Assembly: GCA_030432735.1 (NCBI GenBank)
Contig: JAUIMK010000007.1
Location: forward strand, 1 to 39,709
Direction of reading: 5' to 3'
Source: a bacterium
GTDB lineage: Bacteria > Myxococcota_A > UBA9160 > UBA4427
Length of the DNA stretch: 39,709 nucleotides
Every line of letters begins with the position of its first letter. Within the stretch, counting starts at the first letter, position 1. Position numbers and translations under genes: made by a program. Below the pieces are notes generated by a model. It worked only from the letters and a program-made list of their open reading frames with translations. It made no database searches and was not told the origin of the DNA. Below, piece by piece: positions 1-39,709 of the stretch.

Positions 1-1
1 C

Positions 2-391
2 GCGATCGAGAGCCGTCACGTCGAGCCCATGGACTACTTCGGCGGTGTGCAGCCTGCGACCCACGACATCTGGCTGCGCGCCGTGAGCCCGCTCCCGGAC
101 GACCTCCTGATCCACCAGTGCATCGTCGCCTACGCGTCGGACATGACGCTGATCGACACCGCGGCGCGGCCGCATCCGATCGACCTCTTCGACGCCGGTC
201 TCGAGACGGCGAGTCTCGACCACGCCATGTGGTTCCACCGCCCGCTGCGCGCCGACGAGTGGCTGCTCTACTCCCAGGAGAGCCCGTCGATGTCGGGGGC
301 CCGCGGACTCACCCTCGGCCATTTCTTCCGGCGCGACGGCGCGCTGGTCGCGTCCGTCGTCCAGGAAGGGCTCTTCCGCACGAAGGGCTGA
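2..391 (+). CDS. tesB: Acyl-CoA thioesterase II (TesB family), C-terminal part
   Basis: This is the C-terminal part of a double-hotdog acyl-CoA thioesterase; the reading frame is already open at the left edge, so the N-terminal half lies outside the window. TesB enzymes hydrolyse acyl-CoA to free fatty acid and CoA in the cytoplasm. The visible part has the family's hallmark order: a Y-A-S-D motif in the second hotdog, then an L-D-H-x-M-W-F-H-R-P block, then W-L-L-Y and the S-x-x-A-R-G stretch, ending in a G-x-L-V-A-S-V-V-Q-E-G strand. This closely matches the end of E. coli TesB as I remember it. No U-rich terminator follows the stop; a small hairpin lies about 130 bases downstream. Confidence 0.9.
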   Translation, partial: AIESRHVEPMDYFGGVQPATHDIWLRAVSPLPDDLLIHQCIVAYASDMTLIDTAARPHPIDLFDAGLETASLDHAMWFHRPLRADEWLLYSQESPSMSGARGLTLGHFFRRDGALVASVVQEGLFRTKG

Positions 392-492
392 GGGGTCGAT
401 CCCCGAGCCCCGGCCCCCAAGCGACCGGATGCGCGCCCGGAACGGCGCGAACGCGCCGGTGCCTGCACGCCGGGCAGTCTGCCGCACACGCG

Positions 493-509
493 TGCACGAC
501 GACCGTGCA
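493..509. promoter_or_regulatory. Candidate NtrC-type enhancer site
   Basis: The sequence TGCACGACGACCGTGCA is a perfect 5-base inverted repeat with a 7-base spacer. It fits the classic NtrC pattern GCAC-N7-GTGC. It is centred about 183 bases upstream of the start point predicted from the sigma-54 element at 657-673, a normal enhancer distance. A further overlapping GCAC-N4-GTGC element sits at 484-495. Binding by an NtrC homologue is an inference from the motif and from the amtB-glnK genes downstream. Confidence 0.6.
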
Positions 510-524
510 GAGACCCGCCCAATT

Positions 525-543
525 CTGCCCGCACTTCGGGCAG
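525..543. other. Short perfect hairpin, possible operator or tesB terminator
   Basis: CTGCCCG and CGGGCAG form a 7-bp perfect stem around a 5-base loop. No T-run follows, so it is a poor intrinsic terminator. It lies between the NtrC-like site and the sigma-54 promoter and could be a protein-binding dyad instead. Confidence 0.3.
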
Positions 544-656
544 CGCTGATGTGTCTGCGTGCAATCGGGGCCGGAAAGGGGGCGGTGCGGGGCGTCACAT
601 GCGCCGGTCTCGGCCCATTCGAGCCGCGAGAACGGGAGGATCCACCCGAGAGGGAT

Positions 657-673
657 TTGGCACGCCCCTTGCT
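657..673 (+). promoter_or_regulatory. Sigma-54 (-24/-12) promoter for amtB-glnK
   Basis: TTGGCACGCCCCTTGCT matches the sigma-54 consensus YTGGCACGrNNNTTGCW at every fixed position except the weakly conserved purine. The invariant GG is at 659-660 and the GC at 671-672, exactly 12 bases apart. Transcription should start near 684, giving a leader of about 110 bases. Together with the upstream NtrC-like dyad this predicts activation under nitrogen limitation. Confidence 0.85.
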
Positions 674-795
674 CTTAGTCGTGGCAACCGCTTCGAGCGA
701 TCGCCGTCAAGGGGACGGGGAACCCACGCGAGTCAGCGTTCGAAGCAGAGCAAGTGTCCCACACCCGATCCCAAACCCCACTGGAGTCCAACCCC

Positions 796-2169
796 ATGTC
801 CCGGAAGTTTCTTCTCACCGCGGCGGTGACCGCCTGCAGCCTGGCGCCGAGCGTCGCGCTGGCAGACGAGATCTCTCCCGCCCTCTTCACGGCGAACAAC
901 GTCTGGATGATGTTGGCCGCCGCCCTCGTGTTCATCATGCACCTCGGCTTCGCGATGGTCGAGTCGGGTCTCACCCGCGCGAAGAACACGACGAACATCC
1001 TCTTCAAGAACACGTTCATCATCTGCGCAGGCATCCTGACCTACTTCCTGTGCGGCTTCAATCTGATGTACCCCGGCGATTTCAACGGCTTCTTCGGCTT
1101 CGCCGGGTTCGGCATCGGCGCCGGCTTCGAGGAAGGCGCGAACACGCCGGCCTACGCCGACGGTGGCTACACCTACTGGACCGACTTCCTCTTCCAGGCG
1201 ATGTTCGCGGCGACCGCGGCGACGATCGTCTCGGGCGCTGTGGCGGAACGGATCAAGCTCGGTTCGTTCATGATCTTCTCCGCGATCTTCGTGGCGGTGG
1301 TCTACCCGATCGCCGGCTCCTGGAAGTGGGGCGGCGGCTTCCTCGACGGCATGGGCTTCTACGACTTCGCCGGCTCGACCCTCGTCCACTCGGTGGGCGG
1401 CTGGGGCGCGCTGATCGGCGCGCTCGTCCTCGGCCCGCGTCTCGGCAAGTACGCGAAGGACGGCACCCTCATGCCCATCCCGGGTAGCTCGATGCCGCTG
1501 ACGACGGTCGGCGTCTTCCTGCTCTGGCTCGGATGGTTCGGATTCAACGGCGGCTCGGTGCTGTCGGCGGACCCGACCCTGACTTCCTTCACCCTCGTCA
1601 CCACGTGCCTCGCGGCCGCGGCGGGCGGGATCGGCGCGATGATCGCCTACACGTTCATCAGCTCGAAGCCCGACCTCTCGATGGCCCTCAACGGCATCCT
1701 GGCCGGCCTCGTCGGCATCACGGCGGGCGCGGACGTGATCAACCCGAACATGGCGATCCTCGTCGGCCTGATCGCGGGCATGCTGGTCGTCGGCTCGGTC
1801 GTGACCTTCGACAAGCTGAAGATCGACGACCCGGTCGGTGCGATCTCGGTCCACCTCACCTGCGGCATCTGGGGCACCCTCGCGGTCGGCATCTTCTCGA
1901 CCAACCCCGAGCACAGCATCGTGACCCAGGCGATCGGCGTCGCGGCCTACGCGGCCTTCACCATCGCCTGCGCCGCAGCGATCTTCCTCACGCTCAAGGC
2001 GACCCTGGGTCTCCGGGTCAGTGAAGAGGAAGAGCTCGAAGGACTCGACCTCGGCGAGCACGGAATGCACGCCTACGACCTCGCGGGCTCCCCGGGCTTC
2101 ATGGAAGACTCGGGCCCGCCGGTCGGCGCGCGTCTCGCCACCAGCTCTCTCGCGACGAGCGAAAACTAA
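796..2169 (+). CDS. amtB: Ammonium transporter (Amt family)
   Basis: Inner-membrane ammonium channel of about 457 residues including a cleavable-looking signal peptide (residues 1-22, ending A-L-A before D-E), as in several bacterial Amt proteins. The mature part has 11 predicted membrane segments. The twin pore histidines appear as H198 (in S-T-L-V-H-S-V-G-G) and H353 (in A-I-S-V-H-L-T-C-G), and the early block W-M-M-L-A-A-A-L-V-F-I-M is typical. The start at 796 is preferred over an in-frame ATG at 754 because it has a GGAG nine bases upstream and exposes the signal peptide at once. The Glu-rich cytoplasmic tail after the last helix is where GlnK would dock. glnK follows after 82 bases, which argues for one operon under the sigma-54 promoter. 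Confidence 0.95.
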   Translation: MSRKFLLTAAVTACSLAPSVALADEISPALFTANNVWMMLAAALVFIMHLGFAMVESGLTRAKNTTNILFKNTFIICAGILTYFLCGFNLMYPGDFNGFFGFAGFGIGAGFEEGANTPAYADGGYTYWTDFLFQAMFAATAATIVSGAVAERIKLGSFMIFSAIFVAVVYPIAGSWKWGGGFLDGMGFYDFAGSTLVHSVGGWGALIGALVLGPRLGKYAKDGTLMPIPGSSMPLTTVGVFLLWLGWFGFNGGSVLSADPTLTSFTLVTTCLAAAAGGIGAMIAYTFISSKPDLSMALNGILAGLVGITAGADVINPNMAILVGLIAGMLVVGSVVTFDKLKIDDPVGAISVHLTCGIWGTLAVGIFSTNPEHSIVTQAIGVAAYAAFTIACAAAIFLTLKATLGLRVSEEEELEGLDLGEHGMHAYDLAGSPGFMEDSGPPVGARLATSSLATSEN

Positions 2170-2215
2170 CGCATCCCCACCCCGTCACCGGGGGGCGCAG
2201 CGCGTCCCCCGGTGA

Positions 2216-2605
<390 letters not shown>

Positions 2606-2632
2606 CCCACGAACGACCGGAACGGAACGAAC

Positions 2633-2664
2633 AGGGCCGGCGCTCCTCACGGAGCGTCGGCCCT
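2633..2664 (+). terminator. Rho-independent terminator after glnK
   Basis: A 14-base arm (2633-2646) pairs with 2651-2664 around the loop TCAC, with a single G-U mismatch to perfection, and is followed by the T-rich stretch CTTCGTTT. It sits 28 bases after the glnK stop. It also lies just beyond the stop of the convergent quinone oxidoreductase gene (2693), so it may serve both directions. Confidence 0.85.
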
Positions 2665-2692
2665 CTTCGTTTCCGGGCGTGCGGACACGCGA

Positions 2693-3667
2693 TCAGGGAA
2701 CGAGCACGACCTTGCCGACCGTCTTCCGGGACGCGAGCGCCGCCAACGCCTCGCCGGCCTCCTCGAGCGGGTGGCGCGCCCCGATCAAGGGATCGATGCC
2801 CCCGGTCGCCGCCATCTCGAAGAGCCCTTTCATGCACGCGTCGATGGCCTCGGGCTCCTTCTCCGGATAGGCGCTCCAGTGGAGCCCGACGAGGGAGATG
2901 TTCTTCAGCAGGACGCGGTTCATCTTGATGCTCGGGATCTCGCCGCCGGCGAATCCGATCACGAGCAGGCGACCGTTCCAGGCGATGCACTTGAGCGAGC
3001 GATCCGTGGTGTCCCCGCCGACCGAGTCGTAGATCACGTCGGCCCCTCGTCCCCCGGTCTCCTCCATCACGATCGGGACGAAGTCCTGCTCGCGATAGTC
3101 GATCAGCACGTCCGCGCCGGCACGGCGAGCGATCTCGAGCTTCTCGGGACCACCGGCGGTCGCGATGACCCGCGCGCCTTTGGCCTTGCCGATCTGCACG
3201 GCGGACAGGCCGACCCCGCCCGCCGCCGCGTGCACGAGGAGCGTCTCGCCGGGCGCGACCGGCGCGCGCCAGACGAGCGCCGCGTACGACGTGGGGTAGA
3301 CGGTGGGCAGCGCGGCCCCCGCCTCGAAGGAGAGCGCGTCCGGCAGCGCATAGGCCTGTGCCGCCGGGGCGACGACCTCCTCCGCGAAGCCGCCGAGGGC
3401 ACACCGCGACAGCACGCGATCCCCGACCGCGAAGCCCGTGACGCCCGGGCCGAGCTCCTTCACGACGCCACCGACCTCACCGCCCGGAACGAAGGGCAGC
3501 GCGGGCTTCACCTGATACTCGCCCTTCAGCATCAGCACGTCGGAGAAGTTGCAGCCCGCCGCGCGAACCTCGATGCGGAGCTCGCCTTCGCCGAGGGCCG
3601 GCGGGTCGATGTCCCGGACCGTCAACTCTTCGGGGGTCATGAGTCGATCGACGACGACGGCGCGCAT
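2693..3667 (-). CDS. NADPH:quinone oxidoreductase, zinc-independent MDR family
   Basis: A 324-residue medium-chain dehydrogenase/reductase of the quinone-oxidoreductase branch. The N-terminal GroES-like domain (1-125) has A-A-G-C-N-F-S-D and lacks the catalytic-zinc cysteine pattern of alcohol dehydrogenases. The Rossmann domain carries the NADPH-binding A-A-A-G-G-V-G motif at 147-153. The protein should use NADPH to reduce quinones or enoyl-type substrates; the true substrate cannot be read from sequence. The ATG at 3667 follows an AAGGAGGAG ribosome site. The frame stays open far upstream, but that part is antisense to the next two genes and has no conserved motif. It is convergent with glnK. 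Confidence 0.9.
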   Translation of the reverse strand: MRAVVVDRLMTPEELTVRDIDPPALGEGELRIEVRAAGCNFSDVLMLKGEYQVKPALPFVPGGEVGGVVKELGPGVTGFAVGDRVLSRCALGGFAEEVVAPAAQAYALPDALSFEAGAALPTVYPTSYAALVWRAPVAPGETLLVHAAAGGVGLSAVQIGKAKGARVIATAGGPEKLEIARRAGADVLIDYREQDFVPIVMEETGGRGADVIYDSVGGDTTDRSLKCIAWNGRLLVIGFAGGEIPSIKMNRVLLKNISLVGLHWSAYPEKEPEAIDACMKGLFEMAATGGIDPLIGARHPLEEAGEALAALASRKTVGKVVLVP

Positions 3668-3774
3668 GATCCGGCTCCTCCTTCGTCCTGGCGGCGCGAA
3701 GCTGCCTGCGGCGGGGCGAACCGGTAGCAGAAACCCGCGCACGGCGAGTAGACTCACGACCGGGGGGGAGATTC

Positions 3775-4749
3775 GTGGCTCGATTCCAGCGCAACCCGCG
3801 CGCAAGGGCTCGTTCATTCGGCGGCGCGACCCGAGGCGGCGTCGTCCTCGCGCTCGTCGTCCTCCTCGTCGGCGCCTGCAGTCGCGCGCCCGGCGCCGCC
3901 GCGGTCGCCGCGGACGACGGGCTCGCCCGCCCGCCCTTCGTCCGCATCGACACGGAGGCCGGCCCGACGCTCTTCGTCCTCGGCACGGTCCACCTGGGCC
4001 CCGCCGAGGGCTGGCGCTTCTCACCGGAGATCGAGCACGTCCTGGCCGAAGCGGACACCCTCGTCCTCGAGATCGACGTCGCGGCGCTCGATCCGGACGC
4101 CGTCGCCGACGCCACCGCCGAACGCGTGATCCTGCAGGGCGGAAAGCGACTCCCCGACGTCCTCTCGCCCGAGACGAACGCGGTGCTCGAAGCCCGGGAC
4201 CCGGAGCTCTCCGCCGCCGGACTGACGGCACGCGCGCGAAGCCTCTACGAGCCGTGGTTCCTCGCCGTCGGCCTCGTCGAGCTGATCGCCCAGCGATCCG
4301 ACTGGAGCCTCGCCGCCTCGGCCGAGGCGGCCGTACTCGAGCGCTTCGGGGGCGACGAGACCCTCGCCCTCGAGACCTACGTGGCCCAGCTCGACATGCT
4401 CGACGGGCTCCCCCTCGCGCTGCAGGATCTGCTGCTCCGGGACGCCCTGTCCCGCCTCGGCAAGGCCGACGAGGATCTGATCGAGCTCGTCGACGCCTGG
4501 CGAAGAGGCGACCGGCCGGCGTTGATCGACCAGTCCCGGGCCGGAGTCGACGAGCTGCCCGAGCTGGAGCGGGTCTACACGGTGCTCCTCGACGACCGCA
4601 ACGAGCGCTGGATCGAACGCCTCGACGCGATCGCCCGCGATCCGGCGCGCCGGGACCAGACCGTGTTGGTCGCGCTCCACGTCGTCGGCGACGTCGGCGT
4701 CCCCGCTCTGCTGCAGAAGGCGGGCTACAGCGTGACGCGCATCCACTAG
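3775..4749 (+). CDS. TraB/PrgY/GumN-family lipoprotein
   Basis: A 324-residue predicted lipoprotein of the TraB/GumN family, whose members resemble Tiki-type metalloproteases. The signal peptide ends in a lipobox V-G-A-C with C35 as the lipidation site. The family's first motif F-V-L-G-T-V-H-L-G contains H73. A central L-Y-E-P-W-F-L-A-V block and the C-terminal V-A-L-H-V-V-G-D-V-G with a second conserved His follow in the usual order. It starts with GTG at 3775 after a G-rich ribosome site. The gamma-carbonic-anhydrase-like gene follows after 22 bases on the same strand, suggesting co-transcription. Substrate unknown. Confidence 0.82.
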   Translation: MARFQRNPRARARSFGGATRGGVVLALVVLLVGACSRAPGAAAVAADDGLARPPFVRIDTEAGPTLFVLGTVHLGPAEGWRFSPEIEHVLAEADTLVLEIDVAALDPDAVADATAERVILQGGKRLPDVLSPETNAVLEARDPELSAAGLTARARSLYEPWFLAVGLVELIAQRSDWSLAASAEAAVLERFGGDETLALETYVAQLDMLDGLPLALQDLLLRDALSRLGKADEDLIELVDAWRRGDRPALIDQSRAGVDELPELERVYTVLLDDRNERWIERLDAIARDPARRDQTVLVALHVVGDVGVPALLQKAGYSVTRIH

Positions 4750-4771
4750 CGAGAGGCGGAGGCCCAGAGAC

Positions 4772-5356
4772 ATGATCGACGACGACCTCCAGAGCATCGA
4801 CCCGAGCGTCTTCGTCCACCCGAGCGCGCAGCTCTACGGACGCCTGACGATCGCCGCCGAGTCCTCGGTCTGGCCCAACGTCGTCGTCCGCGCGGAGGCC
4901 CATCACGTCGCGGTCGGGCGCTACACGAACCTGCAGGACTTCGTGATGATCCACGTCGGCTACGACCACCCGACGGAGATCGGCGACTTCTGCTCGATCA
5001 CCCACCACGCGACGGTCCACGGCTGCACGATCGAAGACGACTGCCTGATCGGAATCAACGCCGTCGTCATGGACGGGGCAGTCGTCGGCCGCGGCTCGAT
5101 CGTGGCGGGCGGTGCCATGATCAAGGAGGGCGACGTCTTCCCGCCCGGCTCGATCATCGCGGGCGTCCCCGCCAGACAGATCGCCGAACGCGACTGCGCC
5201 CGACCGAACCGCCAGAACGCCTGGCAGTACCACTGGAACGCCCAGGCCTACCGCCGCGGTGACCATCGCGCCTGGGCCAGCGACGAGTACGCGAGCTGGA
5301 TGCGCGAGCTCACCGCGAAGATCGAGCGCGACGAAGACCTCGACGGGCTTCGTTAG
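4772..5356 (+). CDS. Gamma-class carbonic anhydrase-like hexapeptide-repeat protein
   Basis: A 194-residue left-handed beta-helix protein of the YrdA/PaaY/CaiE type. Hexapeptide turns run from about residue 10 to 155. Three histidines placed like the metal ligands of gamma carbonic anhydrase are present: H61 (in V-M-I-H-V), H78 and H83 (spacing of five, in T-H-H-A-T-V-H-G). The C-terminal helix after 160 is usual for trimers. Members range from active carbonic anhydrases to thioesterase-like accessory proteins, so the activity is uncertain. A GGAGG-type ribosome site precedes the ATG. It is probably in one transcript with the GumN-family gene. Confidence 0.87.
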   Translation: MIDDDLQSIDPSVFVHPSAQLYGRLTIAAESSVWPNVVVRAEAHHVAVGRYTNLQDFVMIHVGYDHPTEIGDFCSITHHATVHGCTIEDDCLIGINAVVMDGAVVGRGSIVAGGAMIKEGDVFPPGSIIAGVPARQIAERDCARPNRQNAWQYHWNAQAYRRGDHRAWASDEYASWMRELTAKIERDEDLDGLR

Positions 5357-5390
5357 GCGCGACTTCGTCGCGGAACGCGTCGGCCGTGCT

Positions 5391-5416
5391 CGCTCGCGGC
5401 GGGCGCACCGCGAGCG
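5391..5416. terminator. GC-rich hairpin between convergent genes
   Basis: CGCTCGCGG and CCGCGAGCG form a perfect 9-bp stem with an 8-base loop. It lies between the ends of the carbonic-anhydrase-like gene and the convergent TetR gene. There is no U-tract in either direction, so a terminator role is only plausible by position. Confidence 0.35.
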
Positions 5417-5453
5417 ACCGTGCCTGGGCACCCGCCGCCCGCCTGCCTCGAGA

Positions 5454-6200
5454 TCAGACGTCCTTCGCCGCCACGCCCCGGAACAAGAGATCCACCGCCT
5501 GATGCATCGACTGCCGGAGGGCGTCGTCGCTGACCAGCCCGTTGGCCCAGGGGATGCGCGCGCCGTTCGAGACGTGGAAGAGCACGCGCGCGGTCTCGAG
5601 CACGTCGACGTCGCGACCGAGATGGTGCTTCTGGCGCCCCCGCTGCAGGATCTCCATCAGCAGGCCGATCGTGCGGTCGTAGAGCTGGAGCACGCGCTTG
5701 GCGACGCGCGCCTCGGTCTTCGTGGTCGCGCGCAACGCGATCGTCGTCAGGTCGCGGTCCGCGACGAGCAGCGCATGCTGGACGTCGAAGAAGTCGCGGA
5801 GGCGGTCGGCGGTCGGGCGATCCCGATCGTCCGCGGCGCGGAAGCGCGTCCACGCGTCCTCCTGCATCTCGGCGAGCTCGTCGATCAGCAGCTCCTCCTT
5901 CGAGCGCACGTGGCGATAGATCGAGCTCGCGCCCATCCCCGCGCGCTCGGCGATCGCGCGCAGCGTCGCGCCGTCGAAGCCGCGCTCGCGAAAGAGCTCG
6001 CGGGCCGCCTGACGGATCCGCGCGCGACTCCTTCGACCGCGAACGAGGCGGCCATCGTCGGCGCGCAGACGCGTGCGTTGGCCGCTCGCCGCACGGGGCG
6101 CGGCGGGCTGACCGGTGCGCGGCGTGCGCGCGACCGGCGGTGCGGTGGACCCGGAGCTTCCCGACACAGCGGGGTGGGGAGACGAAAGACTCGTGCTCAT
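5454..6200 (-). CDS. TetR/AcrR-family transcriptional regulator
   Basis: A 248-residue TetR-type repressor. The DNA-binding domain lies at about residues 61-105 with the usual A-R-E-L-F-x-E-R-G-F-x-x-A-T-L-R-x-I-A start and the recognition helix in S-S-I-Y-R-H-V-x-S-K-E-E-L-L. The C-terminal helical ligand domain is unlike any I can name. The first 55-60 residues are a low-complexity Ser/Pro/Arg-rich extension, unusual for the family; the true start could be further in, but no better Met with a ribosome site is visible. A near-palindrome at 6206-6227, six bases upstream of the start, may be its own operator. Confidence 0.88.
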   Translation of the reverse strand: MSTSLSSPHPAVSGSSGSTAPPVARTPRTGQPAAPRAASGQRTRLRADDGRLVRGRRSRARIRQAARELFRERGFDGATLRAIAERAGMGASSIYRHVRSKEELLIDELAEMQEDAWTRFRAADDRDRPTADRLRDFFDVQHALLVADRDLTTIALRATTKTEARVAKRVLQLYDRTIGLLMEILQRGRQKHHLGRDVDVLETARVLFHVSNGARIPWANGLVSDDALRQSMHQAVDLLFRGVAAKDV

Positions 6201-6205
6201 GGCGC

Positions 6206-6227
6206 GAATTCCGATCGTTCCGAATTC
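6206..6227. promoter_or_regulatory. Candidate TetR autoregulatory operator
   Basis: A 22-base imperfect palindrome bounded by GAATTC at both ends (6206-6211 and 6222-6227), with a central CGATCG-like core. It lies immediately upstream of the TetR start at 6200. Position and symmetry suggest self-repression; this is an inference. Confidence 0.4.
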
Positions 6228-6335
6228 AGGGGCGGAAGGGCCCCGAATGCTGTGGGGGGAGCAGTCCGTGACGCGGCTCCAGAGAGCGGCGCGCCGCGAA
6301 CTCGGCGAACAGGATCGCATAGAAGCGTGGATTCG

Positions 6336-7016
6336 TCAGCGAATTCGGGTCCCCGCCCGCGCTTCGCCTCGCTCCTCGCCCGAAGGACCGCGCGCGAGGC
6401 ACCAGACCGGCACGCCGTGCACGCGGCCTTCGTCCCGCATCTCGAAGCCGTGGGCCCGATAGAAGCGCACGCTCTCCGGGCGATCGCATTCGAGGCAGAG
6501 CGGGGCCGGATGCGCGGTCACGAGCTCGTCGATCGTCCGCAGGAGCGCCGCGCCGACGCCCCTTCCCTGCCAGGCCGGGTCGACACCGAGGGCGGCAAGG
6601 TACCAGTGGGGCGTACGCGGGCGATGATCCGGAAGACCGGCGTTCACCTCGGCCCAGGCCGCCATCGCCTGCCTGCCCTGTAGCCATAAACACTCGAATT
6701 GCCGACGCAGCGAGGGCTCCGGAAGGCGGAGCTCCTGCGGCGGAACGAGGACGAAGCCGCCGACCACGACCGAATCGAGGGTCGAAACCCTCAAAGAGAG
6801 GCGGTCCGCCTGGTCGAGCACGAGCGAGCGGAGCCCCGCGGCGTTCGCCCGCACCCGGCGGCGGCGATTCGGCCCGTGGATCCGCACGTTCATCGGGTTG
6901 TCCCGAAAGGCCCGGGCGAGCACCCCGACCAGCGCGCGACGCGCGGCCGCGTCCGGTCGCGTGACCCGGGTCCGTCCGGAGTCCCGATCGGGAGGAGCCT
7001 GGCCGTCCACTATCAT
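6336..7016 (-). CDS. GNAT-family N-acetyltransferase
   Basis: A 226-residue protein with a C-terminal GNAT fold. The acetyl-CoA pyrophosphate loop is Q-G-R-G-V-G at residues 150-155, preceded by the strand W-Y-L-A-A-L-G-V-D-P. The later F-Y-R-A-H-G-F-E block is the usual beta-6/alpha-4 region. Substrate is not predictable. Its start is only eight bases from the start of the divergent amidohydrolase gene, so each promoter must lie inside the other gene unless one start is further in. The TetR gene lies 135 bases downstream on the same strand. Confidence 0.82.
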   Translation of the reverse strand: MIVDGQAPPDRDSGRTRVTRPDAAARRALVGVLARAFRDNPMNVRIHGPNRRRRVRANAAGLRSLVLDQADRLSLRVSTLDSVVVGGFVLVPPQELRLPEPSLRRQFECLWLQGRQAMAAWAEVNAGLPDHRPRTPHWYLAALGVDPAWQGRGVGAALLRTIDELVTAHPAPLCLECDRPESVRFYRAHGFEMRDEGRVHGVPVWCLARGPSGEERGEARAGTRIR

Positions 7017-7024
7017 GCGCCGCG

Positions 7025-8800
7025 ATGCTACCCCCTCGCGTCCCAGATCGCGTCCTCGCCGGCGTCCTCGTCGTCGCGCTGACCGTCATCGCGCTCTCGC
7101 CCGGGCCCGCGCTCGCCCGCTCCGATGCGCCGGCCACACCGCCCTACGAGAACGTGACCGTGTTCGTGGCGAAGACGATCGTCACGATGGAGCCGGGACA
7201 GCCCGAAGCGACCGCGGTCGCCGTCGAGGGGAGGACCGGCCGCATCCTCGACGTGGGCAGCCTCGACACGATGCAGCCCTGGCTCGCGGAGGTCCCGCAC
7301 ACGATCGATCGCCGGTTCCGAAAGAAGGTCCTGCTCCCGGGCTTCATCGATCCCCACGTCCACCCCTTTCTCGTGGGCAAGCTCCTCACCGTCGACATCG
7401 CCGCGCCCGAGGACTGGAACCTGCCGAGCGGCCGCGTCGACGCCGTCACGAATCGCGAGGACTTCCTCGCCCGACTGACGCGCCTCGCCGCCGAGTGGCC
7501 CCATGAGGACGTGCCCCAGATCGTCTGGGGCTGGCATCGTCTGTGGCACGGCGACTTCGCGCGCGAGGATCTAGACGCCATCGCGCCGGACAAGCCGCTG
7601 CTCCTCTGGCACCGCTCGTATCACGAGATCGTCGCCAACTCGAAGGCGATGGCGATGATCCCGGTTCCCGCCGAGGCCCTCGCGCGCGCAGGCCACCAGA
7701 TCGACGTCGAACGCGGCCACTTCGCCGAAATGGGCATGGGCGTCGCGAATTCGGCCATCGCGCCGATCACGGAGTCTCCGGAGAAGATCGTCGAGGGTCT
7801 CGAGACCTTCCGCGTCCTGATGCAACGCGGCGGCGTGACGACCGCCGCCGACATGGTCGCCGGCAGCACGATCGGGATCGACGTCGAGTGGGCCGCTTCG
7901 AAAGCGCATCTGCAGGGCGCGGACGTGCCCTTCCGCACCCTCTTCGTCCACGCGCCGGTCGGCTGGCAGTACGAGCTCGGCGAGGCCGCGGTCGCGAAGT
8001 TCGAAGCGATTCGCGCGGAGGCGAACGACCAGCTGCGCTGGCCCCGCGCGATCAAGTCCCTGGCCGACGGCGCGTTCATCTCGCAGCTCATGCGCATGGG
8101 CCCGCCCGGCTACCTCGACGGGCACGAGGGCGAGTGGATGATCCCGCCGGAGCACCAGTACGACGCCGTGGCGCCCTGGTGGAAGCAGGGCTTCGACGTC
8201 TACTACCACGTCAACGGGGACGAAGGCCTCGACGTCGTGCTCGACGTCTTCGAGCGGCTCAAGACGGAACACCCGCGCCCCGACTTCCGCTTCAGCCTCG
8301 AACATTTCGGCATGTCCCGGGACGACCAGGTCGCACGTCTCGCGCGGCTCGGGGGCGGCTCGGTCTCGATCAACGGCTACTACGCCCATTACTTCGCGGA
8401 CAAGTACGCGCGCCACGGGCTGGGCTACGCGCGCGCGTCGCAGATGACGCGGCTCGGCTCCTTGTCCCGGGCGGGCGTTCCCTTCACGATGCACTCGGAT
8501 TGTCCGATGGGGCCCCTCGAGCCGCTGCTCGCGGTCACGACCGCGGTCACGCGCCGCACCCAGGAGGGTCGCGTCATGGCGCCGGAGCAGCGCGTCAGCG
8601 TCGACGAGGCGCTTCGCGCGGTCACGATCGACGCCGCCTGGAACCTGCGTCTCGACGCCGAGGTCGGGAGCATCGCACCGGGAAAGAAAGCGGATTTCGT
8701 CGTGCTCGAGCAGAATCCCTACGACGTTCGCCCCGCCCGGATCAAGGACATCGACGTCTGGGGCACGATCTTCGAGGGCCGCGTCTTCGAGGCGCCCTGA
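7025..8800 (+). CDS. Exported amidohydrolase (YtcJ-like, amidohydrolase 3 family)
   Basis: A 591-residue metal-dependent hydrolase with an N-terminal signal peptide (hydrophobic core 10-27, cleavage near A-L-A-R), so it should act in the periplasm. The N-terminal beta-sandwich strand is followed by the metal-binding G-F-I-D-P-H-V-H with H111 and H113. The C-terminal M-H-S-D-C-P-M-G carries the family's late Asp, and the final G-S-I-A-P-G-K-K-A-D-F-V-V-L block is diagnostic of the superfamily. YtcJ-like proteins are mostly uncharacterised; N-acyl or amide hydrolysis is a family-level guess. The cyclase gene follows after 115 bases on the same strand. Confidence 0.9.
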   Translation: MLPPRVPDRVLAGVLVVALTVIALSPGPALARSDAPATPPYENVTVFVAKTIVTMEPGQPEATAVAVEGRTGRILDVGSLDTMQPWLAEVPHTIDRRFRKKVLLPGFIDPHVHPFLVGKLLTVDIAAPEDWNLPSGRVDAVTNREDFLARLTRLAAEWPHEDVPQIVWGWHRLWHGDFAREDLDAIAPDKPLLLWHRSYHEIVANSKAMAMIPVPAEALARAGHQIDVERGHFAEMGMGVANSAIAPITESPEKIVEGLETFRVLMQRGGVTTAADMVAGSTIGIDVEWAASKAHLQGADVPFRTLFVHAPVGWQYELGEAAVAKFEAIRAEANDQLRWPRAIKSLADGAFISQLMRMGPPGYLDGHEGEWMIPPEHQYDAVAPWWKQGFDVYYHVNGDEGLDVVLDVFERLKTEHPRPDFRFSLEHFGMSRDDQVARLARLGGGSVSINGYYAHYFADKYARHGLGYARASQMTRLGSLSRAGVPFTMHSDCPMGPLEPLLAVTTAVTRRTQEGRVMAPEQRVSVDEALRAVTIDAAWNLRLDAEVGSIAPGKKADFVVLEQNPYDVRPARIKDIDVWGTIFEGRVFEAP

Positions 8801-8915
8801 TGGGGCCGCGCGGCGCGGACGTCCTGGAGGGCACGGCTTGAGTTCCCGCCGCTTTCCGCCGATTGATCACGGGGGCCCTGGCCGTCCGCCCCACACAGCA
8901 CCCGGAGCGCAGCGC

Positions 8916-10628
8916 ATGTCCACGGAGCAGGGAGATCGGATCGTCTGCCGCTTGCGCTTCCAGCACGAGGGGCGCGACCGCGTCTTCGCCGTGAGCGACC
9001 GTCCGGTCGTGATCGGGCGCTCGCCGGACGCGGACCTGCTGCTCGCCCACGAGAGCATCTCGCGCCAGCACGCGCGGATCGCCTACGAAGACGAGGGCTG
9101 GCTGCTCACCGACCTCGACAGCAAGAACGGCTCGCGGGTGAACACCTTTCACGTGAAGGAACAGATCCTGCGCAACGGAGACCGACTCGACCTCGGATCC
9201 ATCCGGATGTTCGTCGAGATCGGTCCCGAGTCCGCCGCCTCCCGCGCGCGCGTGATCTTCGAAGAGAAGAAGGCACCGGCGATGCACACCGAAGTGCTCG
9301 ACCTCAAGGGCCTCGACCGGCTCCTGCAGGCGGCCGGCGATCGCACGGCGGCGCCCTCTCCCTCGCCGTTCACCGACAAGGACGTGCTCGCGGGCCTCGA
9401 CGAAGATCTGCTGCGGACGCCGGTCCCGGAGAGCGGCACGAGCCCGGAGCTGCTTCGCCTCGTCTCCGAGTCCGCCGAGAGTCTGCTCTCCTGCACGACG
9501 CTGCCGGAGACCCTCGACCGCATCCTCTCCCTCGTCTTCGCGAACATTCCCGTCGAGCGCGGCGTGATCTGCCTCCACGACGAGGCCTCGGGCGGCATCG
9601 AGCCGATGGCGATGCGGAACCGCGAGGGCGTTCCCGACGCGCCGATCGCCATCAGCACGAACATCACCGGCGTCGCGATCGAGGAGAAGCAGGCCGTCCT
9701 GATCAAGGACACCGCGATGGACGAACGCTTCGGCGGTGCCGAGAGCGTGATCATGATGGACATCCATTCGGCGATGTGCGCCCCGCTCCTGCGGGACGGC
9801 AAGGTGAGCGGCTACATCTACGTCGACCGCCAGTCGAGCGCGCATCCCTTCGACATGTCGCAGCTCCAGGCCCTCTCGATCCTCGCGCTCCTCGCCGCGA
9901 TCGCGGTCGAGCAGGCGAGCCTTCGCGACGACGTGCGGCGCGAGCAGGAGCGCCGCGTGCGCCTCGCCCGCTACAGCTCGCCGGCGGTCGTCGAACGGAT
10001 CATCGCGGATCCCGAAGCGGGCACCGGCAGCATGGTCGCCGACGAGGGCGACGTCTCGGTGCTCTTCGCCGACCTCACCGGCTTCACGACCATGGCCGAG
10101 CGGCTCCCGCCCTCCGAGGTCGTGCTGATCCTGAACCAGGTCTTCGAGCGCCTCACGAGCGCGGTCTTCGCCCTCGACGGCACCCTCGACAAGTTCCGCG
10201 GCGACGGCATGATGGCCTTCTTCGGTGCGCCGCTGCCGATGGCGGACCACGCCGAGCGCGCCGTCGAGGCCGCGCTCCAGATGCAGGAAGCCCTCGCGCG
10301 GTTGAACGAAGCGCGCGAAGGCGTGCGGCCGATCAAGATGCGGATCGGCGTGAACTCCGGCTCGGTCGTCGTCGGCGACATCGGCTCCCCGCAACGCAAG
10401 GACTACACCGTCATCGGCGACGTCGTGAACATCGCCAGCCGCCTCGAGTCCTCCGTCGCCCTGCCCGGCCAGGTCGTGATCGGCGAGTCGACCTGGGAAG
10501 CGGTTCGTCACGCGTACACCGCCGACGCCCTCGAAGAAGTGCTCCTGAAGGGCAAGCGAAAGGGCGTGCGCCCCTACCGCGTGACGGGACGGATCGGCGC
10601 CGACGTGGGACCGACCCGCGCGCTCTGA
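8916..10628 (+). CDS. FHA-GAF-class III adenylate cyclase
   Basis: A 570-residue soluble signalling enzyme that should make cAMP from ATP. Three domains are visible. FHA, about 20-100, has G-R-S (35-37), S-R-Q-H (49-52) and N71 for phospho-threonine binding. GAF, about 195-335, is a small-molecule or redox sensor. The class III cyclase, about 376-560, has metal aspartates D386 (F-A-D-L-T-G-F) and D430 (F-R-G-D-G), substrate-specifying K426 and T498 (Y-T-V-I-G-D), and N505/R509 for catalysis. The Lys/Thr pair marks class IIIb adenylate, not guanylate, cyclases. The ATG at 8916 has a GGAG nine bases upstream. Input is probably a Ser/Thr kinase signal through FHA plus a GAF ligand. Confidence 0.92.
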   Translation: MSTEQGDRIVCRLRFQHEGRDRVFAVSDRPVVIGRSPDADLLLAHESISRQHARIAYEDEGWLLTDLDSKNGSRVNTFHVKEQILRNGDRLDLGSIRMFVEIGPESAASRARVIFEEKKAPAMHTEVLDLKGLDRLLQAAGDRTAAPSPSPFTDKDVLAGLDEDLLRTPVPESGTSPELLRLVSESAESLLSCTTLPETLDRILSLVFANIPVERGVICLHDEASGGIEPMAMRNREGVPDAPIAISTNITGVAIEEKQAVLIKDTAMDERFGGAESVIMMDIHSAMCAPLLRDGKVSGYIYVDRQSSAHPFDMSQLQALSILALLAAIAVEQASLRDDVRREQERRVRLARYSSPAVVERIIADPEAGTGSMVADEGDVSVLFADLTGFTTMAERLPPSEVVLILNQVFERLTSAVFALDGTLDKFRGDGMMAFFGAPLPMADHAERAVEAALQMQEALARLNEAREGVRPIKMRIGVNSGSVVVGDIGSPQRKDYTVIGDVVNIASRLESSVALPGQVVIGESTWEAVRHAYTADALEEVLLKGKRKGVRPYRVTGRIGADVGPTRAL

Positions 10629-10636
10629 GCGCCGGG

Positions 10637-10782
10637 GACACGCGGCGTCGCGGATCGGGCCGTCCCCCGCCGCCGCCACGCGGTCGCGGATCGCGGCATC
10701 CACGCCGGCTGCCACGCGGTCGCGGATCGCGGCATCCACGCCGGCTGCCACGCGGTCGCGGATCGCGGCGTCCACGCGACCG
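10637..10782. repeat. 36-bp tandem repeat in intergenic DNA
   Basis: Two identical 36-base units lie at 10675-10710 and 10711-10746. A third copy at 10747-10782 diverges near its end, and a degenerate partial copy at 10637-10665 precedes them. Each unit contains the near-palindromic core CGCGGATCGCGG. The array lies between the cyclase stop (10628) and the aminotransferase start (10836) and runs up to a TATAGT that could be a -10 element. Because 36 is a multiple of three, minus-strand frames give a repeated peptide, but nothing suggests it is coding. There are no unique spacers, so this is not a CRISPR array. Confidence 0.9.
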
Positions 10783-10835
10783 CCGTATAGTAGGGCCGCC
10801 GCCGACCCCGGCCGGCCACCCCGAGCAGAGCACCC

Positions 10836-12032
10836 ATGAGCACGAACGAAGACATCGCCGCCCGCGGCCGGGACGTCCTGGTCGGGAACTACGCCCCGCA
10901 ACCGATCACCCTCGTGCGCGGCGAGGGCTGCTGGCTCTTCGATGCGGACGGCAACAAGTTCCTCGACCTGATGGGCGGGATCGCAACCGCCACCCTCGGT
11001 CACGCGAACCCGAAGCTCCAGGCGGCGCTCGCCGAGCAGGCCAGCAAGCTCTGGCACGTGTCGAACCTCTACACGACCGAGCCACAGATCCAGCTCGCGG
11101 AGCGGATCACCTCGAGCTCCTTCGCGGAGGCCGTGTACTTCTGCAACTCGGGCGCCGAAGCGAACGAGGCCGCGCTCAAGCTGGCGCGACGCCACCACCA
11201 CGACCGCGGCACCGGACGCCACGAGATCATCGCCTTCGAGGGCTCCTTCCACGGTCGCACGCTCTTCACGGTCACCGCGACGGGCACCCCGGCCTACTGG
11301 GAGGGCTTCGGCCCGATGGTCCCGGGCGTCCACCACGCGAAGTGGGGGGACCTCGACTCCGTGCGCGCGCTGCTCTCGGAGCGGAGCGCCGCGATCCTGG
11401 TCGAGCCGATCCAGGGCGAGGGCGGGATCCGAACCGCGCCGGCGGGATTCCTGAGAGGACTCCGGGACCTCGCCGACGAGAACGACTGCCTGTTGATCTT
11501 CGACGAAGTCCAGGTCGGGATGGGCCGGACGGGGACGCTCTTCGCGCACGAGCAGGAGGGCGTCACACCCGACGTCATGACCCTCGCGAAGGCCCTCGGT
11601 GGAGGCATCCCGATCGGCGCGATGGCGACGACCCGCGCGCTCTCGAAGGCGCTCGTGCCCGGGACCCACGCTTCGACCTTCGGTGGCAACCCGCTCGCCT
11701 GCGCCGTGGCCTGCGCCGTCTTCGACGAGCTCGCGGGCGGCGTCCTCGACCACGCGAAGGCGATGGGCGAGCGCCTGGGCGACGGGCTCGCGGAGATCGC
11801 CTCCGCCGCGGGGCCGGACAAGGTGCACGAAGCTCGCGGACGCGGTCTCCTGCGGGGTCTGGCGATGAAGGAAGCCCCGGGCCCGATCATCGACGCCTGC
11901 CGCGAGCGCGGCGTGCTCGTGATCTCCGCCGGCGGCAACGTGCTCCGACTCGCCCCCCCGCTCACGATCAGCGCCGACGAGCTCGATCACGGCCTCCGCC
12001 TCCTCCGCGAAGTCGTCCTCGAGCTCGCCTGA
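10836..12032 (+). CDS. argD: Acetylornithine/succinyl-diaminopimelate aminotransferase
   Basis: A 398-residue class III PLP aminotransferase close to ArgD, which makes N-acetylornithine from N-acetylglutamate semialdehyde in arginine synthesis. Features include S-G-A-E-A-N (105-110) for cofactor phosphate binding, F-E-G-S-F-H-G-R-T, the pyridine-N aspartate D223 in F-D-E-V-Q-V-G-M-G-R-T-G, and the Schiff-base lysine K252 in T-L-A-K-A-L-G-G-G-I-P-I-G. Length and the G-R-G-L-L-R-G-L strand near 345 fit ArgD. Related ornithine or GABA aminotransferases are alternatives, since no other arginine gene is near. The gene ends 13 bases before the convergent permease stop. Confidence 0.86.
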   Translation: MSTNEDIAARGRDVLVGNYAPQPITLVRGEGCWLFDADGNKFLDLMGGIATATLGHANPKLQAALAEQASKLWHVSNLYTTEPQIQLAERITSSSFAEAVYFCNSGAEANEAALKLARRHHHDRGTGRHEIIAFEGSFHGRTLFTVTATGTPAYWEGFGPMVPGVHHAKWGDLDSVRALLSERSAAILVEPIQGEGGIRTAPAGFLRGLRDLADENDCLLIFDEVQVGMGRTGTLFAHEQEGVTPDVMTLAKALGGGIPIGAMATTRALSKALVPGTHASTFGGNPLACAVACAVFDELAGGVLDHAKAMGERLGDGLAEIASAAGPDKVHEARGRGLLRGLAMKEAPGPIIDACRERGVLVISAGGNVLRLAPPLTISADELDHGLRLLREVVLELA

Positions 12033-12045
12033 CGCCGCTCGGTCG

Positions 12046-13332
12046 TCAGCCGACGCGCCGACGCATGAACGCGTAGACGAGGGCGCCGACGGCGACGGTC
12101 AGAAGGCCGAACGCCGCCTCCACCGGCTCGCGCAGCACGAGGAAGGCACTGCTTCCGACGGTCGCCCCGATGAAGGCGAGCGGCACGAAGGGCGCCCCCC
12201 AGACCGGCGGCCCGGCCAGGCGGCGCACCGACGGGAGGAAGAGCGTCGCGACGGTCGCCGCCGCCGAGAGCCCGAGCATGAAGCCGGCGTAGTCGAGGAG
12301 CGCTCGCAGATCCGCGAGGAGATAGGCGGCGAGCGAGAGCACGACCTGCAGCCCGATCGCCGGGCGCGGGCTCTCGTCTCCGCCGGCGAGCACCGAGGGA
12401 AGCAGCCCGTCCGCCGCCATCTGCGCGTAGACCCGGGGTCCGACCATCACCATGGCCGAGATCGAGGTGAAGAGTCCGAGCGTGACGATGCCGGCGAGGG
12501 CCGCGCGCGCCCACCGGCCACCGAGCGCCTCCGCCGCGACCGCGCCCACGTCCGCGCGCCCCGCCAACGATTCGACCGGGGCCGACGACACGAAGACGGC
12601 GTTCAGCGACACGTAGAGGAGCGAGACGGCGAGGGTGCCGAGCACGAGCGCGCGCGGGAGGGTCCACGCGGGCCGATCGAGCTCCCCGGCGACGTAGACC
12701 GCCGCGTTCCAGCCCGAGTAGGCGAAGGAGATCCAGACGAGGGTCACGGCGAAGGCCGGGAGCCTGAACTCCGCTGACGACGCGACCTCGACCGCGTCCG
12801 ATGCCGGTCGCGCGAGGGTCCACGCGCCGAGCGCGAGGAAGAGCAGGATGGCGATCCCCTTCGCCAGCACGGCGCCGCTCTGCAGCCGGAGGCCGCCCGA
12901 GCGACTCGCCGCGTGCAGGAGCCCGCAGGCCACGATCGCGAACGCGCCGAGACCGGGCAGCGTGAGATCGCCGCCCAGCGCCGCGGCCAGATAGGCCTCG
13001 AGGCCATGGGCCGCGACCGCGATCGGGGCGGTGAAGCCGGCGAAGAGCGAGACCCACCCGGCGAGGAAGCCGAGCAGCGGATGCACCGCTCGCGAGAGGA
13101 AGAGATATTCGCCGCCATTGCCCGGAAGGCGCGCAGCGATCCCCGCGTAGGAGAGCGCGCCGCAGAGCGCGATCGCGCCCCCGACGACCCACGCGAGGAT
13201 CACCTGCTCCGGTGACCCGAGATCCGCGAGGGCGAAGCCCGAGGTCGTGAAGGCCCCGACTCCGATCATGTTGCCGGCGACGAGGAGCGTCGCCGCGCGC
13301 AGGCCGATGCCGTCGGGGCGATCCGTCTTCAT
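12046..13332 (-). CDS. APC-superfamily amino acid permease
   Basis: A 428-residue inner-membrane transporter with about 12 hydrophobic segments. The first helix holds G-N-M-I-G-V-G-A-F, the broken-helix substrate motif of APC permeases, and a second early block, G-A-L-S-Y-A-G-I-A-A-R-L-P, matches the family's helix 2 region. It most likely exchanges or imports amino acids or amines; the ligand is unknown. Its ATG (13332-13330) overlaps the stop of the upstream TetR gene by two bases (ATGA), so translation is probably coupled. It is the last gene of a three-gene minus-strand operon. Confidence 0.88.
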   Translation of the reverse strand: MKTDRPDGIGLRAATLLVAGNMIGVGAFTTSGFALADLGSPEQVILAWVVGGAIALCGALSYAGIAARLPGNGGEYLFLSRAVHPLLGFLAGWVSLFAGFTAPIAVAAHGLEAYLAAALGGDLTLPGLGAFAIVACGLLHAASRSGGLRLQSGAVLAKGIAILLFLALGAWTLARPASDAVEVASSAEFRLPAFAVTLVWISFAYSGWNAAVYVAGELDRPAWTLPRALVLGTLAVSLLYVSLNAVFVSSAPVESLAGRADVGAVAAEALGGRWARAALAGIVTLGLFTSISAMVMVGPRVYAQMAADGLLPSVLAGGDESPRPAIGLQVVLSLAAYLLADLRALLDYAGFMLGLSAAATVATLFLPSVRRLAGPPVWGAPFVPLAFIGATVGSSAFLVLREPVEAAFGLLTVAVGALVYAFMRRRVG

Positions 13333-14027
13333 GCCAGCAGACCCCGCACGGCGAAGTCGATCGCGTTCGTCCGGGCGAGCCCCGGGTCGTAGCGCTCGGG
13401 GGCGCGGTCCCAGTGGATGTGGACGGCCCAGGTCGAGCAGATCTCGATCACCATCCGAGCAGCGAGGCGTACGTCCTCGAAGTCGCGGAAGTCGCCCGAC
13501 GCAGTACGGTGTCGGAGATAGGCCTCCATCGCGATGCGCACGTCCTCGCGGCCGTGCGTCTGCCAGAGTCCCGCGATCTCCGGATGGTCCATGCAGCGAT
13601 CGAGCAGCTTGATCCCGAATCGATTCGCGTACATCAGATCGAAGAGCTCCTCGACGATCCCCCGCGCCTCGGTCGCCACGTCGACGCGCCCCGTCGCCGC
13701 CGTGGCCGTCATCGCCGCCTCGAGCCGCGGCAGGCGCACCTGCTGCCCGAAGGTCTCGGCGACGCGTCGCGCGATCTCGCCCGGCGGTGGCGTCGGCAGC
13801 GGCAGGGGATCCGGGAGCGGGATCGGCTCGGTCGCGTCCGCGAACGCCAGACAGAGCGCGAAGAGCGCGTCCTTGCTCTCGACGTAGCCGTAGAGGGTTC
13901 CCTTCGCGACCCCGACCGCGTCCGCGACGTCCGCCATCTGGGTCCGGCGATAGCCGGCCTCGATGAAGACCCCGGTCGCGCCGCGCACGAGATCGTCGAA
14001 GCGATCATCGGGAATCCGTCGCGCCAC
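13329..14027 (-). CDS. TetR-family regulator, middle gene of operon
   Basis: A 232-residue TetR-type protein starting with GTG at 14027. The DNA-binding domain is at about residues 6-52, with F-I-E-A-G-Y-R-R-T-Q-M-A-D-V-A-D-A and the recognition helix K-G-T-L-Y-G-Y-V-E-S-K-D-A-L-F. The first base of the GTG is the last base of the preceding methyltransferase stop, and its own stop overlaps the permease start, so all three genes look coupled. The frame runs open further upstream, but only over methyltransferase coding sequence. It probably controls this operon through the dyad at 14754-14772 in response to a substrate or product of the methyltransferase or permease. Confidence 0.88.
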   Translation of the reverse strand: MARRIPDDRFDDLVRGATGVFIEAGYRRTQMADVADAVGVAKGTLYGYVESKDALFALCLAFADATEPIPLPDPLPLPTPPPGEIARRVAETFGQQVRLPRLEAAMTATAATGRVDVATEARGIVEELFDLMYANRFGIKLLDRCMDHPEIAGLWQTHGREDVRIAMEAYLRHRTASGDFRDFEDVRLAARMVIEICSTWAVHIHWDRAPERYDPGLARTNAIDFAVRGLLA

Positions 14028-14701
14028 TAGCGACTCGCGGCGACGGCGCCCGAGGTCGCGTCGTCGGAAACGAAGACCTGGAAGCTCTGCGCGGGCAGGA
14101 AGTCGTAGGCCGCCGTGCGCGTGAAGCCGGCCTCGCGCATCTCGCTCACGATGAGCGCGGGCTCCGTCCAATGGCCCGACGTCTGGAACCAGGAGATCGG
14201 CGCGGGGGCGTCGGGCCGATCGTCGAGGTGCACGACCCGTGCGCCCGGCGAGAGGTCCACACGCAGCCGGTCGAAATAGGCGACGCGATCCTCGATGTGG
14301 TGATAGGTCAGGCAGGTCATCGCGACGTCGATCTCTCCGTCCGGCAGCCGCGGATCGTCGTAGGCACCGTACACGACCTCGACGTTGCCGTACCCCTTGC
14401 GCTCCACCCGATCTTCGAGCGCAGCGACGAGGCCGGGGTCGACCTCGACGGCGTAGACCCGGCCCTCGGGACCGACCGCTTCCGAGAGCCGGGCGAGCCA
14501 GTAGCCGGTTCCGGCGCCGATCTCGGCGACGCGGTCACCGGGCCGGAGAGCGAGCGCCTCCATCACGCGCCCGGGGTGTTGCCAGCCGTCGCGGCCGGAC
14601 GTCATCACCTTTCCGACGTCGACCTTCGCGAGGCCTCCGCTGCAGCCGACCGAGGTCAGCGTGATGGTGAGCCAGAGGACGAAGGGAAGGAGCTTGATCA
14701 T
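14027..14701 (-). CDS. Exported SAM-dependent methyltransferase-like lipoprotein
   Basis: A 224-residue class I methyltransferase fold preceded by a signal peptide. The first 20 residues form a hydrophobic segment ending in S-V-G-C, a good lipobox with C20. The SAM-binding glycine motif V-A-E-I-G-A-G-T-G-Y-W spans 58-68, followed by the acidic strand V-Y-A-V-E-V-D-P. SAM is cytoplasmic, so an exported methyltransferase is puzzling; the protein may be anchored at the membrane, bind another ligand, or use an internal start. It opens an operon with TetR and permease genes. The ATG at 14701 follows a weak GGAGA-type ribosome site. Confidence 0.8.
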   Translation of the reverse strand: MIKLLPFVLWLTITLTSVGCSGGLAKVDVGKVMTSGRDGWQHPGRVMEALALRPGDRVAEIGAGTGYWLARLSEAVGPEGRVYAVEVDPGLVAALEDRVERKGYGNVEVVYGAYDDPRLPDGEIDVAMTCLTYHHIEDRVAYFDRLRVDLSPGARVVHLDDRPDAPAPISWFQTSGHWTEPALIVSEMREAGFTRTAAYDFLPAQSFQVFVSDDATSGAVAASR

Positions 14702-15024
14702 GACGGGTCTCCGTTTCGGATGGGCGCCGACGGGCCGGCGGCGCGCCTTTATTTAACCGACTCATTCGGTCATTTACAAGGCCCGGCCGAAGCATGGGCC
14801 GTCTCGCGTCGACGCACGCCGCCAGCCGACCGACACGGATTGTCGAAGGACCTGCATCCAGTGACCGGTCGAGTCGCGGAGAGAACCGCAACTCTGCTCG
14901 CAACCTGCTGAAAAGACTGCGGTCCCGGGTTGGCACGAACGCTGCTCTACCGGGTCGGAGCCGCCCGGCGAGATCCAGGAACGAGGCGGCCCGATCCCCG
15001 ACCCGATCCCCGAGGAGAAGACCG
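14702..15024. other. Divergent intergenic region
   Basis: This 323-base gap separates the methyltransferase operon (-) from the membrane hydroxylase gene (+). The AT-rich part around 14748-14777 holds the dyad described separately and probably the operon promoter. The right half is GC-rich; the plus frame of the hydroxylase stays open through it, but it lacks family similarity and a good ribosome site. I see no other gene or RNA. Confidence 0.55.
14754..14772. promoter_or_regulatory. Candidate TetR operator of the methyltransferase operon
   Basis: TAACCGA-CTCAT-TCGGTCA is a 19-base dyad whose 7-base arms match at six positions. It lies in the most AT-rich part of the divergent region, about 50 bases upstream of the methyltransferase start. 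This is the size and place expected for a TetR-family operator, and the operon encodes such a regulator. Confidence 0.5.
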
Positions 15025-16233
15025 ATGGCCCCGACCGCCCGCCCGTCCCGAACCGAAGACGTCCCCCTCCGCCTCGGCGAAGGCCGCATCAGCGGCGTCG
15101 CGTCCATCCTCCTCGGCGCCTGCGCCTTCGTCGCCGTGCTCTGCTTCCACTTCCCCGAGTACCTGACCACCCCGGAGCTCCGCGCCGGCTATCCCCACGC
15201 GCTGCTTCGAGACCTCCTCGTCGGCGGGATGGTCCTCGCCGTGGCCTGCGGCGCGGTCTCGGTCTTCCACTCCCGCTCGAAGCGCCTGGGTCTCACCGGG
15301 ATCGGTCTCGCCCTGGCGGCCCAGTGGCTTGGCGGCGCGAACATCGAGATCGAACACAGGGCGACGCCGCTCGTGACCTTCGGCTTCGACTGGCTCGTAC
15401 TGGCGCTCCTCGCCAACACGATCGTCTTCGTGTTCGTCGAACGCGTCTGGCCCCACGACCCGGACCAGCTCACGCTCCGCAAGGAGTGGAAGCTCGACCT
15501 GCTCTACTACGCGTTCAACCACGTGATGATCAGCGTGATCCTCCTCTGCACGACGTTCTTCTCGGAGGGGCTCTTCGGCTGGGCCGTCCACGACGGCGTG
15601 CAGGACGCGGTGCGCAGCCTCCCGGTCCTCGCGCAGTTCGTTCTGGTGCTCTTCGTCGCCGACTTCGCCCAGTACTGGGGCCACCGACTCATGCACGAGA
15701 ACCGCTTCCTCTGGAACTTCCACGCCGTTCACCACTGCCCGGCGCGAATGGACTGGCTCGCGGGCTCCCGCATCCACTTCGCGGAGGTGCTCTTCACGCG
15801 CTCGACGGTGCTGCTGCCGATCTTCCTGCTGGGCTTCTCGGAGGCGGCGATCAACGCCTACGTGGTCTGGGTCGGGATCCAGGGCGTGCTGATCCACTCG
15901 AATACGGGCCTGCGCGTAGGCTTCCTCGAGTACGTCTTCACGACGCCCCACTACCACCACTGGCACCACGCAGCCGACCCGGAGGCGATCGACAAGAACT
16001 ACGCCGCGAACCTGCCGGTCCTCGACATGCTCTTCGGCACGTACCACGCCGGCGCGCGGGACCGCTGGCCCGCGACCTACGGCGTCGTCGGCAAGCCCCT
16101 GCCCCACGGATTCGTGAGCCAGCACCTCTATCCGTTCATCGCGAAGCCCGCGCGCCCCGCGGAGGAGAACGTTCGATCCGCGGCGCATCGCGCGGCGACG
16201 CCGAGCGCGGAGGCTCCGCTCGCCGCCCGCTAG
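15025..16233 (+). CDS. Fatty acid hydroxylase/sterol desaturase superfamily membrane protein
   Basis: A 402-residue integral membrane di-iron enzyme. All three histidine clusters are present: H220-x3-H224 (H-R-L-M-H), H233-x2-H236-H237 (H-A-V-H-H), and H309-Y-H-H-W-H-H (309-315). Several membrane segments precede the first cluster. Members hydroxylate or desaturate sterols, fatty acids or alkyl-glycerol lipids; which one applies here is not clear. The ATG at 15025 has GAGGAG close upstream; an upstream extension in frame is GC-rich and featureless. The last 30 residues are a low-complexity Ala/Glu tail. Its TAG stop lies in the same CTAG as the stop of the convergent exchanger gene. Confidence 0.9.
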   Translation: MAPTARPSRTEDVPLRLGEGRISGVASILLGACAFVAVLCFHFPEYLTTPELRAGYPHALLRDLLVGGMVLAVACGAVSVFHSRSKRLGLTGIGLALAAQWLGGANIEIEHRATPLVTFGFDWLVLALLANTIVFVFVERVWPHDPDQLTLRKEWKLDLLYYAFNHVMISVILLCTTFFSEGLFGWAVHDGVQDAVRSLPVLAQFVLVLFVADFAQYWGHRLMHENRFLWNFHAVHHCPARMDWLAGSRIHFAEVLFTRSTVLLPIFLLGFSEAAINAYVVWVGIQGVLIHSNTGLRVGFLEYVFTTPHYHHWHHAADPEAIDKNYAANLPVLDMLFGTYHAGARDRWPATYGVVGKPLPHGFVSQHLYPFIAKPARPAEENVRSAAHRAATPSAEAPLAAR

Positions 16234-17204
16234 GCCACGCGCGCGGCGATGTAGCCGGCGTAGCCCACCAGGAGCAGCCACCCCTCCGCGTGGGTCACCC
16301 GGCGTCCGCCGTACGTGGAGCAGACGACCCAGAGCAGGACCGCCATCGCGACGACGGCCAGCAGATCGAGCACGCCGTTCTCGGGCACCGCGACCGGACG
16401 AATCGTGGACGTCGTCGCGAGCACGAAGAGCAGGTTGAAGATGTTCGAGCCGACGACGTTGCCGACGGCGAGGTCGGTGTCGCCCTGCCTTGCTGCGATG
16501 ATGCTCGTGCTCAGCTCGGGCAGGCTCGTGCCGACGGCGATCACGCTCAAGCCGATGACGGCGTCCGAGACCGAGAGCGCCTTCGCGAGACCCGTCGCCC
16601 CGCCGACCGTGAGCTGCCCCCCGACCGTGAGCAGCACCAGACCGACGAGGATCAGGCCGATCGCCCGCAGCACCGAGGCATAAGAGCGGATGCGCCGCTC
16701 CTCGAGCTGCTCGATCAGCGGGTCGACCGGCCGCGTCCTGAGGGTGTCGCCGATCGTGTAGTAGAGGAAGACCGCGAAGAACAGGAAGAGCAGGAGCCCG
16801 TCCCCGCGATCGTACTGGTTCACGGACGCGCCCCCGATCGAATCGATCCCCATCACGAGGACGGCGAGACTCGCGAGCAGCATCATCGGGATCTCGCGCC
16901 GGATGATCACGCCCTGGATCGCGAGGGGCCTGACGATCGCGGCCGCCCCGACGATCAGACCGACGTTCGCGAGGTTCGACCCCATGAGGTTCCCGAAGGC
17001 CACCTCGCCGCTGCCGCGGATCGCGGCGATCACGTTGACCGCGAACTCCGGCGCACTGGTCCCGAACGCGACGACGGTCAATCCGATCACGAGCGTCGAG
17101 ACGCCCATCGAGAGCGCCAGCGCGCTCGCGCTCGACACCAGCGTCCGGCCGCCCACGACGAGCAGCACGAGCCCGCCCACCAGCTGGAGACCGTCGACGA
17201 TCAA
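16230..17204 (-). CDS. Calcium/sodium antiporter (CaCA, YrbG-like)
   Basis: A 324-residue inner-membrane cation exchanger with ten or so hydrophobic segments in two halves. The two alpha repeats are plain: F-G-T-S-A-P-E-F with G-N-L-M-G-S-N-L-A-N, and V-G-T-S-L-P-E-L with G-N-V-V-G-S-N-I-F-N. The acidic residues in these motifs bind Ca2+ or Na+. A charged cytoplasmic loop (about 155-180) separates the halves. The stop overlaps the convergent hydroxylase stop. The crotonase gene lies 64 bases upstream on the same strand, but a shared function is not evident. Confidence 0.93.
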   Translation of the reverse strand: MIVDGLQLVGGLVLLVVGGRTLVSSASALALSMGVSTLVIGLTVVAFGTSAPEFAVNVIAAIRGSGEVAFGNLMGSNLANVGLIVGAAAIVRPLAIQGVIIRREIPMMLLASLAVLVMGIDSIGGASVNQYDRGDGLLLFLFFAVFLYYTIGDTLRTRPVDPLIEQLEERRIRSYASVLRAIGLILVGLVLLTVGGQLTVGGATGLAKALSVSDAVIGLSVIAVGTSLPELSTSIIAARQGDTDLAVGNVVGSNIFNLLFVLATTSTIRPVAVPENGVLDLLAVVAMAVLLWVVCSTYGGRRVTHAEGWLLLVGYAGYIAARVA

Positions 17205-17268
17205 GCGCCGGCCCCGCGCCCGGGGCCCCCTCCCGGCGCGAAAAGGCTCCGTCCGCCGGACCGCGGGC

Positions 17269-18066
17269 TCATCGCCCCTTCCAGCGCGGCGGCCGCTTCT
17301 CGGCGAACGCGAGGGGCCCCTCCACGAAGTCCTCGCTCTTCACCATGTCGCGGATCGCGGGATACTTCGCGGCCATCGCGTCCTCGACGGCGCCGTAGCG
17401 AAGCCCGTCCATCGCCGCCTGCTTGGTCGCGCGGACCGAGAGCGGCGCACATTCGACGATCTGATCCGCCCAGCGACGGGCCGCCGCCATCAGCTCGCCC
17501 GCCGGGACGACCTCGTTGACGAACCCCAGACGCTCGCCCTCCTCCGCGGAGACGCGTCGGCCCGTCAGCATCATCCCCATCGCGCGCTTGAGCCCGATCT
17601 GCCGCGGGAGGCGATGGACACCGCCCGCCAGCGCCGCGAGACCGACCTTCGGCTCCGGGAGGGCGAAGACCGCCTGGGTCGAAGCGATGATCAGGTCGCA
17701 GGCCAGCGCGATCTCGAAGCCCCCGCCCATCGCGACGCCGTTCACCGCCGCGATCACGGGCTTGGTGTTGTCGTAGCGACCGGTGAGACCGCCGAAGCCG
17801 CTCGCGGGCCCCGCCTTCATCTCGCCTCCCGACTCCTGCGCCTGGTACTTGAGATCGTTCCCCGCGGAGAAGGCGCGGTCGCCGGCGCCGGTGATGATCG
17901 CGACCCAGAGCTCCGGATCGGCGACGAACTCGTCGAAGACCGTCGCGAGCTCTTCGTTCGCCATCCAGTGGAGCGCGTTCATCCGCTCGGGACGATCGAT
18001 CGTGACCGTCAGGACGTGGCCGTCGACCTCGGTCGTGCAGAACTCGCGCGTCGTCTTCTCACCCAT
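17269..18066 (-). CDS. Enoyl-CoA hydratase/isomerase (crotonase) family protein
   Basis: A 265-residue crotonase. The oxyanion-hole strand D-R-A-F-S-A-G-N-D-L-K (63-73) and the G-G-G-F-E block lead to E118. The second catalytic-position glutamate is E138 in L-P-E-P-K-V-G-L. Both glutamates of canonical hydratases are therefore present, so water addition to a 2-enoyl-CoA is likely. The F-S-A-G-N-D-L-K pattern resembles carnitinyl-CoA dehydratase relatives, but the substrate cannot be fixed. The C-terminal P-P-x-W-K-G is typical of the family. A GGGAGG ribosome site stands before the ATG at 18066. Confidence 0.92.
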   Translation of the reverse strand: MGEKTTREFCTTEVDGHVLTVTIDRPERMNALHWMANEELATVFDEFVADPELWVAIITGAGDRAFSAGNDLKYQAQESGGEMKAGPASGFGGLTGRYDNTKPVIAAVNGVAMGGGFEIALACDLIIASTQAVFALPEPKVGLAALAGGVHRLPRQIGLKRAMGMMLTGRRVSAEEGERLGFVNEVVPAGELMAAARRWADQIVECAPLSVRATKQAAMDGLRYGAVEDAMAAKYPAIRDMVKSEDFVEGPLAFAEKRPPRWKGR

Positions 18067-18144
18067 CGCGTTCCCTCCCGCATCCGGCGGCTTGGCCGCG
18101 ACCTCGCCGAAGGACCTCGCCCAACGGCTTCGCCGCGACGCAGC

Positions 18145-19215
18145 CTAACGGCCTCTCCGCTTGCGCACCGCCTCGGCCAGCTGCGCGAAGATCGGCTCCG
18201 TCCGCTCCCAGCTCATGCACTTGTCCGTGATGCTCTGGCCGTAGACGAGTCCTTCGCGGCCCTGGGCCTGCGAGTGTTTCTGGTTCCCGTCGAGGAGGAA
18301 GCTCTCCATCATCAGCCCGAAGATCGCGTCGCTCCCCCCGGCGATCTGCTCGGCGAGCGAAGCCGCGACGGCGGGCTGCTTCTCGTGGTCCTTGCCGCTG
18401 TTGGCGTGGCTGCAGTCGACCATGATCCGGTTCGGGAGGTCCGCCTTCGCCAGCAGCTCCGAGACGCCGGCGATCGATTCCGCGTCGTAGTTCGGACCGC
18501 TCGTCCCACCGCGCAGGATCACGTGGCAGTAGGGATTGCCGCGGGTCGCGACGATGCCGGCGATGCCCTGCTTGGTCACCGAGAGGAAGTGGTGCTCGCC
18601 GGCGGCGGCGCCGATCGCGTCGATCGCCATCTGGACGGTGCCGTAGGTGCCGTTCTTGAAGCCGACGGGCATCGAGAGGCCGGACGCGAGCTCGCGGTGG
18701 ACCTGGCTCTCGCTCGTGCGCGCGCCGATCGCGCCCCAGGAAACGAGGTCCGCGTAGAACTGGGGCATGATCGGATCGAGGAACTCGCTGCCGGTCGGCA
18801 GGCCGAGGGCCGTCACGTCGAGCAGGAAGCCGCGCGCCTTCCGCAGGCCCGCGCGGATGGAGAAGCTGCCGTCGAGCTCCGGGTCGTTGATCAGCCCCTT
18901 CCAGCCGACGGTGGTGCGCGGCTTCTCGAAGTAGACGCGCATGACGATCGCGAGGTCGTCCTTCCACTTCTCTCGAAGCGGTGCGAGCCGGCGGGCGTAC
19001 TCGAGACCGGCTTCGGGATCGTGGATCGAGCAGGGACCGACGACCACGACCAGGCGATCGTCTTCGCCGTCGATGATCCGCTCGATCTCGCGCCGTCCCG
19101 CGAAGATCGTCTCGTTCTGGGCATCGGAGACGGGGAGATCCTCGATCAGGATCTCCGGCGCCATCAGGGGCCGGATGTTCTGGATCCGGACGTCATCGAT
19201 CTCGTGCAACACCAT
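18145..19215 (-). CDS. aroG: 3-deoxy-7-phosphoheptulonate synthase, class I (AroF/G/H type)
   Basis: A 356-residue cytoplasmic enzyme that joins phosphoenolpyruvate and erythrose 4-phosphate in the first step of aromatic amino acid synthesis. Diagnostic blocks are V-V-G-P-C-S-I-H-D with the metal ligand C62, Y-F-E-K-P-R-T-T-x-G-W-K-G, G-F-K-N-G-T, and the metal-binding D-C-S-H-A-N-S-G-K late in the chain. Length matches the E. coli enzymes, and the N-terminal 45 residues, which form the feedback-inhibitor site in that group, are present. Which amino acid inhibits it is not clear, so the symbol stands for the family. A sigma-70-like promoter is visible about 140 bases upstream. Confidence 0.94.
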   Translation of the reverse strand: MVLHEIDDVRIQNIRPLMAPEILIEDLPVSDAQNETIFAGRREIERIIDGEDDRLVVVVGPCSIHDPEAGLEYARRLAPLREKWKDDLAIVMRVYFEKPRTTVGWKGLINDPELDGSFSIRAGLRKARGFLLDVTALGLPTGSEFLDPIMPQFYADLVSWGAIGARTSESQVHRELASGLSMPVGFKNGTYGTVQMAIDAIGAAAGEHHFLSVTKQGIAGIVATRGNPYCHVILRGGTSGPNYDAESIAGVSELLAKADLPNRIMVDCSHANSGKDHEKQPAVAASLAEQIAGGSDAIFGLMMESFLLDGNQKHSQAQGREGLVYGQSITDKCMSWERTEPIFAQLAEAVRKRRGR

Positions 19216-19352
19216 GGCGGTTCCTCGCTCCCCGGACCGCCCGCGCCTCGCGAGGGCCGCCGCGGCGGAGTCTCCCGTCGCGCGCCCGAATGGCGCCGAT
19301 CACGGCCTCCGATGGGGATCCGGACCGCCCCTCTCCGGCGTCCGGACGGGGT

Positions 19353-19381
19353 TGTATACCGGGGCGCCGGAGTCGGGACAA
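19353..19381 (-). promoter_or_regulatory. Sigma-70-like promoter for the DAHP synthase gene
   Basis: On the minus strand, TTGTCC (19381-19376) is followed after exactly 17 bases by TATACA (19358-19353). Each hexamer matches the consensus at four or five positions, and the -10 is a rare AT-rich spot in this region. Start of transcription would be near 19346, leaving a leader of about 130 bases. No terminator-like attenuator or leader peptide rich in aromatic residues is apparent in that leader. Confidence 0.5.
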
Positions 19382-19444
19382 CCCCGGCCCGGGCGCCAAC
19401 CCCGCGAGATCACATGATTTTTCAGTGAGGCCGCCGCGAGGGCG

Positions 19445-19747
19445 TCAGCCGCCGACGTCCTCGGCGGCGCGGTAGGCGGACCAGATGCAGATCGCGTGCA
19501 CCAGGAACCCGGGGACGAAGAAGAGCCAGTAGGCGACGGCGGTGCCGACGAACCAGCCGACGGACGCGGTCAGGCGACCGGCGTAGAGATGACCGAGTCC
19601 CGGCCAGAAGAACGCGAGCACCGCCGCGATCCCGGGACTCGGCAGCCGCCGCACCCGGACCTCCCCCGGCTCGTCGAGACGCCGCTCCAGATCCTCGAGC
19701 TCCTCGCGCAGGCTGAAGCCCCGACGCCGATCCGCCATTCCGTCCAC
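19445..19747 (-). CDS. Small TM2-like membrane protein
   Basis: A 100-residue protein. The N-terminal 45 residues are charged and helical (L-R-E-E-L-E-D-L-E-R-R-L), followed by two hydrophobic segments at about 47-90, with P-S-P-G-I-A-A-V-L-A-F-F-W-P-G-L-G-H-L-Y-A-G as a TM2-style motif. The start is taken as GTG at 19747 because AGGAGG (19760-19755) sits seven bases upstream; an in-frame ATG at 19738 is possible but worse placed. TM2 proteins are small membrane proteins of unclear role. It lies between the divergent DAHP synthase promoter and the MocR gene without a clear functional link. Confidence 0.72.
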   Translation of the reverse strand: MDGMADRRRGFSLREELEDLERRLDEPGEVRVRRLPSPGIAAVLAFFWPGLGHLYAGRLTASVGWFVGTAVAYWLFFVPGFLVHAICIWSAYRAAEDVGG

Positions 19748-19849
19748 GATTCGTCCTCCTCGGGTGCGCCGCCTCCGCGGCGAATGCCCGGGGTATCGCA
19801 AGCGCCGTGCCGGCCGCGAGCGCGGCCGAAGGCCTGCGCCTGCGGGAAG

Positions 19850-19867
19850 TGTCGCCCCGGGGCGACA
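19850..19867. repeat. 18-bp perfect palindrome
   Basis: TGTCGCCCCGGGGCGACA is a perfect palindrome without a loop. It lies 60 bases beyond the stop of the MocR gene (minus strand) and about 100 bases upstream of the TM2-like gene. It could be a protein-binding site or a REP-like genome repeat, or act as a transcription barrier. No U-tract follows. Confidence 0.6.
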
Positions 19868-19926
19868 GTGTCGGGCACGGAGCGCAGTCTCTTCGCTGCA
19901 CCGTCGCCGAGCCACGACGCCCGGGA

Positions 19927-21495
19927 TCAGCGCGCCTCGGGCAGCGAGCCGAGGACGTCCGCGAGGATCCCCACGCCTTCGCGGATCGCTTCCGGGGAGA
20001 GCCGCGCGAAGCCCATCACCAGCTCGAGCTCCGCGTCCGGATCGGGTGCCAGATGACTCGGCGCCGCGGGGTAGAGCGCCACCCCTCGGCGCGCCGCGCG
20101 CTCGATCACGTCCCCGACGGACGCACCGGGGATCCCCGGAAAGCGGACCAGGAGATGCAGCCCCGCCCCGCTGTCCACGAAGCGCGCGGCGCCCTTCCCG
20201 AAGGACGCGTCGAACGCCTCGACGAGGGCCGCGCGGCTCGTCCCGTAGAGCGTCCGCGCACGACGAAGGTGGCGCTCGAAGTCCCCGCTCTCGAGGAAGC
20301 GCGCGAGGGCGTGCTGCTCGAAGCTCGGACTCGCCCAGTCCGCCAACCACTTCGCGTTCCGGAACACGCCGCGCAGCGCCGGGGGAACGACGAGGTACGC
20401 GATGCGAAGCGCGGGAAGCAGGGTCTTCGAGAAGGTCCCGACGTACGCGACGCGCCCCGCTTCGTCGAGACTCTTGAGCGAGGGGATCGCGCGGCCCCGA
20501 TAGCGGAACTCCGAGTCGTAGTCGTCCTCGACCACGTACGCGTCGTTTGCCTCGGCCCACTCGAGCAGCGCCTGCCGTCTCCGCAGAGAGAGCACGACCC
20601 CGGTCGGATACTGGTGCGACGGCGTGACGTAGGCGAGGCGCGCCCGTCGCAGCGCATCGGCGTCGACCCCGCCGAGATCGAGCCCCTCGCCGTCGACGGG
20701 CGCTCCGACGATCTCGGCCCCGGCCGCCTCGAAGCTCCGACGCGCCCCGAGATAGTGGGGATCCTCGAGGAGCACCGTGTCCCCCGGATCGAGGAAGAGG
20801 CGCGCCGCCAGGTCGAGCGCCTGGGCGACGCCGCCCACGACCAGCACGTCTTCCGGCTCGCAGTACACCGCCCGCGCCCGCGCCAGGTACGCGACGATCG
20901 CCTCCCGGAGCGCGAGGACCCCGCTCGGATCCGCGTAGTCGAACGCGTCCGGCGGAGCATGGTGCGCCGTCCGGACGAGATGCCGGCGCCAGTCCTCGTA
21001 GGACAATCGCTCGAGGTCCGGCACGCAGGGCCGGAAGTCGATCGCGATGCCGTTCCGTTGGTCGAGCCGGTCGTAGGGCGTGCGCGGGGAGCGCTGCGCG
21101 AGGCGCCGACCGTAGGCGGAGAGCCGTTCGCGAGGCCGCGCGTCCGACGCCGGGTCGGCGGAGGACTTGCCGCGCGCGGCGGAATCGTCCGACCGTGTCT
21201 CCGATTGCAGCTGCGGCGCGACGAAGGTCCCGGCACCGACCCGGGACACCACGTAGCCCTCGGCGCGCAGGGGCTCGAAGGCGGAGACGACGGTGTTGCG
21301 GGAGACCCCGAGCTCCACCGCCAGCGCGCGGGTGGTGGGCAGCCGGGTGCCGGCGGCGACGCGGCCGCTCAGGATCGCGTCCCGGATCGAGCGGTAGATC
21401 TGCTCGTAGAGCGCACCTTCTCCGTCGAGGGGGAGATCGCGGAGGCGTGTGGTCCGCTCGCGCGGTGCCGAACGCGGAGGAGAAGCGCTCGCCAT
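19927..21495 (-). CDS. MocR-type GntR regulator with aminotransferase domain
   Basis: A 522-residue fusion of a GntR winged helix and a fold-type I PLP aminotransferase domain, the MocR/PdxR/GabR architecture. The winged helix covers about 25-95 (L-Y-E-Q-I-Y-R-S-I-R-D-A-I, then S-R-N-T-V-V-S-A-F, ending G-A-G-T-F-V). The aminotransferase-like part begins near 150 and has the PLP lysine K357 in G-T-F-S-K-T-L-L-P-A-L-R. Such proteins bind PLP and an amino-compound effector and often control the adjacent divergent gene, here the molybdopterin oxidoreductase. The start at 21495 is chosen over an ATG at 21543 because repeats resembling operators lie between the two. Confidence 0.92.
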   Translation of the reverse strand: MASASPPRSAPRERTTRLRDLPLDGEGALYEQIYRSIRDAILSGRVAAGTRLPTTRALAVELGVSRNTVVSAFEPLRAEGYVVSRVGAGTFVAPQLQSETRSDDSAARGKSSADPASDARPRERLSAYGRRLAQRSPRTPYDRLDQRNGIAIDFRPCVPDLERLSYEDWRRHLVRTAHHAPPDAFDYADPSGVLALREAIVAYLARARAVYCEPEDVLVVGGVAQALDLAARLFLDPGDTVLLEDPHYLGARRSFEAAGAEIVGAPVDGEGLDLGGVDADALRRARLAYVTPSHQYPTGVVLSLRRRQALLEWAEANDAYVVEDDYDSEFRYRGRAIPSLKSLDEAGRVAYVGTFSKTLLPALRIAYLVVPPALRGVFRNAKWLADWASPSFEQHALARFLESGDFERHLRRARTLYGTSRAALVEAFDASFGKGAARFVDSGAGLHLLVRFPGIPGASVGDVIERAARRGVALYPAAPSHLAPDPDAELELVMGFARLSPEAIREGVGILADVLGSLPEAR

Positions 21496-21546
21496 GATTG
21501 GTACCTCAATCTTGTCATAGATTGGACCCAGCGAAAGTACCAAATC
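21496..21546. promoter_or_regulatory. Divergent MocR operator/promoter region
   Basis: Three related ten-base elements lie in 51 bases: GATTGGTACC (21496-21505), GATTGGACCC (21520-21529) and the inverted GTACCAAATC (21537-21546). Direct plus inverted elements of this kind are typical of MocR-family binding sites. On the minus strand TTGGTA and TATGAC, 18 bases apart, could be the MocR promoter, so binding would cause self-repression. Confidence 0.55.
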
Positions 21547-21598
21547 GCCCTACCCTCGTCCGCGTCGCCCACGCCGCCTCGACGAGGAGATCCCTGCC

Positions 21599-23905
21599 AT
21601 GTCGTCCACCGAGCCGTCGATCGTCCACCGCATCTGCACCCTCTGCGAAGCCACCTGCGGCATCCGCGTCCACACCGCCGACGACGAGCGCGGTCGCCGG
21701 CGGGTCACCCGCATCGAAGGCGACCCCGACGACGCCTTCTCGAAGGGCCACGTCTGCCCGAAGGCTCACGCGCTGATCGAGCTGCAGGAGGATCCCGATC
21801 GACTGCGCACACCCATTCGGAAGACCGCCGAGGGCTTCGAGCCGATCGGCTGGGACGAGGCGCTCGATCTCGCGGCGGCGAAGCTCGGGGCGATCCGCGA
21901 GGCGTCCGGCCCGGACGCGATCGCGCTCTACCGCGGCAACCCGACGACCCACGATGCCCAGTCCCTGCTCTACTGGAACGTGCTCCAGACGGCGCTGCCG
22001 ACGCGCAGCCAGTTCTCCGCCGGCTCCCTCGACACCTGGCCGCGCTGGGTGCAGGCGGGACTGATGTACGGCGGGTTCCTGAACACGCCGGTCCCGGACC
22101 TCGCGCGCTGCGACCACCTGGTCATGCTGGGCGCCAACCCGCTCGCCTCGAACGGCAGCCTGATGACCGCACCGGGAATCAAGAAACGCCTCGAAGCCCT
22201 GCGCGCCCGGGGCGGCCGATTCGTCGTCGTCGACCCGCGTCGGACCGAGACCGCCGCGATCGCCGACGAGCACGTCGCCGTTCGACCGGGCGGCGACGCG
22301 GCGCTCGTCCTCGCGATGGTCCAGGTCGTCGTGGAGGAAGAGCGCGTCGACCTCGGGCGGGCGGAGGGTCTGGTCGAGGGCCTCTCTCGCGCGCTCGACG
22401 CGATCCGGGCCTACACGCCCGAGCGCGTCGCCAACGCCAGCGGCGTGGATCCGGCGACGATCCGGCGGCTCGCCCGCGAAGTCGCTGCCGCGGAGCGGGC
22501 GGTCGTCTACGGCCGAATGGGCGCCAGCGTCCAGGCCTTCGGCACCCTCGCCCACTGGGCCATCGACCTCCTCAACATCCTGACCGGCCACCTCGACCGG
22601 GAGGGCGGCGTGCTCTTCCCGCTCCCCGCGGCGAGCCTCGCCTTCGCGGGGCCCACCAAGGCCTCGGGCTTCGAGGTCGGCCGCGCGAAGAGCCCCGTCT
22701 CGGGATACGACGAGGTGCTCGGCGAGTGGCCGATGGCGGCCTTCGCCGAGGAGATCGAGAGCGAACGCGACGACCGCATCCGGGCGCTCGCGATCATCGC
22801 GGGCAACCCCGCCGCCTCGGCCCCCAACGCCCGCCGGATCGAGGCCGCCCTCGAACGCCTCGAGTTCATCGTCGCCTTCGACTACTACGTGAACGAGACC
22901 ACGCGCCACGCGGATCTGATCCTGCCCCCTACGGCCCCGCTCTCCCACGCGACCTACGACGTGGCGCTCCTGCACTTCGCCGTGGAGAACGTCGCCAAGT
23001 GGTCGCCTTCGGCACTGCCGCCGGAGCAAGGCGAGCAGGAGATCTGGCGGACGCTGCTCGGGCTGGCGAAGCGACTCATGGGGCTCGGCGCGATGTCCGA
23101 CGAGCAGGTCGACGCGATCGTGGTCTCGCAGCTCGCCGGGCGCGTCCTCGAGGGAAGCCGCTTCGCCGGCGAGATCGAGGTCGAGGAGATCGTCGCGGAG
23201 CTCGGGGACGAGCCGGGTCCCCGACGGCTGATCGACCTGCTGCTCCGGCTCGGCGCCTACGGTGACGGATTCGGGCGCGTGCCCGACGGGCTCTCCGTCG
23301 CGCGTCTCGAGCAGGCACCGCACGGGATCGATCTCGGCCCCCTCTCCCCGCGCCTGCCGGAGGCCCTCGCGACGAAGAGCGGACGCATCGACCTCGCGCC
23401 GGAGCGCATCCTCGCCGATCTGCCCCGCCTCGATCGCTGGATCGACGCGGGACCCGATCCGCGGCTCAGCCTGATCGGGCGGCGCGACGTCCGTTCGATG
23501 AACTCATGGCTCCACAACCTGCCGAGCATGGTGAAGGGGCGCGAGCGCTGCACGCTCCAGATCGCGCCGACGGACGCGGCGCGCCTCGGGCTCGCGACGG
23601 GGGATCACGCCGAGCTGAAGGGACGCGTCGGGGCCGTCGTCGTGCCGGTCGAGGTGACCGACGCGATGGCCGAGGGCGTCGTCAGTCTGCCCCACGGCTG
23701 GGGCCACGACCGGCCCGGGGTGCGGCTCTCGGTCGCGACCGCCCGGCCCGGCGCGAACGCGAATCGGGTCGTGGACGACGCCCTCGTCGACGTGCCGTCC
23801 GGGACGAGCGTGCTGAACGGGATCCCCGTCGAGGTGACGCGGGTCCGAGCGGGCGGGCGGCGCGGCGATCGAGGTCGAGGTCGAGGCCCAGCGCCGACCG
23901 CCTAA
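21599..23905 (+). CDS. Molybdopterin-dependent oxidoreductase, [4Fe-4S] containing
   Basis: A 768-residue member of the DMSO reductase/formate dehydrogenase superfamily. An N-terminal [4Fe-4S] site is formed by C13-x2-C16-x3-C20-x32-C53. Molybdopterin-binding domains follow, with D-P-R-R-T-E-T-A near 215 and a C-terminal M-N-S-W-L-H-N-L-P-S leading into the dinucleotide-binding barrel. There is no Tat signal, so it should be cytoplasmic. No cysteine or selenocysteine sits where the metal ligand would be expected (F-S-A-G-S-L-D); serine or aspartate may replace it. No electron-transfer subunit is encoded nearby. The start follows GAGGAGA. The last 20 residues are Arg/Gly-rich. Substrate unknown. 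Confidence 0.9.
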   Translation: MSSTEPSIVHRICTLCEATCGIRVHTADDERGRRRVTRIEGDPDDAFSKGHVCPKAHALIELQEDPDRLRTPIRKTAEGFEPIGWDEALDLAAAKLGAIREASGPDAIALYRGNPTTHDAQSLLYWNVLQTALPTRSQFSAGSLDTWPRWVQAGLMYGGFLNTPVPDLARCDHLVMLGANPLASNGSLMTAPGIKKRLEALRARGGRFVVVDPRRTETAAIADEHVAVRPGGDAALVLAMVQVVVEEERVDLGRAEGLVEGLSRALDAIRAYTPERVANASGVDPATIRRLAREVAAAERAVVYGRMGASVQAFGTLAHWAIDLLNILTGHLDREGGVLFPLPAASLAFAGPTKASGFEVGRAKSPVSGYDEVLGEWPMAAFAEEIESERDDRIRALAIIAGNPAASAPNARRIEAALERLEFIVAFDYYVNETTRHADLILPPTAPLSHATYDVALLHFAVENVAKWSPSALPPEQGEQEIWRTLLGLAKRLMGLGAMSDEQVDAIVVSQLAGRVLEGSRFAGEIEVEEIVAELGDEPGPRRLIDLLLRLGAYGDGFGRVPDGLSVARLEQAPHGIDLGPLSPRLPEALATKSGRIDLAPERILADLPRLDRWIDAGPDPRLSLIGRRDVRSMNSWLHNLPSMVKGRERCTLQIAPTDAARLGLATGDHAELKGRVGAVVVPVEVTDAMAEGVVSLPHGWGHDRPGVRLSVATARPGANANRVVDDALVDVPSGTSVLNGIPVEVTRVRAGGRRGDRGRGRGPAPTA

Positions 23906-24666
23906 CGAACCGATCCCGATCCGCCGTCGACCCACATCGTCTGCGCCGTGACGTAGTCCGCCTCGTCGCTGGCCAGGAACACGCACACGCGCCCGACGTC
24001 GTCCTCACAGTCGCCGACGCGACGCAGCGGGATCTGCTGGAGGGCCGCTTCGTGGCCCTCGGGATCCAGCGCGGCCCAGTCGATCATCCCGGGCGAGTTC
24101 GCGAAGGGGCAGACGACGTTCACGCGGATGCCGAGGGGGCCCCATTCCCGGGCCGCCGTCCGCGACAGCCCGCGGATCCCCTCCTTCGCCGCGGCATAGG
24201 CGCCCTGTGCCTCGTTCCCGATCGTGCCGGAGCCGCTCGCGAAGTTGATGATGGCGCCGCGGCCCCGCGCGACGAAATGCGGCTGCGCGATCTGCATGCA
24301 GAAGAACGTGGCCCACAAGTTGGTCGCGAGGACGCGCTCGAAGGTCGCGTCGTCGAAGTCCATCAGCAGCCGACCGGGCGTCGGCGTCCACGCGGCGTTG
24401 TTCACCAGAATGTCGAGCCCACCGTAGGCCGCGACCGTCGCCTCGATGCCGCGCGCGCAGTCGGCGCGGCGCGCGACGTCGCCCTCGACCGCGATCGCCT
24501 CGCCGCCCACCGCTTCGACGAGCGCCGCGGTCTCCTGCGCAGTCCCACCGTCGATGTCGATTACGCCGATGCGGGCGCCCTCCCGGGCCATCGCGAGCGC
24601 GACCCCCCGTCCGACGCCGCGCCCCGCACCCGTGACGAACGCCACCCGGCCTTCGAGTCTCTGCAT
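23902..24666 (-). CDS. Short-chain dehydrogenase/reductase (SDR)
   Basis: A 254-residue classical SDR. The cofactor motif T-G-A-G-R-G-V-G spans 12-19, with an aspartate (D37-I-D) at the end of beta-2 that favours NAD. N-N-A is at 89-91, the catalytic serine is S144 or S146, and Y157-x3-K161 completes the site. Members oxidise or reduce hydroxyl/keto groups of many small molecules; the substrate is unknown. The ATG at 24666 has GGAGGA upstream. Its stop overlaps that of the convergent molybdoenzyme by three bases. The peptidase gene diverges 104 bases away. Confidence 0.92.
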   Translation of the reverse strand: MQRLEGRVAFVTGAGRGVGRGVALAMAREGARIGVIDIDGGTAQETAALVEAVGGEAIAVEGDVARRADCARGIEATVAAYGGLDILVNNAAWTPTPGRLLMDFDDATFERVLATNLWATFFCMQIAQPHFVARGRGAIINFASGSGTIGNEAQGAYAAAKEGIRGLSRTAAREWGPLGIRVNVVCPFANSPGMIDWAALDPEGHEAALQQIPLRRVGDCEDDVGRVCVFLASDEADYVTAQTMWVDGGSGSVR

Positions 24667-24770
24667 GCCCTTCCTCCCGCGGTCCGCCGCGCGCCGACCA
24701 TCCGTCGGAGCATCGCCTAGAGTCCGCGCGCGCGCCGCGTGGCCCGACGCCGGCGTGCACGAGGTGATCG

Positions 24771-26660
24771 ATGTTTCGCTGGCTCTCTCGCGCGCCGCGG
24801 CGCCGCTCCCGAACGACCGCAATCGCGGCGATGCTCCTCTTCGTGCTCGGCGGCTGCACCGCCGTCCGGCTCGCGCCCTCGTCTCCCGAGATCCGGGAAG
24901 CGGACCTCCGCGCCCGTGTAGCCGCCCTCACCGACGAGCGAACGCAGGGCCGCGCGACCGGCACCCCCGGCGAGGCCGCCGCCACGGACTGGCTCGCCCG
25001 CGCCTTCGAGGGCGCCGGACTCGCGCCGGCCGGGAGCGAAGGCGGCTGGGAGCACGCTTTCGAGTTCACCGCCGGCGTCTCCCTCGGCCCGGAGAACCGG
25101 CTCGAGATCGACGGCGCGTCCGTCGAGGATGCCGACGCGTGGCGTCCCCTCGCCTTCTCCCGGTCCGGGCACTTCGCCGACGCGGGCGTCGTCTTCGTGG
25201 GCTACGGGCTCGTCGCCCCGGAGACCGACGGCTTCCCGGCACGCGACGACTTCGCCGACGTCGAGGTCCGCGACCGCTGGGTGATGATCCTGCGCGACCT
25301 GCCCCAGAGCCTCGACGCCGACCACCGGCGCGCGCTCCAGCGCCACGCCGGGCTCCGCTACAAGGCGATGATCGCCCGGGACCGCGGGGCCCGCGGCGTG
25401 CTCTTCGTGAGCGGCCCGCTCGGTCGTTTCCGCGAGCAGCTCGTCCCGCTCCGCTTCGACGCCTCGCTCGCCGGAACCAGCATCGCCGTCCTCTCGATCG
25501 GCGACGCCCTCGCCGACCGGCTGCTCGCGGAGACGGGCCGATCCCTCGAGGACTGGCAGCGCCGGGTCGACCGAGCGATCGAGTCCGGCGAGGAGAACGG
25601 GATCTCCGTCGCTCTCGACGAGAGAACGCTCGCGGCTCGGGTCGACATCCGGACCGAGCGGCGCGCAGGACGCAACGTGCTCGGTCGACTCGTCGTCGGG
25701 GACCGCCCGAGCGACGAGACCATCGTGATCGGGGCCCACTACGATCACCTGGGACGGGGCGAAGGAGGAAGCTCCCTCGCCCGCGACGACGAGCAGGGCC
25801 GGATCCACCCCGGCGCCGACGACAACGCATCGGGCACGGCGCTCATCGTCGAGCTCGCGGAATCCCTCGCCGCCCGTCGCGCGCGGGGCGAAGCCCTGGG
25901 ACGGCGCGACTTCGTCTTCGCTGCCTGGTCCGGCGAGGAGCTCGGACTGCTCGGCTCGAACGCCTGGGTCGCCGAGAACGTGAACCCCCACGCGTCGGAC
26001 GGGGGGCCCGTCGCCTATCTGAACTTCGACATGGTCGGTCGCCTGCGCGACGCGCTGATCGTGCAGGGGCTGGGCTCGAGCCCGGCCTGGGCACCGCTGC
26101 TCGAAGACGTCGCAGGGAAGGAAGGGCTTTCCCTCCACGCCCAGCAGGACAGCTACGTCCCGACCGATGCGACGAGCTTCTATACGCACGGCGTTCCGGT
26201 CCTCTCGGCCTTCACCGACAACCACGCCGAGTACCACACGCCGCGCGACACGCTCGACCGGCTGAACGTCGAAGGCATGGCGCGGATCGCCCGCCTCTTC
26301 GAACGCATCGCGCTCGCCGTCGGCCGCGCCGACACGCGCCCCGAGTACACGGCCCAGAAGGAGCCCGCCTCGGGCCGCGGCCGCACGGGCTTCCGCGTCT
26401 ATCTCGGAACCATCCCGGACTATGCCAACACCGACGTCGTCGGCGTCCTCCTGGCGGGCGTCGCACCGGAGGGCCCGGCGGACCAGGCGGGGCTGCGCAG
26501 CGGAGACGTGATCGTGGGAGCCGACGCGCGACCTATCGAGAACCTCTACGACTACACCTTCGCGCTCGAAGCGATGCGGGTGGGGGAGCCCGTCCGGCTC
26601 GAGGTCGAGCGCGACGGCGAGCGCCTCGAGATCGACGTGGTCCCGGCTTCGCGAGAATGA
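24771..26660 (+). CDS. M28-family zinc peptidase lipoprotein with PA and PDZ domains
   Basis: A 629-residue periplasmic or outer-membrane metallopeptidase. The signal peptide ends in the lipobox L-G-G-C (C29). A PA-type insert lies at about 120-290. The M28 catalytic domain has the co-catalytic zinc ligands H323 (G-A-H-Y-D-H-L-G), D351 (G-A-D-D-N-A-S-G), E390 (S-G-E-E-L-G-L-L-G-S), D420 (N-F-D-M-V-G-R) and H489 (E-Y-H-T-P-R-D-T). A C-terminal PDZ-like domain follows at about 540-625. All catalytic residues are intact, so it should be an active amino- or dipeptidase. The start has GAGGTG seven bases upstream. Confidence 0.92.
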   Translation: MFRWLSRAPRRRSRTTAIAAMLLFVLGGCTAVRLAPSSPEIREADLRARVAALTDERTQGRATGTPGEAAATDWLARAFEGAGLAPAGSEGGWEHAFEFTAGVSLGPENRLEIDGASVEDADAWRPLAFSRSGHFADAGVVFVGYGLVAPETDGFPARDDFADVEVRDRWVMILRDLPQSLDADHRRALQRHAGLRYKAMIARDRGARGVLFVSGPLGRFREQLVPLRFDASLAGTSIAVLSIGDALADRLLAETGRSLEDWQRRVDRAIESGEENGISVALDERTLAARVDIRTERRAGRNVLGRLVVGDRPSDETIVIGAHYDHLGRGEGGSSLARDDEQGRIHPGADDNASGTALIVELAESLAARRARGEALGRRDFVFAAWSGEELGLLGSNAWVAENVNPHASDGGPVAYLNFDMVGRLRDALIVQGLGSSPAWAPLLEDVAGKEGLSLHAQQDSYVPTDATSFYTHGVPVLSAFTDNHAEYHTPRDTLDRLNVEGMARIARLFERIALAVGRADTRPEYTAQKEPASGRGRTGFRVYLGTIPDYANTDVVGVLLAGVAPEGPADQAGLRSGDVIVGADARPIENLYDYTFALEAMRVGEPVRLEVERDGERLEIDVVPASRE

Positions 26661-26712
26661 CCGCGGCGGCCTTCCGTGCGCCCGACGCGCCCGCGAACTA
26701 CGCTGGGCCGCC

Positions 26713-27555
26713 GTGCAGAGCGTGATCTCCGACCGATTCCACGAGCTGGCGCTCCTTCCCGAGAGCCAGCAGGGCCTCGCCGAAGGGGCCCTGATCCTCG
26801 CCGCCGAGGTCCGACCGGAGGTCGACGTCGCGTCGGGCCTCGAGACCGTTGCCGAGATCACCGAACGGACGCGGCCGCTCGTCGAGCACGCGCCCACGCC
26901 GAGCGCCGCCGTCGACGCGCTCAACCACGCGCTCTTCGAGCTCGAGCGCTTCCGCGGCAACCAGGAGCAGTACGACGATCCCCGCAACAGCTTCCTCGAC
27001 GAGGTGCTCGAGCGAAGGCGCGGTCTGCCGATCACGCTCTCCGTCGTCTACGTGGAGGTCGCCCGGCAGCTCGGTCTCGAAGCCTACGGCATCGGGTTTC
27101 CCGGCCACTTCCTCTCGAAGGTCGTCGGCGTGAGCGACGTGCCGGAGCGGGAGATGATCGTCGACCCCTTCTTCGGAACGGTGCTCTCCCTCGACGATTG
27201 CGCGGAGCGCGTGCGCGCCGCCGCGGGGGATCACGTCGACCTCGACCTCGACTGGCTGCGACCGGTGACCGCGATCGAGATCTACACGCGCATGCTCAAC
27301 AACCTGAAGCTCGGCTACCTGCGACAGGGCGACGGCATCGGCGCGCTCGGCTGCTTCGACCGGATCGTCGTGCTGCTCCCGGACGCGGCCCACGAGTTCC
27401 GCGACCGCGGGATGCTCCTCGAGCGGATGGACTGCATCCACGCCGCGATCGACGACTACACGCGCTTCCTCGAGCTGGCCCCGGACGACGAGAGCGCGCG
27501 CCCGATCCGCGCCCGCCGCGACGCGCTGTCGCGACGCAAGCCCGCGCTGAACTGA
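26713..27555 (+). CDS. SirB1-family transglutaminase-like protein with TPR-like tail
   Basis: A 280-residue protein of the SirB1/YchA family. The conserved centre is P-R-N-S-F-L-D-E-V-L, R-R-G-L-P-I-T-L-S-V-V-Y-V-E-V-A-R and G-F-P-G-H-F-L at about 95-138, a transglutaminase-like fold. The catalytic cysteine of true transglutaminases is replaced by serine in I-T-L-S, as in much of the family, so enzymatic activity is doubtful. The C-terminal 90 residues form TPR-like helices. GTG at 26713 is the first start in frame but lacks a clear ribosome site, so the exact start is uncertain. It follows the peptidase gene by 52 bases. Confidence 0.85.
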   Translation: MQSVISDRFHELALLPESQQGLAEGALILAAEVRPEVDVASGLETVAEITERTRPLVEHAPTPSAAVDALNHALFELERFRGNQEQYDDPRNSFLDEVLERRRGLPITLSVVYVEVARQLGLEAYGIGFPGHFLSKVVGVSDVPEREMIVDPFFGTVLSLDDCAERVRAAAGDHVDLDLDWLRPVTAIEIYTRMLNNLKLGYLRQGDGIGALGCFDRIVVLLPDAAHEFRDRGMLLERMDCIHAAIDDYTRFLELAPDDESARPIRARRDALSRRKPALN

Positions 27556-27615
27556 CCCTGCGAGCCCGGCCGAACCGCCAGGGCGACGAGCCCGCCCCGG
27601 CAGGCCGCAGCGGAC

Positions 27616-27918
27616 CTAGCCGACCAGCGCCGCCACGTCGTCGACGAGCCGGCCGACCTCGGGATCCAGGTTGTCGTAGCGGATCGCGACGGTCTCCCCG
27701 TCGACCCGGATCACCTCGCCCGCCAGCTCGAAGGGGCAGACCGGCTGGATGAACACGTAGAGCCGCACCTTCGTCCCGATCTCGGGCTGATGGCTCGTGT
27801 TGTCGAGGCACGCCCCGGAGCGCGAGATGTTCACGAGGGTTCCCGCGCCCTCGGTCTCTCCGGCCGAACAGAGCACGTCGAACTTGGTGCGAAAACGCGG
27901 GTGGTTGCGGCGATTCAC
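27616..27918 (-). CDS. PilZ-domain protein, c-di-GMP binding
   Basis: A 100-residue single-domain protein. It has both c-di-GMP contact motifs: the N-terminal R-R-N-H-P-R (residues 3-8) and N-I-S-R-S-G at about 33-38, followed by the beta-barrel strands. It should bind cyclic-di-GMP and report to an unknown partner. GTG at 27918 is preferred over the in-frame GTG at 27936 because GAGGGAAG lies just before it. The Gfo/Idh/MocA gene ends 84 bases upstream on the same strand. No motility or diguanylate cyclase gene is in the window. Confidence 0.87.
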   Translation of the reverse strand: MNRRNHPRFRTKFDVLCSAGETEGAGTLVNISRSGACLDNTSHQPEIGTKVRLYVFIQPVCPFELAGEVIRVDGETVAIRYDNLDPEVGRLVDDVAALVG

Positions 27919-28002
27919 GGACTTCCCTCGGATCACGGGTGTCCCGCGTGGATCGGATCGCCGGACGGATCGCTTGAGAGAAGGCTCGCTCGGGGCGCCG
28001 CC

Positions 28003-29106
28003 TCAGCCGATCTCGACCCAGCGCTTTTCCCTGGAAGAGCGGCGGATTGCGTCGAGAACTGCCTGGACCGCGACGCCGTCCGCGAAGGTCGGCGGCACCG
28101 GATCCGCCGGAATCGCCCGCCCCTGGATCCGGCTCGCGAAGGCTTCGTAGAGCCGGGTGTAGGGTGCGAGGTCGGTGCCCATCGAGTGGAACGCGTCGTA
28201 CTCGGAGGTCGACGAGAGGAGCTCCGCCGGCGGCGGGACCGGAGGGCCGTAGACCAGGTCGCTCGGCGTCTCGAGGGTCCGCTCTCCCTCGGCATCCGCC
28301 ACGCGGACGGTGTCGCCCTCGAGCCAGAGCGTTCCCTTCGACCCGACGAAGCGGCTGGCGGCGACGAAGGGACCGCGCGCCGCGGTGCACGACTGCAGGA
28401 TCCCCTCGAGCCCCGACGCGGTTCGGAAATGGACCGTGTAGGTGTCGTCGGCGGTCCACGGTCGCTCGGGACTGCGCTCGCCGACGGTCTGGACCGAGGC
28501 GGAGACGCCGGTGAACTCGCCCGCCGAGACGCGGATCTGATCGATGACGTGCGAGCCGTAGGCCCCGAGCCAGCCGCCGCCCTCTTCCTCGCGGCGCCAC
28601 CAGTCGGGGACGTCGGCGTCCGGGTCGGCGAGCGCCGGCATGTGGAAGAGGAAGGTCGCGAGCCGCGGCTCGCCGATCACGCCGTCGGCGATCGCCCGGG
28701 CGGCGGTCGCCTGTCCCGTCGCCCAGCGGAACTCGCAGCCGAGCTGATGGACGAGGCCGGCGGCCTCCGCCGCCTCGAGCATCTGCCGCCCTTCGGCTGC
28801 GTCCGCCGCGAAGGGCTTCTCGCAGACGACGTGCTTCCCCGCCGCGATCGCCGCGAGCACGATCTTCGCGTGGGTATGGGGCGGCGTGGAGACCGCGACC
28901 GCGTCGACGCCGGGCAGCGCGAGGGCTTCGTCGAGGGAGCCCGTTCCGAGGGGCACGTCCATCAGGTCCGCGCGCTTCTGCGCCTTCTCGGCGTCGCGAC
29001 CGACGAGCGCCTTCACGTCGAAGCCGGCGGCGCGCAGCGCGCGCAGGTGGGTGAGGACACCGAAGCCGGTGCCGACGACGACGGCACCGAGGGCAGAGTC
29101 GGACAT
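28003..29106 (-). CDS. Gfo/Idh/MocA-family NAD(P)-dependent oxidoreductase
   Basis: A 367-residue protein with an N-terminal Rossmann domain (V-V-G-T-G-F-G near 10-16) and the family's catalytic-region motif C-E-K-P-F-A at about 93-98. The C-terminal alpha/beta domain has the L-G-A-Y-G-S-H-V-I-D-Q motif with the conserved His. Such enzymes oxidise or reduce sugars, inositols or related compounds; the substrate is unknown. The ATG at 29106 follows GGGAG. It is on the same strand as the PEP-CTERM gene (45 bases upstream) and the PilZ gene, so one transcript is possible. Confidence 0.93.
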   Translation of the reverse strand: MSDSALGAVVVGTGFGVLTHLRALRAAGFDVKALVGRDAEKAQKRADLMDVPLGTGSLDEALALPGVDAVAVSTPPHTHAKIVLAAIAAGKHVVCEKPFAADAAEGRQMLEAAEAAGLVHQLGCEFRWATGQATAARAIADGVIGEPRLATFLFHMPALADPDADVPDWWRREEEGGGWLGAYGSHVIDQIRVSAGEFTGVSASVQTVGERSPERPWTADDTYTVHFRTASGLEGILQSCTAARGPFVAASRFVGSKGTLWLEGDTVRVADAEGERTLETPSDLVYGPPVPPPAELLSSTSEYDAFHSMGTDLAPYTRLYEAFASRIQGRAIPADPVPPTFADGVAVQAVLDAIRRSSREKRWVEIG

Positions 29107-29151
29107 GGATTCTCCCGGGATCGCGCGCGGGATGCGCAGCGTGCGAAGACG

Positions 29152-30120
29152 CTAGCTCGCGCGGGCGCGAAGGTCGCCGGCGCGGGCGGTGTCCGCCGCC
29201 CGGCTTCGGGAGGCCGCGAGGACGCCGAGGCCGAGCCCGAGCAGCAGCGCGGTCCCGGGCTCGGGAACGGGGGTCGTGGGGTGGTCGACGAACACGATCC
29301 TCTTCTTCGACGTGAGGCGAAGCGAGCCGAGCGTGTGACCCGAGAGATCGAGGTAGACGTCGCCACCGAGGGTGATGCGCCAGGTGAGACCTTCGTCGTT
29401 CGGATCGGCGACCTCGGGAGAGAGACCACCCGCGATCTGCGTCGCCTCGAGCGCCGAGACCGTCGAGACGTCACCGACGGACACCGACGCGCCGGAGGCC
29501 ACGACGAGGCCACCGGTCAGCACGATCGCCCCCTCGCCGCGGATGTGCCCGTCCCGATCGCCCTCGAGACGCGGGGAGGACGCGACCAGGACCGCACCCC
29601 CCGAGCCGATCTCCACTGAAGACGGGGAGCGCAGGCGAAGCTCCCCCGAAGAAGAGAGGTCGAAGCGCGTCCATTCCGTCGCGACGCGCCCCTCGCTCTC
29701 GATCGTGAGGCGCTCGCCCGTCACCAACTCGATGCGACCCGCGTCGATCTCGATCTCGGAGGGCCGCGTGGCGATCGTGCCGCCGTCGAAGCGGACCTCT
29801 CCGCCTTCGATCCGGATGTCGCCGGTCGCGTCGATCGGCCCGCGGACGAAGAGATTTCCCTCGGTCGAGAGGTCGACGTGCACCCCGTCGCGAACGAGCC
29901 GAGCGCCGAACGCGAAGTCGAAGTCGCTGGGCGCGTTCCGCGGCCGCAGGAAACCGCAGTCGTCGTTGCAGATCACCTCGACCACGTCGCCTTCGGGCAA
30001 CCGCGTCGTGCCGTCCGGGTCACCCGCGAGGGCGAACACCGGCCCTCCGATCACGAGCGTCAGGCTCGAGACCGCCGTCGCCACGGCCCGCCCGAGCGCC
30101 CGCTCGAAGCTTCGAATCAT
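29152..30120 (-). CDS. PEP-CTERM sorting-domain protein
   Basis: A 322-residue exported protein. The signal peptide covers about 1-31. The body (about 45-270) is a series of short Gly/Ser/Val strands with repeated I-x-I, G-x-V and T-I-E-S turns, suggesting a right-handed beta-helix. The C-terminus has V-P-E-P-G-T-A followed by a hydrophobic segment and a short Arg/Ala-rich tail, the PEP-CTERM signal recognised by exosortase. It should be delivered to the cell surface or matrix, usually with exopolysaccharide; no exosortase is in the window. One Cys pair (I-C-N-D-D-C) lies near residue 50. GGAGG sits nine bases upstream of the ATG. Function unknown. Confidence 0.88.
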   Translation of the reverse strand: MIRSFERALGRAVATAVSSLTLVIGGPVFALAGDPDGTTRLPEGDVVEVICNDDCGFLRPRNAPSDFDFAFGARLVRDGVHVDLSTEGNLFVRGPIDATGDIRIEGGEVRFDGGTIATRPSEIEIDAGRIELVTGERLTIESEGRVATEWTRFDLSSSGELRLRSPSSVEIGSGGAVLVASSPRLEGDRDGHIRGEGAIVLTGGLVVASGASVSVGDVSTVSALEATQIAGGLSPEVADPNDEGLTWRITLGGDVYLDLSGHTLGSLRLTSKKRIVFVDHPTTPVPEPGTALLLGLGLGVLAASRSRAADTARAGDLRARAS

Positions 30121-30343
30121 GATCGTCCACCTCCGCGTGGGAGGCGTGGCTCCGGCGGCGCGGATGTGGCCGGAAATCGCGAGGAGAGCCCGGGACTTCG
30201 GGGGCCCTTTTCCCCTCGCCGGCGCCCGGACTGGGCGCGTCCGGGGGCGGATCGGGCGCGACCTCGGGTCGGGTCCGCCGGGCCCCGCGGCGGGCGTGCG
30301 CGGGTTATCCTGGGCGCGAACCCGCACGACGAGGAGTCGCCCG

Positions 30344-31231
30344 ATGGCCACCGCGATCGCCCCCTTGCAGGACCTCGCCGTCCGCCGGCTCTCCGGTTCG
30401 CTCGGCGCCGAAGTCACCGGCCTCGACCTCCGCTCGGTCGGCCCCGCCGAAGCCGAGACGATCGTCGGGCTGCTCCAGGAGCACCTCGTCCTCTTCTTTC
30501 CGGCGCAGCACCTCACGCCGGACGAGCACATCGCCTTCGGTCGCCTCTTCGGTCGTCTCGAGGGCCATCCGAACCTGGCCCTCGACGCGGAGCGCCCGGA
30601 GTTCTTCGAGCTGAAGGCGGTCGGCGGCGCCGGCGCGGTCGCCGACGAGTGGCACAGCGATCTCACCTGCGAGGCGGAGCCCTCGATCTACGCGATCCTC
30701 CACATGAAGAAGTGCCCGGAGTTCGGGGGTGACACGCTCTGGGCCAACATGGCCAGGGCCTACGAAGCGCTCTCGCCCCCCATGAAGGACATGCTCGACG
30801 GGCTGACGGCGCTCCACGACGCGAGCCCGCACATGGCGCCCGAGCGAAAGGCGATCCACCCGGTCGTCCGACGGCATCCCGAGACCGGCCGCAAGTCGCT
30901 CTTCGTGAACCACCACTTCACGCGGCGCATCGTCGAGATGAGCCACGACGAGAGCGAGAACCTGCTCGCGTTCCTGACGCGCTTCGCGACCGAGGACCGG
31001 TTCACGGTCCGTTATTCCTGGACCGAGGGCACGATCGCCATGTGGGACAACCGCTGTACCCAGCACCACGTGCTGAACGACTTCGAAGGCGAGCGCGTGA
31101 TCCAGCGCGTCACCGTCATGGGCGACCGGCCCGAGCCCGGCGGCGAGCTCCGCTACGCCCCCTTCGACGAGAAATTCAGCGCCGCGACCTGGCGCGACCA
31201 GCCCCTCCGCCAGTTCCTGCAGGAGCGTTAG
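30344..31231 (+). CDS. TauD/TfdA-family Fe(II)/2-oxoglutarate dioxygenase
   Basis: A 295-residue cytoplasmic oxygenase. The iron triad is H104-x-D106 (W-H-S-D-L-T) and distal H241 (W-D-N-R-x-T-Q-H), with R255 (E-R-V-I-Q-R-V) set to hold 2-oxoglutarate. Family members hydroxylate taurine, 2,4-D, alkyl sulfates and other substrates; the one here is unknown. The start at 30344 follows GAGGAG. It is the first of three closely packed genes: the next starts three bases after its stop. It is a paralogue of the gene at 36720. Confidence 0.93.
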   Translation: MATAIAPLQDLAVRRLSGSLGAEVTGLDLRSVGPAEAETIVGLLQEHLVLFFPAQHLTPDEHIAFGRLFGRLEGHPNLALDAERPEFFELKAVGGAGAVADEWHSDLTCEAEPSIYAILHMKKCPEFGGDTLWANMARAYEALSPPMKDMLDGLTALHDASPHMAPERKAIHPVVRRHPETGRKSLFVNHHFTRRIVEMSHDESENLLAFLTRFATEDRFTVRYSWTEGTIAMWDNRCTQHHVLNDFEGERVIQRVTVMGDRPEPGGELRYAPFDEKFSAATWRDQPLRQFLQER

Positions 31232-31233
31232 GC

Positions 31234-31743
31234 GTGCGCCACCTGCGGAGCCTTCTCGTCTCCTTCTGCCTCGCGGCGGCCCTCTCGTCCTCGGTCGCGA
31301 TCGCGGACGACGCGCCCGCGCCCTACGCCGTCGGGGACACGATCGAGGCGTTCGCCCTCGAGGATCAGCACGGGGACTCGGGGGGCGTCGACGCCTCGAC
31401 CCGGGTGATCCTGTTCAGCCGGGACATGCCGGGCGGCGACCTGCTGAAGGAGGCGCTCGAGGACGTCGAGGCCGGGGCCCTCGAGGCGCGCGGTGCCGTC
31501 TACGTCTCGGACATCAGCGGCATGCCGGCGCTCGTCTCCCGGCTGATGGCGGTGCCCGCGATGCGACGCCGGCCCTACGACCTGCTCCTCGATCGCGACG
31601 GTGACGTGACGGCGCGGCTGCCCGACGCGATCCGGCAGGCGACGCTGATCCACCTCGACGCGCTCCGCATCGAGCGGATCGAGCACGCGAGCGACGCCGC
31701 CACGATCCGTGCGAGCCTCGGGCTGGACGCGGCGACCGAGTGA
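31234..31743 (+). CDS. Exported thioredoxin-fold-like protein
   Basis: A 169-residue secreted protein starting with GTG; AGGAG (31221-31225), inside the end of the preceding gene, serves as its ribosome site. The signal peptide is about 1-24 (ending V-A-I-A). The rest shows a Y-x-V-G-D-x-I-x-x-F-x-L-E-D-Q-H-G start like AhpC/thioredoxin-type proteins, but a C-x-x-C motif is absent (R-D-M-P-G-G instead). The C-terminal half is predicted helical. It may be a redox-inactive binding protein. Position between an oxygenase and a flavoprotein suggests a joint role, which is unproven. Confidence 0.75.
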   Translation: MRHLRSLLVSFCLAAALSSSVAIADDAPAPYAVGDTIEAFALEDQHGDSGGVDASTRVILFSRDMPGGDLLKEALEDVEAGALEARGAVYVSDISGMPALVSRLMAVPAMRRRPYDLLLDRDGDVTARLPDAIRQATLIHLDALRIERIEHASDAATIRASLGLDAATE

Positions 31744-33128
31744 GCGGAGCGGCTTCCGGACCGCTCGAAGCCGACTATCTCGTCGTAGGCGGCGGGGCGA
31801 TGGGCATGGCCTTCGCCGACGAGATCCTGCACAGGTCCCGGACGGCGCGGGTCGTGGTCGTCGATCGCCGCGCGAAGCCCGGCGGCCATTGGAACAGCGC
31901 CTACCGTTTCGTCACGCTCCACCAGCCGGCGCTCTACTACGGCGTCAATTCCGAGCCCCTCGGCGAGGACGAGCGCGACCTCGTCTCCCAGGCGCAGATC
32001 CTCGCCTACTACGAGCGCGTCGCGAAGAAGCTCGAGCGTACGGGGCGCTTCACCTTCCTCCCGAAATGCGAGGTGGGCGAGGACGGCGTGATCCGCGCGA
32101 TCGCGCGCGGCGGCGAGGAGATCGCCGTCCGGGCGGGCAAGACCGTCGATGCGACCTACATGGACGTGCGGGTCCCGTCGACCACGCCACCGGAGTACGC
32201 GGCCGAGGGCGGTGCGACCCTCGTCCCGATCAACGGCCTCGCCGAGCTCGAGCGCGGCTACGGACGTTATGTCGTGATCGGCGCGGGCAAGACGGGGATC
32301 GATGCGGCGCTCTACCTGCTCGAGCGGGGCGTCGCGCCCGACCGGATCACCTGGGTCGTGCCGAACGACGCCTGGTTCCTGAACCGGGACGCGCTCTACC
32401 CCGACGGACTGGCGAGCGAGTTCGGGACGCAGCTCGAGATCCTGAGCGACGCGACGAGCCTCACGGACGTCCTCCAGCGCCTCGAGGCCGCCGGACGGCT
32501 GCTGCGTCTCGACGCGAAGGTCTGGCCCTCGAAGTATCGCTGCGCGACCGTCAACGAGGCGGAGCTCGCGCAGCTGCGTCGGATCGGCGACGTCGAACGC
32601 AGCGGGCGGATCGAGCGCATCGACGGCCCGACGCTCCACTTCGCGGAGCGCACGCGGCACCTCACGGAGCGCACGCGGCACCTCGCGAATCGAACGCGGC
32701 ACCTCGACGAAACCGTCGACGAGATCCTCTACGTCGATTGCACCGCGGACGGCCTCGCGAAGCGCCCGCCGCGCCCGATCTGGGACGGCGACCGCATCAC
32801 CCTCCAGTCGATCAGCATGTGTCAGCAGGTGATGAGCGCCGCGGCGATCGCCGCGCTCGAGCTCGCCTTGCCGGACGACGCGAAGAAGAACGCGACCTTC
32901 CTGCCCGTGCCCCACCCGCTCCATCCGCCGGACTTCCTCCGCTGTACGCAGACGACGATCCGCAACCAGGAACGCAGCCTGGGCCCACTCGGGCTGTGGG
33001 CGTTCCGCAGTCGTCTCTCCGCCGTCCACCACATGGGCTTCCTCGGCATCCTGCGCTTCGCCTTCCGCCTCTGGCGTCATCCCGTGCCCGACGACGAGCG
33101 GCTGGCGGCGCTGATCGAGGCGGGCTGA
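31740..33128 (+). CDS. FAD/NAD(P)-binding oxidoreductase (FMO-like)
   Basis: A 462-residue flavoprotein with two dinucleotide motifs: V-V-G-G-G-A-M-G at 15-22 for FAD, and V-I-G-A-G-K-T-G at 179-186 for NAD(P). The order and G-G-H-W-N-S-A-Y segment resemble flavin monooxygenase-like proteins. Residues 302-322 hold a threefold tandem heptapeptide ending R-T-R-H-L, not typical of the family. The GTG start overlaps the stop of the preceding gene (GTGA), so translation is coupled. It is the third gene of the oxygenase operon. Substrate unknown. Confidence 0.85.
   Translation: MSGAASGPLEADYLVVGGGAMGMAFADEILHRSRTARVVVVDRRAKPGGHWNSAYRFVTLHQPALYYGVNSEPLGEDERDLVSQAQILAYYERVAKKLERTGRFTFLPKCEVGEDGVIRAIARGGEEIAVRAGKTVDATYMDVRVPSTTPPEYAAEGGATLVPINGLAELERGYGRYVVIGAGKTGIDAALYLLERGVAPDRITWVVPNDAWFLNRDALYPDGLASEFGTQLEILSDATSLTDVLQRLEAAGRLLRLDAKVWPSKYRCATVNEAELAQLRRIGDVERSGRIERIDGPTLHFAERTRHLTERTRHLANRTRHLDETVDEILYVDCTADGLAKRPPRPIWDGDRITLQSISMCQQVMSAAAIAALELALPDDAKKNATFLPVPHPLHPPDFLRCTQTTIRNQERSLGPLGLWAFRSRLSAVHHMGFLGILRFAFRLWRHPVPDDERLAALIEAG
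32643..32705 (+). repeat. In-frame 21-bp tandem repeat (three copies)
   Basis: Three copies of a 21-base unit lie at 32643-32663, 32664-32684 and 32685-32705, inside the flavoprotein gene. They encode A/T-E/N-R-T-R-H-L three times. The first two copies differ by one or two bases; the third is more diverged. The unit keeps the frame. Confidence 0.92.
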
Positions 33129-33218
33129 TCCACCGCGGCACGGTCCGTTCCGGCGCCACACGCGCGGGCGCAGCGCGTCGGTCCGCATCCGCGCCCGAGG
33201 GCTCGCGGTCGCGGCGCC

Positions 33219-34133
33219 TCAGCCCGCGTCCTCGCCGGGAGCGTCGAGATCCCGCTCCCAGGGCGGCGTCGGCCCAAAGGCGCTCCGCAGATGATCGAGC
33301 AGGAGCCGCACGCGCGTCGTCAGCAGCTTCCGGTGCGCGGTCAACGCGTGGAGATTCAAGTCGCCCCCGGTCCGTTCCGGCAGCACGATCTCGAGGTCTC
33401 CGCGACGCAGGTCCTCGCAGACGAGGAAGGTCGGCAGGAACGCGATCCCCAGCCCCGCCCGCGCCATCGACGCGATCAGCGCGCCGTTGTCGGCGACGTG
33501 ACGACCGGTGAGCGACACGCGTCGGCCATCGACGTCGACCGCTCCACGCTGGTCGTAGGCGTAGAGGATGGCTTCGTGCCCGGCGAGATCGTCGGCGCTC
33601 TCGGGACGGCCGACGCGCTCGAGATAGTCCGGGGACGCCAGGAGCACGCGACGCACCGGCGCGAGCCGGCGCGCGACGAGGCCGCTATCCGGCAGATCCC
33701 CGATCCGCAGCACCACGTCGAAGCCCTCCGCGACGACGTCGACGAAGCGATCGCTGAAGGAGACGTCGAGGTCGACGCGGGGATGGGTCCGCGCGAACTC
33801 GGAGAGGGGGTCGACCAGGTATTGGCGGCCGAAGTCGACCGGCGAGTTGATCCGGATGCGGCCTCGCGCGACGCCCTGCGCCTCCCCGACCGCGGCCTCC
33901 GCCTCGGCGAGATCCTCGATCGCGGCCCGGGCGCGCTCGTAGAAGGCGAGGCCGTCCTCGGTCGGCGCGACCTGCCGCGTCGTCCGGTTCAGCAGACGCG
34001 CGCCGAGCCGGGTCTCGAGCGCCCCCACCCGCTTGCTCATCGCGGACGCCGTCACGCCGGCCTCCCGCGCCGCCGCGCGAAAGCCGCCGGCCTCGACGAC
34101 CCGCACGAACGCGTCGACCTCGAGGAAGGACAT
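33219..34133 (-). CDS. LysR-family transcriptional regulator
   Basis: A 304-residue LysR regulator of normal length. The N-terminal helix-turn-helix covers about 5-62 (F-x-x-V-V-E-A-G-G-F-R-A-A-A-R, then S-A-M-S-K-R-V-G-A-L-E-x-R-L-G-A-R-L-L-N-R-T-T-R). The effector domain runs from about 90 (I-R-I-N-S-P-V-D-F-G) to the end. It resembles the CrgA/AaeR/YafC subgroup. It is divergent from the glutathione transferase gene, and the perfect dyad at 34143-34167 lies just before its own start, the place for autoregulation and control of the divergent gene. The ATG at 34133 is chosen because the dyad lies just upstream. Confidence 0.93.
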   Translation of the reverse strand: MSFLEVDAFVRVVEAGGFRAAAREAGVTASAMSKRVGALETRLGARLLNRTTRQVAPTEDGLAFYERARAAIEDLAEAEAAVGEAQGVARGRIRINSPVDFGRQYLVDPLSEFARTHPRVDLDVSFSDRFVDVVAEGFDVVLRIGDLPDSGLVARRLAPVRRVLLASPDYLERVGRPESADDLAGHEAILYAYDQRGAVDVDGRRVSLTGRHVADNGALIASMARAGLGIAFLPTFLVCEDLRRGDLEIVLPERTGGDLNLHALTAHRKLLTTRVRLLLDHLRSAFGPTPPWERDLDAPGEDAG

Positions 34134-34142
34134 CGCCGCCTC

Positions 34143-34167
34143 CACTGTTTCCAAAATAGAAACAGTG
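34143..34167. promoter_or_regulatory. LysR-type operator, perfect inverted repeat
   Basis: CACTGTTTC-N7-GAAACAGTG, a perfect 9-base inverted repeat with a seven-base spacer in an AT-rich centre. It contains the T-N11-A pattern of LysR boxes. It is ten bases upstream of the LysR start and 96 bases before the transferase start. A second small dyad, TCCAGG-TT-CCTGGA, lies at 34193-34206. Confidence 0.75.
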
Positions 34168-34262
34168 ATTGTCTCACAGGACCGATTGTTGTTCCAGGTT
34201 CCTGGACGATGATCCTCCCGAGCCACGGCGCCACCAGGCGCCCCGAACGGAGGAACGAAGCC

Positions 34263-35243
34263 ATGGGACTGCTGATCGAGGGAAGCTGGAAGACCGACTG
34301 GTACGACACGAAGTCGACGGGAGGCCGCTTCGTCCGAAAGGAGAGCCAGTTCCGCGACGCGGTCCGCGCGGACGGCTCGACCCGCTTCGCGCCGGAGGCC
34401 GGCCGCTACCACCTCTACGTCTCGCTGGCCTGCCCCTGGGCCCACCGCACCCTGATCGCTCGCAAGCTGAAGGGGCTCGAAGACGCGATCTCGGTCTCCG
34501 TCGTCCATCCGCACATGGGCGAGAACGGCTGGAGCTTCGTGAACGAGGACGACACCCCGGGCGTGATCGCGGATCCGCTCCACGGCGCCTCGTTCCTGCA
34601 CGAGGTCTACACCCAGGCCGATCCGAAGTACACGGGCCGGGTCACCGTCCCGATCCTCTGGGATCGCGAGCACCGCACGATCGTGAACAACGAGTCGTCG
34701 GAGATCCTGCGCATGTTCGATGCGGAGTTCTCGGCGCTGGCGAAGGACGGGGGCAACGACGTCCGTCTCTATCCCGAAGCGCTCCGCGAGGAGATCGATC
34801 GGGTGAACGACTTCGTCTACCCGAACGTGAACAACGGCGTGTATCGCGCGGGCTTCGCGACGACCCAGAAGGCGTACGACGAAGCGGTCCGCGAAGTCTT
34901 CGCGGCGCTCGACGTGCTCGAGTCGCGTCTCGGCGAGCGGCGCTACCTGGTCGGTGACGCGCCGACCGAAGCGGACTGGCGCCTCTTCACGACCCTCGTC
35001 CGCTTCGACCCGGTCTACGTCGGCCACTTCAAGTGCAACCTGCGGCGGATCGAGGACTACCCCGCGCTCTCCGGGTACCTGCGCGATCTCTACCAGACGC
35101 CCGGCGTCGCCGAGACCGTGAATCTCGAGCACATCACCCGCCACTACTACGAGAGCCACCCGACGATCAACCCGACCGGCATCGTGCCGATCGGCGCGGA
35201 TCCCCGGCTCGACCGGCCCCACGGTCGCGAATTCCTTTCCTGA
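34263..35243 (+). CDS. Glutathionyl-hydroquinone reductase (xi-class GST, YqjG/ECM4-like)
   Basis: A 326-residue cytoplasmic enzyme that uses glutathione to reduce S-glutathionyl-hydroquinones. The catalytic motif is C57-P-W-A-H-R in S-L-A-C-P-W-A-H-R-T. N-N-E-S-S-E-I is the glutathione-binding part of the thioredoxin domain, and the C-terminal all-helical domain has V-G-D-A-P-T-E-A-D-W-R-L-F. Length and motifs match the xi class closely. It is divergent from LysR, which probably controls it, and is followed by SnoaL-like and cupin genes on the same strand, so a role in quinone or aromatic detoxification is plausible. Confidence 0.95.
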   Translation: MGLLIEGSWKTDWYDTKSTGGRFVRKESQFRDAVRADGSTRFAPEAGRYHLYVSLACPWAHRTLIARKLKGLEDAISVSVVHPHMGENGWSFVNEDDTPGVIADPLHGASFLHEVYTQADPKYTGRVTVPILWDREHRTIVNNESSEILRMFDAEFSALAKDGGNDVRLYPEALREEIDRVNDFVYPNVNNGVYRAGFATTQKAYDEAVREVFAALDVLESRLGERRYLVGDAPTEADWRLFTTLVRFDPVYVGHFKCNLRRIEDYPALSGYLRDLYQTPGVAETVNLEHITRHYYESHPTINPTGIVPIGADPRLDRPHGREFLS

Positions 35244-35314
35244 AGATCCCGAACCCCGGTTCCACCGCGCCCGACCCCACCAAAGACCCGGACGAGAGAA
35301 AGAGGAGAACGAAG

Positions 35315-35659
35315 ATGAGCCATCGAGAGAACGTGCAGGCCGTGATCGACGGCATCCTGAAGAGGGAGATCCTGGAGACCTTCGACCGCTACTACGCGGA
35401 CGACGTGGTCATGAGCGAGAACGGCGTCGACGAGCGGGTCGGCAAGGCCGCGAATCGCGAGTACGAGGAGGCGTTCGTGAACGGCGTGACCTTCCACGGC
35501 GCCGAGGTCGGCGACGTGGTCGTCGAGGGCGACAAGTCCGTCGTCGAGTGGGTCTTCGACCTGACGCCGAACGGCGGGGATCGCACGTTGCAGAAGCAGG
35601 CGGCGGTCCAGACCTGGCGCGACGGCCGGATCGTCCGCGAGGTGTTCTACCACGGCTAG
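35315..35659 (+). CDS. SnoaL-like/NTF2-fold protein
   Basis: A 114-residue protein with the NTF2-like cone pattern: an N-terminal helix ending in F-D-R-Y-Y-A-D-D-V-V-M-S-E, the middle F-V-N-G-V-T-F-H-G-A-E-V-G strand, and a C-terminal W-R-D-G-R-I-V-R-E-V-F-Y-H. Such small proteins bind or isomerise small polyketide-like or steroid-like molecules, or have no known reaction. AGAGGAG precedes the ATG. It follows the transferase by 71 bases on the same strand, and a hairpin at 35682-35717 comes after it. Confidence 0.83.
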   Translation: MSHRENVQAVIDGILKREILETFDRYYADDVVMSENGVDERVGKAANREYEEAFVNGVTFHGAEVGDVVVEGDKSVVEWVFDLTPNGGDRTLQKQAAVQTWRDGRIVREVFYHG

Positions 35660-35681
35660 TCCGGTTCGGCGTCGGGGGCGT

Positions 35682-35717
35682 CGGCCGCGTCGTGGAGCCC
35701 CTTCCGCGACGCGGCCG
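35682..35717 (+). terminator. Perfect 11-bp hairpin after the SnoaL-like gene
   Basis: CGGCCGCGTCG (35682-35692) pairs perfectly with CGACGCGGCCG (35707-35717) around a 14-base loop. It starts 22 bases after the stop at 35659 and 60 bases before the cupin gene. No U-run follows, so it may attenuate transcription rather than end it. Confidence 0.45.
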
Positions 35718-35777
35718 GCCGAAGGCTACGCTCCTGGGACGCCGCATGCCCGTCTCGCGATCGGATCGAAGGACGAC

Positions 35778-36467
35778 ATGACCGAAGACGCTCCTCTCCA
35801 TGGCGACCTGTCCGTCCGCGTCGCCGTCGACACCACGCCGCTCGACTGGACCGCGAGCCCGTCGGGCAAGGTCGAACGCAAGCGGCTCCACCGCGTCGGT
35901 CCCCAGGAAGCGGGCCAGGTCACGAGCCTCGTCCGCTACCTCCCGGGCGCTTCCTTCCCCGAGCACGACCATCCGGAGGGCGAGGAGATCTTCGTCCTCG
36001 ACGGCGTGTTCTCGGATCAGCTCGGCCACGCCACCCGCGGCCAGCACCTGCTCAATCCCGAGGGCCACCGACACGCCCCCTTCTCCGACGAGGGCTGCCT
36101 GATCCTCGTGAAGCTCCGGCAATACGATGGCACGGGGCGGCCCTATCGCCGAACCGCCACGCTCGACCTGCCCTGGTCACCGACGGATCGCGCCGGCATC
36201 GACGAGAAGGTGCTCTTCGACGAGCCGGCGTTCCCGGACCGGACCGTGCTCGAGCGCTGGGCGGCGGGCACGAAGACGGAGGACCGCGCCTTCGAGGGCG
36301 GCGCCGAGCTCTACGTGATCCGCGGCGCGCTCGAAGACGCGGACGGCGTCCACCGTGAGGGCAGCTGGCTCCGCGTGCCCCCCGGCGAGCCGCTCGCGCT
36401 GACCGCGCGGGAGGAGACCGAGCTCTATCTCAAGACGGGCGGCGTCGCGGGGCTTCGTTCGGCCTAG
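35778..36467 (+). CDS. Double-cupin (ChrR-like) protein
   Basis: A 229-residue protein with two cupin halves. The first (about 45-115) has the metal-binding pattern S-F-P-E-H-D-H-P-E-G-E-E-I-F-V-L-D-G-V-F-x-D, a ChrR/anti-ECF-like cupin with two His and a Glu. The second (about 150-225) is less conserved (A-E-L-Y-V-I-R-G) and may lack the metal. The ChrR relatives use this fold as a zinc-dependent redox sensor, but no zinc-finger anti-sigma N-terminal domain and no sigma factor are here. It is followed directly by the tRNA on the opposite strand. Confidence 0.82.
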   Translation: MTEDAPLHGDLSVRVAVDTTPLDWTASPSGKVERKRLHRVGPQEAGQVTSLVRYLPGASFPEHDHPEGEEIFVLDGVFSDQLGHATRGQHLLNPEGHRHAPFSDEGCLILVKLRQYDGTGRPYRRTATLDLPWSPTDRAGIDEKVLFDEPAFPDRTVLERWAAGTKTEDRAFEGGAELYVIRGALEDADGVHREGSWLRVPPGEPLALTAREETELYLKTGGVAGLRSA

Positions 36468-36472
36468 CGCGC

Positions 36473-36549
36473 TGGCGCCCCGACCAGGGCTCGAACCTGG
36501 GACCTGCTGCTTAGAAGGCAGCTGCTCTATCCAACTGAGCTATCGGGGC
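36473..36549 (-). tRNA. tRNA-Arg (anticodon TCT)
   Basis: A complete cloverleaf on the minus strand: acceptor stem GCCCCGA/TCGGGGC, D-arm with A-G-C-T-C-A-G-T-T-G-G, anticodon stem GCTGC/GCAGC with loop C-T-T-C-T-A-A, and a T-arm with G-G-T-T-C-G-A. The anticodon TCT reads AGA (and probably AGG). The discriminator G and the CCA end are encoded. AGA is rare in GC-rich genomes. No direct repeat or integrase suggests use as an attachment site. Confidence 0.97.
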
Positions 36550-36719
36550 GCGGGCTCTGCGCGCAGGCGTCTGCGTCGGGAGCAACGGGCCGCGGCGCAG
36601 TGTAGCGAAGCGCGCTCGCCGACCGTCCGCGCCGCACAAGCGTCACGGGCGAACCCGCGCCGATTGCTGCACCATCCGTCCGTCCACGCCGCGCCCGCGT
36701 CGACACCAGGGTTCCCGCC

Positions 36720-37598
36720 ATGTCGCAAGCCCCGTCGCTCCCCCCTGCGCGCCCGGCACCGGCGTTCCGGTATTTCCGGGCCACGCCGATGACCGCGGCG
36801 ATCGGCGCCGAGATCGAGGGAATCGATCTGAAGGCGCCGCTCGCGGACGCGGTCCAGGAAGAGCTCCGGCTCGCCCTCTACCACTTCCAGGTGATCGCGT
36901 TCCGGGATCAGTTCCTCGACGACGAGGCCCAGCTCGCCCTCGCGCGCGTCTTCGGCGAGCCGGAGGTCCATCCGATCAAGAAGGCCCTCGGCCACCCGGA
37001 GGTCCTCGCCGACATCGTCGACACCGAGGACAGCGTCCCGGACCGCGACGGCTGGCACACCGACGTGACCTATCAGGCGCGACCCCCGTCGGCGGCGGTG
37101 CTGCGCTGTGAGGAGACGCCCGAAGCCGGCGGCGACACGCTCTGGGCGAACATGCAGCTCGCCTATCAGAAGCTGTCCGAACCGATGAAGACGCTGATCG
37201 GCGGCTTGACGGGGCATCACGCGACCGACGGCGGCTTCGTCGACTACCTGCGACGCCACCTGCAGGAGGAGGTCGCGGACAAGGTGATGGAGATCGTCGG
37301 CGACGGAGCGCATCATCCGCTCGTGCGGACCCATCCGGTGACCGGCGAGAAGAGCCTCTTCGTCGACGCGTCCTACCTCTCGAAGATCGACGGGCTGCCC
37401 GAGGAGGAAGGGAAGTTCCTCCTCGAGTTCCTGGCGAGCCGGGTCGAGGACGTGAGCATCCAGTGCCGCTTCCGCTGGACGAAGGGCGCCGTCGTCGTGT
37501 GGGACGAGCGTTCGACCCAGCACTCGGGGAGCGCGGACCATCGCGGGCGCCGCCGCGTGCTGCGACGCTGTACGATCGAAGGCGAGGTCCCGGCTTGA
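36720..37598 (+). CDS. TauD/TfdA-family dioxygenase, second copy
   Basis: A 292-residue Fe(II)/2-oxoglutarate oxygenase. The triad is H113-x-D115 (W-H-T-D-V-T) and distal H268 (W-D-E-R-S-T-Q-H), with R282 or R283 for 2-oxoglutarate. The block P-E-A-G-G-D-T-L-W-A-N-M is shared with the paralogue at 30344 in nearly the same words, though the two are otherwise rather different. The RND transporter starts 12 bases after the stop, so the two may be co-transcribed. Substrate unknown. Confidence 0.92.
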   Translation: MSQAPSLPPARPAPAFRYFRATPMTAAIGAEIEGIDLKAPLADAVQEELRLALYHFQVIAFRDQFLDDEAQLALARVFGEPEVHPIKKALGHPEVLADIVDTEDSVPDRDGWHTDVTYQARPPSAAVLRCEETPEAGGDTLWANMQLAYQKLSEPMKTLIGGLTGHHATDGGFVDYLRRHLQEEVADKVMEIVGDGAHHPLVRTHPVTGEKSLFVDASYLSKIDGLPEEEGKFLLEFLASRVEDVSIQCRFRWTKGAVVVWDERSTQHSGSADHRGRRRVLRRCTIEGEVPA

Positions 37599-37610
37599 CG
37601 GATTGCGACC

Positions 37611-39709
37611 GTGGATGACCTGCTCGATCGATCGAATCGATTCTTCGCCGCGCTTCCCGAGAAGCTTCGCGCGCGGCGACGTACGGTCGCCCTCCTCTCC
37701 GTCCTCGTGACCCTCGTCCTCTCCTGGGGCGCCGAATCCCTCGAGGTCGACATGGCGATGGAGTCGTTCTTCCTCGAGGACGACCCCGTCCTCACGCTCC
37801 ATCGATCCTTCAAACGGACCTTCGGGAGCGACGAGGACGTCTACGTCGTCTACGAGGCGCGAGATGGCGACGTCTTTTCGCCGAGCAGTCTCGAAGCCGT
37901 CACGCGAATACAGGACGCGCTCCTCGCGTCACACGGCCCGGACGAGAACGGCGACCCGTCCCCACTCGACCATACCCTCGACGTCCAGACCATCGTGAAT
38001 GCGGGCTACCTCGAAGTCCGGGACGACACCCTCGTCTCCCGCGACTTCGTGAAGACGCCTCCGGACTCGGCGGAAGCGCGGGAGCGGCTGCGCGCCCAGG
38101 CGATGGCGCACGAGACCTTTCCCGGCTTCTACGTCTCCGAGGACTCCCGCTACGGGGGAGTCTGGATCCGAACGGATCTGGGCGTTCCGGACGACTTCGG
38201 GCTCGAGACCGAGGACACCTTCGACGACGCCGCCCTGGACGAGGATCTCGAGGCTGGTCTCGCCGACGGGACGGCGGCGACCTCGTCCGGGGTGACGAAC
38301 ATGGTCGAGTACGCGCGCTACGCGAACGCGCTCGAGGAGGTGCTCGCCGATCCGGTCGTGACCCGCGCGCTGAAGCTCTACCCGGTCGGCAACCCGATGG
38401 TCATGGGCTTCTTCAACGACGTACTCGCGATCGAGATGTCGATCATCACGCTGGGCGCGATGGTGATCATGATGATCGTGCTCGGCGTGCTCTTCCGATC
38501 GCTCGCGGGCGTCGCCTGGCCGATCGCGATCGTGATCCTGTCGAGCGTCGTCTCCTTCGGGATCGCCGGATGGCTCTCGCTCACCATGAGCATGATGATC
38601 AGCCTGCTCAGCGTGTTGATCCTCGTCGTGGGCATCGCCGACTCGGTCCACATCCTGTCCGGCTATGCCTTCTTCCGGGGTCAGGGCGCGCGTCACGACG
38701 AGGCGATGGCGCTCGTCTACGGAAAATCGGGCCTCGCCTGTCTCCTCACCAGCCTGACCACCGCGCTCGGCATGCTCGCCCTCCTGGTCGTGCCGATCCC
38801 ACCGATCCGCAACTTCGCGATCGCGGCGGCGATCGGCGTGATGGTCGCGTTTCTCTTCAGCGTCCTCGTCCTCCCGCTCCTCCTCGACCTCTGGGCGCCA
38901 GCGCCGCGCGCCCGCCAGGGCGCTTCCCACCATCGGCTCCAGGCGGCGCTTCGCCGGGTCGGCGATCTCGGCGAGCGGAACCCGGTCGCGATCGTGCTCG
39001 CCTTCGGCGTCTTGGGTGCAGTCGGCGTCTTCGGTCTCTCCCGAGTCGCGATCGACACGAACCTGGTCGAAATCATCCGCGAGGGCCTGCCGATCCGAAC
39101 GGCTCACGACGTGGTCGATCGCGTGATGGGCGGAACGCAGGGGATGGAGGTCTTCGTCGAGTTCGGTGAACCGGAGGCCATGCAGGACCCGGTCGTCCTC
39201 CAGACCCTCGACGCGCTGCAGACACGAATCGAGGAGGCGTTTCCGGAGTTCGTCGTCCGCACGGACTCGCTGACACTCGCGGCCAAACGCAGCTACCGCG
39301 TCCTCAACGAAGACCGGCCCGAATTCTATGCGATCCCCGACGAAAGGAATGTCCTGGCCCAGACGCTCCTCCTCTTCGACATGGCCGCCCCCGAAGACCG
39401 TGAGGTCGTCGTCTCCGACGACTACTCCGCCGGACGGATCACGATCCGGCTCCTCAACTACGGCTCGATGGTCTACGTCGGGTTCTTCGAGGACGTCCAG
39501 AGCGAGATCGAGTCCGCCTTCGCGCCGCTCCGCGAGCGATACCCCGGGATGGAGATCGGGATCGCCGGCAACCTCCCGCTCATGATGCGGATGGCGGACG
39601 CCGTCGGGAAGTCCCAGGTCCAGAGCTTCGCCTTGGTCCTGGTCGTCGTGACCGTCCTGCTCCTCTTCGTCTTCGGATCGCTGCGGGTCGGACTCGTCGC
39701 GATGGTGCC
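37611..39709 (+). CDS. MMPL/RND-superfamily transporter, partial at the right edge
   Basis: An open frame of 699 codons without a stop up to the window end, so the C-terminal part is missing. A first membrane segment (about 25-42) is followed by a large periplasmic region (about 43-265) and then a cluster of five hydrophobic segments (about 275-425), with G-I-A-D-S-V-H-I in the fourth helix region, a signature of the MMPL/SSD-type RND family. A second segment begins near 460, followed by another periplasmic domain to about 670, and the next helix starts at the edge. Such proteins move lipids, hopanoids or hydrophobic compounds. GTG at 37611 has no clear ribosome site; coupling to the preceding oxygenase gene is likely. 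Confidence 0.9.
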   Translation, partial: MDDLLDRSNRFFAALPEKLRARRRTVALLSVLVTLVLSWGAESLEVDMAMESFFLEDDPVLTLHRSFKRTFGSDEDVYVVYEARDGDVFSPSSLEAVTRIQDALLASHGPDENGDPSPLDHTLDVQTIVNAGYLEVRDDTLVSRDFVKTPPDSAEARERLRAQAMAHETFPGFYVSEDSRYGGVWIRTDLGVPDDFGLETEDTFDDAALDEDLEAGLADGTAATSSGVTNMVEYARYANALEEVLADPVVTRALKLYPVGNPMVMGFFNDVLAIEMSIITLGAMVIMMIVLGVLFRSLAGVAWPIAIVILSSVVSFGIAGWLSLTMSMMISLLSVLILVVGIADSVHILSGYAFFRGQGARHDEAMALVYGKSGLACLLTSLTTALGMLALLVVPIPPIRNFAIAAAIGVMVAFLFSVLVLPLLLDLWAPAPRARQGASHHRLQAALRRVGDLGERNPVAIVLAFGVLGAVGVFGLSRVAIDTNLVEIIREGLPIRTAHDVVDRVMGGTQGMEVFVEFGEPEAMQDPVVLQTLDALQTRIEEAFPEFVVRTDSLTLAAKRSYRVLNEDRPEFYAIPDERNVLAQTLLLFDMAAPEDREVVVSDDYSAGRITIRLLNYGSMVYVGFFEDVQSEIESAFAPLRERYPGMEIGIAGNLPLMMRMADAVGKSQVQSFALVLVVVTVLLLFVFGSLRVGLVAMV

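Follow-up and report, generated by a model that had tools for sequence, protein, structure and literature searches.

A predicted lipoprotein with a SAM methyltransferase domain, encoded beside a TetR-family regulator and a candidate operator

Introduction

The protein considered here, which we call lipoMT, shares its fold family with UbiE/Methyltransf_11/25-type class I SAM methyltransferases; it carries their SAM motifs, passes the Pfam cut-offs and has 3dh0 as its closest solved structure in a profile comparison. It differs from them in the predicted lipoprotein signal that stands in front of the domain. N-methyltransferases of the PMT/OlsG kind, which use cytosolic SAM, supply the next-best solved relatives (5wp5 and 5wp4), and lipid-type genes are found among the neighbours of lipoMT. 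However, identification with the ornithine-lipid N-methyltransferase OlsG was tried and rejected (20.8 bits against an NCBIfam cut-off of 350). Reactions that use SAM are usually assigned to the cell interior, and an essentially invariant SAM site joined to a conserved lipoprotein signal raises the questions of where SAM is met and what is methylated.

For an O-methyltransferase of Anaplasma phagocytophilum, periplasmic action on the outer-membrane protein Msp4 has been proposed; of the published claims that we found, this one comes nearest to a periplasmic SAM methyltransferase (PMC4636158). According to that source, the Anaplasma enzyme is predicted to be non-cytoplasmic without a signal peptide, whereas the lipoMT family has a conserved signal and lipobox (PMC4636158). 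The N-methyltransferase activity of the prepilin peptidase PilD acts at the membrane, as is proposed here for lipoMT, and its target is an exported protein. Unlike lipoMT, PilD is an integral membrane protein, and its authors place SAM in the cytoplasm and have it supplied from the cytoplasmic side (PMC3584216). As in TetR autoregulated operons, the locus described below has a helix-turn-helix regulator gene inside the operon and an inverted repeat before it; what sets it apart is the likely regulated product, here a predicted exported methyltransferase, whereas orthologous TetRs adjoin a PQQ dehydrogenase or an acyltransferase.

A literature search, with most subscription journals outside its coverage, showed among the papers listed no described exported methyltransferase lipoprotein and, judged by titles and opening lines of abstracts, nothing on an exported methyltransferase of a free-living bacterium. 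Databases probably already contain uncharacterised proteins like lipoMT, filed under generic names. What is new here is the conservation evidence, the lipoMT-TetR unit, the operator-like site and the interchangeable partners. With middling confidence, we propose that TetR represses its own operon, whose products are an envelope-facing lipoprotein bearing an intact SAM methyltransferase domain, the regulator itself and, in this genus, an APC permease.

Results and Discussion

Layout of the operon

The window (the whole stretch of DNA analysed, 39,709 nucleotides) comes from an incomplete genome of 5.05 Mb in 544 contigs (91% complete). The features used below are the following.

14027..14701, minus strand: lipoMT, 224 aa, ATG start; class I SAM-methyltransferase domain behind a predicted lipoprotein signal (open reading frame, Pfam, family conservation)
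13329..14027, minus strand: TetR-family regulator, GTG start at 14027; Pfam TetR_N; ten intact loci, counting the window, have an orthologue next to lipoMT
12046..13332, minus strand: APC-superfamily permease, ATG at 13332; Pfam AA_permease_2
14642..14701, minus strand: predicted signal segment, residues 1-20 of lipoMT, with lipobox Cys20 (Cys in 47/52 homologues)
14504..14524, minus strand: SAM motif I EIGAGTG, residues 60-66, with conserved Gly and acidic residue 60
14707..14712, minus strand: ribosome-binding site GGAGAC ahead of the lipoMT start, also present in front of the G003 start codon
14754..14772, no strand assigned: proposed TetR operator TGACCGA-ATGAG-TCGGTTA (minus-strand reading), a 19-bp inverted repeat between lipoMT and the divergent FA_hydroxylase gene
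15025..16233, plus strand: divergent FA_hydroxylase gene facing the operator, with ribosome site and start; Pfam PF04116 at 1.4e-28

The earlier note had described three genes overlapping at their stops and starts and had concluded that they are almost certainly translated together. The overlaps were borne out exactly on the minus strand from 14701 to 12046: one base is common to the lipoMT stop and the TetR GTG (TAGTG), and two bases are common to the TetR stop and the permease ATG (ATGA), so that the latter two genes overlap by 4 bases. Co-translation is further supported by the conserved tightness of the lipoMT/TetR junction, whose ends abut or overlap by at most 4 bases in the window and in all seven relatives with an intact lipoMT-then-TetR order. 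The 4-base overlap between TetR and permease is also present in G002, G003 and G006.

All three products were assigned by Pfam: lipoMT to Methyltransf_25 (5.5e-13, 49.9 bits against a cut-off of 27), the regulator to the helix-turn-helix domain TetR_N (1.4e-12, 47.6 bits against 24) and the permease to AA_permease_2 (1.2e-43). A narrower identity of the permease as an L-type amino acid transporter (2A0308) was rejected at 128 bits against the NCBIfam cut-off of 701.8, only the wider AA_permease_2 assignment being reached. At the equivalent position G003 has a counterpart of the FA_hydroxylase gene, with 90% identity across residues 1-380. The gene faces the operator and may be a further target of TetR.

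The export signal of lipoMT

A match to lipoMT was found in 31 of 60 relatives at 1e-20 and in 64 of 140 genomes of the phylum at 1e-22, the source genome being included in both counts. The family of 52 was built from 35 of the 50 relative matches listed, less L029 and L030 (two pieces; too little aligned), which gave 33; from L035, which gave 34; and from 18 phylum-level loci (L081-L098). L035 was one of two distant loci obtained by a scan of contigs; the other, L036, was left out as a domain of a larger protein. Genes in the relatives' loci were called with a GC-frame caller, which miscalled some of them (e.g. L039 and L041; corrected), and a three-row alignment was too distant for use.

It had been suggested in the earlier note that lipoMT is exported, and that orthologues starting past the hydrophobic segment would speak against this. 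No such orthologue was seen: 51 of the 52 homologues carry an N-terminal hydrophobic segment, and the 52nd (L087) is cut by a contig end. Export is supported by this segment and by the Cys found at its end in 47/52. In L022 and L027 the membrane segment lacks the Cys, and L031 and L035 have signal-like segments without a lipobox. Among residues 2-36, Cys20 is the only well-conserved column (the next best reaches 29/52). In the window the lipobox reads LTSVGC, with Ser instead of the usual Leu at position -3, and it passes a PROSITE-like rule; the window protein thus has a basic start, a hydrophobic segment and a lipobox Cys, as expected of a lipoprotein signal.

The strict PROSITE-like rule was passed by 34 of the 52 homologues and failed by 18. 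As controls, 332 other open reading frames of at least 120 aa from the fetched neighbourhoods were scored by this rule: 4 passed with starts as called, 7 with a family-like choice of start and 12 with any start. The starts of the family had been chosen near the hydrophobic segment; therefore, the fair control rate is 7/332 (equal start choice) or 12, not 4. A loose measure is not specific on its own, because 169 of the same 332 frames have a segment within about the first 110 residues and 52 have a segment plus Cys. Eight methyltransferases of cytosolic type, encoded at the same loci, all fell short of the hydrophobicity of the family, and one of them (L072) has a Cys in the place searched.

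Behind the Cys, the phylum-level members have His- or Pro-rich linkers, with at least 5 His in 12 of the 18; linkers of this kind are typical of exported lipoproteins. One subclade without TetR linkage has basic residues just after the Cys, which are unfavourable for Sec export. Between the window and G003, dN/dS was 0.34 for the whole of lipoMT and 0.36 for residues 1-22 (5 synonymous and 6 non-synonymous differences), so the signal region appears, on these few differences, to evolve like the rest of the gene. The genes for LspA and Lgt are both present in the source genome. Taken from the comparison of homologues, the predicted export is not an artefact of the choice of start.

The SAM site

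The earlier note had proposed that the fold might have taken a new role apart from SAM, and that the SAM-contacting residues should be compared. These residues are kept. D/E60, G62, G66 and D/E86 are present in 52/52 homologues and G64 in 51/52, and we take them to be SAM contacts, judging by the order in which motifs follow one another in class I enzymes. Since these positions are essentially invariant, a role without SAM finds no support in the sequences. Further residues are also well conserved: R37 in 51/52, D125 in 50/52, H134 and H135 in 49/52, and Y133, Y67 and Q205 in 47/52. A single-sequence AlphaFold model of the window protein reached a pLDDT of 37.8, too low for reading the SAM pocket.

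A profile of 40 members matched 3dh0 at 2.2e-36, followed by 5wp5 and 5wp4, two phosphobase (phosphoethanolamine) N-methyltransferases. Among NCBIfam families, none of the 25 listed (of 28 matched) reached its cut-off for lipoMT, which indicates that no known substrate class among them applies.

A lipoMT-TetR unit with changing partners

A TetR orthologue lies beside lipoMT in ten intact loci. The order is lipoMT then TetR in eight of them (window, G003, G015, G012, G057, G037, G019 and G025) and TetR then lipoMT in two (G011 and G052). In a tree of the 52 homologues, the ten TetR-linked lipoMTs fall on one side of a single branch (support 100/91), so the linkage probably arose once. G012, G057, G037 and G052 have further lipoMT matches, and only one copy adjoins the TetR orthologue.

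Nine genomes of the window's genus were searched. Five of them (window, G001, G002, G003 and G006) have the APC permease next to the pair or to what is left of it, and no such permease-pair locus was found in the other four. Outside this genus the permease was seen only in G052 among the loci read, at 37% identity. The survey of the trio suggested by the earlier note thus gave a divided answer: the association of lipoMT with TetR holds in the ten intact loci, and that with the permease was seen only in the window's genus and G052. The note's idea that the fold binds a ligand handled by TetR and the permease draws no support from this distribution. Judged by gene order, it is the pair of lipoMT and TetR that is conserved rather than all three genes, and the permease appears to be mainly a genus-level addition. 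Other partners are found elsewhere. In G012 and G037 a cytosolic methyltransferase (MTc) and an MFS_2 transporter stand in front of lipoMT, and in G052 a rhodanese-like protein with a hydrophobic N-terminus lies between TetR and lipoMT. A close MTc orthologue was not found in the source genome (best match 7.1e-9).

Eleven regions around TetR orthologues without lipoMT (L062-L072) were also read. An acyltransferase is present in six and a PQQ dehydrogenase in five, with both in L068 and neither in L064; a fatty-acid hydroxylase is nearby in four, and a cytosolic methyltransferase in three. In the three regions scanned with Pfam, the acyltransferase is fused to DUF2147. The regulator therefore travels with envelope and lipid-type enzymes, and by this association the substrate of lipoMT may be placed in the envelope.

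Five of 15 lipoMT-TetR loci are broken (G001, G002, G006, G016 and G022), with pieces of lipoMT alone, or of both genes, missing or out of frame. An operator-like site with one mismatch is kept in G001, G006 and G016; in the stretches searched in G002 and G022, there is no site within two mismatches. The breaks may mean that the function is dispensable, or draft assembly may be at fault for some of them.

Proposed working and alternatives

From the gene order, the signal, the SAM site and the operator-like site, we infer the following course. TetR would occupy the 19-bp operator within the lipoMT promoter and come off when it meets a ligand. The lipoMT then made would leave the cytoplasm through Sec, undergo lipidation at Cys20 through Lgt and LspA, and remain at the envelope. 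There it would methylate an envelope substrate or an incoming small molecule, with SAM reaching the periplasm by some route. No SAM exporter was identified. A bolder extension, which we consider highly improbable, is a periplasmic SAM economy in some bacteria: a permease of the kind adjacent to lipoMT might, for example, move SAM out in exchange for SAH, as an antiporter, and conserved lipoprotein methyltransferases would modify the envelope under TetR control.

The need for methyl transfer outside the cell would disappear if the exported SAM fold were a binding or scavenging lipoprotein, which would bind SAM, SAH or a related ligand (nucleoside or amino acid) beyond the inner membrane and hand it on to the transporter encoded nearby, TetR sensing the ligand once imported. 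Transporters do recur as neighbours, APC in the window's genus and in G052, and MFS_2 in G012 and G037. However, inspection by eye of as much as 1.5 kb on either side of lipoMT at the 18 phylum-level loci showed no recurrent partner or transporter, and residues outside the SAM motifs with possible catalytic or substrate roles (R37, Y133, H134, H135 and Q205) are kept as well; we regard pure binding as unlikely. The SAM problem would likewise be removed if the segment were an inner-membrane anchor of a cytosol-facing methyltransferase that modifies a lipid head group with cytosolic SAM, the lipobox being incidental. Such an anchor would fit the two homologues with a membrane segment and no Cys, the basic residues after the segment in one subclade, the phosphobase N-methyltransferases 5wp5 and 5wp4 among the profile neighbours, and the lipid-type genes (FA_hydroxylase, acyltransferase) that accompany the regulator. 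Against it stand the Cys at the segment end, which is the single well-conserved position of residues 2-36, and the His- or Pro-rich linkers behind it in the phylum-level members. We think a cytosol-facing anchor quite unlikely.

The deletions and frame breaks in lipoMT or TetR at the five broken loci would also fit a remnant in decay, with no role left for the locus in the window genome. Against this, all frames in the window are intact, the dN/dS of lipoMT to G003 is 0.34, and the operator-like site, the ribosome site and the gene overlaps are kept; decay seems improbable.

The operator-like site

The upstream regions of the lipoMT-TetR loci have TGACYGANNNNNTCRGTYA in common. At the promoters of the ten intact loci the site is exact in nine and has one mismatch in G057; in G012 and G037 it stands in front of the whole four-gene operon. 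Because these loci also supplied the pattern, finding it in them is no independent evidence; its rarity elsewhere is. In the assembled source genome there is one exact match, at 14754-14772. With at most one mismatch allowed, this one site accounted for two strand matches in the window; shuffled sequence gave 0.11 on average, and 5 of 100 shuffles gave at least two. In 14 genomes chosen for holding TetR there were 20 strand matches, compared with 3 for the reversed control; the 20 correspond to 13 places, 11 of which are in front of TetR loci, the others being at G052:C15 and G003:C8:103626.

The site was also sought where only one member of the pair is present. Five lipoMT loci without TetR (L044, L047, L048, L050 and L051) had no site within two mismatches in the 300-450 bases tested. 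Among the eleven regions around TetR orthologues without lipoMT, the site is exact in five (L062, L063, L066, L067 and L069), has one mismatch in L065 and L068 and two in L070 and L071; in L064 and L072 no site within two mismatches was found in the stretch searched. A candidate TetR operator that is placed to the base and has a single match in the assembled genome opens the way to successive tests of induction, location and substrate in a relative that can be grown or in a laboratory host.

A scan for sigma-70 promoters over 14650-15100 passed nothing. By eye, TTGACT and TATA-like hexamers were seen around the operator-like site in several related loci.

Variation of the lipoMT-TetR unit and of its surroundings

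A second lipoprotein-type methyltransferase is encoded in the own genome (L002:1261-2013, on contig G000:C436), more distant and at 44% over the core. When a TetR relative was sought by script in the 2.9-kb locus of this second gene, none was found. Among the 18 phylum-level homologues of lipoMT, the lipoprotein-type methyltransferase (L081-L098), a His-rich linker with at least five histidines was seen between the lipobox cysteine and the methyltransferase domain in 12, and this linker may bind metal.

The lipoMT-TetR locus is broken in five relatives, namely in L073 (genome G001), L074 (G006), L075 (G002), L061 (G016) and L076 (G022). At the G016 locus the TetR gene is intact and is abutted by a lipoMT frame with an in-phase shortening. 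In G052, an additional gene lies between TetR and lipoMT:

L046:7129-7572, rhodanese-like protein that has a hydrophobic segment at its N-terminus

At loci where the orthologous TetR occurs without lipoMT, an acyltransferase adjoins the regulator in L062, L063, L065, L067, L068 and L069. It is fused to DUF2147 in all three that were scanned (L065, L067 and L069), and a relative of fatty-acid hydroxylases lies near four of the six acyltransferase-TetR loci (L063, L065, L067 and L068).

Operator pattern elsewhere and a repeat in the window

Perfect matches to the operator pattern, the 19-bp inverted repeat proposed as the TetR site, were also observed away from the TetR locus, at G052:C15:107354-107372 and at G003:C8:103626-103644. 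The window itself carries a tandem repeat:

10647-10777, 36-bp unit in 3.6 copies, in the interval that separates the genes for the FHA-cyclase and the aminotransferase
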